A stretch of DNA of 64,000 nucleotides from contig OV277868.1 of the NCBI GenBank assembly GCA_922989275.2, positions 55,054,216-55,118,215 of the forward strand. Reading direction: 5' to 3'. Origin of the DNA: Gari tellinella. Taxonomy: Eukaryota; Mollusca; Bivalvia; Cardiida; Psammobiidae. A program made the position numbers and the translations under genes. Below are positions 1 through 64,000 of this stretch, in pieces. Within the stretch, counting starts at the first letter, position 1. Each line of letters begins with the position of its first letter. The notes under the pieces are model-generated. The model was not told the origin of the DNA, ran no database searches, and was given only the letters and a program-made list of their open reading frames with translations.

Positions 1-131
1 TTGGACTGATCATATTTTTTTAATGTCAGAAGCCAAATAATGCCACAAATTTGCTTTTATTTGATTATTTTATTTTATTTTGACAAGTACACCATCCGGT
101 TGCGAGTCGCTTTAAGATATTCGAATTACAT

Positions 132-200
132 TTGCAAAAGGTGTAGACCCAGATCAGAGGACTCCTAAAGGAGCCATTTGATCAGGGTCTACACTGTTTA
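132..200. repeat. Hairpin core H1 (C-type), isolated
   Basis: An inverted repeat with arms of about 30 bases, running from GCAAAAGGTGTAGACC to its complement near 200. The arms hold the GATCAGAG / TGATCAGGG pairing seen in family C. No family ends are visible around it, so this is an old copy or an orphan core. Confidence 0.6.
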
Positions 201-615
201 GTAATCTAGACCAGTAGTTATTAAACTACCCAGAATTCCAAGTCGACTGGTTCATGATTTGGTAACTAAAATGATCCACAAGTGAACTTAATAGCCCACA
301 AGAGTTACGCAGTATTGAAATAGTTAAAAGGAAAAGTATGATACCCAATGTAATCGTGTATAAAGTGTTCAGCATTTAAATAGGTTTATCCGAATCCCAC
401 AAGTATACAGGAAGAAGACGGCATTATTTCCCAATAAACTCCTCACTTCCAGTACAAAACGACGGTGTTTAGGTTTTATAGACTTAAAGGGAAATATTTC
501 TTCGAAACATTAGAATTTGGGAAATCAATGTAAGATGAAAACCGAGTATTAATTTCGTGAAGCACAGTAAAGCCTCGCGACAACTGCCATTTAACTCGAT
601 GCACTTTTTAAACCA
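201..615. other. No feature recognised
   Basis: AT-rich sequence without a convincing reading frame or repeat boundary. Confidence 0.5.
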
Positions 616-853
616 TAACCCGTTCACTCTCAATGACGCTAAATAGCGCTTTTACAAACAGTTTGGATCCTGATCAGACGCCGCGTTACGCGGCGTCTGA
701 TCAGAATCCAAACTGTTTGACACTCGTTTAGAAATGTCTTCAGTTATACTCGTAACTGTCTTAATTTTTAACTTTGAAACAAAATTGAAGCAGACGACAA
801 TGAAACGGGGAAGGGGTAAAAATCTTACGAAAAAGTTGGCAGTTAAAGGGTTA
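616..853. mobile_element. Family B MITE, copy 1
   Basis: The ends are TAACCCGTTCACTC and ...AAAGGGTTA, and a near-perfect hairpin sits at about 659-718 (H1 core, loop GCCGCGTTACGCGGC). Right of the core come a GCAGACGACAAT box and GGGGTAAAAATCT, both found in every family B copy. TTAA followed by CCC at the ends resembles piggyBac-type elements (TTAA target), but no transposase is encoded. The minus-strand frame across it is a shadow of the palindrome. Confidence 0.75.
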
Positions 854-904
854 GAATTATTCATACACTTAAAAATAAGTCCTTTTATACAATCAGCACA
901 ATGA

Positions 905-1048
905 GACATATTGTTTATGTCTTATCAGGTAGCTTAAAGAAAGCTGAAAAGAAAACAGAATTCTACTTAAGAAACATTCTGCTTTACGTTCAGCCTGGTG
1001 TAAGCAACCATCTACCTTTAATACTAAAACAAGCTATGTTGGAAGGGG
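905..1048. repeat. Family D remnant with hairpin core H2
   Basis: Contains the H2 core: TATCAGGTAGCTTAAAG..., then CAGAATT...AACATTCTGCTTTACGTTCAGCCTG and a degenerate GCAACCATCTACC. Family D ends are missing. It abuts family C copy 1. Confidence 0.6.
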
Positions 1049-1291
1049 TTAACCCTTTCAACCCTACATCCTTCTGTAGATATCAATGATTTCATATGCA
1101 AACAGTATAGACCCTGTTCAGAGGGCTCCTATAGGAGCCCTCTGATCAGGGTCTGCACTGTTTGATATTCTCATTGTTTGTTTGTTGTCATATCAAAATT
1201 GTAACAGTAGACTGGTTCAAAATAGCTATACTACAAGAGTCCAAAAGGGCTTTAAATACCCACAAGATGAATTTAGGGGTGAAAGGGTTAA
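1049..1291. mobile_element. Family C MITE, copy 1
   Basis: It starts TTAACCCTTTCAACCC and ends GTGAAAGGGTTAA. The central H1 core, about 1098-1170, pairs GACCCTGTTCAGAGGGCTCC with GGAGCCCTCTGATCAGGG. Short piggyBac-like ends with TTAA, non-coding. Confidence 0.7.
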
Positions 1292-1419
1292 GGAGGCTTT
1301 AATAAATGCTCATTAAGGCGGATGTTTGTTAGAGCAGTAAGAATGTAAAGAAGAAAGACTGCTACAAGAATGTTTTGCATAAACCCCATTCACTACCTTA
1401 TCCCGAGTACATTGTTTTT

Positions 1420-1570
1420 TGCAATCAGTTTGGATTCTGGCCATGCAGACACTACGCTACGAATCGCAGCGTCTGATCTGGCTTCAAACTGTTTGATACG
1501 TATAACGTTTTTACTTTCGTCAATTTATCTAAAATTCAAATTTAAGAAATAAAAGCAGACGACAAATGTT
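1420..1570. repeat. Degenerate family B remnant
   Basis: An H1 core (CAGTTTGGATTCTGG...CTTCAAACTGTTTGATACG) is followed by the AAAAGCAGACGACAAAT box. The ends have decayed. Confidence 0.55.
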
Positions 1571-1639
1571 TAAAACAGATGTCATGACATTCTGTCCTGC
1601 ATTTAGCATTGAAGCCAAGCCTAGCGATAGTGGAAAAAA

Positions 1640-1850
1640 CGTTATTCTTCTTTTCAATTACAAACAGTTTGGAGCCAGATCAGACGCCGGGTAACCCGGC
1701 GTCTGATCAGGCTCCAAACTGTTTGCCACTCGTACAGAAATAAAGAGTCAAAATTGTCAAATAATTGTTATTTTGTGCATAATTTTTGCAATGCGTTTGC
1801 GTTTCGTTTGCGTTTTTAAAACGGGAATGAATAACGTTTTCTACAAAGTA
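1640..1850. mobile_element. Family A MITE, copy 1 (worn)
   Basis: Carries GTTATTCTTCTTTTC on the left, the H1 core with loop GCCGGGTAACCCGGC at about 1665-1728, and on the right GCGTTTCGTTTGCGTTT and GAATGAATAACGTTTTCTAC. The outermost CAGTGG bases are lost. Confidence 0.65.
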
Positions 1851-2018
1851 GTTTCGAATTGTCGCTGTAGATGGACTTTACTGTACAATTGTTTTATTCG
1901 GCTGTGACGCATTTGGAACACATCATATATCAACCCTTATCCCGCCAATTTATCGTCTGCTTTAAAATATCAAATTCAGGTAACATGTAATTTTACTTAC
2001 ACAACACGAAAAGAAGTA

Positions 2019-2090
2019 TCAAACAGGTTAGATCCAGATCAGGCACCGAGTGTACTCGGCGTCTGATCTGGACCTAAAACTATTCACAGA
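2019..2090. repeat. Hairpin core H1, isolated
   Basis: AAACAGGTTAGATCCAGATC pairs with GATCTGGACCTAAAACT around the loop CCGAGTGTACTCGG. Family ends were not identified. Confidence 0.55.
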
Positions 2091-2427
2091 CGCCAGCCAA
2101 GTCTCGTTTTATCACTGATAAAATGTTAATACGCGAGACCGTTTCATGTTTTCAATCGATAGAGTTCCCACCACGAGCGTCTGCATTTACCATTGCCCAT
2201 GCATGTAGATTATCGATTCGTGAGCAGATAATCTGTAGAAAACAACATTCTCGTTTTCTTAGAAATTATAAACGAGAATATTTCCTTTCTGGCTACAAAA
2301 TACAGTGTAACCTTCGAACACCGGAACTATCTGATAACTGGACATGTTTCTCGGGTTCCAAAGCCATATAAATATTATCATTATTATAGATGCTAACCAA
2401 TTCTTCAATAAGTGTGATACATAGCTC

Positions 2428-2500
2428 ATAGGACAGGTGACTGGTTCATGCAATGTAAAAGTGAAACAGAAAGCTCTCGAAGGAGCTTTCTGCATTACTA
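2428..2500. repeat. H2-like hairpin remnant
   Basis: GGACAGGTGACTGGTTCATG and GTGAAACAGAAAGCTCTCGA followed by GGAGCTTTCTG match one arm and the loop of the family E core; the second arm is absent. The stretch 2091-2427 around it shows no gene. Confidence 0.45.
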
Positions 2501-2830
2501 TTATTATCCTGCATAAAGCGACCACCAGCCAAAACGGACTAAACCTTTGAAATTATTTCTAATGGACACAAAGCCTTGTCTTATCCGGAAACCACTCTAA
2601 ATCGAACATTTGTCTCCGTCTCTAGAAGTGTTCTGTATATAAAAGGTTCTACTGTTTGTCGTTTACTGCAATTAGCTCCTGGTCTGCTGCAATTTACTCC
2701 TCGTCTTGTCTGCTGAATGCCGATGCTTCGAATACAAATGGTTTCCCTGACCCTCCGAGGAATCCAGTCTGAGCTGCAACTGGACTTGGCTCCTCAATTG
2801 TTACTGTCAGCGTGCTACCGGAAGCTAGTT

Positions 2831-3275
2831 AACCCGTTCACTCTCAATGACGTCTTAAAGCGCATTTGCAAACAGTTTAGATCCTGATAAGACTGTTTGA
2901 CACTCGTTTTGAAATTCTCCAATCATACAGTGGAGAATCTGTTATTCTTTCCCAATAAACGCGTTTACGCTAAAACTATTATTTGCAGTGCAAACAGTTT
3001 GGAGCCAGATCAGACGCCGGGTAACCCGGCGTCTGATCAGGCTTCAAACTGTTTGCCACCAAGATAAACAAGAATTATCAGAATTGTCCAAAAGTTGTTC
3101 TTTTCTACGTTTTAGTGCGATGCGTTTGCGTACGTTTGCGTTTAAACGGGAAAGAATAACAGATTTTCCACTGTACCTTAAATTTAACTTTGAAACGTTA
3201 TTGCAGACAACAATATTGATGCAGACAATATTGCGGTGAAGGGGTAAAATCACGATACATTTTATCATGAAAGTG
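2831..3275. mobile_element. Family B MITE, copy 2, split by a family A insertion
   Basis: The left half (TTAACCCGTTCACTCTCAAT, then a damaged H1 core) ends at 2925. The right half (CTTAAATTTAACTTTGAAAC, GCAGACAATATTGCGGTGAA, GGGGTAAAATCACGAT) resumes at 3176. The break lies at a TA within the conserved CATAC of family B, where family A copy 2 has entered. Family B was therefore here first. Confidence 0.7.
2926..3175. mobile_element. Family A MITE, copy 2 (intact)
   Basis: Reference copy of the commonest family. It is bounded by TA on both sides and starts CAGTGGAGAATCTGTTATTC. Internal AATAAACGCGTTTACGC follows, then an H1 core (about 2990-3052, loop GCCGGGTAACCCGGC), then TGCGTTTGCGTACG and TTTAAACGGGAAAGAATAAC, ending TTTTCCACTG. 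TA target and CAGT ends are typical of Tc1/mariner-type elements; there is no transposase. Frames on both strands here are repeat-derived. Confidence 0.85.
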
Positions 3276-3280
3276 TTCAA

Positions 3281-3490
3281 TACAGTAAAACCTCGCTATT
3301 ACGACCACTAAATTATGTTAATTATTAGGGTGTTTACGATAGGTGACCGCTTAAAGCAAGGTGACAGTGAAACAGAAAGCTCCTATAGGAGCTTTCTGTT
3401 TCACTGTCACCTTGCTTTAAGCTGTCACCTGTTTATTATACACTCCATTAGCCTTCGTTTTAGTGGTCGTAATAGCGAGGTGTTACTGTA
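3281..3490. mobile_element. Family E MITE, copy 1 (intact)
   Basis: TA-flanked element starting CAGTAAAACCTCGCTATTAC, with the inverted complement at its right end. The centre, about 3339-3435, is an almost perfect hairpin (H2 core) with loop GAAAGCTCCTATAGGAGCTTTC. Tc1/mariner-like TA target; non-coding. Confidence 0.85.
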
Positions 3491-3599
3491 TCTCATTTTC
3501 AGCACATTAAGGATTGACTACTCTTGCCCATTTAGCCCGATTTCAAGCATAATTGAAATAATTTAAGTAATCTTACCCATAAATAGCTTTACAAAGTTT

Positions 3600-3893
3600 T
3601 ATCAAAATCCGTTCAAATGTTGGAGACACTTTAGCAAACAAATACTGAAATTATGCTTTATCTAGCGTTTTTAACGATGGACTGCAACCATTTTAACAGG
3701 ATTAGTATAGGACCGCTAGATATGTCACGATGCTGAACAGAAATGTTCTGGAATTATTAGTTTCAGAGATGTTTGAAGATTTCACTAAATATCCTGTTTT
3801 TAACACAAGAGACAAACTTGAACAAACTTGATAGAGGACTTGTAGATGATGATTTGTGCCAAATATCTAAGGTAAGGGTACTGCAGTCTGCAT
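3600..3893. repeat. Fragment of the ACAAGAG-type dispersed repeat
   Basis: TTGAACAAACTTGATAGAGG and GTGCCAAATATCTAAG also occur inside the copies at 6617-7560 and 17246-18545. No ends are present. Confidence 0.5.
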
Positions 3894-4216
3894 TACAGTG
3901 TTCCCTCCCTACAACGACTCCCTCCTTACAACAACCCTTGTCGCACTTCCCTAAACACGGCAATTATGTCCAACCTATCCACGATTGCAATGTCGTCTTC
4001 TTAAAATTGTCGTCTGCTGTTTTTCTCAAAGTTACACAATGGACATTTTGACAGAAAAAACTTAATGACGAATGACAAAAACTTTGAATCCAGAACACGC
4101 GGCGTCTGATTTGGATTCAAGCTGTTTGCAAATGTCCCTCCCTATAACGACTCCCTTCGAACAACACACATAATTGTTGTCTCCCGTTGGATGTCGTTGT
4201 AGAGAGGAACACTGTA
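3894..4216. mobile_element. Family I MITE, copy 1
   Basis: Starts TACAGTGTTCCCTCCCTAC and ends GTAGAGAGGAACACTGTA, so it is TA-flanked with CAGTG ends. Inside are a CAACGACTCCC motif repeated in inverted form and one arm of an H1 core near 4083-4130. A second copy lies at 12200-12537 in the opposite orientation. Confidence 0.7.
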
Positions 4217-4521
4217 CAAGTCCTTATTCACTCCATTTAATAGGGTCAGGCAAAGCCCAATTATGTCTGCTTCATGAAAATGGCTACTGCATGGTAGATG
4301 GCGGGTACGATTATATGAGCTACAATAGGGCATTTTCTTATTTTAGGTTGTTCGCGTTACCAGTATCGTGCTGTAACAAATGGAACCAGCATTATACAAA
4401 CTGCATTACCAATTCAAAAATATGTGTTTCGGGCATGTTTTAAGTAGAAATTCGGGTAACGAATCATTTAAGTAGCCCTATTTTCGGCTAGTATATGAAT
4501 AAGTGGATAGTAGAACTATAC
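4217..4521. other. No feature recognised
   Basis: Short frames only; nothing resembling a gene or a bounded repeat. Confidence 0.4.
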
Positions 4522-4771
4522 TTAACCTTTTACCCAATAGCCTCCTTCTAGATTTGAAAATAGGTGGCTACTTAAAACAGGTTGAAAGTAAAGCAGAATG
4601 TGCCTTAAGGCACATTCTGTTTTACTTTCAGCCTGCTTTAAGCTACCACCTGATAGAATAAAAAAGATCCTAATGATACATATTCATGACTGTATAAATT
4701 GGAATTATTTTCTTCAGCGGAGGATTTAACTGAATGCGCTAAAAACAAGCTTCTATGAGGTAAAGGGTTAA
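4522..4771. mobile_element. Family D MITE, copy 1 (intact)
   Basis: Reference copy of family D. It starts TTAACCTTTTACCC and ends GAGGTAAAGGGTTAA. The H2 core at about 4562-4652 pairs AGGTGGCTACTTAAAACAGG with CCTGCTTTAAGCTACCACCT around CATTCTG loop sequence. To its right lie TGACTGTATAAATTGGAATT and TTCAGCGGAGGA, conserved in the other copies. piggyBac-like TTAA ends, non-coding. Confidence 0.85.
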
Positions 4772-4773
4772 AT

Positions 4774-4840
4774 TGGCGGGCTAGTGGTTAAGGTACCTGC
4801 TTCGCGTTGAGTCGGCTCGCGTTCGATTCCCGTCACACGT
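4774..4840 (+). ncRNA. tRNA-like sequence (pseudo-tRNA or SINE head)
   Basis: GGCGGGCTAGTGGTTAAGG resembles an A box with D arm, and GCGTTCGATTCCCG resembles a B box with T arm about 33 bases later. Pairing of an acceptor stem is not obvious and a T-rich tract follows. It is probably a tRNA-derived SINE 5' part or a tRNA pseudogene. Confidence 0.5.
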
Positions 4841-5797
4841 TTTGTGCTTTTCTTTTTTTCAGTCACAGCATTTCAAACGCAGTAAAGATCATCTTTTTGA
4901 CTGAATTTCTTTTAAGAAATATATCTAATATTTAATAAACTACTCCCAAGTTTGCTATTCACCCTATCCCTTTCCTACCGTATAACTTCCAACATATTTC
5001 TTCAATTCCACATAAACTTGGAGAAATTAATGTCAATGGTTTATTGTACAGAATAATTATGTTAATTGTAACACGTATTAAAGTTATGTGGGCGAACATT
5101 GAGGAAAGGTTGAGAAATTACAAAACTTTTCAAATTCACTGAATATTATAGAGATGTCTTTCGGTGGTAAAACAACGCTATAATTACATTTCAGTGTTCA
5201 AATATATCCATTATTGAATAGTTAAGCACGTTCTTTATTTCAAAAACACAATTTGTAAATTTTACAGTTTTCTGTGTAAAATGGTATTTATTTTATGTGT
5301 ATTACCAACGCACCTGTATCCATGGACATTAACATGTGTAAGTTATACTAGAACCTATAGAATGGACATATAGCTACAATTCCTGCAAATTATGTTGAAA
5401 TTGATTGAACAAAACCGTGAAAGTTATAAAGTGAGAAAGAGATAGGGTATATGCATTGGTTCCTATATGAAGGTTATACCTATGGTGCTTAGCAACAAAA
5501 TTATATCAGTTTAGTAAAACGATTTATATTAAAAAATCCCGACTAACCCGACACCCCCCCCATTTTTTTAGGGACAATTCTACCGTCCAAATTATCTATA
5601 TTAAAGCTGAAAATATGGCTACTTTTAAAAATGATTCGTTGCCCGAATTTCTACTAATTTCATTTTAGAAACATATTTTTAAATGGGTTTAAATGGTTTT
5701 GGATAACATTGATCCGATTGGTTTAAAATAAAATAATGCGAACCACCGTAATTAAGAAATCCCATATATCAGCACATAACTCTTCCCCACACAGTCG
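4841..5797. other. No feature recognised
   Basis: AT-rich, no long frame, no inverted repeat with clear ends. A C-run lies near 5551-5560. Confidence 0.5.
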
Positions 5798-6003
5798 TAC
5801 AGTGGAGAAAACGTTATTCTTTCCCGTTTAAACGCAAACGCATCGCATTAAAATGGAGAAATTGACAACTTTTTAATAATTCTAATAGTTTGTTTTTGTC
5901 TGAGTGGCAAACAGTTTGAAGCCTGATCAGGCGCCGGGTTACCCGACGTCTGATCTGGCTCCAAACTGTTTGCATAGGAAATAAACGTTTTAGCGTAAAA
6001 CGT
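5798..6003. mobile_element. Family A MITE, copy 3 (right end lost)
   Basis: TACAGTGGAGAAAACGTTAT on the left, the GTTTAAACGCAAACGC box, and the H1 core at about 5910-5970. It stops at TTTTAGCGTAAAA before the right inverted end. Confidence 0.75.
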
Positions 6004-6110
6004 CGTACTTTCTAAGTGTGACAGGAAACCAGACTAAGGGTACTAAGTTTTCATTGAAATGGTCCATATTTAGCTGTCGTGTTGTAGATATGCAATGAAC
6101 TGGATTTTTT

Positions 6111-6361
6111 TTAACTCTTTCCTCCCTGAAACTTTAAATGGACAATTCCAGTTTCCATTTGAGTCTAGTTCATTTCTGACTTTAAAGGGTTGCTTTTGTC
6201 AATGTTTGGCATTATGACAAACAATGAAGGCCCTGATCAAAGGGCTCCTTTAGGAACCCTCTGATCTGGGTCTTCACTGTTTGCATAGGACAAATGTACT
6301 ATGCACATGTACTCTGTTTGAAGAGGACGCATATATGCGGGACTAGGATTCCAAGGGTTAA
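6111..6361. mobile_element. Family C MITE, copy 2
   Basis: Reverse orientation relative to copy 4. It starts TTAACTCTTTCCTCCCTGAA and ends TAGGATTCCAAGGGTTAA. The H1 core at about 6222-6285 carries GGGCTCCTTTAGGAACCC. TTAA lies at both ends. Confidence 0.75.
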
Positions 6362-6544
6362 CCAATTGTGAAAGAGAACCATATAAGGACCAATCCTTCC
6401 AAGTTTTGTAAAAATTAAATAATTTGTTTAGGAGGAGATGTTGTTGACGGCGAACGAACGGATGGACGGCGACGGGCACTAAATATAGACGATAAAAAAA
6501 TTCACCTTGACGCCAATCAAGCTAAAATGCACTTTATTTTGCAT

Positions 6545-7735
6545 TATGACTCGATTATCCTTTGTTCCGTAGCATGTTTCTAATTTTGAAGACAGGAGGC
6601 CACTGAAAGCAGTTAGAACAAGAGCCCCATGGGGCATATTTCGCTCACCTGAGAATAGCTGAAAAAATGGAGATAATGATTTATGTCCAGGACTGACCTA
6701 GATATGCAACAGACCAGAACCATTTGAACAAAATATGTAAAGGATATTTAAAAGTGTCACCATACCGAATATAAAAGCTCTGGCCATATTAGTGTCAGAC
6801 GTTTGAATTTTTCTCTATATAACTCTTTGTAAAACTGTGACCCCCGGGGCGTGGCCAATTTTGACCCCAGGGGCATAATTTGAACAAACTTGATAGAGGC
6901 CCTTTAGAGGCAATGCTATGTGCCAAATATTTAAGCTCTGGCCCTTGTAGTTTCAGACAAGAAGATTTTTTAAGTTTTCATTGAAATAAATCTATTTTTA
7001 GCTCCTGTGACCTAGTTATGCAACCAACCAGAACCATTTGAACAAATTTGGTATAGGACATCTAGAAGTGTCACTATGTCAAATATCAAAGCTCTGGACA
7101 TATATGTTTAAGAGAAGAAGACGTTTGAAAATTTCACTATATAACTCTATGTAAAACTGTGACCCCCGGGGCGGGGCCAATTTTGACCCCAGGGGCATAA
7201 TTTGAACAAACTTGATAGAGGACCTGTAGGCAATGCTATGTGCCAAATATCTAAGCTCTGGCCCTTGTAGTTTCAGACAAGAAGATTTTTTAAGATTTCC
7301 TTATTTTTTCACTTTGGTTGCCATGGCAACCAGAGTTGTGCATTGTTTTTAACTCTTTGAACACATTTGAAAGAGCTTGACCCAAGGAACATTGCTGTAA
7401 AGTTTTGTTGAAATCTGCCAAGCGGTAAAGGGGGAGATGTCATTTGAAGCAATTGTTAACGACGACGGACGACGTACGACGGACGACGCACGACGACGGA
7501 CGCCGGACACAGGGCCATCCCAATAGCTCACCTTGAGCCTTTGGCTCAGGTGAGCTAAAAAAGCATAATGCGTCTATTGAGCATTCTGCTTTATTTTCAG
7601 TCTGCTTTAAGTAACCGTCTGCAAGGATAGAGAACATATTTACATGGTATACATTCAAGATCTAATAAATTGGAACTATTTTTTTCAGTAGATGAATAAA
7701 CTTAATGCGCTAATGGCGCTTCTAATGGAGGGGGG
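6545..7735. mobile_element. Family D MITE, copy 2, split by an ACAAGAG repeat
   Basis: The left part holds TTTCTAATTTTGAAGACAGG and half an H2 core ending GCCACTGAAAGCAGTTAG at 6616. The right part resumes at 7561 with AAGCATAATGCG and the other half core (GCATTCTGCTTTATTTTCAG). The 944 bases between are an ACAAGAG repeat. Confidence 0.6.
6617..7560 (+). mobile_element. ACAAGAG-type dispersed repeat, copy 1
   Basis: Starts AACAAGAGCCCCATGGGGC...CGCTCACCTGAG and ends TAGCTCACCTTGAGCC...GGCTCAGGTGAGCTAAAA. The terminal motif GCTCACCTGAG is thus inverted at the two ends. The body holds two imperfect repeats of about 300 bases (each with GACCCC(C)GGGGCG and TTGAACAAACTTGATAGAGG), a GTTGCCATGGCAACC palindrome, and a GACGGAC-rich stretch near the right end. 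Non-coding. Further copies lie at 11063-11960 and 17246-18545. Confidence 0.75.
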
Positions 7736-7832
7736 GGGGGGGTTGTCAAACGGTGATAAATAACGTCACACTTTATATTACAAGAAGAAACAAGACAGCA
7801 TAGTTTTTGGATCAACTTTAATACCATTGCTA

Positions 7833-8134
7833 TCAAGTACCTGATTGTAAAGCAATCTTTTTATAATATCTCTCTTCAACCCTATCAATGTCCGTGTGGT
7901 CACGTGTTTTATTATTCAGCCATTCCTCCATGCACGAGAAAACGATAGGGTCATAGTCGATGTCAAACTTGTTGGCTATCATCTGGGGCCTGCCTCGCAG
8001 CATGGGCAGGTCCTCCACACTGAACACACATATGTTGTGGACGTAGCGACCAGCCTTGCACCGGTCTGTTAGGCTTAGCTTGCTGTGTTTCCATCCGATA
8101 TAGCGTCCAAAGTAAGGCTTTCTTTCTGGATTAC
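7833..8134 (-). CDS. GCNT-family glycosyltransferase, exon 2 (C-terminal 100 codons)
   Basis: This is the last coding exon of the gene that starts at 16020. On the minus strand the acceptor TTATGACATT..., read as ATTTCAG|GT, lies at 8135-8136, and the exon's first two bases complete the glycine codon split at the exon 1 donor (phase 1). It encodes residues 381-479 and stops with TGA at 7833-7835. The motif GRYVHNICVFSVEDLP followed by ANKFD and CMEEWL matches the conserved C-terminus of core-2/I branching enzymes, including the (V/I)CVF..EDL segment and the conserved NKFD. The ATG a few codons upstream of the acceptor is intronic and is not the start. No clear polyadenylation signal was identified downstream. 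Confidence 0.9.
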
Positions 8135-8566
8135 CTGAAATTATGACATTCATATTTTAATGCAAAGATAGTCAAACTTGATTAGATGAATTCGCTGAAT
8201 GCGAAAATACAATCTACATGTATTTTAAAGTTGAAAAACGGTGTTATCCCGTTTTTACTTTGAAATACGTGTGCATCGACTTAAGGGCAAACGCTCCAAA
8301 TTCGTGCGACACCTAGTGGCTTTAATTAAGTACGATATTTCAAGAATCGTTACTCAACGAAATACGAGGTACTTTCGGTTTCAAACAATCTCTATTAATC
8401 GCGAAATATAAACGTTAAACAAATGAAATTGCAATTGGTAAAAGAAAGTATATGAAACTTGGCAACTACTCTATCTAACAAGACTAAGGTAATTGAATAT
8501 GAGCGTAAACCCGAGAACACATATAGAAAAGGCCGTCTGCTTATTTAGGAGATATATATATATATT

Positions 8567-8672
8567 GCCTCTTTTTAAAACTATAGGCACTTTCATATAT
8601 ATATATATATGAAAGTGCCTATAGTTTCATATATATATATATATGAAAGTGCCTATAGTTTCAAAAGAGGCA
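8567..8672. repeat. Two stacked AT-rich palindromes
   Basis: Two consecutive hairpins share the arm ATATGAAAGTGCCTATAGTT with (AT)n loops. An outer pair, TGCCTCTTTT and AAAAGAGGCA, encloses both, so the arm sequence occurs three times in alternating orientation. Confidence 0.7.
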
Positions 8673-9397
8673 TTATAACATATGGTTTTTTAAAAACATT
8701 TTCTGGTTATCCACACCTAAAGCATATATTGTGTGAAGTTTGATCAAATTCTTACGGATAGATTTTGATTGAGTGAGTGTTTTCATTGAAATTCAGCCAA
8801 AAACAATACAGAAAAAAATATATATTTCAGGTAACAAACTATACATTTTACACCATACTTTTACTAAGCATCACTTTTAAACATTATGTTTGTTTGTGCC
8901 AATTGTTACTTTACATTATTTCAGATAGCCAAAATAAGACATGCCGACTCTTTGCCGAGAATGGCTACATTACACATTTCAAATGCCCATAGACAAAAAA
9001 GAACATTATAACTTATGTTTTTCTTTTTACTATGGTGTTAAGCTATGTTTGAATAACTATGCAGACATTTTCATAGAGATCACGGAGATTCCATTTGGGC
9101 GCGTATTTCCTTAAGCGAGCTCCTGCAGCGAGACCAGGTTATGAATCGTAACACAGCGTCAGTTTAGAATGCAAACACCCCTTAATGGTACGACAGCTAA
9201 CGTTCTTGAATACTCTTCGTATTGGAAAATGCTGATCATTTCCTTTTTAGATGAACACTTTTTACTGAACAAAGGATTCAGCTGTTTCGCAAGATACCTA
9301 AATTTTTGCCTCTCAGCACTTAAAAGGTGTTGTTTGGTATTGATGAACAAACGTTGGGAGAAAATGAATATTTATCCATTGAAATTCAAAGGTTTTA
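8673..9397. other. Intronic sequence, no feature recognised
   Basis: AT-rich; frames of up to 117 codons here show no recognisable domain and overlap a worn family C fragment. Confidence 0.45.
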
Positions 9398-9510
9398 TTA
9401 ACTCATTGAGCCCTAGTGACGCATACATGTACCAAAAGTGTACCTCTGAAGAGTACACTTGTCTAATGCAGGAGCCCTCTAATCAGGGACTTCGCTGTTT
9501 GTCATTTTGT
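9398..9510. repeat. Worn family C fragment
   Basis: AACTCATTGAGCCCTAGTGA, AAGTGTACCTCTGAAGAGTACACTT and GGAGCCCTCTAATCAGGGAC resemble the left third and core of family C. The right third is missing. Confidence 0.5.
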
Positions 9511-10555
9511 TATATATTATAAAATAAAACCCCTTAATATTCTAAAATGGGCCAGTCTTTTTCAAAGTATTAAACTTTTTTTCTATCATTGTTTTTTTGG
9601 AAGAGCTGTTTATGATGAATGAAAAAATGAAAAAAAAATAATATGGTGGTGTCCTTTTTTTTGAGCTACAGCGATTTGAAAAAGGTATGTCAAATTTGGA
9701 CTTTTTCCCCCAAATTTTACCCATTCAGAGTACACGCTTCAGTAAAATCTATTTCAAAACAAAACAAACATGGTAATTTGGGTTTTCATTATTTATTTCA
9801 TGTCTATGGTGGTATTTTCACATATAGAAACCAAATTTAGACAAAGCAGGCACTAGGTTTGAACAATATGGATCCTCGAATATCAAAAATATGCTTTTCA
9901 TAGGGCATGATTTTAAAAGATTTTTTATTTTATGAAAAAAAGTAAAAAAAGTTTGAAAATGAAATAGTTCTAGTATTAAACTTTTTCTTATATTCTACCA
10001 AATGAAAGCCAATGCTAAGGCAGTTCAAAATATGAAAAGAAATTGAAAGGTCAGTGTTGAAAATTTTGAGTTATTAAAGTAAAAAGAGTTATCTCCCCTT
10101 ACAAAATTTACAAAAAGTACCATATCGATGATATTTAGAGCTTTATAAATTTCACATTTGGTGCCTTTTTTTTCTTAAATTAGTTTTTGTACGAAGAAAT
10201 AAGACCATAGATAGGAAATAAATAACACAAAACCAAATTATCATATTTGTTTTCATTTAAAATGGATTTTATTGAAGTGGGCTGTTTGAAAAGGACAAAA
10301 TAAGAGGAAGTGGGTGGGGTAAATTTTACATGGCCGTAGAGCCAACTGTTGTTCACCAAAATGTAGACTTTTTCTATTTTTTAATTTATCTTAAATAGCT
10401 CTTCAATACAAAACCATCATAGAGTGTTTTCATATACTTTGAAAATTTCCCAAATGCATGACATTGATACACCCTCAAGTCCACACGACAAGGTGTCAGT
10501 TAACTCTATAAATGTGCAAACCACTGTATCTTAGTTTACTATTGTATACTAATAC
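9511..10555. other. AT-rich intronic sequence
   Basis: Contains two similar segments (TATTAAACTTTTTTTCTATCAT near 9570 and ATTAAACTTTTTCTTATATTC near 9975), suggesting an old duplicated repeat. No ends or coding frame recognised. Confidence 0.4.
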
Positions 10556-10748
10556 AGGGCTCCAGATAAGGGGAGTATTTCAAGAACCAAAATCTTCATT
10601 TCTGATTTAAACTCTATGGTGTCACTACTCATTAGTATCGTCTCGAAGAGACGATTCTATTGAGTAGTAACATTATAGGATTTGGTGCTAAAATGAGAGA
10701 GAAAATGTTGGATTTGTTCAGTTTACTCCCCCTTATCTGGAACTCTGC
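10556..10748. mobile_element. Family F MITE, copy 1
   Basis: Inverted ends GGGCTCCAGATAAGGGG and CCCCCTTATCTGGAACTC. The inner hairpin is CTCATTAGTATCGTCTCG / CGAGACGATTCTATTGAG. Related copies lie at 13446-14692 (split) and 42908-43088. Confidence 0.75.
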
Positions 10749-11062
10749 TAACAGTTTTGAAAACGATCAGCCTATGTTAATTTTTATGCGATTAGACGAA
10801 GGTGTTTGTTGATGGTTTGGTTGGGTAGAGATCCTTAGACACAATGCAAAGTTGGGAATAGGAGACAAATGGTTAGTAATTTTTCTCGTTTTTATTTATT
10901 TATCATTTTTTACTGTTACCTTATTCTTATTCCATTTTATTGTCAAAGAAATGTTTCAACTCAATGAAGCACCATTCTGTCTCAATTTCATTACCGTCTG
11001 CATTCCGAATTTCCTTATTACTAAATCACACGGTTGCTTGAAGCAAGATATAAAGAAACCTT

Positions 11063-11960
11063 AAACAAGAGCCGCATGCGGCCCTAAATCGCTCACCTGG
11101 TACCCATGGTTACGGTCATGGTGACGTCAAATTGAACAAGTGATTTGGGAAACCCATGAATCATTTCTGTTAAATTATTCTTAAATCAGATCAGTAGTTC
11201 AGAGGAAAGGTTTTTGAAAAATTTCTAAACAGTAATATAAGGAAAATTTACCCCACCCACTGGCGGCCATGTTTTGTAAGACAACAGAATTATTTTAAGA
11301 AATCGGGTAGAGGGTCATCAATGGATCATTTGCGTAAAATCATTTTCAATTTGGACATGTGGTTTCAGAGAAGAAGATTTTTAGAGTTTTTACTTATATA
11401 TAGCCATATAAGGAAAATCTACCCCACCCACTAGCAGCCATGTTTTTTAAGATAACAAAATTATTTTAAGAAATCTGGTAGAGGGTCACCTATGGATCAT
11501 TTGTGTGAAATTACTTTCAAATCTGACCAGTGGTTTCAGAGAAGAAGATATTTAAAGTTTTCGCTATATAGCCATATAAGGAAAATCTACCCCACCCACT
11601 AGTGGCCATGTTTTTTGAGATAGGAAACTTATTTCCAGAAATCTGATAGACAGTCACCCATGGAGCATTTGGGTAAAATTATTTTCAATTTGGACCAGTA
11701 GTTTTGGACAAGACGATTTTAATGTTTTTTCAATTGGTTGCCATGGCAACCACAATTTCAACTGGATCACCTATATTTGAAGAAATCTGAGAGGCTACCC
11801 TACAATGGACAATCTTATGAAGTTTCGGTGAAATTGGCCCAGCGGTTTCTGAGAAGAAGATCTTTAAAGAAAAAGTTTGACGACGGACTGTCGGACGGAC
11901 GAACGGACACAGGGTGATCACAATAGCTCACCTTGGCACTTCGTGCCAGGTGAGCTAAAA
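11063..11960 (+). mobile_element. ACAAGAG-type dispersed repeat, copy 2
   Basis: Starts AAACAAGAGCCGCATGCGGC...CGCTCACCTGG and ends AGCTCACCTTGGCACTTCGTGCCAGGTGAGCTAAAAA. The body holds three units of about 180 bases, each with AGGAAAATYTACCCCACCCA; the same unit is repeated at 38405-39560. GTTGCCATGGCAACC and CGGACGGACG lie near the right end. Confidence 0.75.
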
Positions 11961-12014
11961 AGCTTGGTTTTAAGCTGAGACTTGTCTTCAGTTACTAGTA
12001 TCAAATTTTCAATT

Positions 12015-12199
12015 TTAACCCTTTACATTATAGAAGCGCCTTTTAGCGCATTCCGTTTAATCCTCCGCGGAAGAAAATAATTCCAATCTATACAGTCATG
12101 AATATGCCCACTTATGCAGTTTGAAAATAGAAAATAAGGCACCTTAATGAGCATTCTGATTTACATTCATCCTGCTTTAAGCAACAATCTGCTTGAATA
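12015..12199. mobile_element. Family D MITE, copy 3 (reverse, interrupted)
   Basis: TTAACCCTTTACATTATAG, then CCTCCGCGGAAGAAAATAAT and an H2 core with CATTCTGATTTACATTCATCC. It is cut at the TA where family I copy 2 begins. Confidence 0.65.
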
Positions 12200-12537
12200 T
12201 ACAGTGCGCCCTCTCTACAACAACACTTAATTGGAGACATAGATTGTGTGTTGTTCGGAGGTAATTTGTATAGGGAGGGGAATTGGCTTACATTTGCAAA
12301 CAGCTTAATACGGCGTCTGATTTGGATTAAAGTTGTTTGTCACTCGTCATTATGTTGTTTCTGTCGAAATGTCCAATATGTAAATTTGAGAAAAATTGAA
12401 GACGACAGTTTTAAGCAGACGATATTGCAGTCGTGAAAATGTTGGTCATAGTTGTTGCGTTTGGGGAAACGGCGACAAGCGTTGTTGTATGAAAGGAATC
12501 GTTGTTCAGAAGGCCGCTGTGGGGACGGTGCATTGTA
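12200..12537. mobile_element. Family I MITE, copy 2
   Basis: Starts TACAGTGCGCCCTCTCTAC and ends ACGGTGCATTGTA. Contains an H1-type pair (TTGCAAACAGC... and TTGTTTGTCACTCG) and a TTTTAAGCAGACGATATTGC box resembling family B. Inserted in family D copy 3. Confidence 0.65.
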
Positions 12538-12651
12538 CATAACATTTCTTATGATCCAAACTGTTTACACAGTCGTTCTTAGTCGCCTACAGCGGGTATA
12601 TCTAAAGGACTAACTATATATTTTACCAATTTCATCGTCTGCGTTTTTCTC

Positions 12652-12892
12652 TTTCACTGCCAGCAGAGCCAAAAGGCGACTTGGCAAAAAGTTTTGATCC
12701 TGATCAGATGCCGCGTTACGCGGCGTCTGGTCAGAAACATATTTTTTGACACTCATATCGATATGTCTTAGTCATACTACCTAAATTCTAACTTTGGAAT
12801 CTACTTGCAGACAACAATATTAAAGCAGACGACAAGAAAGCGGTGTAGGGGGTAAAAATCTCACGATTTATTTGGCATCGAAAAGAGTTAAC
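12652..12892. mobile_element. Family B MITE, copy 3
   Basis: CTTTCACTGCCAGCAGAGCC, AAAAGGCGACTTGGC, a damaged H1 core at about 12690-12750, AAAGCAGACGACAAG, GGGGGTAAAAATCTCACGAT, ending AAAGAGTTAA. Confidence 0.65.
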
Positions 12893-13006
12893 CTTTTTAC
12901 CATAGTAATTTTAATATCGTCTGATTTTTAAACGGTTGTCTGACCTTTTGTTACAAAGTAGGATTGAAAGCTGTTCGATTTAGTATTATCTTTACGAGCG
13001 GCGTCA

Positions 13007-13150
13007 CCGTGGGAAAGACATTATCCTCCAATGCAATAAACGCGTTTGTGCTAGAAACAATTGAGTAAATGTTAATTGGTAACAGTTTGAAACCAAGGTC
13101 ATGCGTTCAGTAACTCGGCCTTTAATCAGGCCAGAAAGCCGCTTGTTTCT
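13007..13150. repeat. Worn family A fragment
   Basis: GGGAAAGACATTATCCTCC, AATAAACGCGTTTGTGCTAG and a mutated H1 core around 13085. Confidence 0.45.
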
Positions 13151-13205
13151 CAGATGTAAATGTGTAGCCAACATGCAATAAGTTTTCACAGGAACACTGT
13201 TTGTT

Positions 13206-13313
13206 AACCCATCCGTGCCTAGCGTCCCATAACTCGGACATAGGCAAACAGTGAAGACTCAGATCAGACAGCGCATAATGCAGCGTCATACATGAGTATA
13301 CACTGTTTGCTAA
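13206..13313. repeat. H1 hairpin fragment with TTAACCC start
   Basis: TTAACCCATCCGTGCCTAGC, then GCAAACAGTGAAGACTCAGA paired with TGAGTATACACTGTTTGC around GCGCATAATGCAGCGT. Confidence 0.5.
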
Positions 13314-13445
13314 CATCAACTTATATAATAATTTAAATGAGAATATAAAACTATCCCAGACACCCTTTAACGAAAGATGTTCTCATCCTATATATAAACA
13401 AGCAACCCGCAAGGCATACATGAGTTAATGAAGAGTTTAGTCGAA

Positions 13446-14692
13446 AGCTCCAGATAGGAGGGAGCACAGGTACTTGACACATACTTTATTATCTATGAAC
13501 CCCCTCCCCCCTTAAAAAAAAAAAAATTTGTTTTTTTTACTATACTTCTATTATAGATACAAGGTAAACAGCGCAATTCGACACCTAGTCTTTACTATCG
13601 ACTTAAACTGATGCTAAAATAGACTCGATCGCCGATATTCTCTTGTGGTACCCTCGGGAAATGATTAATTTATCAATATCTACTTTTTATTTCATCAAAT
13701 TCCGTCAAATAACGCCACAGTACGTGAATTATAACGAAAATAAGCTTCAAAAAGTTTTATGTCGTTCTCTTGGTACAGAATTTATTGCCCAAAATAAGGG
13801 GTAATCTAGTCGGTTTGCACATTTAACGGCCTTTATGGCTGGAACTTTCACCTAATTTCATTAGAGCAAATGCGTTTGTGTCGGAACATGACCCTCTTCA
13901 CTATCAGCTATATGAAATATACATGTAATTTGGCACGAAATTGACAAGTGAAAGACTCATTTCATTTTCAATGCCATTTTGAATACCGGAATGAATCGAA
14001 TGAACGGAGCGATCTCATTGGTCAAAATTAAACAGGTAAAGTTTCTTTTAATTTTGCATTCTATGTAAATTATATAAAACTGATAATATTTCATTTAAAG
14101 ATGATTTATAATATTTGGTGAAAGTTCCAGTGGCATAGGCCATTTATTGTGGACAAATAACAGATCACCCCTACATGTACATTCGTTGCTATGTACCAAG
14201 AAAACGACAAAAAACTTTTTGAAGCTTATTTTCGTTATAATTCACGTACTGTGGCGTTATTTGACGGAATTTGATGAAATAAAAAGTAGATATTGATAAA
14301 TTAATCATTTCCCGAGGGTACCACAAGAGAATATCGGCGATCGAGTCTATTTTAGCATCAGTTTAAGTCGATAGTAAAGATTAGGTGTCGAATTGCGCTG
14401 TTTACCTTGTATCTATAATAGAAGTATAGTAAAAAAAAAAAAATTTTTTTTTTTTTTAAGGGGGGAGGGGGTTCATAGATAATAAAGTATGTGTCAAGTA
14501 CCTGTGGGAGGGAGTAAACTGAATAAATCCAACATTTTCTCGCTCATTTCAGCACCAACTTGTATCGTGTTACAACTCATTAGAACAGTCTCGAAGAGAC
14601 TATTCTAATGAGTAGTGATGACACAGGGTTTAAAGCAAAAAAAAAAAAAAAATGTTTTTGGAATACTCCCCTTATCTGGAGTCCTGGCTCCG
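13446..14692. mobile_element. Family F MITE, copy 2, split by a hAT-like element
   Basis: The left 19 bases (AGCTCCAGATAGGAGGGAG) end at 13464. The element resumes at 14515 (GTAAACTGAATAAATCC), with the F hairpin CTCATTAGAACAGTCTCG / CGAGACTATTCTAATGAG, and ends CCCCTTATCTGGAGTCC. Confidence 0.75.
13465..14506. mobile_element. hAT-like non-autonomous element, 1,042 bp
   Basis: Terminal inverted repeats of about 310 bases (13465-13777 and 14195-14506) start CACAGGTACTTGACAC. It is flanked by a perfect 8-bp duplication GGAGGGAG (13457-13464 and 14507-14514). An 8-bp duplication with CA-starting ends is usual for hAT elements. The 417-bp interior has no transposase frame. The arms differ at few positions (for example TCGTTCTC against TCGTTTTC), so insertion was fairly recent. 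Confidence 0.85.
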
Positions 14693-14832
14693 AGGTTATA
14701 CAGCTTTTGACTTGAGTCTTGACTCGTTCTCAAGTATTTGATTGGTCAGATTTGAGCCTAGGCTCAAATCTGACCAATCAAATGCTTGGAAACACACTCA
14801 GACTCAACTAAACACTTTATAACCTCGAGGCC
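14693..14832. mobile_element. Family G MITE, copy 1
   Basis: A long palindrome with ends CGAGGTTATACAGC and CTTTATAACCTCG and a perfect centre TGGTCAGATTTGAGCC / GGCTCAAATCTGACCA. It lies about 50 bases inside the intron from the exon 1 donor. Confidence 0.75.
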
Positions 14833-14879
14833 TGTTTTACTCGTCGTTAGGGTTTAACTTTTCAGACAGTTATTTTTAC

Positions 14880-16020
14880 CTTTACATCCTCCAGGTGTTT
14901 TCAAGAAAGGGTTGCTGTACAAGTTGTTTAGTGTAGCCCAATAGTGCTCATCTGGCGTGTACGTATCTCTGGACCAGTCGAGCAAGTCCTGTGCCATCTT
15001 GTTCTCCAGAACAAACTCCACAAACTTCCGGCTGAACACGTTGTATGCGTTCCCTTTCGTAATCGTTAGCTTATGAGGTGGAGCTTCTTTCGTTAAATTT
15101 GTATTAATTATATACGCAGTGTCTGTGTCCAGATATGTTATATACTTCTGCATGAATCGTTTCGCATCCATTGTAGAAAACACTTCGTGGATATCGTTTG
15201 CTCCTTTATAAAGAGTCATAATCTGAACCATCTGAAAGTTTGACAGAAGCGGAAGTTCACTCGACGCCATGTTTATTAAATATTTCCATTCTGACTGTCG
15301 TTTTACATGGTCATGCATGCAATTGATATCGGCCTGTAATCGCCTATAGCTGGCGTAAATCACTGTTTCCAACGTGGAAGCTACAAAAACATTGTCAAAG
15401 CAGTTAGCTATGCCTAACACTGCTGCCAAGACTTCCGGTGTTGCCTTTTTATCCACATGAATACAGTACTGGTTTTGGGGTGCGTAGATAACTCGCAAGA
15501 GGCGTTCTAACTGTTCCACGTTTTGATACATTAGTATGTTAAATGCTATAGGAAATACCCGCTCTGCCTCAGTAGATGGTTCTGTAGGATATCCCCGTAA
15601 TTGTTTAAATCTATCACAATTTCTAGTGAGTAAGTCAAATATAGTATCCCGTCTATGTGTAAAATTATGATTGTGTAAGGACAGATAGTCCTTTGCTCTA
15701 CGTAGTTCTTTCGGGTCATTGTCAAATAGTTTGGCACAGTTGATGTTTGGCTTCTGTGGGTTGACTAGAAGGTCTGGATATGGCAGGTTTTGGCGTGGCA
15801 AACTTGGCGTTGCAAACTCTGGCTTTGGAATCGGGAATGTTATTGGCGCTGGTGATGCCACACGATTGGGCTGATAGGCGTGAACTAGTTCCGGTCCGTC
15901 AAATATCACAACGTTGGTGGAGGTTTTATCCATCATAACAAAAGCAAGCAGCACCATTAGAAATATTATCAGTGAGAAGTAGGCGAAACATGACACAAAC
16001 TTTCGCCTAAGACGACGCAT
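14880..16020 (-). CDS. GCNT-family beta-1,6-N-acetylglucosaminyltransferase, exon 1 (380 codons plus 1 base)
   Basis: Glycosyltransferase family 14 (core-2/I branching) enzyme, expected to add GlcNAc in beta-1,6 linkage to O-glycans in the Golgi. The ATG at 16018-16020 opens a basic tail RRLRRK and a hydrophobic segment (residues about 12-30), making a type II membrane protein, then a proline-rich stem (51-93). The catalytic region starts near 155: FPIAFNILMY, YCIHVDKKA (186-194), LQADINCMHDHV, WKYLINMASSELPLLSNF and GNAYNVFSRKFVEFV. TPDEHYWATL holds the likely catalytic glutamate E358. N-glycosylation sequons are NFT (119) and NLT (308). The frame runs 8 codons past the donor into the intron. 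With exon 2 the protein has 480 codons including the stop, a little above the usual 400-450 residues because of the stem. The acceptor substrate cannot be assigned. Confidence 0.93.
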
Positions 16021-17080
16021 TTTGTATCACCTTGTTAGTCTAATGACAGGAGAAATACTGATGTTTTATTGAAATACTGATGTGTTTTATTGCACACTTG
16101 TGTTTTATCCTTGACTAGAAAAACGTTAATCTCCTTTCAACATTCATCAGCAAGCCGGATCACAGTTAAATGAAATTATGTATCCAGCTAAACAAAGAGG
16201 GTGACATCTTTGAGATAACTAAGTGAGAGCCAAGTAGGGATTTAACTAATATTTCCGTTTTGCGGAGCTTTCTATGAAAATAGTTATACAACAACAAACA
16301 ACACAATAGCACCGGGTGTATCAGAGTTTTGTGTAATTATTAAAGCATCACGTTTAAAATAATATACTTATGATTATAAAAATAATATTAGAATTACGGT
16401 TACCATTTCCAGGTTTTATCTAAACACATACTGTGGCTCTGGTATATTGACAATATAGTCTAATAAATCAGCTGTTCGTTGTGCGTTTGCCATGGTAACG
16501 ATGTACACGATTATAAATGGAAAATGCATCCCATACATTTCCCACATTGATTCACAACAGCTTAAGCATTCTGCAACAATAGTTTAATCCACGGCATTTT
16601 CTCACATTTTCTAAGTTTTATGCATGATCATAACCACATTCATCACAAGCGACTGTAGGTATTGCCCTGTATAAGTATCATCTACTTATGATGTATCCGT
16701 AATGTAATCCCCTGGTTAAGTATTCCACCAGCATCTAGAGCTAAGTAATTTCACCACTGTTACATAATCTCGCGTTTCGCATCAATACCCGAATAATTCT
16801 TTCTTGTTTCTCCTATATTCCACGGCGTCCTCCGAAAACTACTTCTTTGCAACATCGATTGGCCAGGTTCCACTACAGCTTACCGTCTCTTGCTTGCAGA
16901 ATGAGACCAGTTTAGTAGGATTGGGATATCAGTTACACCATGGACAAGCCATTAACCTTTATGATGAAATCTAGCCGTCTGACTCGTAGACCAGACAGGA
17001 CTGTATATGACCTGTAAAGATATCAAATAATTATAAGCCATTGGATACAGTAAATGCGTTTTTCTAGATAATTGCGAACA
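16021..17080. other. Upstream region of the GCNT-family gene
   Basis: One of the few stretches of about 1 kb without recognisable repeats. It would hold the 5' UTR and promoter. No convincing TATA element or upstream exon can be assigned by eye. Confidence 0.4.
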
Positions 17081-17081
17081 G

Positions 17082-17135
17082 GTTGGATCCAGATCAGACG
17101 CCGAGTTACAACGTGTTTGTCGCTCAGATAATCAA
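17082..17135. repeat. H1 hairpin fragment
   Basis: GCGAACAGGTTGGATCCAGA and TCAGACGCCGAGTTACAACG followed by GTGTTTGTCGCTCAGA. One arm is partly deleted. Confidence 0.4.
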
Positions 17136-17245
17136 AACATCTATCCAGAATATTCAAGACCCTGTCATTCGTTTTACATTTTATTGCATTGAATTGAAAG
17201 AGGACTCAAATATACTGTTTAAAGATGGATACTGAAAGCAGAATT

Positions 17246-18545
17246 AAAAAACAAGAGGGCCATGGCCCTTAATTCGCTCACCTGAGGTCATTGTGCCTTA
17301 GCTTAATAGGCAAGACAACATTTTAATATAGCTGTAAATGGAATTATCTTCCAGACAAAAAAAAACATGACAAATTGGAATAACTTAAAAAATATTGTTG
17401 GCAGAGTTATGGCCCTTATCCATGATACATCTTCTAATCAAGCTACATGTATTTCCATATGATTATTTATTGCACATTCTGCTTTACTTTCAGCCTGCTT
17501 TAAGTTATCATCTACTAAGATATAGATACTATTTCTTATATCTTTATGACTGTATAAAGTGGAATTATTTTCTTTAGAGGAGGAATAAATTAAAGGTGTA
17601 AAAAGGCATATGTATGGGGTAATGGGTTAACATCAGTAGAACTGGAGTTATCTCAAAGACAAGAAAATATGACACTGGGAAATATCTCAAAAATGACATT
17701 GACCTTTGTAGGACATGACCCAAGTTATAAAGTTTCTAACTTTAACAAAGTTATGGCTAAGATTAAAGTTGTGGACTGACAGACAAACAAATGGACAAAC
17801 AGACAAAAAAAAGCAGACAGACAAAAACAATATGCCCCCAACTGCAGGGCATAAAAATGTAGCAGACAACACCATATGCTGCTGTTACAGACTCAGTGAA
17901 CCTCAGCTGACCAGCTGACCTGAATTCAGTTATGTAACTCTGGTAGTAGGAAATGTGGCTAGGGTCTAACTCTTATAATGCTGAATTGCTGTCTGCTATA
18001 CATATTTTGAATGTGAATTATGACCTAGATATTTAACCGACCAGAACCATTTGAACAAACTAGGTAAAGGACATTTAGAAGTGTCACCATGCCAAATATC
18101 AAAGCTCTGGCCATATTAGTTTCAGTGGAGAAGACGTTTGAAATTTTCACTATATAACTCTATGTAAAATTGTGACCCCCCGGGGCGGGGCCAATTTTGA
18201 CCCCAGGGGCATAATTTGAACAAACTTGATAAAGGACCTGTAGGTGATGCTATGTGCCAAATATCTAAGCTCTGGCCCTTGCAGTTTTTGACAAGAAGAT
18301 TTTTTAAGATTTCATTATTTTTTCACTTTGGTTGCCATGGCAACCAGAGTTCTGCATTGTTTTTAATTCTTTGAACAAATTTGGAAGAGCTTGACCCAAG
18401 GAACATTTCTGTAAAGTTTGGTTGAATTCTGTTCAGTGGTATAGGAGGAGATGTCATTTGAAGCAATTGTTAACGACGACGGACGACGGACACAGGGCCA
18501 TCCCAATAGCTCACCTTGAGCCTTTGGCTCAGGTGAGCTAAAAAT
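17246..18545 (+). mobile_element. ACAAGAG-type dispersed repeat, copy 3 (interrupted)
   Basis: Starts AACAAGAGGGCCATGGCCC...CGCTCACCTGAG and ends AGCTCACCTTGAGCC...GGCTCAGGTGAGCTAAAA. It contains a family D remnant (17465-17631) and a different dispersed-repeat fragment ending CATATGCCCCCAACTGCAGG near 17850. The last 550 bases match copy 1 closely. Confidence 0.65.
17465..17631. repeat. Family D remnant inside the ACAAGAG repeat
   Basis: Half an H2 core (CATTCTGCTTTACTTTCAGC, CTGCTTTAAG), then GACTGTATAAAGTGGAATT, TTTAGAGGAGGAATAAATT and GGGGTAATGGGTTAA. Confidence 0.6.
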
Positions 18546-18606
18546 AGAAAGCTACTACATAATATTTCTGTGTTACGTCAATCTTTTTCTAAGCAACTAC
18601 ATGCCT

Positions 18607-18868
18607 TAACACTTTACCCAATAACCTGTTTCTTAAAACAGATACCTTAAATACAGAGCTGAAAGCAGAATGAAAATACAATGTAAAGCAGAATGCACAT
18701 TAAGCCACATTTGGCTTTACTTTAAGCCTGCTTTAAGCTACCATCTGCTAGGAAATAGAAACTATTTCTAGTGGTTAACAATAATTATTATTATTTTATA
18801 AAGCAAAACTATTTTCCTTAGTGGAGGAATAAATGGAAGGCGTAAAAAGGGGTATTTATGGGGCAATG
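18607..18868. mobile_element. Family D MITE, copy 4
   Basis: CTTAACACTTTACCCAATAA, a worn H2 core (GTAAAGCAGAATGCAC / CTTTACTTTAAGCCTGC), TTAGTGGAGGAATAAATGG and GTATTTATGGGGCAATGAC. The right TTAA is lost. Confidence 0.6.
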
Positions 18869-18991
18869 ACATCAGTGCCTGTTAGCTCTATGCATGCTAG
18901 GTATTTTTTCTTTTTCTGCAACAATTGTCGTCTATTACTGTTCTAAAATAAGAATTTCAAAATTTCTTTTAAAGTCAGGGTCAGAATGGCA

Positions 18992-19050
18992 AACAGCTTG
19001 GATCCTGATGAGACGCCGCGTTACGCATCTGGGTCCAAACTGTTTGCAAG
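18992..19050. repeat. H1 hairpin, family B type
   Basis: GGCAAACAGCTTGGATCCTG pairs with TGGGTCCAAACTGTTTGCAA; the right arm has lost several bases. Confidence 0.5.
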
Positions 19051-19084
19051 GGTTATCACTGCTGCAGTCATATCCGCCGCTAGC

Positions 19085-19204
19085 CACAGGGATCCGACAC
19101 GATTGATGTTTTAGGGAAACAATCGTCAGAAGGTATATATAGTCTCTATATATACCTTCTGCCGATTTTTCCCCCTTAAAAATCAATCGTGTCGGACCCC
19201 TGTG
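19085..19204. mobile_element. hAT-like MITE, 120 bp
   Basis: Almost wholly palindromic. The ends are CACAGGGATCCGACACGATT and its complement AATCGTGTCGGACCCCTGTG. It is flanked by a perfect 8-bp duplication CCGCTAGC (19077-19084 and 19205-19212). The centre is AGAAGGTATATATAGTC with its inverse. Confidence 0.85.
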
Positions 19205-19279
19205 CCGCTAGCAGGGTAAGAGTTAAAGATGGGAAGACACTTTCCCTATCCGCTTAAACGAAATTAAATGCAAACACAG

Positions 19280-19484
19280 TACAGTAAAACCTCTCTATTG
19301 CGGCATCTTAATTGTATAGATTATTAGGTATTTACGACATGTGATTGCTTAAGGCAATGTGGCAGTTAAACAGACAGATCCTTTAGGAGCATTTTGTATA
19401 CCACATTGCTTGAAGCTGTCACCTGTCTTTTATACAATCAATTATCCTTAATTTTAGCAGTCGTAATAGATATGTTTTACTGTA
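19280..19484. mobile_element. Family E MITE, copy 2
   Basis: TACAGTAAAACCTCTCTATT on the left and TAATAGATATGTTTTACTGTA on the right (20 of these bases match the inverse of the left end loosely). The core has lost part of one H2 arm. A TAA microsatellite starts at its right end. Confidence 0.65.
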
Positions 19485-19697
19485 ATAATAATAATAATAA
19501 TAATTATAATAACAGTTATAATAATAATAATGATAATAATAGTAATAATAATATAATAACACTAATAATAATAACAGTTATAATGATTATAACAGTTATA
19601 ATAATAATAATAATAATACATGTAGTTATAATAATAACGATAATAATAATAATGATAATAATAATAAAAATAATAATAATTATTATAATATTAATAG
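19484..19697. repeat. (TAA)n / (ATAATAATA) microsatellite
   Basis: About 210 bases of AATAAT units with TGATAA and AGTTAT interruptions. The 114-codon and 76-codon frames over it are artefacts of the repeat. Confidence 0.95.
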
Positions 19698-19974
19698 ATA
19701 AAAGAGAAGTACCAGGACATTTTGTAATGATGAACTGAACTTGCAATTACAGCGAATTTTTACAATAGTCAAACTTGAAACCATGCAGTTATAAACTTAG
19801 GAAGCATGAATATCTTTTACATAAACGTGACTGCTTTATGTAAAATAAAAAGAAACTAATGCAGAAAAGTCATTTTATTACCAGGTTACAGTTAAATGCA
19901 ACACAAATAAGCTTCCTGCATTACTTTTGTTGTCTACAAAAGTTAAGCCTATTGCCATTAAAAGATGTAATTGT

Positions 19975-20041
19975 TAAACAGTGCAGACCCTGATGAAATG
20001 CCCTGTCACGTGGCGTCTCGTCAGGGTCTGCACTGTTTGCT
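19975..20041. repeat. H1 hairpin core
   Basis: TTAAACAGTGCAGACCCTGA pairs with TCAGGGTCTGCACTGTTTGC; the loop is ATGCCCTGTCACGTGGCGT. An AAATGGGTTAA near 20163 may be the right end of its host element. Confidence 0.6.
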
Positions 20042-20700
20042 ACTGCATATGAAATGTTCTGATGTATGGAAAACCATTGCAGTGTCTATAGATCACCCTT
20101 GTACATGTATAGCTATAACGAAATCTTCTAGCAAGCATAGTTTATTGCAATATCCAGCCATAAATGGGTTAACTGCCACCTGCTTCAACATCCTTGTTTA
20201 AGGGCAATTCTGGCTATATTCTGCAATCTGCTTGACTGACTTATGTATTTCTCGAGTGCTTCTTAAGATCAAGCGCAGGTGTAGGCCTATAATTATAGAC
20301 AGACAGTTAAACGTCTTAGTCTGCTTTTAATGAGAAAGTACACTTGCAGTCTCCCAAACAAGCGATAACTTAATTAATGCGGGATACAAGTAATGCAGAA
20401 AGGCCACACGGGAGCTTTCTTTATTATATGCCTTCGTATGATATCGAGCGTTTCCGCGTGTATTTGCACAGTAAAATACAAGAGTCTGTATCAGCCACCT
20501 TGTATCAGCCACTTTGTATTTTACTCTGACGTCGCTTTCGGTTTAAAGGGATGTCATTTACGTTCATGTGCAAGTGCCGCGTTATTCTTTGTGACATACA
20601 AAAATTCTTCTTCTGCTTCAAAAAACTAATAAATATTGGGTATTAAATTATTTAAACAACTATATAGTTGTTTCTGGTGTGTATTCAAGGCATATAATAA
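20042..20700. other. No gene recognised
   Basis: A family E-like piece (GCCACACGGGAGCTTTCTTT) near 20402 and the direct repeat TATCAGCCACYTTGTAT near 20490-20520. Otherwise unassigned. Confidence 0.4.
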
Positions 20701-20873
20701 ACACATCACCAGTTGACAGTGTGCTACAGAGTGTTGCATTTAGCTCTCGACGTTTTTGGCGGAAACAACCGATCAGACTCGCGCCAAGGCGCTCGTCAGA
20801 TCGGCTATTTCCGCCAAAAACGTCTCGAGTTAAATACATCACTCTGTATCGCACTGTCAACTGGTAATGTGTA
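20701..20873. mobile_element. Palindromic element, about 173 bp
   Basis: ACACATCACCAGTTGACAGT pairs with ACTGTCAACTGGTAATGTGT. Inner arms CTCGACGTTTTTGGCGGAAA and GATCAGACTCGCGCC pair with their inverses around AAGGCG. The two short frames read across it are mirror images of one another. Confidence 0.8.
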
Positions 20874-20946
20874 TGTATTATCTTTGTCCTGCATCAAGCA
20901 GTAACCTGTCTCTAGATAATTGGAAACGTTCATATTCAATGTCTTC

Positions 20947-21197
20947 TTAACCCTTAACCCAATAACCAGTTTATAACATTAAATACAGGTGATCACTTAA
21001 AGCAGGTTAAAAGTAAAGAAGAATGTGCCTTCAGGCACATTCTGCTTTACATTCAGCCTGCTTTAAACTACCATATGCTAGGCTATATAAAACATTTGTT
21101 ATGGTAATTGATCATGAGGATATAAGCTGGAACTATTTTCTTTAGCGGAGGAATAAATTAAATAGGCTAAAAGTTGCTTCTATTGGGGAAAGGGTTA
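20947..21197. mobile_element. Family D MITE, copy 5 (intact)
   Basis: Starts TTAACCCTTAACCCAATAAC and ends TGGGGAAAGGGTTA. H2 core at about 20987-21075, with TGTGCCTTCAGGCACATTCT at the loop. TTTAGCGGAGGAATAAATTA is conserved to the right. Confidence 0.8.
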
Positions 21198-21352
21198 TGA
21201 GTGTATTTACAATGAATATCGGCAAACCAGGAAATTCGTGCCAGTACTAATGGGACTATTTATTCTTCAGAATGCTAGACATTTTTCTGTCTGTAGGAAC
21301 TCGCAGATACATTTTATCAGCCGTTTGCGTTAGTTAAAATAACCAGAATATC

Positions 21353-21625
21353 AAACAGTTTCGACTCAGGTGAGACGCCGAGTAACTCGGAGTCTCAACT
21401 AAGTCCAAAACGCGTGAATCGTGCAGTTAAAACTGTTTGCCAAACAGTTTGCACCCGTTATCATAAATTCTCAACTAACTTGTTAAAGGCGGCATAGCCT
21501 ATGTTTCAGAGAAATAGGTTAATATGCTATAGTTGCTTGTTAAAATATCAAAAGAGTGGATACAATTTGGATCCAGATGAGGCACTAAATAACTTTGCGT
21601 CTCATCTAGACCTACACTGTTTGCA
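21353..21625. repeat. Two H1 hairpins
   Basis: At 21353-21415, CAAACAGTTTCGACTCAGGT with loop CCGAGTAACTCGG. At 21552-21625, ACAATTTGGATCCAGATGAG paired with CTCATCTAGACCTACACTGT. Both have mutations in the arms; no family ends assigned. Confidence 0.5.
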
Positions 21626-21756
21626 TTAGTTACATATACATGTACACATAATCACAAACTGCGTCTGAAGGGTTGAATAGCCTCATAATTGTTATGTTTC
21701 TTAGAAATAAGTAAATGTGTTTTAATTTTTTGTGGAAAATATCACATGTGTGTCAA

Positions 21757-21932
21757 CCAGTTTGAATCCAGATGAGACGCCGAGTAACCCGGCGTTTCAT
21801 CAGACTCCAAACTGTTTGCCATATAGTAAACCATTAGAAATGTCAAAATGTTGTCATTTTGTACCTTTAAATGCACTGCGTTTGCATTTCATTTGCGATT
21901 GAATGGGAAAGAATAACGTTTTCTCCACTGTA
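21757..21932. mobile_element. Family A MITE, copy 4 (left end lost)
   Basis: H1 core at 21757-21820 with loop CCGAGTAACCCGGC, then GCGTTTGCATTTCATTTGCG, GGGAAAGAATAACGTTTTCT and CCACTGTA. Confidence 0.7.
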
Positions 21933-21955
21933 TCAGCCAAACTTTGATCCGCGCA

Positions 21956-22206
21956 TTAACCCTTTGAACCCTAGTCCCGCATATAGGCGTCCTTTTCAAA
22001 CAGTGTACATGTGAATAGTACACTTGTCCTGTGCAAACAGTGAAATCCCAGATCAGAGGGCTCCGAAAGGAGCCCTCTGATCAGGGTCTTCACTGTTTGT
22101 CATAATGCCAAACATTGACAAAAACAACCCTTAAAAGTCAGAAATGGACTAAACTAAAATGAAAACTGGAATTGTTCATTTAAAGTTTTAGGGAGGAAAG
22201 AGTTAA
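21956..22206. mobile_element. Family C MITE, copy 4 (intact)
   Basis: Reference copy of family C. Starts TTAACCCTTTGAACCCTAGT and ends GGGAGGAAAGAGTTAA. H1 core at about 22038-22100 with a perfect loop stem AGAGGGCTCC / GGAGCCCTCT. Close to the copy at 42544-42794. Confidence 0.85.
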
Positions 22207-22490
22207 ACACGCTATTTTAGCGGACAGAGAGTAAAGTAGTGAAAGAATTAACGTGGTAGACTCCTAATGAGATCATGCCAATGTCGATTAGTATCAGAAA
22301 CTCAACGGAGAGCGGTCGGCCATTCTCGTCAATTGTCGACCCATTCCGAACCATGCTGAACATTGTTCGGAACGAGTCGACAGCTGACGAGGATGACCGA
22401 TCGCTGCACGTAGAGTACCGATATGTTCCGAGTTGGTTAAGGGTCCTTGATCTAACTATATGAGCGACGAAAGCTGAACGATATGTCCGG
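22207..22490. other. No feature recognised
   Basis: Unusually CpG-rich for this neighbourhood (GGTCGGCC, CGACCCATTCCGAACC, ACGAGTCGACAGCTGACG), but no frame longer than about 60 codons. Confidence 0.4.
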
Positions 22491-22741
22491 TACAGTGGAG
22501 AATACGTTATTCTTTCCCATTTAAACGCAAACGAAACGCAAACGCAAAGCTATAAAACGAAGAAATGTATATTTTTTGGAAGATTCTGATAATTCATATT
22601 TGTCTTGGTGGCAAACAGTTTGGAGCCTGGTCTGACGCCGGGTTATCCGGCGTCTGATCTGGCTCCAAACTGTTTGCAATAGAAATAATAGTTTTAGCGT
22701 AAATGCGTTAATCTGGAAAGAATAGCGTTTTCTCCACTGTA
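22491..22741. mobile_element. Family A MITE, copy 5 (intact)
   Basis: TACAGTGGAGAATACGTTAT ... GCGTTTTCTCCACTGTA. H1 core at about 22612-22675, loop GCCGGGTTATCCGGC. Confidence 0.85.
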
Positions 22742-22910
22742 AGTGCTGCCCCTTTAAAATATCAAACAAGCAGGATGGTGAATTGACGCACACGGTTAAT
22801 CGGATTACAATAAACCAGTGTTACTTTTTATTTTATAAATAACATTTAAATGAGATTATTGACAAGTAGCACTTGAAACATTCTGGATTGGATTTAGATT
22901 TTAACCCTTT

Positions 22911-23108
22911 ACCCAATAATAATATAGTTTGCTTAAAGTTAAGCAGATGGCGCCTCAATTCCTATTCTGCTTTACTTTCATTCTACTTTAAGCTACCATC
23001 GATTAGGGTATAGAACAGTATTTCTAAAGGTTCATATTCATAATGTATAAAGTGGAACTACTTTCTTTAGAGGACGCACACGTTCAAAGCGTAAAAAGCG
23101 GGTTTAGA
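22911..23108. mobile_element. Family D MITE, copy 6 (right end lost)
   Basis: TTAACCCTTTACCCAATAAT, shortened H2 core, ATTCATAATGTATAAAGTGG, CTTTCTTTAGAGGACGC and GCGTAAAAAGCGGG. Confidence 0.6.
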
Positions 23109-23305
23109 GTACAAAAGCTTCAGACGGATTTCCGTTTGACATCCAACACTTTATCAAAGTTTTTTTTCTCCTTTGAAATATTTTTATCTAAAAAAGTAAT
23201 TTATCACAAACTAAGGTGTGTTTGTTTATACTGGCGCCTAACATGCATTTACACAAATTACAAATTATAGGAACACATTATATTACATGTAGATCTTATA
23301 TATGT

Positions 23306-23621
23306 TACAGTACTGAACCTTATTAAATTAAATTGATAATCGCAAGCGAATTGCCATCGAATTGCCATCGAATTGCCATCGAATCGCGCGCTTCTAAAAA
23401 CAAATCCTACGTTTGAATATTTTTACGCGAATTTTCCGAAGCAGTTGTGACAAAAATGGAATCGAAAACAATAACGAGGGCAAATTTGCGAACATTTGTG
23501 AGACACACCATTCAAGAAAACTTACCCGAGGGTAAAGTTAGTACTTTGAATTGCAAGCGAATTGCCATGGAATTGCAAGCGAATCGCAAAAATTGTTAAT
23601 TTAATAAGATTCAGTACTGTA
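23306..23621. mobile_element. Family H element, copy 1
   Basis: TA-flanked inverted ends TACAGTACTGAACCTTATTA and TAAGATTCAGTACTGTA. Tandem GAATTGCCATC / GAATTGCAAGC units lie at both sides. The interior carries a 47-codon open frame. An inverted second copy is at 62581-62899. Confidence 0.75.
23456..23599 (+). CDS. 47-residue ORF inside family H (uncertain)
   Basis: ATG to TAA inside the repeat. It begins MESKTITRANLRTFVR, continues TIQENLPEGKV and ends in KRIAMELQANRKNC. The same frame, with conservative changes, is open in the second copy (minus strand, 62595-62777). The C-terminal ELQAN part is encoded by the tandem GAATTGCAAGC units. I do not recognise a family. It may be the remnant of a longer protein carried by an autonomous relative. 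Confidence 0.35.
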   Translation: MESKTITRANLRTFVRHTIQENLPEGKVSTLNCKRIAMELQANRKNC

Positions 23622-23661
23622 ATCCTTTTGCTGCTAGACTCTATAACCTACATGTACCATA

Positions 23662-23732
23662 GGTAAACAGTTTTGATTCAGATCAGACACTGCGTTACGC
23701 GGCGTCTGATCTGGATCCAAGCTGCTTGACAC
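23662..23732. repeat. H1 hairpin, family B type
   Basis: GTAAACAGTTTTGATTCAGA with loop CTGCGTTACGCGGC and TCTGATCTGGATCCAAGC. ACACTATAATAG follows, as in family B. Confidence 0.6.
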
Positions 23733-24075
23733 TATAATAGCAATATTTCCTAAATAAAACACACATTAAATATCCAATTTTAGAGTAATTTTACATGTAT
23801 TGGAAAATAATTACGGTTAATTCACTCTAACTCATTTATCCTTCATACGACAAAAGGGCAATATCTGTTTCCAATTTAGTCTAGCCCATAGGGATGTTTT
23901 ATACAATATCTTACAAATGGACAAACAGTACCCTAATCATAGGAGTACTAAAGGGGTCTTCTTTGTTTGTAAATGACAAGCACTCGTTTCACACGTATAT
24001 TGTCTATAAAAGACGTATGTACACGTGTCAATAGGGTTCAGGATGCTACACCACGACGAGCCCAGACAAACAGTG

Positions 24076-24298
24076 TACAGAGGAGCAGACGTTATTTTTT
24101 CCCGTTAAAACGCACACAAAAAGCAAACACAATGTTATTAATTGGAGAAATTGCAATTTTCTAAAGTTTTTAATGATTTATTTAAATTTGAGTGGCAAAC
24201 AGTTTGGAGCATGATCAGACACCGGGTCACCAGGTGTCTGATCTTGCTCAAAACTGTTTGCAATGGAAGCAATAGATTTAGCTTAAACGCGTTTATTT
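24076..24298. mobile_element. Family A MITE, copy 6 (right end replaced)
   Basis: TACAGAGGAGCAGACGTTAT, H1 core at about 24196-24260, then TTTAGCTTAAACGCGTTTAT; it stops where the palindrome at 24299 starts. Confidence 0.65.
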
Positions 24299-24435
24299 AA
24301 GAAATGAATTGATTTTTTCGGCGTTCAAGCGAAATGAACGACAGAAAATTATTGGCAAATACCATGGTAAATTTGCCGATAATTTTCTGTCGTTCATTTC
24401 GCTTGAACGCCGAAAAACAAATCAATTCATTTCTT
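24299..24435. repeat. Near-perfect 137-bp palindrome
   Basis: AAGAAATGAATTGATTTTTTC pairs with the inverse ending ATCAATTCATTTCTT; inner arms GGCGTTCAAGCGAAATGAAC and GACAGAAAATTATTGGCAAA pair almost perfectly around ATACCATGGTA. Probably a foldback element. Confidence 0.85.
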
Positions 24436-25200
24436 ATATTTACAATGTATTTACTGTAATTTCTAATATTAGATTAACATTTTGTAAGTATGCATGTATG
24501 TTTAAATTATCTTAGAGGTTGATAACACGAAAAGTGTGTACCCTATAAGGAACAGCCATGACCGACTTACTGTTCGAAAAAAGCGGCGTATATTCGAAAG
24601 CAAGAAAAAATAAGTCCCATTGTTTACATTCCAAGTCAACGACTTGACCGTTTTGGCGGGGAAAATTGCAGATTTTTGACGTCATAGGAAGTGACGTCAT
24701 TTTAAAGTAGGATAAATATATCGAGGTTTTTTGTCATAAAGAAACGCAGATAGCCGCTCTTTAGAAGGAATGTCATTTTTCTTGCAATTTATCTCATTAA
24801 TAAAGAAGAAATTTAGTCGGGTATCATAGTTTTCACTTATAGGAAGGCATAGATCGGTTAAGAACAAATTTTGAAAACATTCGCCAAATGTTTGCTGTTC
24901 CAAGTTCCAAAGATTAATTCGCGAATTAAAACTGCATATGCCCCGCCCCCTTCGAAACTTATCAACAAGTCCCGCCCTCTCGAAAAGTGGTGTTTATACG
25001 AAATGAACACCCTTTTTGTCAATGGAATTGAATGGGGCGATTGTAAATATTGGAAAAGAATCACGTTTTCTCTATACTGTAAAATGATACTTCATGTAGT
25101 GGGTCCAGGGGGTGTAAACGTTGCTAGCTATAATAGCGTCTGCTTCACAGTTGTCGTCTGTAATTATTCATAGACATTATTTTTTAAGCGATTTTAACTA
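24436..25200. other. No gene recognised
   Basis: Contains TTTTTGACGTCATAGGAAGTG, a pair of CRE-like GACGTCA sites 12 bases apart near 24677-24698, and a worn family A right end (AAAAGAATCACGTTTTCTC) near 25055. No convincing frame. Confidence 0.4.
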
Positions 25201-25204
25201 AAGA

Positions 25205-25270
25205 AAACAGGGAGGATCCTGATCAGGCACCGTGTTGCGTGGCTTCTGATCTGGATTCTAACTGTTTGTA
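25205..25270. repeat. H1 hairpin, worn
   Basis: AACAGGGAGGATCCTGATCA with loop CACCGTGTTGCGTGGC and CTGATCTGGATTCTAACTGT. Confidence 0.5.
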
Positions 25271-25721
25271 ATTTCAAGTAAAGCAAGCGAAGTATCAAAT
25301 GCAACCGGATACCAGTGCCCCTGGGCATTTTAATTTAGTTTTATAAACAAATTGAAGTCTTATAAATGGACTCGGTATTTTTACAACAGCAACATAACTG
25401 GCATTTTCAAATAGTTTGGATTAAGATTGCGGGCGATAAGGCTTGACAATTTAACAGAGTCCAAACTCTTTTCACAATTGTAGTTAGATTTCTACACTTA
25501 TCTATCTCTGGAAATTTGTTTGGAAAAAGAAACTATGACAAAAACTATGACGCACACTGCAATTTAGACGGAATATGGATGGGTTGAAAAGATACAATAT
25601 GTTGAGCAGAAAAGGCTAGAAATGAAGTCGGAGACTAAAAACGTCGTCTTCGCCTGCTGCAATATAGTCTACTTCATAGATGTCGTCTGCGAACTGATTA
25701 TAAATTTTAAATTTTAAGAGC

Positions 25722-25971
25722 TACAGTGGAGAAAACATTATTCTTTCCCAATAAACGCGTTAACGCTTAAACTATTATTTGCAGTGCAAACAGTTAGGAG
25801 CCAGATCAGACGCCGGGAAACCCGGCGTCTGATCAGGCTCCAAACTGTTTGCCACCATGATAGACATGAATGATTAAAATTGTCCAAAAGTTGCAATTTT
25901 CTACGTTTTAATGCTTTGCGTTTGCGTACGTTTGCGTTTAAACGGGAAAGAATAACGTTTTCTCCACTGTA
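25722..25971. mobile_element. Family A MITE, copy 7 (intact)
   Basis: TACAGTGGAGAAAACATTAT on the left and AATAACGTTTTCTCCACTGT on the right. H1 core at about 25789-25852, loop GCCGGGAAACCCGGC. Confidence 0.85.
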
Positions 25972-26021
25972 CATGTCTTAGTTTTACTAAACCTTTTCAT
26001 GGTCAAATTTTCGGGATATTT

Positions 26022-26220
26022 TTAGCCCTTCACCACTTTATTGTTATCTGCAAAACACGTTTCAAAAAGTTAGATTTCAGGTTGTATGACTTAATAAATA
26101 TCGCCAAGAGTGTCAAACAGTTTGGGTCCTGATCAGACGCCGCGTAACGCGGCGTCTGATCAGGACCCAAACTGTTTGCAAAAGGCGCTTTTAAGCGTCA
26201 TTGAGAATGAAAGGGCATAA
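26022..26220. mobile_element. Family B MITE, reverse copy
   Basis: GCCCTTCACCACTTTATTGT at left, perfect H1 core at about 26113-26180 (TTTGGGTCCTGATCAGACGC and its inverse), then AAAAGGCGCTTTTAAGCG and TGAGAATGAAAGGGC. Confidence 0.75.
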
Positions 26221-26507
26221 GAGGATCAAAGAGTTTGTATTTGTATTTTATATTGGTTATGACTTACGTCGCTTTTAACAGTAATTCAGTCATATCGCGA
26301 CGTCCAGCTAATTACAGGTGGAGGAAGACCCTAGAGGTCAAAGACGTTTGATCTTGATCAGACACCGCACTTTGTAAAGTAACTAAGAACACACACCGTA
26401 AAATCGAGACATTTCGGAACGATGTATGTCACGTCGGGGTTAATTACAATTAAAAAAAAAAGGGATTTTTATCGAGTGTTTAGTAAGACATTGTACATGT
26501 AGTATAT

Positions 26508-26770
26508 GGCTGCTCTTTATGGAGTATCTGCTTAACTTTAAGCCTAGTTTAAGCTACACTTTGCTAGGGTATAAGTATTATTTTAAGAAACATATTACAT
26601 GTAATGACTGTATACAGTGGAACTAGTTTCTTCAACGAAGGAATAAAGTAAAACACCGTAAAAGGGCGTATCTCTTGGTTAACTACTCAAATAAAGAGTA
26701 AACTGAAAAGCAAAACGCTCTTTAATAAGCATTCTGCTTTAATTCCACCAGTTTAGGAGCTGCCACCTGT
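26508..26770. repeat. Family D remnant followed by an H2 remnant
   Basis: Family D right half at 26508-26683 (TTTAAGCCTAGTTTAAGC, TTCAACGAAGGAATAAAG, TTGGTTAAC). At 26690-26770 a family E-like half core (AACGCTCTTTAATAAGCATT, GGAGCTGCCACCTGTC). Confidence 0.5.
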
Positions 26771-27085
26771 CTTTAACCCCACAGCACTAAGTAACCGTAA
26801 CGGGGCTAACATCCCATGATTAATTTTGAAGTAGTCGGGAAGTTGATTAGTATATAAATGTACGTGTTTGATTTACGCAACGGTACACAAACTACTAGCT
26901 TATCAGCATCTAGAATAGATTTACAAATCACATGCTTTCATTAAAAAAGAAAGAAAATAACCTCACAACGTTTATTAGAGGGAACGAGAGTTGGTGTGTG
27001 TTTAAATGTGTTGTTTGCTTCAAACTAGCAGTCATCTGTTAGATCAATGCTTTCCTAATTAACGCGTATGTGCAACATATCAAAC
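26771..27085. other. No feature recognised
   Basis: AT-rich, no bounded repeat or gene seen. Confidence 0.4.
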
Positions 27086-27089
27086 AAGT

Positions 27090-27235
27090 ATTTCAAACCC
27101 GGCGTCTGATCAGGCTCCACACTGTTTGTCACTCAGATCCACACATATTTAAAGTTTGCCGTTTCTCCATTTATTGTATTACGTTTGCGTTTAGTATCGT
27201 TTAAACCCAGAAAGAATAACGTCATAATCACTATA
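27090..27235. repeat. Family A fragment
   Basis: Half an H1 core (CCCGGCGTCTGATCAGGC, CACACTGTTTGTCACTCAG), then TTACGTTTGCGTTTAG and AAGAATAACGTC. The left half is missing. Confidence 0.55.
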
Positions 27236-27260
27236 CACATGTACTATAGCCTATTCAGGA

Positions 27261-27489
27261 TACAGTGGAGAATCTGTTATTCTTTCCCGTTTAAACGCAA
27301 ACGTACGCAAACGCAAAGCACTAAAACGTAGAAAAGAACAACTTTTTGGACAATTATGATAGTTCTTGTTTATCTTGGTGGCAAACAGTTTTGAGCCTGA
27401 TCAGGTCTGGCTCCAAACTGTTTGCTATGGAAATAATAGTTTTAGCGTAAACGCGTTTATTGGGAAAGAATAACAGATTCTCCACTGTA
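27261..27489. mobile_element. Family A MITE, copy 8 (core shortened)
   Basis: TACAGTGGAGAATCTGTTAT ... AACAGATTCTCCACTGTA. The H1 core has lost its GC-rich loop stem (GAGCCTGATCAGGTCTGGCT). First of three close copies. Confidence 0.85.
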
Positions 27490-27501
27490 TATCTAGACGC
27501 C

Positions 27502-27751
27502 TACAGTCGGGAAGACGTTATTCCTCCCGTTTAAATGCAAATAAAACGCAAACGCAATGCATTAAAATGTAGAAAAGTACAACCATGTGAAATATCTAAT
27601 CATTTATTTTAAATATGAGTGGCAAACAATTTGGAGCCTGAACAGACGCCGGGTTACCCGGCGTCTGATCTGGCTCCGAACTGTTTGCTATGGAAATAAC
27701 GATTTAAGCGTAAACGCATTTATTGGAAAGAATAACATTTTCTCCACTGTA
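27502..27751. mobile_element. Family A MITE, copy 9
   Basis: TACAGTCGGGAAGACGTTAT ... AACATTTTCTCCACTGTA. H1 core at about 27621-27685. Only 12 bases separate it from copy 8. Confidence 0.8.
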
Positions 27752-27972
27752 CATGTAACTCTATGAATGTCAAATTCACTTGGTTGAACCCATTCACATT
27801 TGACATTGTTGTCTGCATTATCGTGTCGGTTTGAGGCAGTTTGGCTGCATACATGTCAATAGGAGTGCCAAACAGTTTGGGTCCTGATAAGACGCACTCA
27901 GCATCTTATCTGGGTCAGTTGGTTTTCAATGCAACTGTTCACGACCTAAATGTGGATGTTGAAGTTGGTAAG

Positions 27973-28203
27973 TACAGTGGAAAATACGTTTTTTTATTTA
28001 ATAAAGGCGGTTGCTTAAAATGTATGCCCATTGCAAACTGTTTGGAGCCAGATCGGACGCCGGGTAACCCGGCGTCTGATCAGGCTTCAAACTGTTTGCT
28101 TTACGGATTGAAACTTTTTGTTAACATTTTAGATAAACTGTCATTTTGTATGTTTTATTGAATTGTGTTTGAGTTTAGTTTCCATAACGTCTTCTCAACT
28201 GTA
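27973..28203. mobile_element. Family A MITE, copy 10 (worn)
   Basis: TACAGTGGAAAATACGTTTT, H1 core at about 28034-28098, CATAACGTCTTCTCAACTGTA-like right end. Confidence 0.7.
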
Positions 28204-28309
28204 TAAATGACTGTACATGTACTAGATTGTTTTGGCGCAATGCACGTTGGCTGCAGTGGAATTCACGTGCAGGCTATACATTTGTATAACCTTCTCCTAT
28301 CTATCCCTT

Positions 28310-28970
28310 AATCCACGGAACCCTAGCGACGAGTATACTCGTCATTTACAACAGTAAACTGTGCACTTGGTCTATACAAACAATGTAGACCACTTCAGAG
28401 TGTACACATCATTTGTCACTAGGCATTGTTAGGCAAATTTTTGAAATAATCAACCCTGACAAAGCCATGTCGTATAATATATCACCATAAATTTAGTATA
28501 GAAGACTAGCCTATGGTTCAAGTCAAGTATGTTTCACATTATGTTTGGAATTGTTTATACGTATTTATAGTCTGTATAGAGAGGTCGCTCAGATGTAAAC
28601 TAGAGTTATTGCTTATGCCAATTGATAGCTACATCAACTGGTTTGATAAACTCCATACCATATAGCAATATGGCCAACACGTGTTCGTAACAAATTTCAG
28701 AATAAATACATGTATTTTCAGCAATGTGCACGACAAGAAATCTATAATTTTATCCCATAGTATTAGATGGTGGCTTAACCGTTTCCTTCCTGGACCTTCA
28801 AATGGCAAATTCTAATTTGCAATTTAATCTAGTGCATTTTGACAATTTAGAGTTGTGCTTTACAATATATTGCAAAATATCAAACTGTGAAGACCCTGTA
28901 CTGATATGGGTGGTATACACTGTTTGTATAGGTCAAATGTAGTATACACATACATACTGTTATAGTTACT
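28310..28970. repeat. Two family C fragments
   Basis: At 28310-28470: TTAATCCACGGAACCCTAGC, ACGAGTATACTCGT and AGTGTACACATCATTTGTC. At 28774-28970: TTAACCGTTTCCTTCCTGGA, GCAAAATATCAAACTGTGAA and GGTATACACTGTTTGTATAG. They may be halves of two elements in opposite orientation. The 300 bases between show no feature. Confidence 0.5.
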
Positions 28971-29297
28971 GCTGTTACTGCTTTACTTTCAGTCTGCTTT
29001 AAGTGACCAAAACACGTAATAGGCCATTAGGTGAAGGAATATACAGGTAAAGGGATATTCCTACTTTACGCTGCCACCTGTCGTTAAAACATTCACACTT
29101 CACACTAGAGCGATTAGATCGTTTTATCGGAAATCTTATTCCTCTCAAACCGTTTAGTACTCTCAGAACGATATCAAGACCAGTTCACCCATAAAATCCC
29201 ATAAAATCGCTTAAATAACGGCTTTAAGTTTTTCAGACATGAATATGAACCACGCAAAATACTTTCTTTATGGTGGCTTAAAACAGACAGAATGTGT

Positions 29298-29557
29298 TAC
29301 AGTGGAGAAAACGTTATTCTTTCCCAATAAACGCGTTTACGCTAAAACTATTACATTTTGTATTTCCAATGCAAGCAATTTGGAGCCAGGTCAGACGCCG
29401 GGTCACCCGGCGTCTGACCTGGCTCCAAACTGTTTGCCACTCAGATCAAAATGAATAGTTAGAATTGCCAAAATGTTGCCATTTTCTCCATTTTGGTGCG
29501 TTGTGTTTGCGTTTCGTTTGCGTTTAAACGGAAAAGAATAACGTTTTCTCCACTGTA
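29298..29557. mobile_element. Family A MITE, copy 11 (intact)
   Basis: TACAGTGGAGAAAACGTTAT ... ACGTTTTCTCCACTGTA. H1 core at about 29365-29430, loop GCCGGGTCACCCGGC. It sits in an H2-bearing remnant (TGGTGGCTTAAAACAGACAG left, CCAGAATTAGTCTACGAGG right). Confidence 0.85.
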
Positions 29558-29599
29558 ACCAGAATTAGTCTACGAGGTAAAGGGATGCTCATACTTCGT

Positions 29600-30030
29600 G
29601 TCTTTAAAACAATTAATACTTCTCGTAGCAGTGTATATGTTTCTCTATTTCACATCGTCCATTTGGTATCCTAAGAACGTTGGATTGTTGACTGAGTCTA
29701 AACAGACTGCCGCAAACAGGATAAACTCGTAGATAAACATACCATACTGCAAAACCTCGATAACACAACCAACGAAATGTCCGGACTTTGTTCAAAGTAT
29801 GTGAGTCTTAGATTTAGTTACTTGACCGAAGGCTGAACCCGAGGTTATTCCAGAGAAGTCTTTATTTCGAGGTTTCGCTCAGGACTGTCTTCACTTGTTT
29901 GATTTTCCTTCAATCGTTCGAATAAACATAGACAATATGATCAATTTCAGCTGATGGTAATCACATCACATTGCTACACTAACGAACTCTACCGTAAAAC
30001 CTCTCTATAACGACCACGAACACTATTATT
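29600..30030. other. No gene recognised
   Basis: Only short frames. A worn family E left end (CCGTAAAACCTCTCTATAAC) lies at about 29991. Confidence 0.4.
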
Positions 30031-30221
30031 ACAATAAAACCTCTATATAACAACAACTAATACGAAGGCTAATGAATTGTATTAAAGACAGGTGACAGCT
30101 TAAAGCAAGATGACAGTAAAACAGATAATTCCTTAGGGAGCTTTCAGTTTTACTGTTGCCTTACTTTAAGCAGCCACCTGTCGCAAACACCTAATAATTA
30201 ACTGGCACAGTGTATTGAAAA
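30031..30221. mobile_element. Family E MITE, copy 3
   Basis: ACAATAAAACCTCTATATAA, H2 core at about 30088-30182 (GACAGGTGACAGCTTAAAGC ... AGCAGCCACCTGTC). The right inverted end has decayed. Confidence 0.65.
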
Positions 30222-30682
30222 GAGCATTTTTGCTTAGACATGTTTTCCAAAGAAGAGAAACGATGGCGCTCATATTCAGCAGCTAAACGTTTTCTTAAAG
30301 AGAATAAAATCACATATTCATTCTTCACAATATTCCAGGCTTTATTAGGACTAGAAAGTCTTATGATACCAAATTACCTCCCTTTGATTCGAAATAATAA
30401 TGAATTTTGAGTGTTTTATTCTCGTTACATGTGTACTTTTATCTGAATGTTTTGTTTACATTGGTGAATGTCTGTATCTTCAAAATCTCAAACAAAACTT
30501 GAGTTCAAAAGGCACTTTAAAAATATGAAGCTTTAAAATTTAAAGTGAATGCAAAAAATAGGTACTTTCTTTTTTGGCTGAGTATATATATCAAATCGAT
30601 GATTATTCTATACCAGACGCGCGGTTTAGACCAATATATGTGTTCTAATGCAGCGGGTGATACAGATGTTAATTGCACTATC
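30222..30682. other. No feature recognised
   Basis: AT-rich; no frame with recognisable content. Confidence 0.45.
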
Positions 30683-30876
30683 TTAACCCTTGACTGTTAT
30701 TTGCAAGTAGTTTGGAACCGGATCAGACGACGTGGACCGCGGTCTCTGATCCGGATCCAAACGATTTGGCACTCATGTTAGATATTTTTCAACTAAAAAC
30801 TAAACGCATCTGTATTTGACAATTTTTTGAAGACGACAATTTCAAAGCAGACGATATCACGACAGATAAGGGTTTA
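30683..30876. mobile_element. Family B MITE, worn copy
   Basis: TTAACCCTTGACTGTTATTT, H1 core with ACGTGGACCGCGGT loop at about 30701-30770, GAAGACGACAATTTCAAAGC, ending GATAAGGGTTTA. Confidence 0.65.
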
Positions 30877-30919
30877 CTAAGGGACGAGAGGAGGGTGGTA
30901 CTGCATTATTATCAATCCT

Positions 30920-31169
30920 TTAACCCTTTCCCCCCATAGAAGCGCCTTTTAGCGAATATGATTTGTTCCTCCGCTAAAGAAAATAGTTCCAATTCAATCA
31001 GTCATGAATATATATAATAGGGAATATTTTCTATATTGTAGCACATGATAGCTTAAAGCAGGCTGAAAGTAAAGCAGAATGCGCCTAGGCGCATTCTGCT
31101 TTACGTTCAACCTGCTTAAGTAGGCAACTATCTTCAATTCTAGAAATAGGCTATCAGGTAAAGGGTTAA
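30920..31169. mobile_element. Family D MITE, copy 8 (reverse, intact)
   Basis: Starts TTAACCCTTTCCCCCCATAG and ends GGTAAAGGGTTAA. H2 core at about 31046-31135, loop AATGCGCCTAGGCGCATT. It directly abuts the LINE fragment that follows. Confidence 0.8.
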
Positions 31170-31399
31170 GACTTGATGAAACATGCGAGTGTGGCTTCGA
31201 GAAGGAAGATGCTGAACACTATATCATACATTGTAACAAATACCGAGATGCAAGGCTTAAACTTTTCAGAGCCACACGTTGTTTTTATTCTTTAAATTGT
31301 AACATGCTACCTTTTGGTTCGACTTTCTTGTCAGATACTGATAACACATGTCTATTTGGCGCTGTTCAAACGTTCCTAAGGGATGCCAAGCGTTTTTAA
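31169..31399 (+). pseudogene. LINE reverse-transcriptase C-terminal fragment
   Basis: An open frame of 76 codons ends with TAA at 31397-31399. It reads DETCECGFEKEDAEHYIIHC, a Cys-Cys-His-Cys cluster typical of the C-terminal zinc-binding region of non-LTR retrotransposon polyproteins, then KYRDARLKLF and CLFGAVQTFLRDAKRF. Everything upstream is missing: the frame enters straight from the end of a family D element. It is a 5'-truncated fossil, but with no stop inside this stretch. Confidence 0.75.
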
Positions 31400-31955
31400 C
31401 ATTATAATAGGAGTTTAAAAGAATTACGAAAATTATATGTGTATACACTTAATCAGTAGGGTGAGTCAGTAAAATACAGTCGAGCCTCGATGGCGTGAGC
31501 TTGCCTGACTTGGAACCAACTTAGGCAGCTTAGAGATATCGAGGATCTCTTATTATCACACTTTTCTTATTCGACTTAACCTTTATTACGAACATAGCAC
31601 TTATATTCTTTGAACTATTCCAGTTGTTTATTCTGTTAACAAACATAAACCACTACCAATGTTATAAATGCCCCATTTATGGGGAGGGCCTTTACTAATG
31701 TTGATAGAACTTGTGGCCCAACCCATTTACTTATATTAATACTATGTGGTATTACCCGTTTAAAATGATATGTCAACTATATTACATGTATATGAGTAAT
31801 AAAATATGTTTAAACTATCATTCCTTTCACCCATAGCTTGTTTTAGAATAGAAGAACGATGGTTTCTGCACAGTGCATTTACATGCAGAAATTATACACC
31901 AATCATTAGTTTGGTAATGATTGGTAATGATACTGAACACTATTTCCTAAACTCA
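31400..31955. other. LINE 3' flank and unassigned sequence
   Basis: AT-rich. TACAGTCGAGCCTCGATGG near 31475 resembles a family E-type left end without a partner. No gene. Confidence 0.35.
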
Positions 31956-32460
31956 TTTGCGCTAAGTGGATTCTTCCATGTTTATATATAGTATTAGTAA
32001 CTGTATTGCAGATACATCTATTCAGACCTTGTGTCTAGTGTCTAGAGGTAAGGTACAGTGGAGAATCTGTTATTCTTTCCCGTTTAAACGCAAACGTACG
32101 CAAACGCAAAGCACTAAAACGTAGAAAAGAACAACTTTTGGACAATTCTGATAATTCTTGTTTATCTTGATGGCAAACAGTTTGGAGCCTGATCAGACGC
32201 CGGGTTACCCGGCGTCTGATCTGGCTCCAAACTGTTTGTACTGCAAATAATAGTTTTAGCGTAAACGCGTTTATTGGGAAAGAATAACAGATTCTCCACT
32301 GTACTGTACCACCGGTAAGGGGTGCCTGGTCTAATTTTTTCAATTTCGTTTTGTTTGATATTGAATTTCCTATCAGCAAACCGTGTAGACTCTGATCAGA
32401 CGCCGCATTATGCGGCGTCTGATCAGAGTCTACACTGTTTGCCCATGTCTCCACTGTTTG
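31956..32460. mobile_element. Family M MITE, copy 1, split by family A
   Basis: AAACTCATTTGCGCTAAGTGG lies left of family A copy 12. To its right come GGGGTGCCTGGTCTAAT, TTCCTATCAGCAAACCGTG and a perfect H1 core (about 32378-32445, loop GCCGCATTATGCGGC), then GCCCATGTC. The same motifs in order lie at 57787-57960. Confidence 0.6.
32054..32303. mobile_element. Family A MITE, copy 12 (intact)
   Basis: TACAGTGGAGAATCTGTTAT ... AACAGATTCTCCACTGTA. H1 core at about 32171-32240. The 146-codon minus-strand frame over 32035-32475 is a read-through of this element and the adjacent hairpin. Confidence 0.88.
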
Positions 32461-32464
32461 CATA

Positions 32465-32640
32465 TGACAAGACATAGTGTTCTCTATACATACATGTGTA
32501 CAAGTAAAGAGCCCTCTGATCAGACGGCACTTGTTGTAATTTTGTAATACATTAGCAGATCAACCCATAGACAGAAATGGACTAGATTGAATTAGAAACT
32601 GAAATAGTCCATTTTAAGTTTCAGGGTTGGCTCATCCACT
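32465..32640. repeat. Family C fragment
   Basis: GTAAAGAGCCCTCTGATCAG, CAGAAATGGACTAGATTGAA and GTCCATTTTAAGTTTCAGGG in the order of family C; the left arm of the core is missing. Confidence 0.55.
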
Positions 32641-32709
32641 GTTACATGTGGGATATGACCACTGAATGTAGGTCAACACTGTATTAATTAGTGTTTTACA
32701 CTGGACTTG

Positions 32710-33205
32710 TTAACCCTATCATGTTATGTTCACTGACAAAATGTCGTCTGCTGCAAATGTACGTCTGCTAAAATTCTCAAAAATGGTTTGGCCTTTACAT
32801 GTATGATTTTTACACAAACAGGTTGACAAAGATTCTCGTTCTTGCTAAGACCGACGTTGGGTGGGGCCTGATATTGGTCTTAACTGTTTTCAAAGATGTA
32901 AAATTCAGGTAGTCATTGTTAATTTGGTTGAAGAAGCAAGGAAGTGTGACGGTGGGTCACTAAAGTGTCGATATGACCCATTATAGCATTGAAATCGACA
33001 CCGACGAATCGTTGATCACTATTGCAAACAGTATGGGTCCAGATGAGACGCCGATTTACTCGGCGTCTTATCTGGATCTAAACTGTTTGACGCTCTGAAG
33101 ACATTCAGAAAAAACAAAATACATGTACATGTACAGCTAAATCAGTTTTGAGAATTGCTGCAGATGACAAAGTTACTGCGTGTGACAAAGGTTAAGGAGG
33201 CGTTA
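32710..33205. repeat. Family B fragments with an H1 hairpin
   Basis: TTAACCCTATCATGTTATG and AAATGTCGTCTGCTGC at the left; H1 core at 33022-33090 (GCAAACAGTATGGGTCCAGA, loop GCCGATTTACTCGGC); GCAGATGACAAAG and AAAGGTTAAG at the right. Confidence 0.5.
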
Positions 33206-33234
33206 GACCAACCAAACGTCAGATGATGCCTTCT

Positions 33235-33468
33235 TACAGTGGAGAAAACGTTATTCTTTCCCGTTTAAACGCAAACGAAACGCAAACGCATTGTAATGAA
33301 ATATAGAAAATTCTGATTACTAGATTTAGTCTGAGTGACAAACAGTTTGGAGCCTGATCAGACGCCGGGTTACCCGGCGTCTGATCTGGCTCCAAACTGT
33401 TTGCAATGGGAATAACAGATTTAGCGTCAACGCGTTTATTGGGAAAGAAATACGGTTTCTCTACTGTA
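33235..33468. mobile_element. Family A MITE, copy 13 (intact)
   Basis: TACAGTGGAGAAAACGTTAT ... TACGGTTTCTCTACTGTA. H1 core at about 33340-33405, perfect. Confidence 0.85.
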
Positions 33469-34324
33469 CACATTCCACAACTATCGTGTCCTATCATATA
33501 TGAGTGTGGTAAGTGATTCGGAAACATCCCGATCAACTTCCATCAGCCTTTACAATGTACTATGGGTATGTGTAAGTAAAACCGTTACACTAGTGATGAT
33601 ATCAACTGTGACACATATGAATATCTATAGTCCGGAGGGTTAAGGCCGGTTTTTGGCCGAATCGTGCACTTTTTGATACACCTATGACATTTGGCCCACA
33701 CTTACTTTGACCTATTACGCTTCATTTAAGAACGGGACCCCAGTCAGATTTGACCCATGGTGACTGTGGCGGCCATTTTAAAAATGGCCGCCATTTCAAA
33801 TTTCAAATCCATGAGGCTCTTTTACTAATAGGGGTAGAAAGTTTATGTCGGCATCTTTACCTCTGTTTTCAGGGTCATTTAGTTCAGATATAATCACAAA
33901 TTTGTATTTTGAACAAAAAAAATGAAATGATGGCCCTTATATCTAAAATAATTATTATTAATGCAGTCATTTTACTTGAAAATAAGTAAAAAAAATCAAA
34001 TACATCCTCTCAAAGAAGATAAAATTAAAAAACAGAGTTGACGAATTTCATGAAATTTGGCACACACTTGCATTGACCTTTTATGGTTTATTTAAGAATT
34101 AGACCTCGGTCATATTTGATCGATGGCGACTGTAGCGGCCATTTAAAATATGGCCGCAATTTCAATTTTTAATGATAATAGGGATATAAAGTAGATATTG
34201 GTAGCTATACCTACATTTTCAGAGTCAATGAATTAAAATATAAAAACAAAACTGTATTTTAAGGAATAAAGGTCAAAATGGCTGCTGATTTACGTACAAA
34301 TTACTATAATGGCAGCCATTTTAT

Positions 34325-34775
34325 TCTTATTATTATTATACCAGATTTATATAGCGCTCTTTTCACACAGGGATTGTGCGTTCAAAAGCGCTTTACATGA
34401 AATAACACTTATGTACCTATAAATCGTGAAAAGACAAAATAACTACAATTAGATCTGAAATAAAACATGAATAAACATATAAAAGACAGTCCCCCAAAAC
34501 GGCGATCACATTACCCCCATCAATCAGCAATGAACCGACCGGCTAAGTATTGCCGACTGATATAAATAATGGTAGAGCGCCCAATGCAGGCCATCGACAA
34601 AACACAAATAACTATAATTAGATCTAAAATAAATAAGAATAAACATACAAAAGACAGCCCCCAAAACGGCAATCACACTACCCCCATCAATCAGCAATGA
34701 ACCAACCGGCTAAAGATTGCCGACCAATAGAAATAATAGCAGAGCGCCCAATGCAGGCCATCTAATGTAACATAA
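34325..34775. mobile_element. Nested dispersed repeat with a duplicated segment
   Basis: Starts with TTATTATTATACCAGATT and ATATAGCGCTCTTTTCAC / AAGCGCTTTACATG. A segment of about 170 bases is then duplicated in tandem: CCCCCAAAACGGC, AATGAACCRACCGGCTAA and AGAGCGCCCAATGCAGGCCA occur twice. The CAAGAGCGC-type head is common in aquatic invertebrate genomes. Confidence 0.6.
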
Positions 34776-34799
34776 CTAGGAATAATAGCATGCGACCAT

Positions 34800-36200
34800 A
34801 ACGGTGTCTGGTCTCAACGCCCCATCGCATCAACGCCCCACTACATCAACGTACCATTTGTGGATCCAACGTGCCATTTTTTTAAAAATTATATATATCA
34901 CTCGTATTTGACAATTATTAATTGATGCAAACGTGAAATAGTGATTTAAATGAGTAACTGGGATTAAATGAAATATTGTTTGCTTACATACGATGTTCCT
35001 ATGTGAGTATTATCCTCCGTTAGTCGGGGTTGTTTTATCCACTTATAGCATCGCATTAATCTTCGTATTTCGTAGACGATAAGTTTCCTTTCGCTAATGC
35101 CACACCCAAGGAGCTACCATTTTTCACTGTGTATATGTTTCATGTCTACGATTACACTCTTTGAAATGTCGGCATACATGAAAGGGAAAAGTTGCAGACG
35201 AGAGGCGTAACAAATACACGTGTCAAGTCTAATATGCCACTGACTGTGTATTCGGCACGCGCTGATAATCGCATAGCATATTTTTCGCGAGGGTGTGAAC
35301 ATCGGCACGCTTTGATAAATTGTTCAAATGTTTGCGACTTTCTTAACTTTTCTTAACGTTTTTAAATGTCTGATTGATTCACACAGAAACCAACTTCCAA
35401 CTTGTTTCATTTATTTAGCAAACGTTCAATTCCAATTCGAAATTGCCATTATAAAAAAAAAGATATTGATATCATAATAGATCATAATTAGACAGCAAAT
35501 TATTGGTTTATATATGACACTTGAATGAAATTAACGATTTGCCTTATAATTATACTCCCATGAAAAGTGTTTTGTTTTCGCCAAGTTTATTTTTTATCTT
35601 CAGCATTTTTCGTAAAATTCCAGAAAATCATTCACAGATCACTGCGTGTAAACTCATTACATACACACGAACATCGTAACTCGAAGATTTAGAAACGTTA
35701 TCCATGTAAAATTTATGTAAAATATTAATAAATACTTAAATATTGTATTTCCAAATTGAAATATGGAAGTATTCACATTATTCACATTATGAATTTTATG
35801 AAAACACACTTTTTATCCTAATGTTATTGATTCAGAAGTTAGACCTAAATCAGATTTTACCTATGGCAGCTAAGGCGGCAATTTCAAAAATGGCCGTCAT
35901 TTAAATTTTCAAATCCATGTAACTCGTTTAATGATAGTGGTTGAAAGTAAATGTTGACATCTACATCTCGTATACCTATGTTTTCAGGGTCAATGAATTC
36001 AAATATAATTACAAGTCTATATTTGGATGAAGAAAAATCAAAAGTGCAGTTAATTCACGTAAAAATACTAAAACGGCAGCCATTTTATGCAATTTATTTT
36101 AGTTTATTTTATTTTTAAAAATAAGTAATAAAAGAAATTGTCTCAAAATAGATATATAGAATTATAGAGTTTATGTAAGAAACAAAGTAAAAAACAATTA
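34800..36200. other. Interior of the large repeat, unassigned
   Basis: AT-rich. A short direct repeat of CAACGCCCCA lies near 34835. From 35810 the sequence again resembles the left part of the large repeat (AGTTAGACCTAAATCAGATT, ATGGCCGTCATTT). No gene. Confidence 0.4.
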
Positions 36201-38404
36201 CAATGTGTATTCGTTTAATGTCATGCCGCTCAGAAATGTTGCTCATATAATGTTACTTTTGTCCATCCGTATGTACGTACAAACGTCGATCAACTTGCCT
36301 TCCAATCTGCAAATAATGTGTTTAAATGAAATAGGCATTATTCGATTCGTACATAACATTAGTAGCCCAGCTGTACCATGCATGAAACCTGGTTTCCATG
36401 GCAAAAATATAAAATATTCTAGTAGGAACAAAGTGTCACTGGTCTTAGATATTTGGCATTATCATTATCTTCTAGACTTCTACCAAACATGTCAAAATCA
36501 TTGCATATAAGTCTAAGTTACCAGATCTTGGGGAAAGCGACTTTATAAAAAAAAACACGGTCCAATGTATCAGTGCTTTTTAACTGCTTTGCATTACGCA
36601 CTTGAAAGAACCGGAAAACTCTGTCTATAATAAGAGTAGGGCATCGCGCCCGGGTTTTTGTATACACTGTCCTCTCCCTAAGATGTCTCATTAGCCTATA
36701 TAACGCAGAAATAGACGTTAACAACCAAACCAAACTCACCAGATCTTGAGAATAATAAGTGAATGCTGTATCACAGTTAGTCACTACGACTTAAATCTTT
36801 TTGACCGACTTTACGTTCCTGGAAGTACTGGTTCTATGTTTTAAATATAACATCATGGTATTACCTATCAGTCATATTGCTACCCTTTTTGTTGTACTCT
36901 GTACTGAAGATAACGGCATTCAAAACTTTCTTTGCACTCAACGTGTATTTTGCAAATATTGGCATTCCATATTTGTTCTAAACCTTTCTCGCTTGTTAAA
37001 CATACACCTAGGTTACTTTATCAACAGCTTCCAATACCATTTAGTCGTATTTTGGGGACACTTGTGCAATCCTTTGTCAGTTTCAACATGTTACCATTTT
37101 TAGTTTTAAGTCAAATATGGAGTACCCGCAGATATTGTTTAAAGCAAAAAGAGTTATTTATAGTGAATTGCCAATAATGCGTGCAGTATCACGTATTTTA
37201 TATCAAACATAGTTTTTTGATTTTTAAAACTTTTTTTTCACGTGTTCCTGTTTTTTATCCACCTGAGTGTGTGACATTATCAACAGGCTCTATCATGACA
37301 ATAAATTGTATTTCTTCATCTTCAAACCACCTCTAAGAACTTCATGTACGACTGAATATCGTCAGTAGTTGTTACTCGTTTTCAAACTAGTTTTTAATGA
37401 AGTGGTTGATTTATCTGTCCACATTGAAATAATGACAACTTGTTGGAACACTTATGATAGGATGTAACTTTATGTAGATATTGACTAAAGATTACCTGCT
37501 GAAAATTCCTTGGGTGTGTCACTACCATACACAATGCGTTTCGAAGATTGCCCGTATAGCATCTCCTAGTAGACATTTACCAGGATTGGTTTTAGTCATA
37601 GACCTAGGACGGACATTTAGTCCTACTACGGAGTCATCTTTTAAAGAATCCCTGTTTATTTTGTTTGTTTTACATATACTTATAAGCGCGACAACTCAAT
37701 GGTATTGTTTTACAATGATTCCAATGAACATTATACATATAAGTATTGTCTTTCTCATCCACTGGAGGCCATGTTTTATACGGTTAACTTTGGAGAATGA
37801 ATGGGTGTATCAAGAATATGATGAAACCGAACAAAATAGGATCGTATTTTCGCATGAACGGGCAATGTTTTCATTACATGTACTGTACCTAAATTCTCTA
37901 GATAATGCTCATGTTTAGCCACATGGCAAGATTATTTTTTATTTAAAAGACAAAAACATAATACGTAACGTGTTTTAAACATACATGTAATTGCTTTTTT
38001 AAGTACTATACAAATTTAGAGACGAATTAGGGATATGAAAACGTTCTTGCTTTTCTACCTTATGTCTCTATTTGGCAATAAAGGAAAACATTCAATAAAA
38101 TATATTCAAAAGGTAGCAATTTATGAAATTGTTCAAACTATTTAGATAATAAAGCAAAATACACATGTACATGCATGGTGAAACTTGGAAAAATAAATTC
38201 GAGTTATCGTGTAAGCAAGCCGAATATACAGATATATGTTGTTTATCAGACAGACGGACGAACACTACTGCCTTACTTCCACATTAAATGTCCCGTCTTT
38301 GAATTAATAACTTTGGTACAAAGTCAACCAAGGATCATTAATTTTGTGTAATATTATATTGAAATAGGGACAGAAATGTCTCTTAAAACGAGTTTCACAG
38401 GTTT

Positions 38405-39560
38405 CACCAAAGTCATGTAAGGAAAACTAACCCCACCCACTGGCAGGTATATATTTGTACTATAGAAAACATACATGTAACTATATTTGTATACTAACTC
38501 CAGTAGAAAGTCACCCGAAAATAACAAGTGTAAAATTATATAAGATAGGTAACAAGGGGGTATCTGACAACATTTAGTAGCATGTCACAACTCATATTTA
38601 AATCGGTCCGGTAGTGTCTGAAAATGATAGTTTTTAAGTTTGTTTCTTTTGGTTCCAATGATCCTATAAATAATAAGGAATTATTTCTTTACCCACTGGC
38701 GGCAATGTCTTATGAGCCTGAAAAAAGATTTAAAAAGAATATTGAAGTGGGTCACTAGTGGATTTTTTGTATTAAAACAAATCAGAGCATAGGTTTCAGA
38801 CAAGAATATTATTCAAGTTTGTTTCATTTGGATGTCCCCTATGACCATATTAGGAAAGTTTACCCTACCCACCGGCAAACTTGTTAGATAAGCTAAGAGA
38901 AATATTTTCAAAGAATATTGAAGTGGGTCACTAGTGGATCATTTGTATTAAAACAAATCAGAGCAGAGATTTCAGACAAGAACATCATCAAAGTTGCTAT
39001 AACCAAATAAGGAAATCTTACCCCACCCACTGGCGGCCATAGATTTTAAAGCTAAGAACATTATTTGAAAAATTATAGAAATACGTCACTAGTGGATCAT
39101 ATGTGTAAAAGAAATAACCATAATGGCTCCAGACAAAATTATTTTTAAAGGTTGTCTCTTTTGGTAGTTATGGCCATATAAGGAAAACTTTCCCCACCCA
39201 CTGGCGGCCATGTTTTATGAGCTAAGAAAAACATTGCAAGAATTATTGAAATATGCCACTAATGAAAATTAATCATGTTTATAAGAAATTATCATACCAG
39301 CACAGAAGTTTCAGACAAGGATATGTTTAAAGTTTGTTTCTTTTGGTTGCAATGGCCATATCTCCCCACCCACATGCGACCATGATTGATAAGCTAAGAT
39401 AAAAATTACAAAGAATAATTAAAATAGGTCACTAGAGGATCATTTGCGTAAAATAACATATCAACATGGAGGTCCCATACAAGCAGATTGTTAAAAATTG
39501 ATTCATTTGGTTGATATGGCAATATAAGAGAATTTTACCCCACCCACTGACCGCCATTTT
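38405..39560. repeat. Seven imperfect tandem units of about 160 bases
   Basis: Each unit has (AT)AAGGAAAAYTWACCCCACC followed by CACTGGCGGCCAT, GAGCTAAGA, AATATTGAAGTGGGTCACTA, GTGGATCATTTG, TTTCAGACAAG and GTTTCTTTTGGTT. Starts lie near 38410, 38680, 38850, 39005, 39175, 39355 and 39530. The same unit occurs three times inside the ACAAGAG repeat at 11063-11960. Confidence 0.7.
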
Positions 39561-40633
39561 CAAGCGAGGCAAAAAATTTCACGATATCTTGTATATGGTT
39601 AGTCATTTATTATTAATAATTATATAAAATTAAAATCAGACCAATAATTTCTTAAAAAATGAGTTTTTAAGATTTTTTCAATTGGTTGCTATGGCAACGA
39701 CACTTTTAGTTATATAATCTTCATTTCACAAAATTTGATAGAGCATTGTCCAAGAAGCATATTTATGAAGTTTTAAAAATTGGCCAAAACGTTTCTATTC
39801 AGGACTTCTTTAAAGACGGTTGGCGCACAACATACTATTTTATTTAGCCACGGCAAGGGCCATAACTCTGAAAAAAGGTTTAAGCATAACGCAGTTAGCA
39901 AATTTACAACAACATGTCATGTTGAACCATTTTGGGTAGTTTTAACAAATTACAGGCAGAAACCTATGAGGAGTGGATGTTTAGTCATCTAAAAAGCATT
40001 TATTTACTGACGTCAAGGGCCATAACTCTTGTAAATTTTGACCATTCAGTACAACAAGAATAAAAATTATAGATGAATGTCATCAAATAGATCATTTCTC
40101 ACCATAAAAACAGATATAGAGACAAAAAAATGTTTTCTATCATAAAAGATAAAAACATCTAAAATTGGAGTCCGCCATTTTGAAAAATGGCCGCCATTTT
40201 CGCCACAGGAGGAATTGAGCTGGGGTCCCGTTTTTAAATGACATTGTAGGTGCTAGGTGAACTGTGTGCCAAATTTCATAGGTGTATCAAAAAATGCACG
40301 ATTTTTTGCTTATCCTCCGGACTACTAACTGAGAAATCTCTATAAATCATCGATAAGTATATAATAAATGTTTTGCAGTGACGATATCTTTTTTGCCGGA
40401 CCTGTCTTTTGTGAAAAGATATAGGTTGTTATCCGGTTAAAAATCATCCTGCAGACTCGTTTTCAACCCGATAATAACCAATTCTCGTGATATATTTTTT
40501 TCATATATCAATCCAAAGGAATTGATTGTTTGTAATACTTATTACGTTTCCCTAAAAGCTTAGGAAAAAGTGAAAGTAAGAACGTTCGGAGTTTTGTGTC
40601 AGTTAGTTTTTATATGATAAAAAGAATATTAAA

Positions 40634-40805
40634 TTCGTGTGTTTTCAGTAATGAATTCATTGAACTCGTTGGATAAAACACGAATGAATAACACTTGTGT
40701 TATTCATTCGTGGATAAAATGATATGATGCTCGCCAAGGCTCGCAACATATTATTTTATCAAACTAGTTCAATAAATTCATTACTGAAAACACACTCATT
40801 CAATA
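40634..40805. mobile_element. Palindromic element
   Basis: Outer arms GTGTTTTCAGTAATGAATTC and GAATTTATTGAACT (inverse at right). Inner arms are CACGAATGAATAACAC / GTGTTATTCATTCGTG. The loop side carries GATGCTCGCCAAGGCTCGC. Confidence 0.65.
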
Positions 40806-40854
40806 TCCTCTATAGATCTTCATGTATATATACAATTTGTTTGGCTTTGGTATT

Positions 40855-41033
40855 TAACCCAAAAGACGCGTTTTATCGTCTTTTATAAAGAGTGCTCATT
40901 TGATGAGTATACAACTTCTATGAAGAAAAAAAATGTCGAAACAGATCAGAGGGTCGTACACTTTGTAATATGGTATCAAAAGAACATCAGAATCGTCCAT
41001 TTGAAGTTTTAGGGGTCAAAGTAAACTATACTG
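40855..41033. repeat. Worn family C fragment
   Basis: TTAACCCAAAAGACGCG, GATGAGTATACAACTT, GATCAGAGGGTCGTACACTT and GTCCATTTGAAGTTTTAGGG. Confidence 0.4.
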
Positions 41034-41175
41034 TAGTTGAATCTGTGGAAACCTCGAAGTCTGGCTTGAGTATCAAATTCAGAAACTTTAGCTGAACCAA
41101 GACATTGTAATTACAGGTCAATTACTGGCCAATCTGGCCAATAATCGGACATGAACCAGATTCTGAGTATGCCAA

Positions 41176-41355
41176 TACAGTATAACCCCTCTATAACGAC
41201 CACTACACTGTGTTAATTATCAGGTTTATAAGGCAGGTGGCTGCTTAAAGCAAGGTGAACATAAAACAGAAAGCTCCTGCAGCTAAGCTGTCACCTGTCT
41301 TTTATGCAGTAAATGAGCCTTCGTTTTAGTGGTCGCAATAGCGAGCCTTTACTGT
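41176..41355. mobile_element. Family E MITE, copy 4 (core shortened)
   Basis: TACAGTATAACCCCTCTATA on the left, H2 core lacking part of one arm, GTGGTCGCAATAGCGAGCC and TTTACTGT on the right. Confidence 0.65.
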
Positions 41356-41555
41356 TCAGTAAAAACCATCTATTACGATCACTAACACGTGTTGATTATT
41401 ATGTTTTAGGCAGGTGATTGCTTAAAGCAAGGCGAAAGTAAAACAGAAAGCTCGTTAAGGAGCTTCTGTTTGACTTTCGCCTTGCTTTGAGCTGACACCG
41501 GTTTTTCATAATATCAATTAACCTTAATATTATTGCTCGTAATTAAGTGAACTGT
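41356..41555. mobile_element. Family E MITE, copy 5
   Basis: TCAGTAAAAACCATCTATTA, H2 core at about 41410-41505 (GGCGAAAGTAAAACAGAAAG / CTTTCGCCTTGCTTTGAGC), TGCTCGTAATTAAGTG and AACTGTA. Head to tail with copy 4. Confidence 0.65.
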
Positions 41556-41769
41556 ATACGTGCATATGAGCTACATGCATTTTTAACTCATTCCTTGTCA
41601 TATAGTTGTTATCTTCAGCTTGTATTTCTCAATTTAGATTAAAACTGTACGCATTTTGGTCGATATGAGTTTCAAATACATGTAGTTTAAAACACCAATG
41701 AAACACTAAGATAAATCTGAACAATTCAATTCAATTTCCTTTATTACACTCAGTTCAAGGATGTGCTTG

Positions 41770-42019
41770 TACAGTGGATAATCTGTTATTCTTTCCCGTT
41801 TAAACGCAAACGTACGCAAACGCAAAGCACTAAAACGTAGAAAAGAACAACTTTTGGACAATTCTGATAATTCTTGTTTATCTTGGTGGCAAACAGTTTG
41901 GAGCCTGATCAGACACCGGGTTACCCGGCGTCTGATCTGGCTCAAAACTGTTTGCACTGCAAATAATAGTTTTAGCGTAAACGCGTTTATTGGGAAAGAA
42001 TAACAGATTCTCCACTGTA
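41770..42019. mobile_element. Family A MITE, copy 14 (intact)
   Basis: TACAGTGGATAATCTGTTAT ... AACAGATTCTCCACTGTA. H1 core at about 41889-41955. A worn second A fragment in reverse (CTCAATAATCGCGTTTGTG, AACAATTTAGAGCCAG) follows to 42115. Confidence 0.88.
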
Positions 42020-42199
42020 TACGGGAGATGAAGTAATGCTTGCTCAATAATCGCGTTTGTGATAAAACAGTTATGTCCATTGAAAACAATTTAGAGCCAG
42101 AACTGATACCGAGTAAGAATTAGCGTGCCGTAACTGTCCGTAAGTAGACGAGACTGACCGATCGCCGTACATAGAGTACATATCTCATTAGGGGTTCTC

Positions 42200-42452
42200 A
42201 ACCTTATCCCATTCCCCCCATAAATACGCCTTTTTGCGCCTCCAATTTATTCCTCAATGGAAGAGAATAGTTCCAATTTATTAAATAATGATCGTGTACT
42301 TTTAGAAAATATTTCTATAACCTAGCAGATGATAACTTAAAGCAGGCTGAACATATAGCAGAATGCGTCTGAAGGCGCATTCTGTATTACTTTCAGCCTG
42401 CTTTAAGTGGTCACCTGTTTTCAAAACTAGAAACATACTATGGGGTAATGGT
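42200..42452. mobile_element. Family D MITE, copy 9 (reverse)
   Basis: AACCTTATCCCATTCCCCCC, CTCAATGGAAGAGAATAG, H2 core at about 42326-42415 (CTGAAGGCGCATTCTG loop), ending GGGGTAATGGTATAA. TTAA ends mutated. Confidence 0.7.
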
Positions 42453-42543
42453 ATAAGAACGATAAAGTAGTATCTGTTCGAGAGTGCATACATTTCGCTG
42501 CAAGCCATCTTCCCATAACAGGTTTCACCACATGCTTTAACCC

Positions 42544-42794
42544 TTAACCCTTTGAACCCTAGTCCCGCAAATAGGCGTCATTTTCAAACAGAGAACATGT
42601 GAATAGTACACTTGTCATATGCAAACAGTGAAGACCCAGATCAGAGGGCTCCGAAAGGAGCCCTCTGATCAGGGTCTTCACTGTTTGTCAAAATGCCAAA
42701 CATTGACAATAACAACTCTTAAAAGTCAGAAATGGACTAGTCTAAAATAAAAACTGGAATTGTCCATTTAAAGTTTCAGGGAGGAAAGAGTTAA
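42544..42794. mobile_element. Family C MITE, copy 8 (intact)
   Basis: Starts TTAACCCTTTGAACCCTAGT and ends GGAGGAAAGAGTTAA. H1 core at about 42622-42690, perfect (GAAGACCCAGATCAGAGGGC). Very similar to 21956-22206. Confidence 0.85.
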
Positions 42795-42907
42795 AGTTCT
42801 ACGCAGACAATTTATTGTCTCCTAAACTTTTATGCCAAATTCATTTATTTTTAATTTTTGACTTGAGGAATATGGATACGGAGGTTAAGCAGTTTGTATC
42901 CTAAAAT

Positions 42908-43088
42908 AATCCAGATATAAGGAGAGTATGTTCAAAATTAAACTGCTTATGTCTGTATCAAACCCTATGGTGTGAATAATATAAGATGATCAGTGATTCT
43001 AATGAGTAGTCATACCATAGGTTTTGTTGCAGAGTAAAGGAGAAAATGTTAGAAATATTTAGTTCACTCCTTTTTATCTGGATCCCTG
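42908..43088. mobile_element. Family F MITE, copy 3
   Basis: AATCCAGATATAAGGAGAGT and ACTCCTTTTTATCTGGATCC ends, with TTCTAATGAGTAGTCATACC from the F hairpin; one hairpin arm is partly lost. Confidence 0.65.
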
Positions 43089-43236
43089 AATGGTCCTAAT
43101 CAGCCGCTTTTCGTGGCGTCTGATCTTAATGCAAATCATTTGAAAAGTCGAATGTACACAATAGTCGCGTATGTCACTGAATATGTTACATGTAACATTT
43201 AGTGCTACTTTCGCTGCCAAATTAATCGTGAGAGTT

Positions 43237-43451
43237 TTACCCCCCTTTCATAGCTTTATTGTTATCCGCTTCAATATTGTTTTCTGCAAGATCGTTTAAA
43301 AGTAAGATTCAAAGTAGTATAACTGAAGAAATATCGATACGAGTGGCACACAGTTTGGATCCTGATCAGACGTCGCGTTAAGCGTCGTCTGATCAGGATC
43401 CAAACTGTTTGCCAAGTCGCCTTTTGGTGCCGTTTGCAGTGAAAGAGTTAA
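43237..43451. mobile_element. Family B MITE, reverse copy (intact core)
   Basis: TTTTACCCCCCTTTCATAGC at left, GAAATATCGATACGAGTGGC, perfect H1 core at about 43350-43412 (loop GTCGCGTTAAGCGTC), GTCGCCTTTTGGTGCC and GTGAAAGAGTTAA. Worn B pieces with half cores lie on both sides (43090-43145, 43480-43645). Confidence 0.75.
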
Positions 43452-43645
43452 AAAAAAGGTCAGACTAAATGCCAGGATTTAAGTTGCCTTTATGAAAGTG
43501 TCGTCTGCTTTTAATTGTCAAAATTAAGTTCTAGATATATTCAACGACGAAACACTCGCTTTGAGTTTTGGACTCGGCGTCTGATAAGGATCCAAACTGT
43601 CCGCAAATAGCAATGCACTTGGTGCACTTAAGGAGTTTAAGGGGT

Positions 43646-44084
43646 TAGAAAAGAACCTAAACTGACTTACCTTAAGAGGGCCACGTTTATCGATTTCCTC
43701 TAGTAGTCCAAACTAAACTTTCCTATTATTTCACGTAAATAGAAGTATTAGGAACAATAGTATCTTGTTTCTTATCGTCTAGATCGCTACACATAGATCC
43801 AGCCGGTTATATCTAGACGCTTTATCTTAGCTCCCAATCATCTGTGTGATTCATACAGCTGTGCAGTTTCTCACAAGTTCACTCGGTTGGGCATTTATCA
43901 AAACTACAGTCAACAGTCCAACAGCGAAGTACATGTACCATGCAGATCTGTAATAGTTTCTGTAGTGCTGTTACGTTACCAGTTAACATACGTGTACAGG
44001 TTAAACACGTTACCATTCTTGACTCCACGTGTTCTTTGTTTACATACGGGTATTCAGCTGCCCGAGTGCTGACATGGCGAAACA
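43646..44084. other. No gene recognised
   Basis: Frames on both strands between 43879 and 44266 overlap each other and show no family match. Confidence 0.4.
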
Positions 44085-44222
44085 TTTCGTTACCCCTGCC
44101 TATTATGATCATCTGCTTTTTTATGCACCCGGGACGATTATTTGGGCACAAATTTCAGTCTGTTCGTCCGTCCGGTTGCCCTTTCGTCTGTCAGCTAGAC
44201 CGTCCGTCCGTCAGCTCATTAT
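44085..44222. repeat. End of another dispersed repeat (reverse)
   Basis: TTTTTATGCACCCGGGACGA followed by GTCTGTTCGTCCGTCCGG and CCGTCCGTCCGTCAGC. The same type of GACGGACGG tail ends the ACAAGAG copies. Confidence 0.5.
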
Positions 44223-44666
44223 TTATATTTGAGACTTATGAGTTACCTGACCAAACCGGTCATTAAAGTACATAAAAATTAAGTGGTTAAGTATTATGTG
44301 ATTGCATGTACGTATCGAGGGTTATGTGGTACAAAATTACAGTAAGTTGTGGACAAAATAAGGCAGACGGCCCGGTCCGTATGTTAGAATTGTCCATATA
44401 TATGGACATATTTTAGACTATATAGGAGCTAAGTGTTAAATCACGGAAGGTCTTATAATTTCTATCCATAAATTCAAATATTGAACGACGAAACACTCGC
44501 TTTAAGTGTTAGACTTTAAAAGTGTTTACAACTTAAAATTGAAAATATATGTACCACAAACGTACGGAATACCACTTAATGTACCGGACGTGCAGGCGGT
44601 CATCTCCCTTCCGCCAGTCCACGATGTGGTATGTACTGTCTCACGGTTTGCAGGTTACGACCTTAA

Positions 44667-45729
44667 GCCCCGATCTCACTGTCCCGGTGCTGGTTCCGGT
44701 GCGTCCCGGTGAGAATAGCCGATGTACCGGGGGAACCGGGGCGATTTTTATGAAAAAAATAAATTGCGATCTCACATTCAAGGCGTTACCCCGGTGGACT
44801 CCCGGTAGAGAAGCCGGATCTCGCCGATCTATCCCGGTGAGTTCCCGGTTTGGCCCGGCGTAGTTACGGCGAAGGGCCGGTCTGTCCCCGGTAAATCCCG
44901 GTATAACACGGTATAACCCCGATCGTCGCCGGTGGTATCCCGGTGACCACCGGTGTCGTCCCGATCAACCCCGGCTGTTCACCGGTGGCGTGCCGGCGTT
45001 ACCCGGTGTTCGCCGGAAAGGACATAAACCGGGGCGGACGTGAATTAGTATAAATTCTCTTTTGTCTCTCGGGGTATATGAGATGAAATACAAACGAAAT
45101 GCAATAAAAAAGAACATAATAATGTTGTAGATTGTTCAAACTTCATTTTAATATGAGTTTCAAACAGTTTGCCCGGCGTCTGATCTGGTTACATACTGTT
45201 TGTAGTGGGCATAAAGACTTTAGCCTGAAGCCATTTATCTATAAAGAAAAACTTTCGTTTTTATATATTAGATTTACCCTATACAATAGAGAGGACGATA
45301 TTATTTCCTATTTAAACACAGACGAAACGCAAACGCTAAAAACAAAATTTAGAAATCTGCATATTTTTAAAAACAAATTCAAATTTATCCTCGCAAACAC
45401 CCCGGTTGTTCACGGTAGAGACCCGGAGCTGCCCCGGATGTGCCGGTAAAGATCCGGCGTTGCCCCGGCATACCCCGGAGTTGCTCCGGCACTCCCCGGA
45501 TGAAGCCGGTTCTGGTTTATGTCCCGGTGACTCCCGGTGACCCCCGGTTGTATTAAACATTTTAAAGCATCCGGGGATGTAAGCCGGTGCCGGTCGACCC
45601 CGGATCGAGCCGGTCGTCCCCGGCGCCGCCAAGGTTGTACTCCCGGTGACTGCCGGCGACTGCCGGTGACTGCCGGTTTGCTAAACCGGGATTCACCGGG
45701 GACCCAAACCGGGACAGTGAGATCGTGGC
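44667..45729. mobile_element. CCGGT-rich element with inverted ends, about 1.06 kb
   Basis: Ends GCCCCGATCTCACTGTCCCGG and, inverted, GCCACGATCTCACTGTCCCGG (one mismatch over the visible 20). TTAA lies immediately left (44663-44666) and TTAA one base beyond the right end (45731-45734). The arms consist of short degenerate units such as CCCGGTGAC, TGCCGGTGAC and CCCCGGT, in the CCGGT sense throughout 44690-45020 and 45405-45700. Between them lies a worn family A fragment (about 45080-45330). The frames here are artefacts of the repeat. Confidence 0.7.
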
Positions 45730-45773
45730 TTTAACACATAACCCCATAGCCCGCCTCTAGTTTTGAAGATATA

Positions 45774-46884
45774 CTCAGCAAAAATAGAAACGTCCCACAT
45801 TTTAAACGGACATATCTCTGACGTTATTTAAGTTATACATCAAGTGAATGTACTTATGGGATACTGTTTAGTTGGAGTTACACATGTGTAAAGTTTTCAC
45901 AAAATAACACAGATAAAAACCGCTAACGTAACGGAATCATGATTTGCACGTTTTGCACGTGCACAGTACACGCGTTTCAATAAAGTAATTCTGTCACCGT
46001 CGTACAATACACACGACACATGGTAATAAAGAAATTAAAAAAAACCATATGAATTCAATTATTGCATCATGCCACGCTCGTCTGAAGTTGAAAGAAATCA
46101 GGCAATGACGGGCATTGACGTCGCACGCTGGTTCGGCTGCTATAGAGAAACCAAACAGAGGCTTGCGACCCGGTACCATCAGACTGGGACTGTTCACAAT
46201 CGTTTTTGCCTTGGTCACCCCGTTTTTCCTCCATCAGAACTGATCACTACGACACGTTAACGCACTAATGTCTATGTCATTTTCCAGCCACCGGAACGGC
46301 TGGTGAACACGATGAGTCATCACAAACCTTTGTAATCCAACGCTAAACCAATCAGAGCATGACGCCAATAATTCGGTCAAATTTGAACGACACGTCACCG
46401 TGGGGCTATATTATCTGTCGTCACGACGTCATTTGAATTTGAAGCAAACCGACTACGCAAATTGATTACATTTAAGATTCAGCATTCAATATTTGACACA
46501 GACCTCACAGCAAGAGTGAATGTCTGACGTTCTCATTAAACGTTACGTTACGCCGTAAAAATGGAGCGTATATTGGTGCAAACGGTGGCCGTACACGATA
46601 TTAATCTTACTGAATAAAACTTTGGACTTTTTATGAGTATTCAGAAATCAACTAAACATTTTTAAAAAACAATCATTTATTCTGATTTTTTATTTTGACC
46701 CCCACCAACTTCTTCATTACATCACTCGAAAAGTATTTTCCTCATCAATATGAGGTCAACTGATACATGTATGGATTTAAAAATGAATGAACTTTATTTT
46801 CTGTATAGGTTTTACTACCATCAACCTTATAACTTTCAAGAAAAAGTCCCTGTAATAGGGTGGGACGTTTCTATTTTTGCTCAG
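45774..46884 (+). mobile_element. Decayed Tc1-like transposon
   Basis: TA-flanked ends CTCAGCAAAAATAGAAACGT and, inverted, CTGAGCAAAAATAGAAACGT continue with CCCAC. The 1.1-kb length is shorter than the usual 1.3-1.7 kb because most of the transposase gene is gone. Confidence 0.85.
46069..46260 (+). pseudogene. Tc1-like transposase, N-terminal remnant
   Basis: MPRSSEVERNQAM, then DVARWFGCYRETKQRLATRY and QTGTVHNR follow the helix-turn-helix DNA-binding part of Tc1 transposases (family pattern: MPR..ERNQAI, ARHFG..R.TI.RL..R...TG). The frame stops at 46258-46260 and the DDE catalytic domain is absent, so it is non-functional. Confidence 0.8.
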
Positions 46885-46886
46885 TA

Positions 46887-47109
46887 TATATGGCCACTTA
46901 AGGCAGGTTGAAAGTAAAACAGAATGCCCCTTAATGCGCATTCTGCTTCACTTTCAGCCTGCTTTAAAGGTATTATCTGCTATAATTTAGAAATTATTTT
47001 ATACAATACATTTTACTTACAGAATAAAGTCAGTGGAACTACATGTATCTTCTTCAGTGGAGAAGTAAATCAAAGGCGTAAAAAATAGTATTTATGGGGG
47101 AACGGGTTA
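46887..47109. mobile_element. Family D MITE, left end missing
   Basis: Begins directly at the Tc1 element with ATGGCCACTTAAGGCAGG, a good H2 core (CTTAATGCGCATTCTGC), TTCTTCAGTGGAGAAGTAAA and GGGGGAACGGGTTAA. The Tc1 element may have entered a D element, but its left half is not seen before 45774. Confidence 0.6.
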
Positions 47110-47149
47110 AACCTTCACATAAACGATACCGCAAAAGCGCATCTTGCCA

Positions 47150-47398
47150 GAATTTTGATATGCATGAAATTTTCTGACAATTATTGAGATGTTTTACTTT
47201 CTGTTTAAACGTAAACCAAACGCAACACAATATAGAAATAACATTTTCTTGAAATGTCTCACAAAATATTTTGAAATGTGTGGCAAATAGTCTGTGCCTC
47301 ATCTGGATCCAAACTATTTGAAATGGACATTAAGGTTTTAGAATAATCTCGCTCATTTTGGAAATAGTACATTACATTTGATGTATTGTCCACTGTAC
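47150..47398. repeat. Worn family A fragment
   Basis: TTTAAACGTAAACCAAACGC, GTGTGGCAAATAGTCTGTGC, GATCCAAACTATTTG and ATTGTCCACTGTA. Confidence 0.5.
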
Positions 47399-47650
47399 AT
47401 ATAGAGGAGAACACGTTATTCTTTCCCGTTTAAACGCAAACGAAACGCAAACGCATCGCATTAAAATGGAGAAATTAACAACTTGTTGACAATTTTAAAA
47501 GTTCATTTTCATCTGAGTGGCAAACAGTTTGGAGCCTGATCAGACGCCGGGTTACCCGGCGTCTGATCTGGCTACAAACTGTTTGCAAGAGAGATAATAG
47601 TTTTAGCGTAAACGCGTTTACTGGGAAATAATTACGTTTTCTCCACTGTA
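47399..47650. mobile_element. Family A MITE, copy 15
   Basis: TATAGAGGAGAACACGTTAT ... TTACGTTTTCTCCACTGTA. H1 core at about 47520-47585. Confidence 0.85.
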
Positions 47651-47683
47651 GCAATTGTTTCCATATAGTCTATGCTAGGGGAC

Positions 47684-47945
47684 ATCAGTGGAGAAAACGT
47701 TATTTTCCTTCCCGTTTAAACGCAAACGAAACGCAAGTTTTACACATTGCAATAAAACGTGGACAATGACAACTGTTTGACAATTCTCACTATTTATTTG
47801 AATCTGAGTGGCAAATAGTGTGGAGCCTGATCAGACGCCGGGTTACCCGGCGTCTGATCTGGCTCCATACTGTTTGCACTGTAAATGGTAGTTTAAATAG
47901 CGTAAACGCGTTTATTGGGAACAAATAACGCGTTTTCTCTACTGT
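47684..47945. mobile_element. Family A MITE, copy 16
   Basis: ATCAGTGGAGAAAACGTTAT ... GCGTTTTCTCTACTGT. H1 core at about 47812-47876; extra TTTTACAC in the left part. 33 bases from copy 15. Confidence 0.8.
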
Positions 47946-48283
47946 TGACACGGTCTCCACTAAATTTTGAAATCATTGAATGTGTACACATATAGAAATC
48001 GATGTACCAAACATGCAATATGCGCGTCCGGGCTAAGTAATCTCTTCTAACTGCAATGAGTTTGGCATTTGCAGACAGCTTTGAGCCAGATCAGATGCCC
48101 AGAAACTCGGCTTCCGAACAGGATAAAAAACCGATTAAATTCTTTTTTTTTCTAAAGTTAAAATGGCTTAAACCTACACTTGAGAAAAGGTGCATAAAGC
48201 AGACAAGAACGGTGAATTTCTACATGTAACAATGAGTCAGTCGGAGGTATTGAAAAAGTAAACAAATCAATAGAAATTTCGGC

Positions 48284-48489
48284 TTAACCCTTATCGTGCT
48301 AAGTGCTAACATTTGCAAACAGTTGGATCCAGATCAGACGCCGCGTAACGCGGCGTCTGATCTTGATCAAAACTGTTTGTCACTCATATTCAACATTTCT
48401 TCAGATCAAGAACCGTTCGACATTATTTTGATCTTCTTTCGCAGACGATATGTTTGAAGCAGACGACAATTTTGCATGATAAGGGTTAA
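48284..48489. mobile_element. Family B MITE, intact copy
   Basis: TTAACCCTTATCGTGCTAAG and GATAAGGGTTAA ends with TTAA on both sides. H1 core at about 48314-48380 (loop GCCGCGTAACGCGGC), then GAAGCAGACGACAATTTTGC. Confidence 0.8.
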
Positions 48490-48518
48490 TACCTTTTAAC
48501 CCACCCGTCTCTTTAAAC

Positions 48519-48714
48519 CCTTTCTCAGACAAAATACCGTCTGCTAAAATGTGTTGTCTTCAAGTTTGTGAAAAATTCAAAGTTATTGACCAAAGACGTA
48601 TTGATAACAGTGGAACTTAGTTTGGATCCTGGTCCGACGTCGCGTCACGCGGCGTCTGATCTGGATCTGAACTGTATGCATAGTCGACTCGTCTATGGCA
48701 GTAAAACGATTAAA
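48519..48714. mobile_element. Family B MITE, reverse copy
   Basis: TTAAACCCTTTCTCAGACAA, TACCGTCTGCTAAAATG, H1 core at about 48617-48680 (loop GTCGCGTCACGCGGC), GCAGTAAAACGATTAA. A further half core lies at 48800-48860. Confidence 0.65.
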
Positions 48715-48858
48715 CGCAGTATTAATTGCCATTAGCTCTAGATCAAATAATAACATTGAATAGCTATGAATATTTTCAGAGATTTAAACCTCGAAAGTCA
48801 GACATTTTGGTTCTTGATCAGACACTACGTTACGTGACGTCTTATCAGGTCCCAAACT

Positions 48859-48875
48859 GCTATCTATCTATCTAT
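48859..48875. repeat. (TATC)4 microsatellite, LINE 3' tail
   Basis: TATCTATCTATCTAT lies directly after the minus-strand stop of the LINE frame, where many LINEs end in a short simple repeat. Confidence 0.65.
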
Positions 48876-48943
48876 GGGGCACGCTGCTTGCACGGAATCG
48901 CATGACCAAACTCCTCCACCCGTCTCTGTTTTCCATCAGTGTT
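48868..48943 (-). pseudogene. LINE C-terminal frame, distal part (split by the 7.8-kb element)
   Basis: On the minus strand the frame interrupted at 56732 continues here with ENRDGWRSLV and stops with TAG at 48868-48870. The pattern MxxRDxWR near the C-terminus is common in non-LTR retrotransposon polyproteins. The two parts share the 6-bp duplication at 48938-48943 and 56732-56737. Confidence 0.8.
48938..48943. repeat. Target-site duplication, left (AGTGTT)
   Basis: Identical to 56732-56737 and directly outside the long inverted repeats. Confidence 0.85.
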
Positions 48944-49262
48944 AGTAGTTATACGTGACTCGAAATAACAGGGCCACATTTATGATCGGCCACATTTATG
49001 ATCAGGTCAATATATAGAACGTTCCTCGCGTTAGACGACGAAGGCATTCGATTGGAAGACGGAAACGCCCGATATCGGTAAACGGATTAAGCCGAGACTA
49101 GGGTAAATAGAGTCGGGGTAAAAACGGCTTATCGATCGTCACCAACTAAGACCAGCGAGCGTAACCTTAACCTACGAAGAACGCCGAAATCGAGAGTTAG
49201 TTCGTTATCGCGATTAACGCATACTATGTACAGTGCACCCGCGTTAAGCATACAACATTTCA

Positions 49263-49487
49263 GTGAATAAACTTCCTGTAGCTTTGACGCAAACAGAAAG
49301 TTGTATGGTTGTACTGTATTATCGGCTTAAGATAAATCATGCGAGTGAGACGGAAATAGTCGATATTCCCCGAGTCAATTCCCGTAATATTAATACAGTT
49401 CGTCGATTGGTCTACGGTAACATCCGAACGGGTACGGAGAGAGGTCATTATTTACCTACCTGCGAAATTGTTTATATAAATACTTAA
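49263..49487 (+). CDS. 74-residue ORF, left arm (uncertain)
   Basis: Starts MNKLPVALTQTESCM and ends EIVYINT. It is open in both arms (mirror copy 56188-56412) and in line with the three genes that follow, 102 bases before the next. I recognise no family. An antisense frame of similar size overlaps it, so coding is not certain. Confidence 0.4.
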   Translation: MNKLPVALTQTESCMVVLYYRLKINHASETEIVDIPRVNSRNINTVRRLVYGNIRTGTERGHYLPTCEIVYINT

Positions 49488-49589
49488 GTCTACTACCATC
49501 GATCGATTTGTGAAAGAACAGATATACTTTGAAAACTGTAACTACATAAACATAGTATTACAATATTTCTTCAAGAGCGAAAACTGAAA

Positions 49590-49928
49590 ATGAAGCCGGT
49601 TCAAGCATATCTACCAAATTACGAATTTTGGACTAATTATTACCAGTCTCGCGCATCGTCAGAACACCCCAAATACTTTCCACATGAAAGAAAACGTTGC
49701 GGTCCGAGGGAGGAGTATATCTGTACAAAAGGGGAAAGTAAAACAATTCCGACTGAATACGGCGTAAAAGTTGAATTAGTTTCTCCGACGAAGCAAGTTG
49801 TCGAGCGGGCTGCGAGGGAAATACAACGACAGAGCGATAAATTGGTGAAACGGCGTGTAGGTAAAAACAGGCAGAGAAAGAGAAAAGCAGGAAAACACAT
49901 CGATGAAGTTGAATGCCACAAATTCTGA
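49590..49928 (+). CDS. 112-residue basic protein, left arm
   Basis: Starts MKPVQAYLPNYEFWTNYY and contains YFPHERKRCGPREEY and VKVELVSPTKQVVERAAREI. The C-terminus is very basic (KRRVGKNRQRKRKAGKH), suggesting nucleic-acid binding or nuclear entry. The identical frame lies in the right arm; there a 14-bp deletion upstream lets the frame extend backwards, but the shared ATG is the likelier start. It is 54 bases upstream of the PC4-like gene. No family is recognised; a small structural or DNA-binding protein of a mobile element is a guess. Confidence 0.6.
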   Translation: MKPVQAYLPNYEFWTNYYQSRASSEHPKYFPHERKRCGPREEYICTKGESKTIPTEYGVKVELVSPTKQVVERAAREIQRQSDKLVKRRVGKNRQRKRKAGKHIDEVECHKF

Positions 49929-49982
49929 TTATCCGATACGCGCTTAGACCTGCAATGTTAAATTAAGGTCCAGGAGGTTGCA

Positions 49983-50237
49983 ATGTCACAAGCTTACATC
50001 GACGCATTTAGAATGGAAAATACTCAGTCATCCAATGAGACAGAAAACAAAAACAGAAAAATTAGTATACATTTGGATGGGATTCATCACGTGTCTATCT
50101 TCCAAAATGGCGACGGACAGATAGTCTTAAATTTAAGGAAAGGGACTAGATCTGTGACCATTTCAAAAGACGTTATGTTACAAATATGCGAGTTAAAAAG
50201 CATGCTTGTCCAATGCTGTAATTTTATAGATTGTTAA
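49983..50237 (+). CDS. 84-residue PC4-like protein, left arm
   Basis: The centre, ISIHLDGIHHVSIFQNGDG, QIVLNLRKGTRSVTIS, then KDVMLQICELKSML, follows the strand-turn-strand and final-helix pattern of the PC4/p15 single-stranded-DNA-binding fold (hVSI...G.I.L..R.G..S..I....W..L). The N-terminus (MSQAYIDAFRMENTQSS) is polar. The match is by eye and remote. Such a protein would suit replication or transcription of a DNA element. An identical copy sits in the right arm. Confidence 0.6.
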   Translation: MSQAYIDAFRMENTQSSNETENKNRKISIHLDGIHHVSIFQNGDGQIVLNLRKGTRSVTISKDVMLQICELKSMLVQCCNFIDC

Positions 50238-50484
50238 CGGCGAGGAAAAAAATATTTTTTTACTCTGGAGATATTACGGTTGGGAGTTTATTCACGTTTC
50301 AGTAAGGTGCCTCTTCAAGCCTCTTTCAGACAAATAAGTTAACTCCTCGTGTCAATAGTTTAACTCCGCGCATTTACTATTCACCTCCTCTCGATAGTAC
50401 GAACTATGCGCATTGATAAGGAGGGAACCAGATTGATCAAGTCATTCTCTTACTACTTTTCGCCGGATTAACATCGTCGACGGA

Positions 50485-51033
50485 ATGATTGCCTGTGGTA
50501 TTTGCGAAAAAGAATTTAAACGTAAAGACAACATGTTGCGGCACATGAAATCACAACACGGACACGACGGATCAGACAATGAATCTAAGAAAGACTACCT
50601 AAGTGACAAAGATACTACCGATGAGTCAGACATGGACACAGACGCTGGAGGGAAGGAGGTCACTATAGACCCTTGGCTCGATATGATTGAATACATATAT
50701 AAAACGCTTCAACCCGAGTTCCGCCAAAAGGTATCTGAATTATTGGAAGAGGCCGATGTTACGGAAAAGGAGGCGAGGAATAAAGCATTCGACGAACTGT
50801 TGCCAAAGTACAGGAAGCTACTCGTCAATAGATATTTAGTTAGAGTTTTGTGGTTTGATTCCGTCAAACACGACCCCATTCATACGGCCATCAGAAGGAC
50901 AGCGAGGCGCCTAGCAGAAGAAGAAGACTACGAGAGTGAAGAATCCTGGAAATACGCAGCTAATAAGCGGAAGTACCTTTTCGACAAATTACTGAAGGAA
51001 TATAATCCACCGGAAACGAATGAAAACCGTTAA
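50485..51033 (+). CDS. 182-residue C2H2 zinc-finger protein
   Basis: Residues 4-25 form a zinc finger C-X2-C-X12-H-X4-H: CGIC, then KRKDNMLRHMKSQH. An acidic linker follows (SDKDTTDESDMDTD), then a helical domain of about 110 residues: DPWLDMIEYIYKTLQPEF, EEADVTEKEARNKAFDELLP, KYRKLLVNRYLVRVLWFDSV, KHDPIHTAIRRTARRL and YAANKRKYLFDKLLKEY. My recollection is that proteins with this layout recur in invertebrate genomes. The first six codons lie in the left inverted repeat; in the right arm the same start leads to nine codons and a stop. Intronless and intact. Confidence 0.75.
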   Translation: MIACGICEKEFKRKDNMLRHMKSQHGHDGSDNESKKDYLSDKDTTDESDMDTDAGGKEVTIDPWLDMIEYIYKTLQPEFRQKVSELLEEADVTEKEARNKAFDELLPKYRKLLVNRYLVRVLWFDSVKHDPIHTAIRRTARRLAEEEDYESEESWKYAANKRKYLFDKLLKEYNPPETNENR

Positions 51034-51286
51034 ATGAAATAAAAATGACTGTCAGAATTAAATATGTACTAAACTACATGTCAACGAGTAAAGTTTACAG
51101 ACGCTTGAACATTAGATTACATGCTAGCTTTTGGATATCAATTCGCTGCGTTTATAAATATATTTATTTTGAACTGACACACTCATTTCAATTGTATTTC
51201 TTAGAGTTTTTATCAATAAATTATGAAACAAAGATATCGTGTTGCTTAAGCGTTATTTCCCCTATCTTTTCATACGCAAGAAAGAT

Positions 51287-51288
51287 AG

Positions 51289-51344
<56 letters not shown>

Positions 51345-51642
51345 TGAGAGACACTCCCGTATAGTTAAAATGGGTAAACGCATAGCAACCCGATCCTCTA
51401 TATACTACCTTTCTTTCTCTTTCTCCCTCTCTCTGTGTCTCTCCCTGTCTCTCTTTGTCTCTCTCTCTCTACCTCTTTGACTCTATCTCTGTCTCCATTT
51501 TTCTCTCTCACTCACTCACTCACACTCTGTCTCTGTCTCTGTCTCTCTCTCTCTAACTCTTTGTGTGTGTCTCTTTCCCTCTGTCTATATATGTATCTCC
51601 GTCGCTCAGTCTCAGACTCTGTCTTTACTCTCTCTGTCTGTC

Positions 51643-51689
<47 letters not shown>

Positions 51690-51940
51690 TCCCTACCTCT
51701 ACCTCTCTCTCTAAATATGGATCCCTCCATCTCTCTACCTCTCTGCCAATGATTGGCCGTGCACCGGACTGTCTGATAGAGCTTAACCTGAAATAATAGT
51801 AACAGTTCTTTGAATGTTTATGTTTCATATCATTTAGATCAAATATTCAAGTATTTAAGTGAGAATTGAATTGTTTTCAATTGTGCCTGTGTGTAAGTGT
51901 GTGTGTGTATTACATATTTAATTGGGGGGGGGGGGGGGGG
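51287..51940. repeat. Simple-sequence cluster: (GA)n, (CT)n, (GT)n and G17
   Basis: GA/GACA tract at 51287-51347, CT-rich tract at about 51410-51755, GT tract at about 51891-51908 and a run of 17 G at 51924-51940. It separates the zinc-finger gene from the transposase gene. The 100-, 105- and 67-codon frames here are artefacts. Confidence 0.95.
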
Positions 51941-52126
51941 TATTTTTTCAACATTTTATTTCGGCGGTCTGTAAAAGTTCCCGTTTCGACCGGCACCAGG
52001 TCTCATCAGTGATTCTGCCATTGAATCAGACGGGGGATTTTTTTTCTCCAAAACAATCGTAACTCAATTCTAGCTCTGTCCATCCGCCCCGCCCACTGTG
52101 TCACTGTGTCACAGTGTGGTAGCATG

Positions 52127-54037
52127 TCAGCAGCCCATTTTGTCTAACAGTCCTTTGACATATTCGTCTTGTCTTTCAGCAGTCGCACCTGTACGAGCTG
52201 TGTGATAGGTGTGCTCCAGCTCAGCTCTCCGCTTACGTCTTCTGGCCTTGAATGCAGTGGTTCCCTGAAGTCTTTTTCGTGCTGCAGACACACGAGACCT
52301 TTGTCGTAAGTAGCTCTTTGGTTTCGCAGAGAGGCTTTCACCAGTTATCAAACTCACTTTGGCTTCAATAGCTGTAACTAGAGAGTTGTTTAGCTGAAGC
52401 GTTTTAGAGGCTAGTTTTCCAGCAAAGTTCCGACAGTAATTCACTTCCTTCGGCAAAATTGACAGCACACCACGGTTGAATGCCTCGCATTTCTGTGTGT
52501 CTGTATTAGAGGCCACATTGATTATAGCCTGCTCACTCAGCCTTATCTGCAGAATGCTTCCGAGTAGTTCCTTGTCCTGTTCGGTCATTTTCAGGCTGTT
52601 TATGTTGTGCGTCGGCAAAAACTCTGAGTGGAACCACCAGTCGCCTTGGCCCCCAACTCCATTGCAGACCAGTGATCTATGAGGACATAGACCACAGTTG
52701 CCAGAATAGCATTCAACCGTAGCAGAACAAACACTCGGAAGTAAAGGTAATGTTCGCCTGAGGTCCCCATCTCCAAGAATCCGCAGTTTACTGATTATTT
52801 TAGAGCATCGTGACTTGACGTCTTTTGCAAAAGCTGCTATGGCTTGCTGCTTGGTCAGTCGTGTCACTTTGTTAGGGAACATGTCTCTACTCCAGTTTGC
52901 TTTTCTCGAGTGTCTGACTACAGTGCTTCCCAAATTGTGTGGGTCTGCTTGCCGCGTAACATCCCAAGCTTCTCCTAGTTCTCGGTAAAAGTCCTGCATG
53001 CCCAAAAATGACCTCGTATCGCCATCTGTCGTCAGGGTTCGAACCACTATGTCGTCCTCCCATAGTTGCTGAGCGACATCATGCGCCATGCGTCTCTCAG
53101 AATGGGGCTGCATGTATGGGATGTTGGCAGTGCAACCTTCATGTTTTCCAGGACATTTCACCTCCTCGTACTTATGCTTCCTTTTTAACAGTGCTCCCGT
53201 CAAGCAAAGTTTGTTCTCAATCGCAAGAGCAAGCACAAACTTATACTCACTGTGGTTCTCTATAGCCACACCATATGCCTGGGATCCTGATTGTCCTGGC
53301 TTGTATGAAGAAACCATCCGGGTCGCATTGTACCGACAGTCAAAGGAAAGATCAAGCTGTCTCGGATCATTTGCACCTTTAGCTTCGTTCTGCTGAATAA
53401 TCCATTTTCTTTTCTTTGACATGTCATCTTCATTTAAGGAAATGGTTGATGCTGACATTTCATTGACCAAACTCTGCAGGTGGCTTTGTGATGGAGGTGG
53501 TATGTCCATTGAAGATAGCAGTATATTTCCTTTCTCCACACCAATGCAGGTATCTTGTAGGCCTGATGCTAGCAGCATGTTGACGGCAGCCCCTCGTCTT
53601 TTCCCGGCTCTCGGCCTATACGTTTGGCAAGGCTTGGACACAAACTGGCATGTAGAACAGGCAAATGTTAGATCCGAGCCTAAGCCAAGTTTCCTTTCGC
53701 TGAGAAGTCTCAGTTTCATGGACTCGCAGTTGACCGGATGGTTGCCGTGGTCATTCGAAACAGTACTTATGACCTCTAGCAGCTGATCTAGGCTGATTAT
53801 TCGGTTGCCCGTGTTTTCCAGGTTTCCCCTCGGACGAAGACATGGCCCCAGATTCTCCTGTTGTCCATCGTTTATGTGAAGAACTGGAACAGGAATGTGC
53901 ACAGGTGTGACTTTTTCAGCTGAAGTGTGTTTGGTGACACGAGACGTCCGCTTGTTGTTGCTGCCGAAGAGATGTCCGGCCCGTCGGCGTTTCAGTTTTC
54001 CTTTCTTAGACATGGCGCTTGGAATTGGAGCAAACAC
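52127..54037 (-). CDS. Mutator-like transposase, 636 residues
   Basis: Single-exon gene, ATG at 54035-54037. The N-terminus is basic (KKGKLKRRR). From about residue 108 it follows the Mutator-like transposase domain of invertebrates: LTFACSTCQ with paired cysteines, AGKRRGAAVNMLLASGLQD, then MDIPPPSQSHLQSL. DLSFDCRYN provides D233, TLTTDGDTRS provides D338 and TQKCEAFNRGVL provides E518, a plausible DDE triad. Between the second D and E lie CYSGNCGLCPHRSLVC and HNLGSTVVRH, resembling the Cys/His insertions of such proteins. The C-terminus is basic (KARRRKRR). No stop or frameshift, so it may be active. It points towards the left arm and has no co-directional neighbour. Whether it moves this element or is itself an insertion is unclear. 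Confidence 0.85.
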   Translation of the reverse strand: MFAPIPSAMSKKGKLKRRRAGHLFGSNNKRTSRVTKHTSAEKVTPVHIPVPVLHINDGQQENLGPCLRPRGNLENTGNRIISLDQLLEVISTVSNDHGNHPVNCESMKLRLLSERKLGLGSDLTFACSTCQFVSKPCQTYRPRAGKRRGAAVNMLLASGLQDTCIGVEKGNILLSSMDIPPPSQSHLQSLVNEMSASTISLNEDDMSKKRKWIIQQNEAKGANDPRQLDLSFDCRYNATRMVSSYKPGQSGSQAYGVAIENHSEYKFVLALAIENKLCLTGALLKRKHKYEEVKCPGKHEGCTANIPYMQPHSERRMAHDVAQQLWEDDIVVRTLTTDGDTRSFLGMQDFYRELGEAWDVTRQADPHNLGSTVVRHSRKANWSRDMFPNKVTRLTKQQAIAAFAKDVKSRCSKIISKLRILGDGDLRRTLPLLPSVCSATVECYSGNCGLCPHRSLVCNGVGGQGDWWFHSEFLPTHNINSLKMTEQDKELLGSILQIRLSEQAIINVASNTDTQKCEAFNRGVLSILPKEVNYCRNFAGKLASKTLQLNNSLVTAIEAKVSLITGESLSAKPKSYLRQRSRVSAARKRLQGTTAFKARRRKRRAELEHTYHTARTGATAERQDEYVKGLLDKMGC

Positions 54038-55189
54038 TGGTAGAGTATAGTGTAACTCTCAGAATCTGGCTGCTAATGAAATGGCCCATTGATGGCTCTG
54101 TTTATATGCAGTTACACTTGCAGTGTACATCAGCCAGGCAGACAAGGTCCCTTGGGAGGGCGTCTGGATTTGGTCATTTTTAAAGTGTGCATCTCAAGTG
54201 ATGTTGTTAAGTACAGGCTGGAGAGGCTCAACATCAGTGGGGACTGACTTTACTTCCTGGTCCTGTGTCAATTTGTTAAAAGAGTCAAGCAGATGCATTT
54301 TTCTGATGAAATAATAATTTTTTCCCCCCTTTAAAGTTAAAGAAACCTTTGAAATGTAAGAATTTAAAGCAAATTTTAAAGGATTTTCATGTTTATCAGC
54401 AGGTTAAAGGTGTAAAGGGTAGACTGGTGTATTTGGTTTTATTTTTTCCAGGTAATACATGAACATTGAACTACAAAACTATTTATTTGACCAGAGTCCA
54501 GTGACAATTCCAAGACTTATTCAAGTTTCCGTAGAAGCTGTCAGTACCCTCAAAACATTGCGGCCGAGCTGTGAGATTGGCCGAGACAGTAAGTTTTTCA
54601 ATTTAGCCCAGCTCCCTTAAAAATGGTTGGATCCACTTGTGATTGCTTTTACTTTACTCAGAAATGTATCAAAAGTTGGAGGAGACTATTAAACATTGTT
54701 TCTTAAAAGATTTGGGACAAATACTGGTGTGACACCGGTGAGGAAGTGCTTCCTGAGGTCGTAGTACAGTAAAAAGTAGATCTTTAAAATTGCCATCTGT
54801 CCAAATATGGATCTAAAAGTGTCTATTAGACCTGGCATGCCTTGTAATGTCATATGTTCAAGAAATTTTGTGTATTCTCTGCCCATTGTGGCAATTTTCT
54901 GTTTCTTTTTGGAGAACTACTTCCTCTTGTGGCTGTTGGGGAAAGTGAGGGTGATAGGTCGGAAATGGTCAAATTTAAACTGAAAGTAGACGGTGCATAA
55001 ATACTTTTCTCAGTAGCAAAAAAAGCAGCCAATCTTGCCCTAGTTTTCTAGTGATGGAGAGGCAGTGCTTGGACCAAATATCAATGGGTTAAATGAGTTA
55101 AGCCCAAATCTATTCTTGGGAGAATCCAAGCGATGTGGAAAATGACTGTTTTACAAAGAAGAAAGAAGGTCAAATTAGACCGGAGTCAC
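54038..55189. other. Interior spacer between transposase and right arm
   Basis: Would contain the transposase promoter (minus strand, just above 54037). A splice-like segment on the plus strand at 54452-54588 (TTTTTTCCAG before, ACA|GTAAGT after) has an open frame from its ATG but an in-frame stop just upstream. Minus-strand frames at 54689-55032 are unrecognised. Confidence 0.4.
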
Positions 55190-55451
55190 ACCACAGGCAA
55201 TCATTCCGTCGACGATGTTAATCCGGCGAAAAGTAGTAAGAGAATGACTTGATCAATCTGGTTCCCTCCTTATTAATGCGCATAGTTCGTACTATCGAGA
55301 GGAGGTGAATAGTAAATGCGCGGAGTTAAACTATTGACACGAGGAGTTAACTTATTTGTCTGAAAGAGGCTTGAGGAGGCACCTTACTGAAACGTGAATA
55401 AACTCCCAACCGTAATATCTCCAGAGTAAAACATTTTTTTTTTCCTCGCCG

Positions 55452-55706
55452 TTAACAATCTATAAAATTACAGCATTGGACAAGCATGCTTTTTAACTCG
55501 CATATTTGTAACATAACGTCTTTTGAAATGGTCACAGATCTAGTCCCTTTCCTTAAATTTAAGACTATCTGTCCGTCGCCATTTTGGAAGATAGACACGT
55601 GATGAATCCCATCCAAATGTATACTAATTTTTCTGTTTTTGTTTTCTGTCTCATTGGATGACTGAGTATTTTCCATTCTAAATGCGTCGATGTAAGCTTG
55701 TGACAT
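55452..55706 (-). CDS. 84-residue PC4-like protein, right arm copy
   Basis: The same protein as at 49983-50237, residue for residue, on the opposite strand. Having both copies intact suggests recent arm homogenisation or selection. Confidence 0.6.
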   Translation of the reverse strand: MSQAYIDAFRMENTQSSNETENKNRKISIHLDGIHHVSIFQNGDGQIVLNLRKGTRSVTISKDVMLQICELKSMLVQCCNFIDC

Positions 55707-55760
55707 TGCAACCTCCTGGACCTTGATTTAACATTGCAGGTCTAAGCGCGTATCGGATAA

Positions 55761-56099
55761 TCAGAATTTGTGGCATTCAACTTCATCGATGTGTTTTCCT
55801 GCTTTTCTCTTTCTCTGCCTGTTTTTACCTACACGCCGTTTCACCAATTTATCGCTCTGTCGTTGTATTTCCCTCGCAGCCCGCTCGACAACTTGCTTCG
55901 TCGGAGAAACTAATTCAACTTTTACGCCGTATTCAGTCGGAATTGTTTTACTTTCCCCTTTTGTACAGATATACTCCTCCCTCGGACCGCAACGTTTTCT
56001 TTCATGTGGAAAGTATTTGGGGTGTTCTGACGATGCGCGAGACTGGTAATAATTAGTCCAAAATTCGTAATTTGGTAGATATGCTTGAACCGGCTTCAT
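55761..56099 (-). CDS. 112-residue basic protein, right arm copy
   Basis: Identical to the left-arm protein from its ATG at 56097-56099. The frame stays open further upstream (to 56165, at a GTG) because of the 14-bp difference, adding KEQIYFENCNYIKFLQERK, but no ATG lies there. Confidence 0.6.
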   Translation of the reverse strand: MKPVQAYLPNYEFWTNYYQSRASSEHPKYFPHERKRCGPREEYICTKGESKTIPTEYGVKVELVSPTKQVVERAAREIQRQSDKLVKRRVGKNRQRKRKAGKHIDEVECHKF

Positions 56100-56187
56100 T
56101 TTCAGTTTTCGCTCTTGAAGAAATTTTATGTAGTTACAGTTTTCAAAGTATATCTGTTCTTTCACAAATCGATCGATGGTAGTAGAC

Positions 56188-56412
56188 TTAAGTATTTATA
56201 TAAACAATTTCGCAGGTAGGTAAATAATGACCTCTCTCCGTACCCGTTCGGATGTTACCGTAGACCAATCGACGAACTGTATTAATATTACGGGAATTGA
56301 CTCGGGGAATATCGACTATTTCCGTCTCACTCGCATGATTTATCTTAAGCCGATAATACAGTACAACCATACAACTTTCTGTTTGCGTCAAAGCTACAGG
56401 AAGTTTATTCAC
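56188..56412 (-). CDS. 74-residue ORF, right arm copy (uncertain)
   Basis: Identical frame to 49263-49487 on the opposite strand; same reservations. Confidence 0.4.
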   Translation of the reverse strand: MNKLPVALTQTESCMVVLYYRLKINHASETEIVDIPRVNSRNINTVRRLVYGNIRTGTERGHYLPTCEIVYINT

Positions 56413-56731
56413 TGAAATGTTGTATGCTTAACGCGGGTGCACTGTACATAGTATGCGTTAATCGCGATAACGAACTAACTCTCGATTTCGGCTTTCTTCG
56501 TAGGTTAAGGTTACGCTCGCTGGTCTTAGTTGGTGACGATCGATAAGCCGTTTTTACCCCGACTCTATTTACCCTAGTCTCGGCTTAATCCGTTTACCGA
56601 TATCGGGCGTTTCCGTCTTCCAATCGAATGCCTTCGTCGTCTAACGCGAGGAACGTTCTATATATTGACCTGATCATAAATGTGGCCGATCATAAATGTG
56701 GCCCTGTTATTTCGAGTCACGTATAACTACT

Positions 56732-56737
56732 AGTGTT
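56732..56737. repeat. Target-site duplication, right (AGTGTT)
   Basis: Copy of 48938-48943. Confidence 0.85.
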
Positions 56738-56965
56738 GGTAGATGTTCTGCTGGGCAGTCCGCATCCTCACTCAGCTGATCGATGTACATCTTTCTAGGG
56801 CGCCCCACGTTGCTCTGTCCTTTTTTAGGTGTCCTTAGTAGGACATCGCTGATTTCTCCAGCAGTGTCCTGCAAAGCGCATTCTTCTCTCTCTGATTGTA
56901 TGGGATATAGGTGGTAGATGTCCATATAGGTGTTGTTTTGTTGGATGCTCAGTCCATGATTGCTA
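56732..56965 (-). pseudogene. LINE C-terminal frame, proximal part
   Basis: The minus-strand frame MDIYHLYPIQSEREECALQD, then LRTPKKGQSNVGRPRKMYID and QLSEDADCPAEHLPTL resembles the C-terminal tail of non-LTR retrotransposon polyproteins (W.P..G...RGRP...Y.D.L..D.G....EL...M.DR..WR). It is broken by the 7.8-kb element and resumes at 48943. Upstream (towards 57000) it is truncated. Confidence 0.75.
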
Positions 56966-57153
56966 GCAAACTGAAAACCAGCGTCTGATCAGGTCCCAAA
57001 CTGAATGCTCTTTAGAATTTTTGAGTGATCAATCGTCAACTTTTTCAAGAATCAGACATTTCGACTTTTTATTGCGTTTGTGTTTCTTTTCGATAAAAGA
57101 TGAAATAAATGACGTCTTCTACAAATAAAGCTAGTGTTTTATTCGCAAAGCCG

Positions 57154-57385
57154 TTTAACTCATTCACCTCTGAAATCTTTGATGGACATTTCCAATTTCA
57201 AAATAAGTCTAGTTCAATTCTGATTACCTAGGGTTGGTTTTAACAATATATTTCAAAATGACAAACAGCTCCTTAAGGAGCCCTCTGCTCAGGGTTTGCA
57301 CTGTTTGCATAGGACAAGTGTAATCCTAACATGTACACTGTTTGTAAATGACGAGTATACTCGTCGCTAGGGTTGAATGTGTTAA
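57154..57385. mobile_element. Family C MITE, reverse copy
   Basis: TTAACTCATTCACCTCTGAA, shortened H1 core (ACAAACAGCTCCTTAAGGAG, TGCTCAGGGTTTGCACTG), ACGAGTATACTCGTCGCTAG and GGTTGAATGTGTTAA. Confidence 0.7.
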
Positions 57386-57569
57386 AGATTATAGCGCATC
57401 CAAGGGCATACATTGAGTACTAGTAGCAATTTGTAATCCTGTATTTGAGATAATGAAGCAACTGTTCTGTATTCTTCATCTGCTTATCTTCTTTATACAT
57501 GAGAATTGTCACAGATGACATAAGACTATATTACGTAGCAACGGCGGGATGTTAAAACAATTTTGTCTA

Positions 57570-57650
57570 AATGCAAACAATTTGGAGTCAGATAAGAATT
57601 CCAGAAACTCGGCGTCTAACCAGGCTTCAAACTCTTTGCCACTCAGATTA
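57570..57650. repeat. H1 hairpin, family A type, worn
   Basis: GCAAACAATTTGGAGTCAGA, loop TTCCAGAAACTCGGCG, CAGGCTTCAAACTCTTTGCC. Confidence 0.5.
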
Positions 57651-57786
57651 GATCTAAATTTCACAATTTCTGTTATTTTCCTCGTTATCGTTTACATATG
57701 TTATTCGTTTATAGGGGAAATCATAAAACCGTTTTGGTTATCCTGGATTTGGACTTACATGCACAGTAAACTTATTCACCAATGAA

Positions 57787-58170
57787 TTTAACCCATTTGC
57801 GCCCAGTGGATTATTCCAGGTTTAAATATTGGACTAGTCCGTTTTTTTTATGTATGGGGTCGCTGGTCTAAAATTTCATTTTTTAAAAACAAAATCCTAT
57901 CAGCAAATAGTGTAAACTCTGATCAGAGTCTACACATTTTTGCCCATGTCCCTATTATAGGACGTTAGGCACAAATGACATAAGTTTGCTTTCTACAATG
58001 TATTATAAAATCACAAATAGTACTGGTTCTAAACAGAGAACTATTGCAAGGGACCATTTAGTCTAGATCTACACTGTTTGCATTGGACAATCTTAAAAGG
58101 TTAATGTACTCTTAACAAGAACACTGTTCGTTCAGGACGAGTATACACGTCGCTAGGGTTCAATAGATTA
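57787..58170. mobile_element. Family M MITE, copy 2
   Basis: TTAACCCATTTGCGCCCAGT, GGGGTCGCTGGTCTAAAATT, ATCCTATCAGCAAATAGTG, a collapsed H1 core (TGATCAGAGTCTACACAT), TTTGCCCATGTCCC. From 58050 it grades into a family C-like right part (ACGAGTATACACGTCGC, TAGATTAA). Confidence 0.55.
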
Positions 58171-58384
58171 ACAAAGGCAACTGTTTCGTATTTCCCATAT
58201 GTTTATCATTGTGCATGGGAATAATTACAGATGACAAAATAAGCTTAATTAGATAAGGGCAACTAATCACAGAGTTAACATGTTTATCTATAGTAATTAA
58301 TTCCTACACTGCTAGGATACAATAAACAATTTGCTTTAATTTTCCAAATTCAACCCTGTCATCTCCATAGGCGGCTTTGGTAGA

Positions 58385-58600
58385 CTTTACAAACAGTTTG
58401 GATCCTGATCCTACGCCGCTTCAGTCTGGTTAGGATCCAGCAGAAATGGTATTTTGTATCGATATTTTTGCAGTCATACTTCCTGAACCCTTTCAACCAT
58501 AGAAGCTCCTTTTAGCGCATTTATATAGTCATAAATATGTATCGACAGAAATAATTTCTATATCCTAGCGGATGGTAAAGAAAAGCAGAGTGCGCCTTAA
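58385..58600. repeat. Family B and family D remnants
   Basis: H1 half core ACAAACAGTTTGGATCCTGA at 58390; then CCCTTTCAACCATAGAAGC, CTTTTAGCGCATTTATATAG and AGTGCGCCTTAAGG of family D in reverse. Confidence 0.45.
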
Positions 58601-58734
58601 GGAAGAAACATCGACTCATCGGTTATTAGACTGTTGTTTTAAACAGTTTTGGTCTAAACTAGACGCATACAATAACTCGTCTTTCATCTGAACCTAAACT
58701 GTTTGACAATATCGTGATATGATGTACAGTGGAG

Positions 58735-58973
58735 AACTTTATTCTTTCCCGTTTAAACGCAAACGAAACGCAAACGCAGTGCATTAAAATGTACACAATG
58801 ACAACATTTTGACATTCTTTATGATTTATTATAATTTGAGTGGCAAACAGTTTGGAGCCTGATCAGACGCCGGGTAACCCGGCGTCTTGTCTGGCTCCAC
58901 ATTGTTTGCAATGGAAATAATAGTTTTAGCGTAAACGCGTTTATTGGGAACGAATAACGTATTCCCCACTGTA
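58735..58973. mobile_element. Family A MITE, copy 17 (intact)
   Basis: TACAGTGGAGAACTTTATTC ... AACGTATTCCCCACTGTA. H1 core at about 58845-58912. Confidence 0.85.
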
Positions 58974-59134
58974 ATGGAGATGTAATGATAATGGCATGAA
59001 TCATATTAAATATATTTTGTCAAACTCATATTCATAATGAAATCTACCTTGATGTCATAAAACAAATCTAAGTTTTCAGTACTAAATACTCTCTTTATAC
59101 CAGTTTTTTCCACAAAATTTGACAACTTATATCA

Positions 59135-59354
59135 CTGTCAATGTCGCCAAAGGGTTCGTTTGCAACCAATCTGGACACTTGTCAGACCGTCTGATCAGGA
59201 TCAAAACTGTTTGACAATCGATTCGAAATTTCGCCAGTCAGACTGCCTTTAAACTTAACTTTGAAAAGATATTGCAGATAGCATTATTGAAGCAGACGAC
59301 AACATGGCGATGAAGGGGTAAAAACCCCACGAGAAAGTTGACGATGAAAGGGTC
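59135..59354. mobile_element. Family B MITE, worn copy
   Basis: CACTGTCAATGTCGCCAAAG, damaged H1 core (GACCGTCTGATCAGGATC), TGAAGCAGACGACAACATGG, AAGGGGTAAAAACCCCACG, GATGAAAGGGTCAA. Confidence 0.6.
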
Positions 59355-59497
59355 AAGAAAGGCTTTGAAAAAAAGAATGACAGGCTAAATTCTATTTTGT
59401 ATTGGTACATATAGGTGACAGCTGAAGCGACAGGCAACAAGAGAATCGTTGTTGCTTAATTAAGATTATATGTTAAGTGTCACCCGCGCAATTGTGT

Positions 59498-59740
59498 TAC
59501 AGTGGAGAAAACGTTATTCTTTCCCAATAAACGCGTTTACGCTAAAACTATTATTTGCAGTGCAAACAGCTTGGAGCCAGATCAGACGCCGGGTAACCCG
59601 GCGTCTGGTCAGACTCCAAACTGTTTGCCACAAAGATGAATGAATAGAATTGTCTAAAAGTTGTACTTTTCTACGTTTTAGTGCTTTGCGTTTGCGTACG
59701 TTTGCGTTTAAACGGGAAAGAATAACAGATTCTCCACTGT
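59498..59740. mobile_element. Family A MITE, copy 18 (mixed ends)
   Basis: Left end TACAGTGGAGAAAACGTTAT, right end AACAGATTCTCCACTGT. These belong to the two different A subfamilies. H1 core at about 59564-59628. Confidence 0.85.
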
Positions 59741-59759
59741 TACCCTTCTTCTGTTGAAT

Positions 59760-60143
59760 ACGACAAAACTGACATGATCAAACAGTTTGGACAGATGCAG
59801 AGTAACTTGGCGTCTGTATGAATAGGATCCAATCTGTTAGACATCCTATAAACTTTGCTATAGTTTCAGAATATTTGAAAATCCTTTTAGCAACCTGTTC
59901 AATGCTGTGACTGATAACACGAGCATTTGCAAACAGTTTAGATTCAGTTCTGACATCGCACGACGCGGCGTCTTATCAGGATCCAATCTGTTAGAAACTT
60001 GACAGAGCAAAGTTTTTTAAGTTTTAAGACGCATACAATTAAAAAAGATTATATATAAAGGCAGACTGAAATTTTAAGCAGACGGTATTACGGTAGTACT
60101 TTGTTAGACGGATATTTGCATCATAATGACAGTGGAAGGGTTA
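59760..60143. repeat. Family B copy plus an H1 fragment
   Basis: H1 fragment at about 59778-59840. A fuller B element at about 59900-60143: GCAAACAGTTTAGATTCAGT, loop CATCGCACGACGCGGCG, TTTTAAGCAGACGGTATTAC, ending GTGGAAGGGTTAA. Confidence 0.55.
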
Positions 60144-60144
60144 A

Positions 60145-60223
60145 CTCCAAAACTGTGTGTCATTGGAATTTTAGTTTTAACCCAACCGTGTTTATTGGGA
60201 AAGAATGACTTCTTCTCCACTGT
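60145..60223. repeat. Family A right end
   Basis: GTTTTAACCCAACCGTGTTT, ATTGGGAAAGAATGACTTC, TTCTCCACTGTA. The left two thirds are missing. Confidence 0.65.
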
Positions 60224-60451
60224 ATCTGTTTTGTTTTATTTCACATTAAGCTTTCGGAAATCCATGTCTCATCAGTGAATGTCCGCTTGGTACAGCTTTG
60301 ACTTTTACGCAAAACAACATATTCTGTTTTTTGTTTGAAATTCTGTCCTCTTTCAATTTTCCGTGTGTATCATTTTCCTGTGTTACACAGTTTCACACAG
60401 TTTCTTTTCAGGACATTGTGAAAGGATAAAATATGAACATATGAGAAATTG

Positions 60452-60595
60452 GTTAACGTATTCGTCCAAGGAATTGTTAATGGACAATTCCATTTTCCAA
60501 TTCCATCTAATCAATTTATGACCATTTGTCGTTGTTTTCTGCAATATATTGCACAATGACAAACAGTCGACCTAGACTAGAGACCTACTTCCTTA
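60452..60595. repeat. Family C fragment (reverse)
   Basis: GTTAACGTATTCGTCC, AATGGACAATTCCATTTTCC, TGCAATATATTGCACAATGA and CAAACAGTCGACC; the right half is missing. Confidence 0.5.
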
Positions 60596-60795
60596 ACCCT
60601 TTCACTCTCATTGACGCCTTCAAAAAATCTGATCTGGACCTAAACTGTTTGACACTCTTATCGATATATATTAAGTCATACAACCTTAAATCTAACTTTG
60701 AAACGTGTCTTGCAGACAACAATACTGAAGTAGACGACAATAAAGCGATGAAGGGGTAAAAATCTCCCCAAAAATATGATCATGAAAGGCACTTG
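60593..60795. mobile_element. Family B MITE, core partly deleted
   Basis: TTAACCCTTTCACTCTCATT, half an H1 core (GATCTGGACCTAAACTGTTT), GAAGTAGACGACAATAAAGC, GGGGTAAAAATCTCCCC, ATCATGAAAGGC. Confidence 0.6.
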
Positions 60796-60799
60796 TTGC

Positions 60800-61445
60800 A
60801 TATGAAACGTGTACTATTCACAGGCTGGGTCGCGCTTTAAACTGTGAAATAAGGTTAAAGTCGACTTGAGCAAGTGCGGTTTATCGAGGTTTTACTGTTT
60901 TCAGTTAGATCAAAATGTTACACGATGATAAATGTCAGAAATATCGCACAGTTCACAGCCTGTGTTTTCCCATGTATTCGTACAAAACAATGTGTATGTA
61001 CATGTAGTCATGTACCACCTCAGTATATCAACTTGAAACCTCTACTATACCAACACCACGAATTTGTTTTGCATTCATGCTGTCTTAAATCTAACTTTGA
61101 AATACAAGATTAGACAGTATTATTAAAGCATGGCGTACAGTTGTGAAAAGATAAAAACATCTAAAATTTGATTTTGAAATGGTTCAACAGTGGTTATACC
61201 ATTATTAAAGTAGAATGGAGTGTTAATTTTTAACATGCTTGCGGTTGATCTTTACATTAATCCAACTTATTATGAGTTTATTTGATACGATTACTATTTA
61301 TTATGCTTTTGCTGTAAGCATTTTATGTAATGTTTTATGCATTAAAACCATCGTATCGTATAGTATAGATGAGTTTATTCGTAATAACTTGGATCAAGTA
61401 ATTAAACACTCGGGGAAAAAACAGTCCAACTAATATTGATCGATG
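60800..61445. other. No gene recognised
   Basis: AT-rich with short frames only. CTTAAATCTAACTTTGAAA near 61084 recalls the right part of family B. Confidence 0.4.
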
Positions 61446-61449
61446 GTTT

Positions 61450-61630
61450 AATAGTAGGTCCATGAACAGTTTCAACCAATTTTCTCCTAGTCATGGGTAT
61501 ATTCGTCATTTGCAAATGTTGTACTACTAAAGAGTACAATAGTGTCCTATGTGAATAGAGAAGACCCTGGTCACTGGACTCTTACATGTACAGCAGCCTT
61601 TTGACAAAAGTCAACATTGCAATTTTGTAA
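61450..61630. repeat. Worn family C fragment
   Basis: CTCCTAGTCATGGGTATATT, AAAGAGTACAATAGTGTCC, GAGAAGACCCTGGTCACTGG. Confidence 0.4.
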
Positions 61631-61867
61631 TACAAAGTTGGAATCAACTATAAATATTTGAAAACGAATGAGGCTTTATAGTTAATTGTAAAATTAGTAA
61701 AAGTAAATTTCTTTGTTTGCTGGCCATGTATCACGCGACCACTGCTCTGTTTTTAACGCGAATCCCGATCAAAATGTAAATCACAGCTTTCATTACCTAA
61801 TATGTATTTATATGCATTTTTGTTTTATAAAAGTAATCCTCTGGTATGTACATGAAGTTCTGGTTGC

Positions 61868-62102
61868 AAGGTTATAAAGAGTTTGGATGGAGTCAGAGAT
61901 TGTTCTGAATCCTTTGCTTGGTCAGATAGGGGCCTTTGCCCAAATCTGACCAATCAAGGGTTTAAAGGTTATAAAACTTTTGAATGGAGGTTGACATTGC
62001 TGTCAGGCATTTAATAGTTCACATTTGAGCTTTTGTTTGCCCACATCTGACCAATTCAATGTTTGAGAACGATTTCAGACTCAACTCAAGTAATATAACC
62101 AC
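61868..62102. mobile_element. Family G-like palindromic repeats
   Basis: CAAGGTTATAAAGAGTTTGG with TGGTCAGATAGGGGCC / GGCCTTTGCCCAAATCTGACCA-type pairing, then a second right arm (CCCACATCTGACCAATTCAA, CAGACTCAACTCAAG, TATAACCACG). This looks like one G element plus half of another. Confidence 0.55.
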
Positions 62103-62580
62103 GGGACCCGGAGAGAAAATACTGAAGGCTCTCCAAGTTCCTTTCCAGGTGGTAACTTTAAGCTTGTTGAAATAAACACAGAAAATGGATCTCTATAAGG
62201 AATAAGAACAAGCGCTAAACTGTGCTGATATTGGGGAAGGGTTATATATAATTGGTAGGAAGGCATCCGGGGTAATTGATTATAATCTTCTTAAAACTGA
62301 TACTAGAAGTGCTGCATATCTGATAATCATGGAAAAGGAGAAGAAGCTATTAGTTTCGAATATACACGTTTGTGTTAAATCAAAGAATGTCTCACAAATT
62401 ATGCAGAAAGGAAAAGACTATCGTTTCTTAAAAACAAACATTTGACTAGTATTGTAGATCTATTGGTTCGTGTTAAATAGTTAGACAGTTGGATAAGTAG
62501 GCATATTTTATTCCTAAAAGCAATTTGCCCAACAAACACTTTCGACATACATAGCTTATATAAACAAATCTACTATTGCA
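62103..62580. other. No feature recognised
   Basis: No gene-like frame and no bounded repeat. Confidence 0.4.
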
Positions 62581-62899
62581 TACAGTACTGAACTTTAAAA
62601 AATTAACATTTTTTGCGATTCGCTTGCAATTCGATGGCAATTCGCTTGCAATTCGATGGCAATTCGCTTGCGATTCAAAATAGTAACTTTACCCTCGGGT
62701 AAGTTTTCTTGAATGGTGTATCTCACAAATGGTCGCAAATATGACTTCGTTATTTTTTTCGATTCAATATTTGTCAAAACCGCTTCTGAAAATTCACGAA
62801 CAAATATTCAAACGTAGGATTTGTTTTTTGAAGCCCGATTCTATGGCAATTCGATGGCAATTCGCTTCCGATTATCAATTTAATTTAATAAGGTTCAAT
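62581..62899. mobile_element. Family H element, copy 2 (inverted)
   Basis: TACAGTACTGAACTTTAAAA at the left and TTAATTTAATAAGGTTCAA at the right. The GATGGCAATTCGCTTGCAAT units are repeated on both sides. On the minus strand an open frame (62595-62777) matches the ORF of copy 1: IESKKITKSYLRPFVR, TIQENLPEGKV, KRIAIELQANC. Confidence 0.75.
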
Positions 62900-63215
62900 G
62901 GTGATAGAAAACATCAACCGTAACAGTTAAAGGCGATAACTCATACGGATTGACATCACTCAGATAGCCGAGTTACCTTATCCGTTTTACCGGAGTGGAA
63001 ACAATCTAAGATCTTAATTAGACACCGAGTTCCTCAACGTTTGACTGGTTCCTTAGGAATACCATCTACACATATGGTTGAACAGTTGAAGACAATCGGT
63101 CAGCAGTGGTGTAGAAGTGTAGATAGAGAGAATTGGAAGTTGATCGGGTAAACAAATGTATTTCGAAATGGCGTAATGATAAAGCTTCATCCAAATGTAA
63201 AAAATGGTGTCATAT

Positions 63216-63430
63216 TGTTAACACTTTGCCTGCTGGTCGCGACCTTATTGATTTTTGCAAACAGTTTAGATCCAGATCAGACACCGCGTAACGCGGTGTC
63301 TGATCTGGATCCAAACTGTTTGACACTCTTCTTTAGGTTTCTTTACTTAAAAAATGTATAAATCTAAATTTAACAAACTTTGCAGACGACAATTTCGAAG
63401 CAGACGACATCACCGCAGGATAAGGGTTCA
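63216..63430. mobile_element. Family B MITE, perfect core
   Basis: GTTAACACTTTGCCTGCTGG, H1 core at about 63258-63322 (TTTAGATCCAGATCAGACAC and inverse, loop GCGTAACGC), GAAGCAGACGACATCACCGC, GATAAGGGTTC. Confidence 0.75.
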
Positions 63431-63459
63431 TACCAAATAGGCTGAACTTAATCTGCCTA

Positions 63460-63813
63460 ATTACGTCAATAGGGGTAATTTCTCAAAGAACAGTTTCTGC
63501 AGGAAGTTATACAGGCCTTGATGAAAATATATATTAACGAAGGGAAAGATTTGGTTAATAAAAAACCGGAACACGGGTTAGAGGTAAAACAAACTATAGG
63601 GCATATAGACATGTTCGGTTGGACTTTGGGAACTTTGAGTTCTATTGGAGGTTTTTCATGCCAAAGAAGCATAGGTCTTTATGTTCTAAATTTAGGTGTG
63701 GTTCTGCACACCTCAGGATAGTGACGGACCGGTATGAAAATATGCCGGTAAAGGACCGGACCTGCCATTTCGGTTGTAATGTGACAGAAGACAAGAAGCA
63801 TGTATTTTATTGA
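63460..63813 (+). pseudogene. LINE reverse-transcriptase C-terminal remnant
   Basis: The frame ending at 63813 reads KKHRSLCSKFRCGSAHLRIV, then TDRYENMPVKDRTC and NVTEDKKHVFY. This follows the tail of LINE polyproteins (L.IE.GRY..IP...R.C..C....EDE.HFL). Upstream the sense appears to run in a different frame, so at least one frameshift is likely. Only the last 350 bases are recognisable. Confidence 0.6.
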
Positions 63814-63839
63814 ATTGCCTGCTGTAGAATTCTGTGAGA

Positions 63840-64000
63840 AAGGACCTCTTACATAACGAAAAGTGTCCCCTTCAGAATTGTGTGCCCGGGTCATTTTTTG
63901 ACGTAGAAAATTGTTCTTCCATGTCATTTTGCTACTCATGAGGACGTATTTCCTTGACAAATCAAGATCCAAGGACACTTTTCTACGTCGAGAAAATGTC
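63840..64000. repeat. Inverted repeat at the window edge
   Basis: ACGAAAAGTGTCC near 63857 pairs with GGACACTTTTCTACGT near 63973. Possibly an element that continues past the window. Confidence 0.35.

Follow-up and report, generated by a model that had tools for sequence, protein, structure and literature searches.

Background

Polintons (Mavericks) are recognized by AG...CT terminal inverted repeats and a 6-bp duplication of the target site. They are thought to copy themselves through protein priming, and the genomic evidence for this is indirect. Foldback transposons such as Tetris, to our knowledge, are not known to carry genes or to share ends with Polintons. Hairpin-forming deletion derivatives exist for yeast pGKL1 and adenovirus. 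A similar one, of the kalilo linear plasmid of Neurospora, is named in the title of a paper from 1992 that PMC11071308 lists among its references.

Results

We analyzed a window of 64,000 nucleotides from the bivalve Gari tellinella. A first-pass annotation had reported inverted repeats of about 1.55 kb, AG...CT ends and a 6-bp duplication at positions 48944-56731, and all three are present. The inverted arms are made of 608 nt (100% identity) and 938 nt (99%), for a total of about 1.54 kb. The element starts with AGTAGTTATACG... on the left, ends with ...CGTATAACTACT on the right and is flanked by AGTGTT on both sides. The final 3 bases of the right inverted arm as first aligned are common by chance and lie outside the right arm proper. 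The central dyad has the form CCAAT-G-ATTGG, and the left half-element reaches up to it. The element has the following features:

48944..56731, no strand: whole element, a damaged palindrome with a nested insertion (inverted arms, ends, duplication)
48938..48943, no strand: left 6-bp target site duplication AGTGTT
56732..56737, no strand: right 6-bp target site duplication AGTGTT
48944..49222, plus strand: left tip, also present in full-size Polintons (C11 Polinton: 93% over 279 bases)
48944..51751, plus strand: left half-element, complete up to the centre base
51279..51745, no strand: GA- and CT-rich simple repeats adjoining the centre
51746..51756, no strand: palindrome centre CCAATGATTGG
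51757..55192, no strand: nested Mutator-type element, left side deleted
52127..54013, minus strand: 628-aa Mutator-type transposase (Pfam PF20700 'Mutator', 1.7e-46)
54726..55192, no strand: right terminal repeat R of the nested element, about 470 bp, ending exactly at CACACC
55193..56731, minus strand: right half-element remnant (right arm proper, 1,539 bp)

The only large gene in the element is indeed a Mutator-like transposase, as the annotation had stated. We searched for the ends of the transposase element. From the window sequence alone we obtained only chance pairs, and the ends were located through copies elsewhere in the genome. There the transposase lies in an element with its own terminal repeats, which are direct and about 470 bp long; its ends read GGTGTGACACCGG... 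and differ from the window arms. The flanking duplications appear by eye to be 4 bp. The transposase was not found in any of the other palindrome-family copies compared (loci up to L045, apart from L001, L002 and L004, the last two of which overlap the window). Within the window, the nested element keeps its exact terminus at the right junction; at the left, a deletion joins it to the exact centre of the palindrome. A simple insertion was ruled out, because the left side of the nested element is deleted. The transposase thus belongs to a separate transposon that inserted into the window copy, after which a deletion occurred. None of 36 viral-contig stretches passed as a match to the transposase.

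These data bear directly on the proposal that the locus represents an undescribed transposon class, in which long arms with genes go together with a Mutator-like enzyme. Transposase and arms do occur together in the window, but the separate element with its own terminal repeats, the absence from the other copies compared and the asymmetric junctions lead us to reject this proposal, to which we give practically no credence. We are instead highly confident in the anatomy described here, palindrome and nested insertion taken jointly.

In the same genome we identified 33 related loci, 24 of which have an inward-facing gene pair. This count drew on 63 of the 92 matches of one search, with all matches of at least 75% included, and on 108 of the 141 matches of another, with weak and some partial matches omitted. 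Four copies of about 5.5 kb were checked end to end, and all four are palindromic over their whole length, with 98.9-99.1% self-complementarity. Each of their halves, about 2.75 kb long, bears the same three genes. The family element is a head-to-head inverted dimer of this unit, and its outer 280 bp or so are a Polinton tip. In the window copy, the genes of the unit are arranged as follows:

49590..49928, plus strand: 112-aa ORF, 34-40% identical to its homolog, a Polinton protein of 126 aa
49983..50237, plus strand: 84-aa ORF; its homolog (52% over 83 aa) is the ORF immediately upstream of the Polinton L030 integrase
50485..51033, plus strand: 182-aa ORF with a zinc finger of C2H2/BED type (dN/dS between copies about 0.10)
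55452..55706, minus strand: 84-aa ORF, second copy
55761..56099, minus strand: 112-aa ORF, second copy

The unit combines a zinc-finger gene with two Polinton-type small genes, each matched by a homolog in a true Polinton from this genome. This qualifies the earlier statement that the element lacks every Polinton core gene, which holds for the hallmark genes but overlooks the 112-aa and 84-aa genes. Besides the nested transposase, the window element has no ORF of 190 aa or longer, and polymerase, integrase, major capsid and packaging ATPase genes of usual size are therefore absent; by the same measure, it has no capsid, ATPase or protease gene of an autonomous Polinton. Neither the window element nor any palindrome examined has an ORF for a protein-primed PolB or an rve integrase. 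The frames were also said to be all intact, which is true of this copy except that the right-hand 182-aa gene is truncated after four codons; in some other copies the 84- or 182-aa frames are broken.

We compared the three genes among 21 half-elements, using only full-length frames located by their start motif (17, 19 and 17 of 21 for the 112-, 84- and 182-aa genes, respectively). The dN/dS was 0.10 for the 182-aa gene, 0.18 for the 84-aa gene and 0.60 for the 112-aa gene, where the exclusion of broken frames (L018 for the 84-aa gene; L021, L027 and L028 for the 182-aa gene) and of halves missing the start motif favors low values. These ratios indicate weak constraint on the 112-aa gene and purifying selection on the 182- and 84-aa genes; the selection suggests that the palindromic elements use their own genes. 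In a search of 5.8 billion proteins, we found 16 homologs of the 182-aa protein and none of the 112-aa protein. Among 17 viral-contig stretches fitting the 182-aa patterns, only L001 passed; it falls within a frame of 1929 aa on a phage-like contig and was dropped as a chance match upon inspection by eye.

Full-length relatives, which the annotation had proposed to look for, are present. Three Polintons of 13.8-14.9 kb have the same tips as the palindromes and 6-bp duplications, and each holds a stop-free frame matching a PolB-like protein. This frame returned no Pfam or PDB match, and two motifs, its size and its place suggest that it is PolB-like. Integrase was detected in one of the three, the C11 Polinton, and in L031. 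Palindrome tips are 91-96% identical to the C11 tip, among 40 scored of 75 candidates. The first 34 bases are the same in the C15 Polinton and the palindromes L014 and L019, and likewise in the C11 Polinton and L018.

The duplication flanking the copies is an exact 6-bp repeat in 22 of the 25 testable cases (those of L012 and L020 were read by eye, allowing extra tip bases). One of the other three matches in 5 of 6 bp and two have no duplication (L024 and the copy at 8.81 Mb of C9), so that none of the 25 has a duplication of another length. Long-read data are known to include fold-back chimeras, which could in principle produce false palindromes. We regard such an assembly artifact as extremely unlikely, given 22 copies with exact duplications at distinct sites between unlike flanks, and real differences between the halves of some copies.

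Tips and duplication length also argue against palindromes that are independent and resemble Polintons only superficially, replicating and integrating by their own three small proteins or by host enzymes. The purifying selection on the 182- and 84-aa genes is in favor of independence, but the palindromic unit has no polymerase or integrase, and its tips are nearly identical to those of the resident Polintons, with equal duplication length. We consider this explanation quite improbable. The satellites are instead very likely mobilized by resident Polintons, as judged from the common tips and duplication length. The window element is probably a damaged copy of this multi-copy family of palindromic Polinton satellites. 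The annotation's other proposal, a deleted Polinton relative that gained a foreign transposase, thus stands in outline: the tips, the duplication length and two genes are of Polinton type, and full-size Polintons sharing the tips are present. It could not reveal that whole family copies are palindromic from end to end.

Two further palindromic lineages were found, with other tips. The second of them has a tip in common with elements of 16.5-16.7 kb in which a PolB-like match is present. The sole single-unit relative that we found, L043 (lineage 2), aligns to both halves of L032, in each case running outward from the centre. L044 and L045 were considered as single-unit parents of the 5.5-kb family and rejected as decayed fragments.

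To measure how similar the two halves of a copy are, we aligned them in 15 copies and excluded L022 and L024, whose values of 42% and 34% stem from large insertions or deletions that disrupted the alignment. Counting mismatches in the outer 2.1 kb or so (1.54 kb in the window copy), with gaps and the simple repeats near the centre uncounted, we found 10 of 13 copies with halves that are 0-0.45% apart. Left halves of different copies differ by a median of 3.20% (0.67-5.70%, 55 pairs from 11 copies; L020, L022 and L024 left out). In a tree built without L022_R, L024_L and L024_R, halves pair up within the copy for the same 10 copies. The remaining three (L012, L020 and L021) are exceptions to the pattern of like halves: their halves are 2.4-2.9% apart, with the differences in blocks, and their nearest relatives are 1.0-3.4% away. 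Gene conversion explains these unlike, blockwise halves equally well, which is a point against hairpin copying.

Discussion

We propose that Polintons mobilize the satellites in trans. Their polymerase would copy the satellites, starting by protein priming at the tips, and the displaced single strand would fold on itself into a hairpin. Copying round the hairpin turn would then return an inverted dimer whose two halves are alike and whose ends have the same tip. Insertion of this product by the Polinton integrase would explain the 6-bp duplication. In the window copy, a Mutator-type element later entered the right half, and a deletion from the exact centre removed about 1.27 kb of that half together with the left side of the Mutator element. 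Copying through a hairpin by the helper's polymerase is the step that we favor with modest confidence.

The same anatomy and the same helper are also compatible with a scenario without hairpin copying. Each lineage would have become palindromic through a rare inverted duplication and would move as double-stranded DNA, and its halves would be kept alike by arm-to-arm gene conversion on the chromosome, as are the arms of Y-chromosome palindromes. The blockwise identity of the halves in L012, L020 and L021 resembles conversion tracts, and the exchange of tips between elements implies that conversion-like exchange does occur. Two observations speak against it, neither of them decisive: the three copies with unlike halves have escaped homogenization without being clearly younger, and the existence of at least three palindromic lineages means that the form arose or was kept repeatedly. 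We consider gene conversion a possible but rather unlikely origin of the likeness.

If hairpin copying does take place, each insertion may record the outcome of a fold-back copying event, and the protein-priming step of Polintons would become testable in an animal. Polintons, usually viewed as large and self-contained, would be seen to sustain small dependents that carry genes, and a palindrome of 5-6 kb, which is normally unstable, could then be a lasting form of mobile DNA. We tentatively suggest, with slightly less than even confidence, that self-complementary, whole-length palindromic transposons have a distinct way of life, made of selected gene-bearing lineages, hairpin replication with the protein-primed polymerase of a helper Polinton and repeated exchange of tips with that helper. 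If true, the relation of these palindromes to Polintons would be broadly that of dependent satellites to viruses, and one animal genome would harbor at least three such lineages.

The closest known systems each share only some of these features. Mutator-type elements (PF20700) provide the transposase of the nested insertion, which is no part of the palindromic element. The unit that carries it has direct terminal repeats of about 470 bp and flanking duplications that look by eye to be 4 bp long, compared with 8-11 bp for Mutator. Polintons, Mavericks and adintoviruses have in common with the satellites the AG...CT tips and 6-bp duplications, and the resident full-size copies also the tips themselves and homologs of two small genes. 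Unlike Polintons, the satellite is a palindrome over its whole length of about 5.5 kb, carries every gene twice and has no polymerase or integrase. Tetris of Drosophila virilis (PMC4079207) and other foldback transposons resemble the satellites in their very long inverted repeats. The kalilo derivative, as far as its title in the reference list of PMC11071308 describes it, is also a deletion derivative of a protein-primed element with a hairpin and a duplex form; it is a plasmid, whereas the satellites are integrated, gene-bearing and multi-copy lineages in an animal genome.

Window element and its palindromic family

The element under study matches the first-pass annotation, which had correctly seen near-identical inverted arms, a 6-bp duplication and a Mutator-type transposase as the sole large ORF; the analysis matches that ORF to PF20700 at 1.7e-46. 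AGTGTT lies on either side, the ends are AGTAGTTATACG, and the arms match each other at 99-100%. Both arms bear ORFs of 112 and 84 aa, and the left side also an ORF of 182 aa with a zinc finger.

Features of the window
48944-56731: element, a damaged palindrome
51757-55192: Mutator-type element nested in it
47516-48865 and 57569-57640: several copies of a dyad-symmetric repeat of about 72 bp around GATCAGACGCC...GGCGTCTGATC, beside the element; similar sequence adjoins other loci too
14854-16020 (-): 388-aa ORF, putative glycosyltransferase resembling the core-2 GlcNAc-transferases

The window element belongs to a family of elements that are palindromic over their entire length and that we read as satellites of Polintons. 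Searching the 1.6-Gb genome with the arm's first 657 bases yielded at least 45 matches (40 of 86 candidates scored), many of them inverted pairs with about 5.5 kb in between. The 112-aa protein gave 92 matches (137 of 137 candidates scored); those with at least 75% identity define 33 loci, and 24 of these, window counted, hold an inward-facing pair. Four fetched copies (L010, L011, L013 and L016), compared over their whole length, are 98.9-99.1% identical to their own reverse complement. Both halves carry all three genes, so that a palindrome has two inward-facing copies of every gene. The palindrome centre reads CCAAT-N-ATTGG with almost no spacer, and one copy (L025) is broken there. A 10.1-kb family member (L028/L039, C4:3835562-3845694) with the 6-bp duplication AATATC has about 6.3 kb of other DNA inside its left half, where the part near the centre is absent.

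Both flanks were testable in 25 copies, and an exact 6-bp duplication, different in sequence from copy to copy, was found in 22 of them, including L012 and L020, where it was identified by eye allowing a few extra tip bases (AGT or AGTT). Five of six bases agree in L021, and comparison of both flanks revealed no duplication in L024 and in the copy at 8.81 Mb of C9. Protein-primed polymerases slide back at short terminal repeats, and the extra AGT units at the tip, in one or two copies, would fit such a slide-back.

The dN/dS ratios of the 182-, 84- and 112-aa genes are 0.10, 0.18 and 0.60, respectively, rough values that are biased low by pooling all pairs of related full-length frames. Because of these ratios the genes look as if they are in use; some palindrome copies have broken frames.

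A nested Mutator-type element

The segment 51757-55190 is found full-length at 99% in three other places, once on C7 and twice, as a tandem, on C12. As a query it returned at least 53 genome matches, some partial (40 of 120 candidates scored). In L046 (C12:24104400-24114399) the unit lies between direct repeats of about 470 bp, GGTGTGACACCGG...CCGGAGTCACACC, which also occur as solitary repeats at at least 20 places. The flanking duplications, judged by eye, are apparently 4 bp. Among L046, L047, L048 and L049, the loci examined for this element, the C12 tandem runs repeat-interior-repeat-interior-repeat. Such direct and solitary repeats, tandem arrangement and apparent 4-bp duplications are odd for a Mutator-type element. 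The element was not found in the other fetched loci up to L045, those overlapping the window set aside. Since the transposase unit occurs elsewhere with its own repeats and is absent from these loci, we reject the earlier proposal of a transposon class that combines long arms with a Mutator-like enzyme.

In the window the right end of the nested element is exact (55192) and follows codon four of the 182-aa gene on the right. The left side of the nested element is absent, and the break adjoins the first base past the palindrome centre. As palindrome centres are weak points of DNA, a deletion that started at the centre is plausible.

Full-size Polintons with the same tips

L030, a piece of C11, comes from a true Polinton, with an integrase (rve and chromodomain) followed by ORFs of 134, 126, 441, 222 and 104 aa; we take the 441- and 222-aa ORFs to be capsid and ATPase, and a Pfam search with these two gave no match. 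Its end is 92.9% identical to the palindrome arm over 281 alignment columns and returned at least 40 genome matches (40 of 75 candidates scored), among them three full-size pairs.

Full-size Polinton pairs and their 6-bp duplications
C11 75059407-75074337: TGTATT
C14 39264271-39278065: TAGGAA
C15 41831211-41845995: ATACCT

All three have a stop-free match to a polymerase-like piece of C14, in frames of 1698, 1499 and 1701 aa, respectively. The piece carries the motifs KLIGNSAFGG and MDTDS; searches of Pfam and PDB with it found no polymerase, and on motifs, size and place we call the frame PolB-like. An integrase is seen in the C11 Polinton, the one to which the Pfam search was applied, and in L031, a Polinton piece with other flanks. 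The genome is rich in Polintons: DNA_pol_B_2 has at least 129 matches there (79 of 275 candidates scored), and many of these lie in stop-free frames of 1,300-1,600 aa.

Polinton homologs exist for two of the palindrome genes. That of the 84-aa gene lies immediately upstream of the integrase and is 52% identical over 83 aa; that of the 112-aa gene is 34-40% identical. Because palindrome and Polinton tips are 91-96% alike (40 of 75 candidates scored) whereas the genes are far diverged, and because the left tip of the C15 Polinton differs by 0.7% from those of the palindrome L019, we infer that helper and satellite exchanged tips recently.

Likeness of the two halves

In 10 of 13 copies the difference between the two halves is 0-0.45%, compared to a median of 3.2% between copies (0.67-5.70%, 55 pairs). 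A tree pairs both halves in the same 10 copies, with support of 98/72 for the window and at least 99/93 for the others, unless identical. The halves are therefore made alike repeatedly. We favour hairpin copying prior to insertion: the displaced single strand of a palindrome would fold back and be copied, in its folded state, by the polymerase of the helper, with priming at the tip that both share. Gene conversion in the chromosome is the serious rival. The halves of L012, L020 and L021 differ by 2.4-2.9% and are mosaics, identical in blocks, a pattern that fits either conversion or hairpin copying.

Further palindromic lineages

At least two more palindromic lineages exist beside the main family in the same genome. 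The 182-aa protein gave at least 141 matches (150 of 376 candidates scored); analysis of 108 of these 141 placed distant homologs at 50 loci, six of which hold pairs that face outward. The three of these that were fetched are all palindromes, with tips unlike those of the 5.5-kb family.

Palindromes of other lineages
L032: lineage 2, 6,374 bp, duplication CTCTTT
L033: lineage 2, 6,581 bp, duplication GTTAAC
L042 (C8:19975800-19983800): lineage 3, 4,998 bp, duplication TGCAGG; halves 97.9% alike, 88-bp centre spacer, tip AGTAGTGGTATCAGC

The lineage-2 tip also occurs at the ends of 16.7-kb (C12) and 16.5-kb (C9) elements, each with a 6-bp duplication, and bounds a 26-kb C11 element defined by its tips. 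These three match the polymerase-like piece at 46%, in frames of 1544, 836 and 538 aa, respectively, so that only the first looks whole. Many other elements, 2.2-6.9 kb long, end in the same tip (40 of 125 candidates scored) and are candidates for additional satellites, whether or not they are palindromes; examples are C14:56263347-56265595, C3:24172512-24175617 and C10:8520099-8523887. L043 (5,864 bp) is a non-palindromic relative with a single gene set. Its gene-bearing side is 95% identical to each L032 half from the centre outward, and it illustrates a possible starting material of a palindrome.

Comparison with known systems

Zinc-finger genes of some adintoviruses and of a Tegillarca virus, mentioned in PMC11071296, may be related to the 182-aa gene. 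The titles and abstract openings of open-licence literature on Polintons (in bivalves, together with Mutator, and as palindromic, non-autonomous, deleted or satellite forms), adintoviruses, palindromic and foldback transposons, adenovirus palindromes and protein-primed linear plasmids gave no description of palindromic Polintons, and the word 'palindrome' is absent from the portions covered of PMC11071296 and PMC11071308. Since this literature is open-licence only, we tentatively suggest that palindromic Polintons may be new. Within this literature the closest precedent, judging by its title, is a 1992 paper on the kalilo plasmid that PMC11071308 cites.
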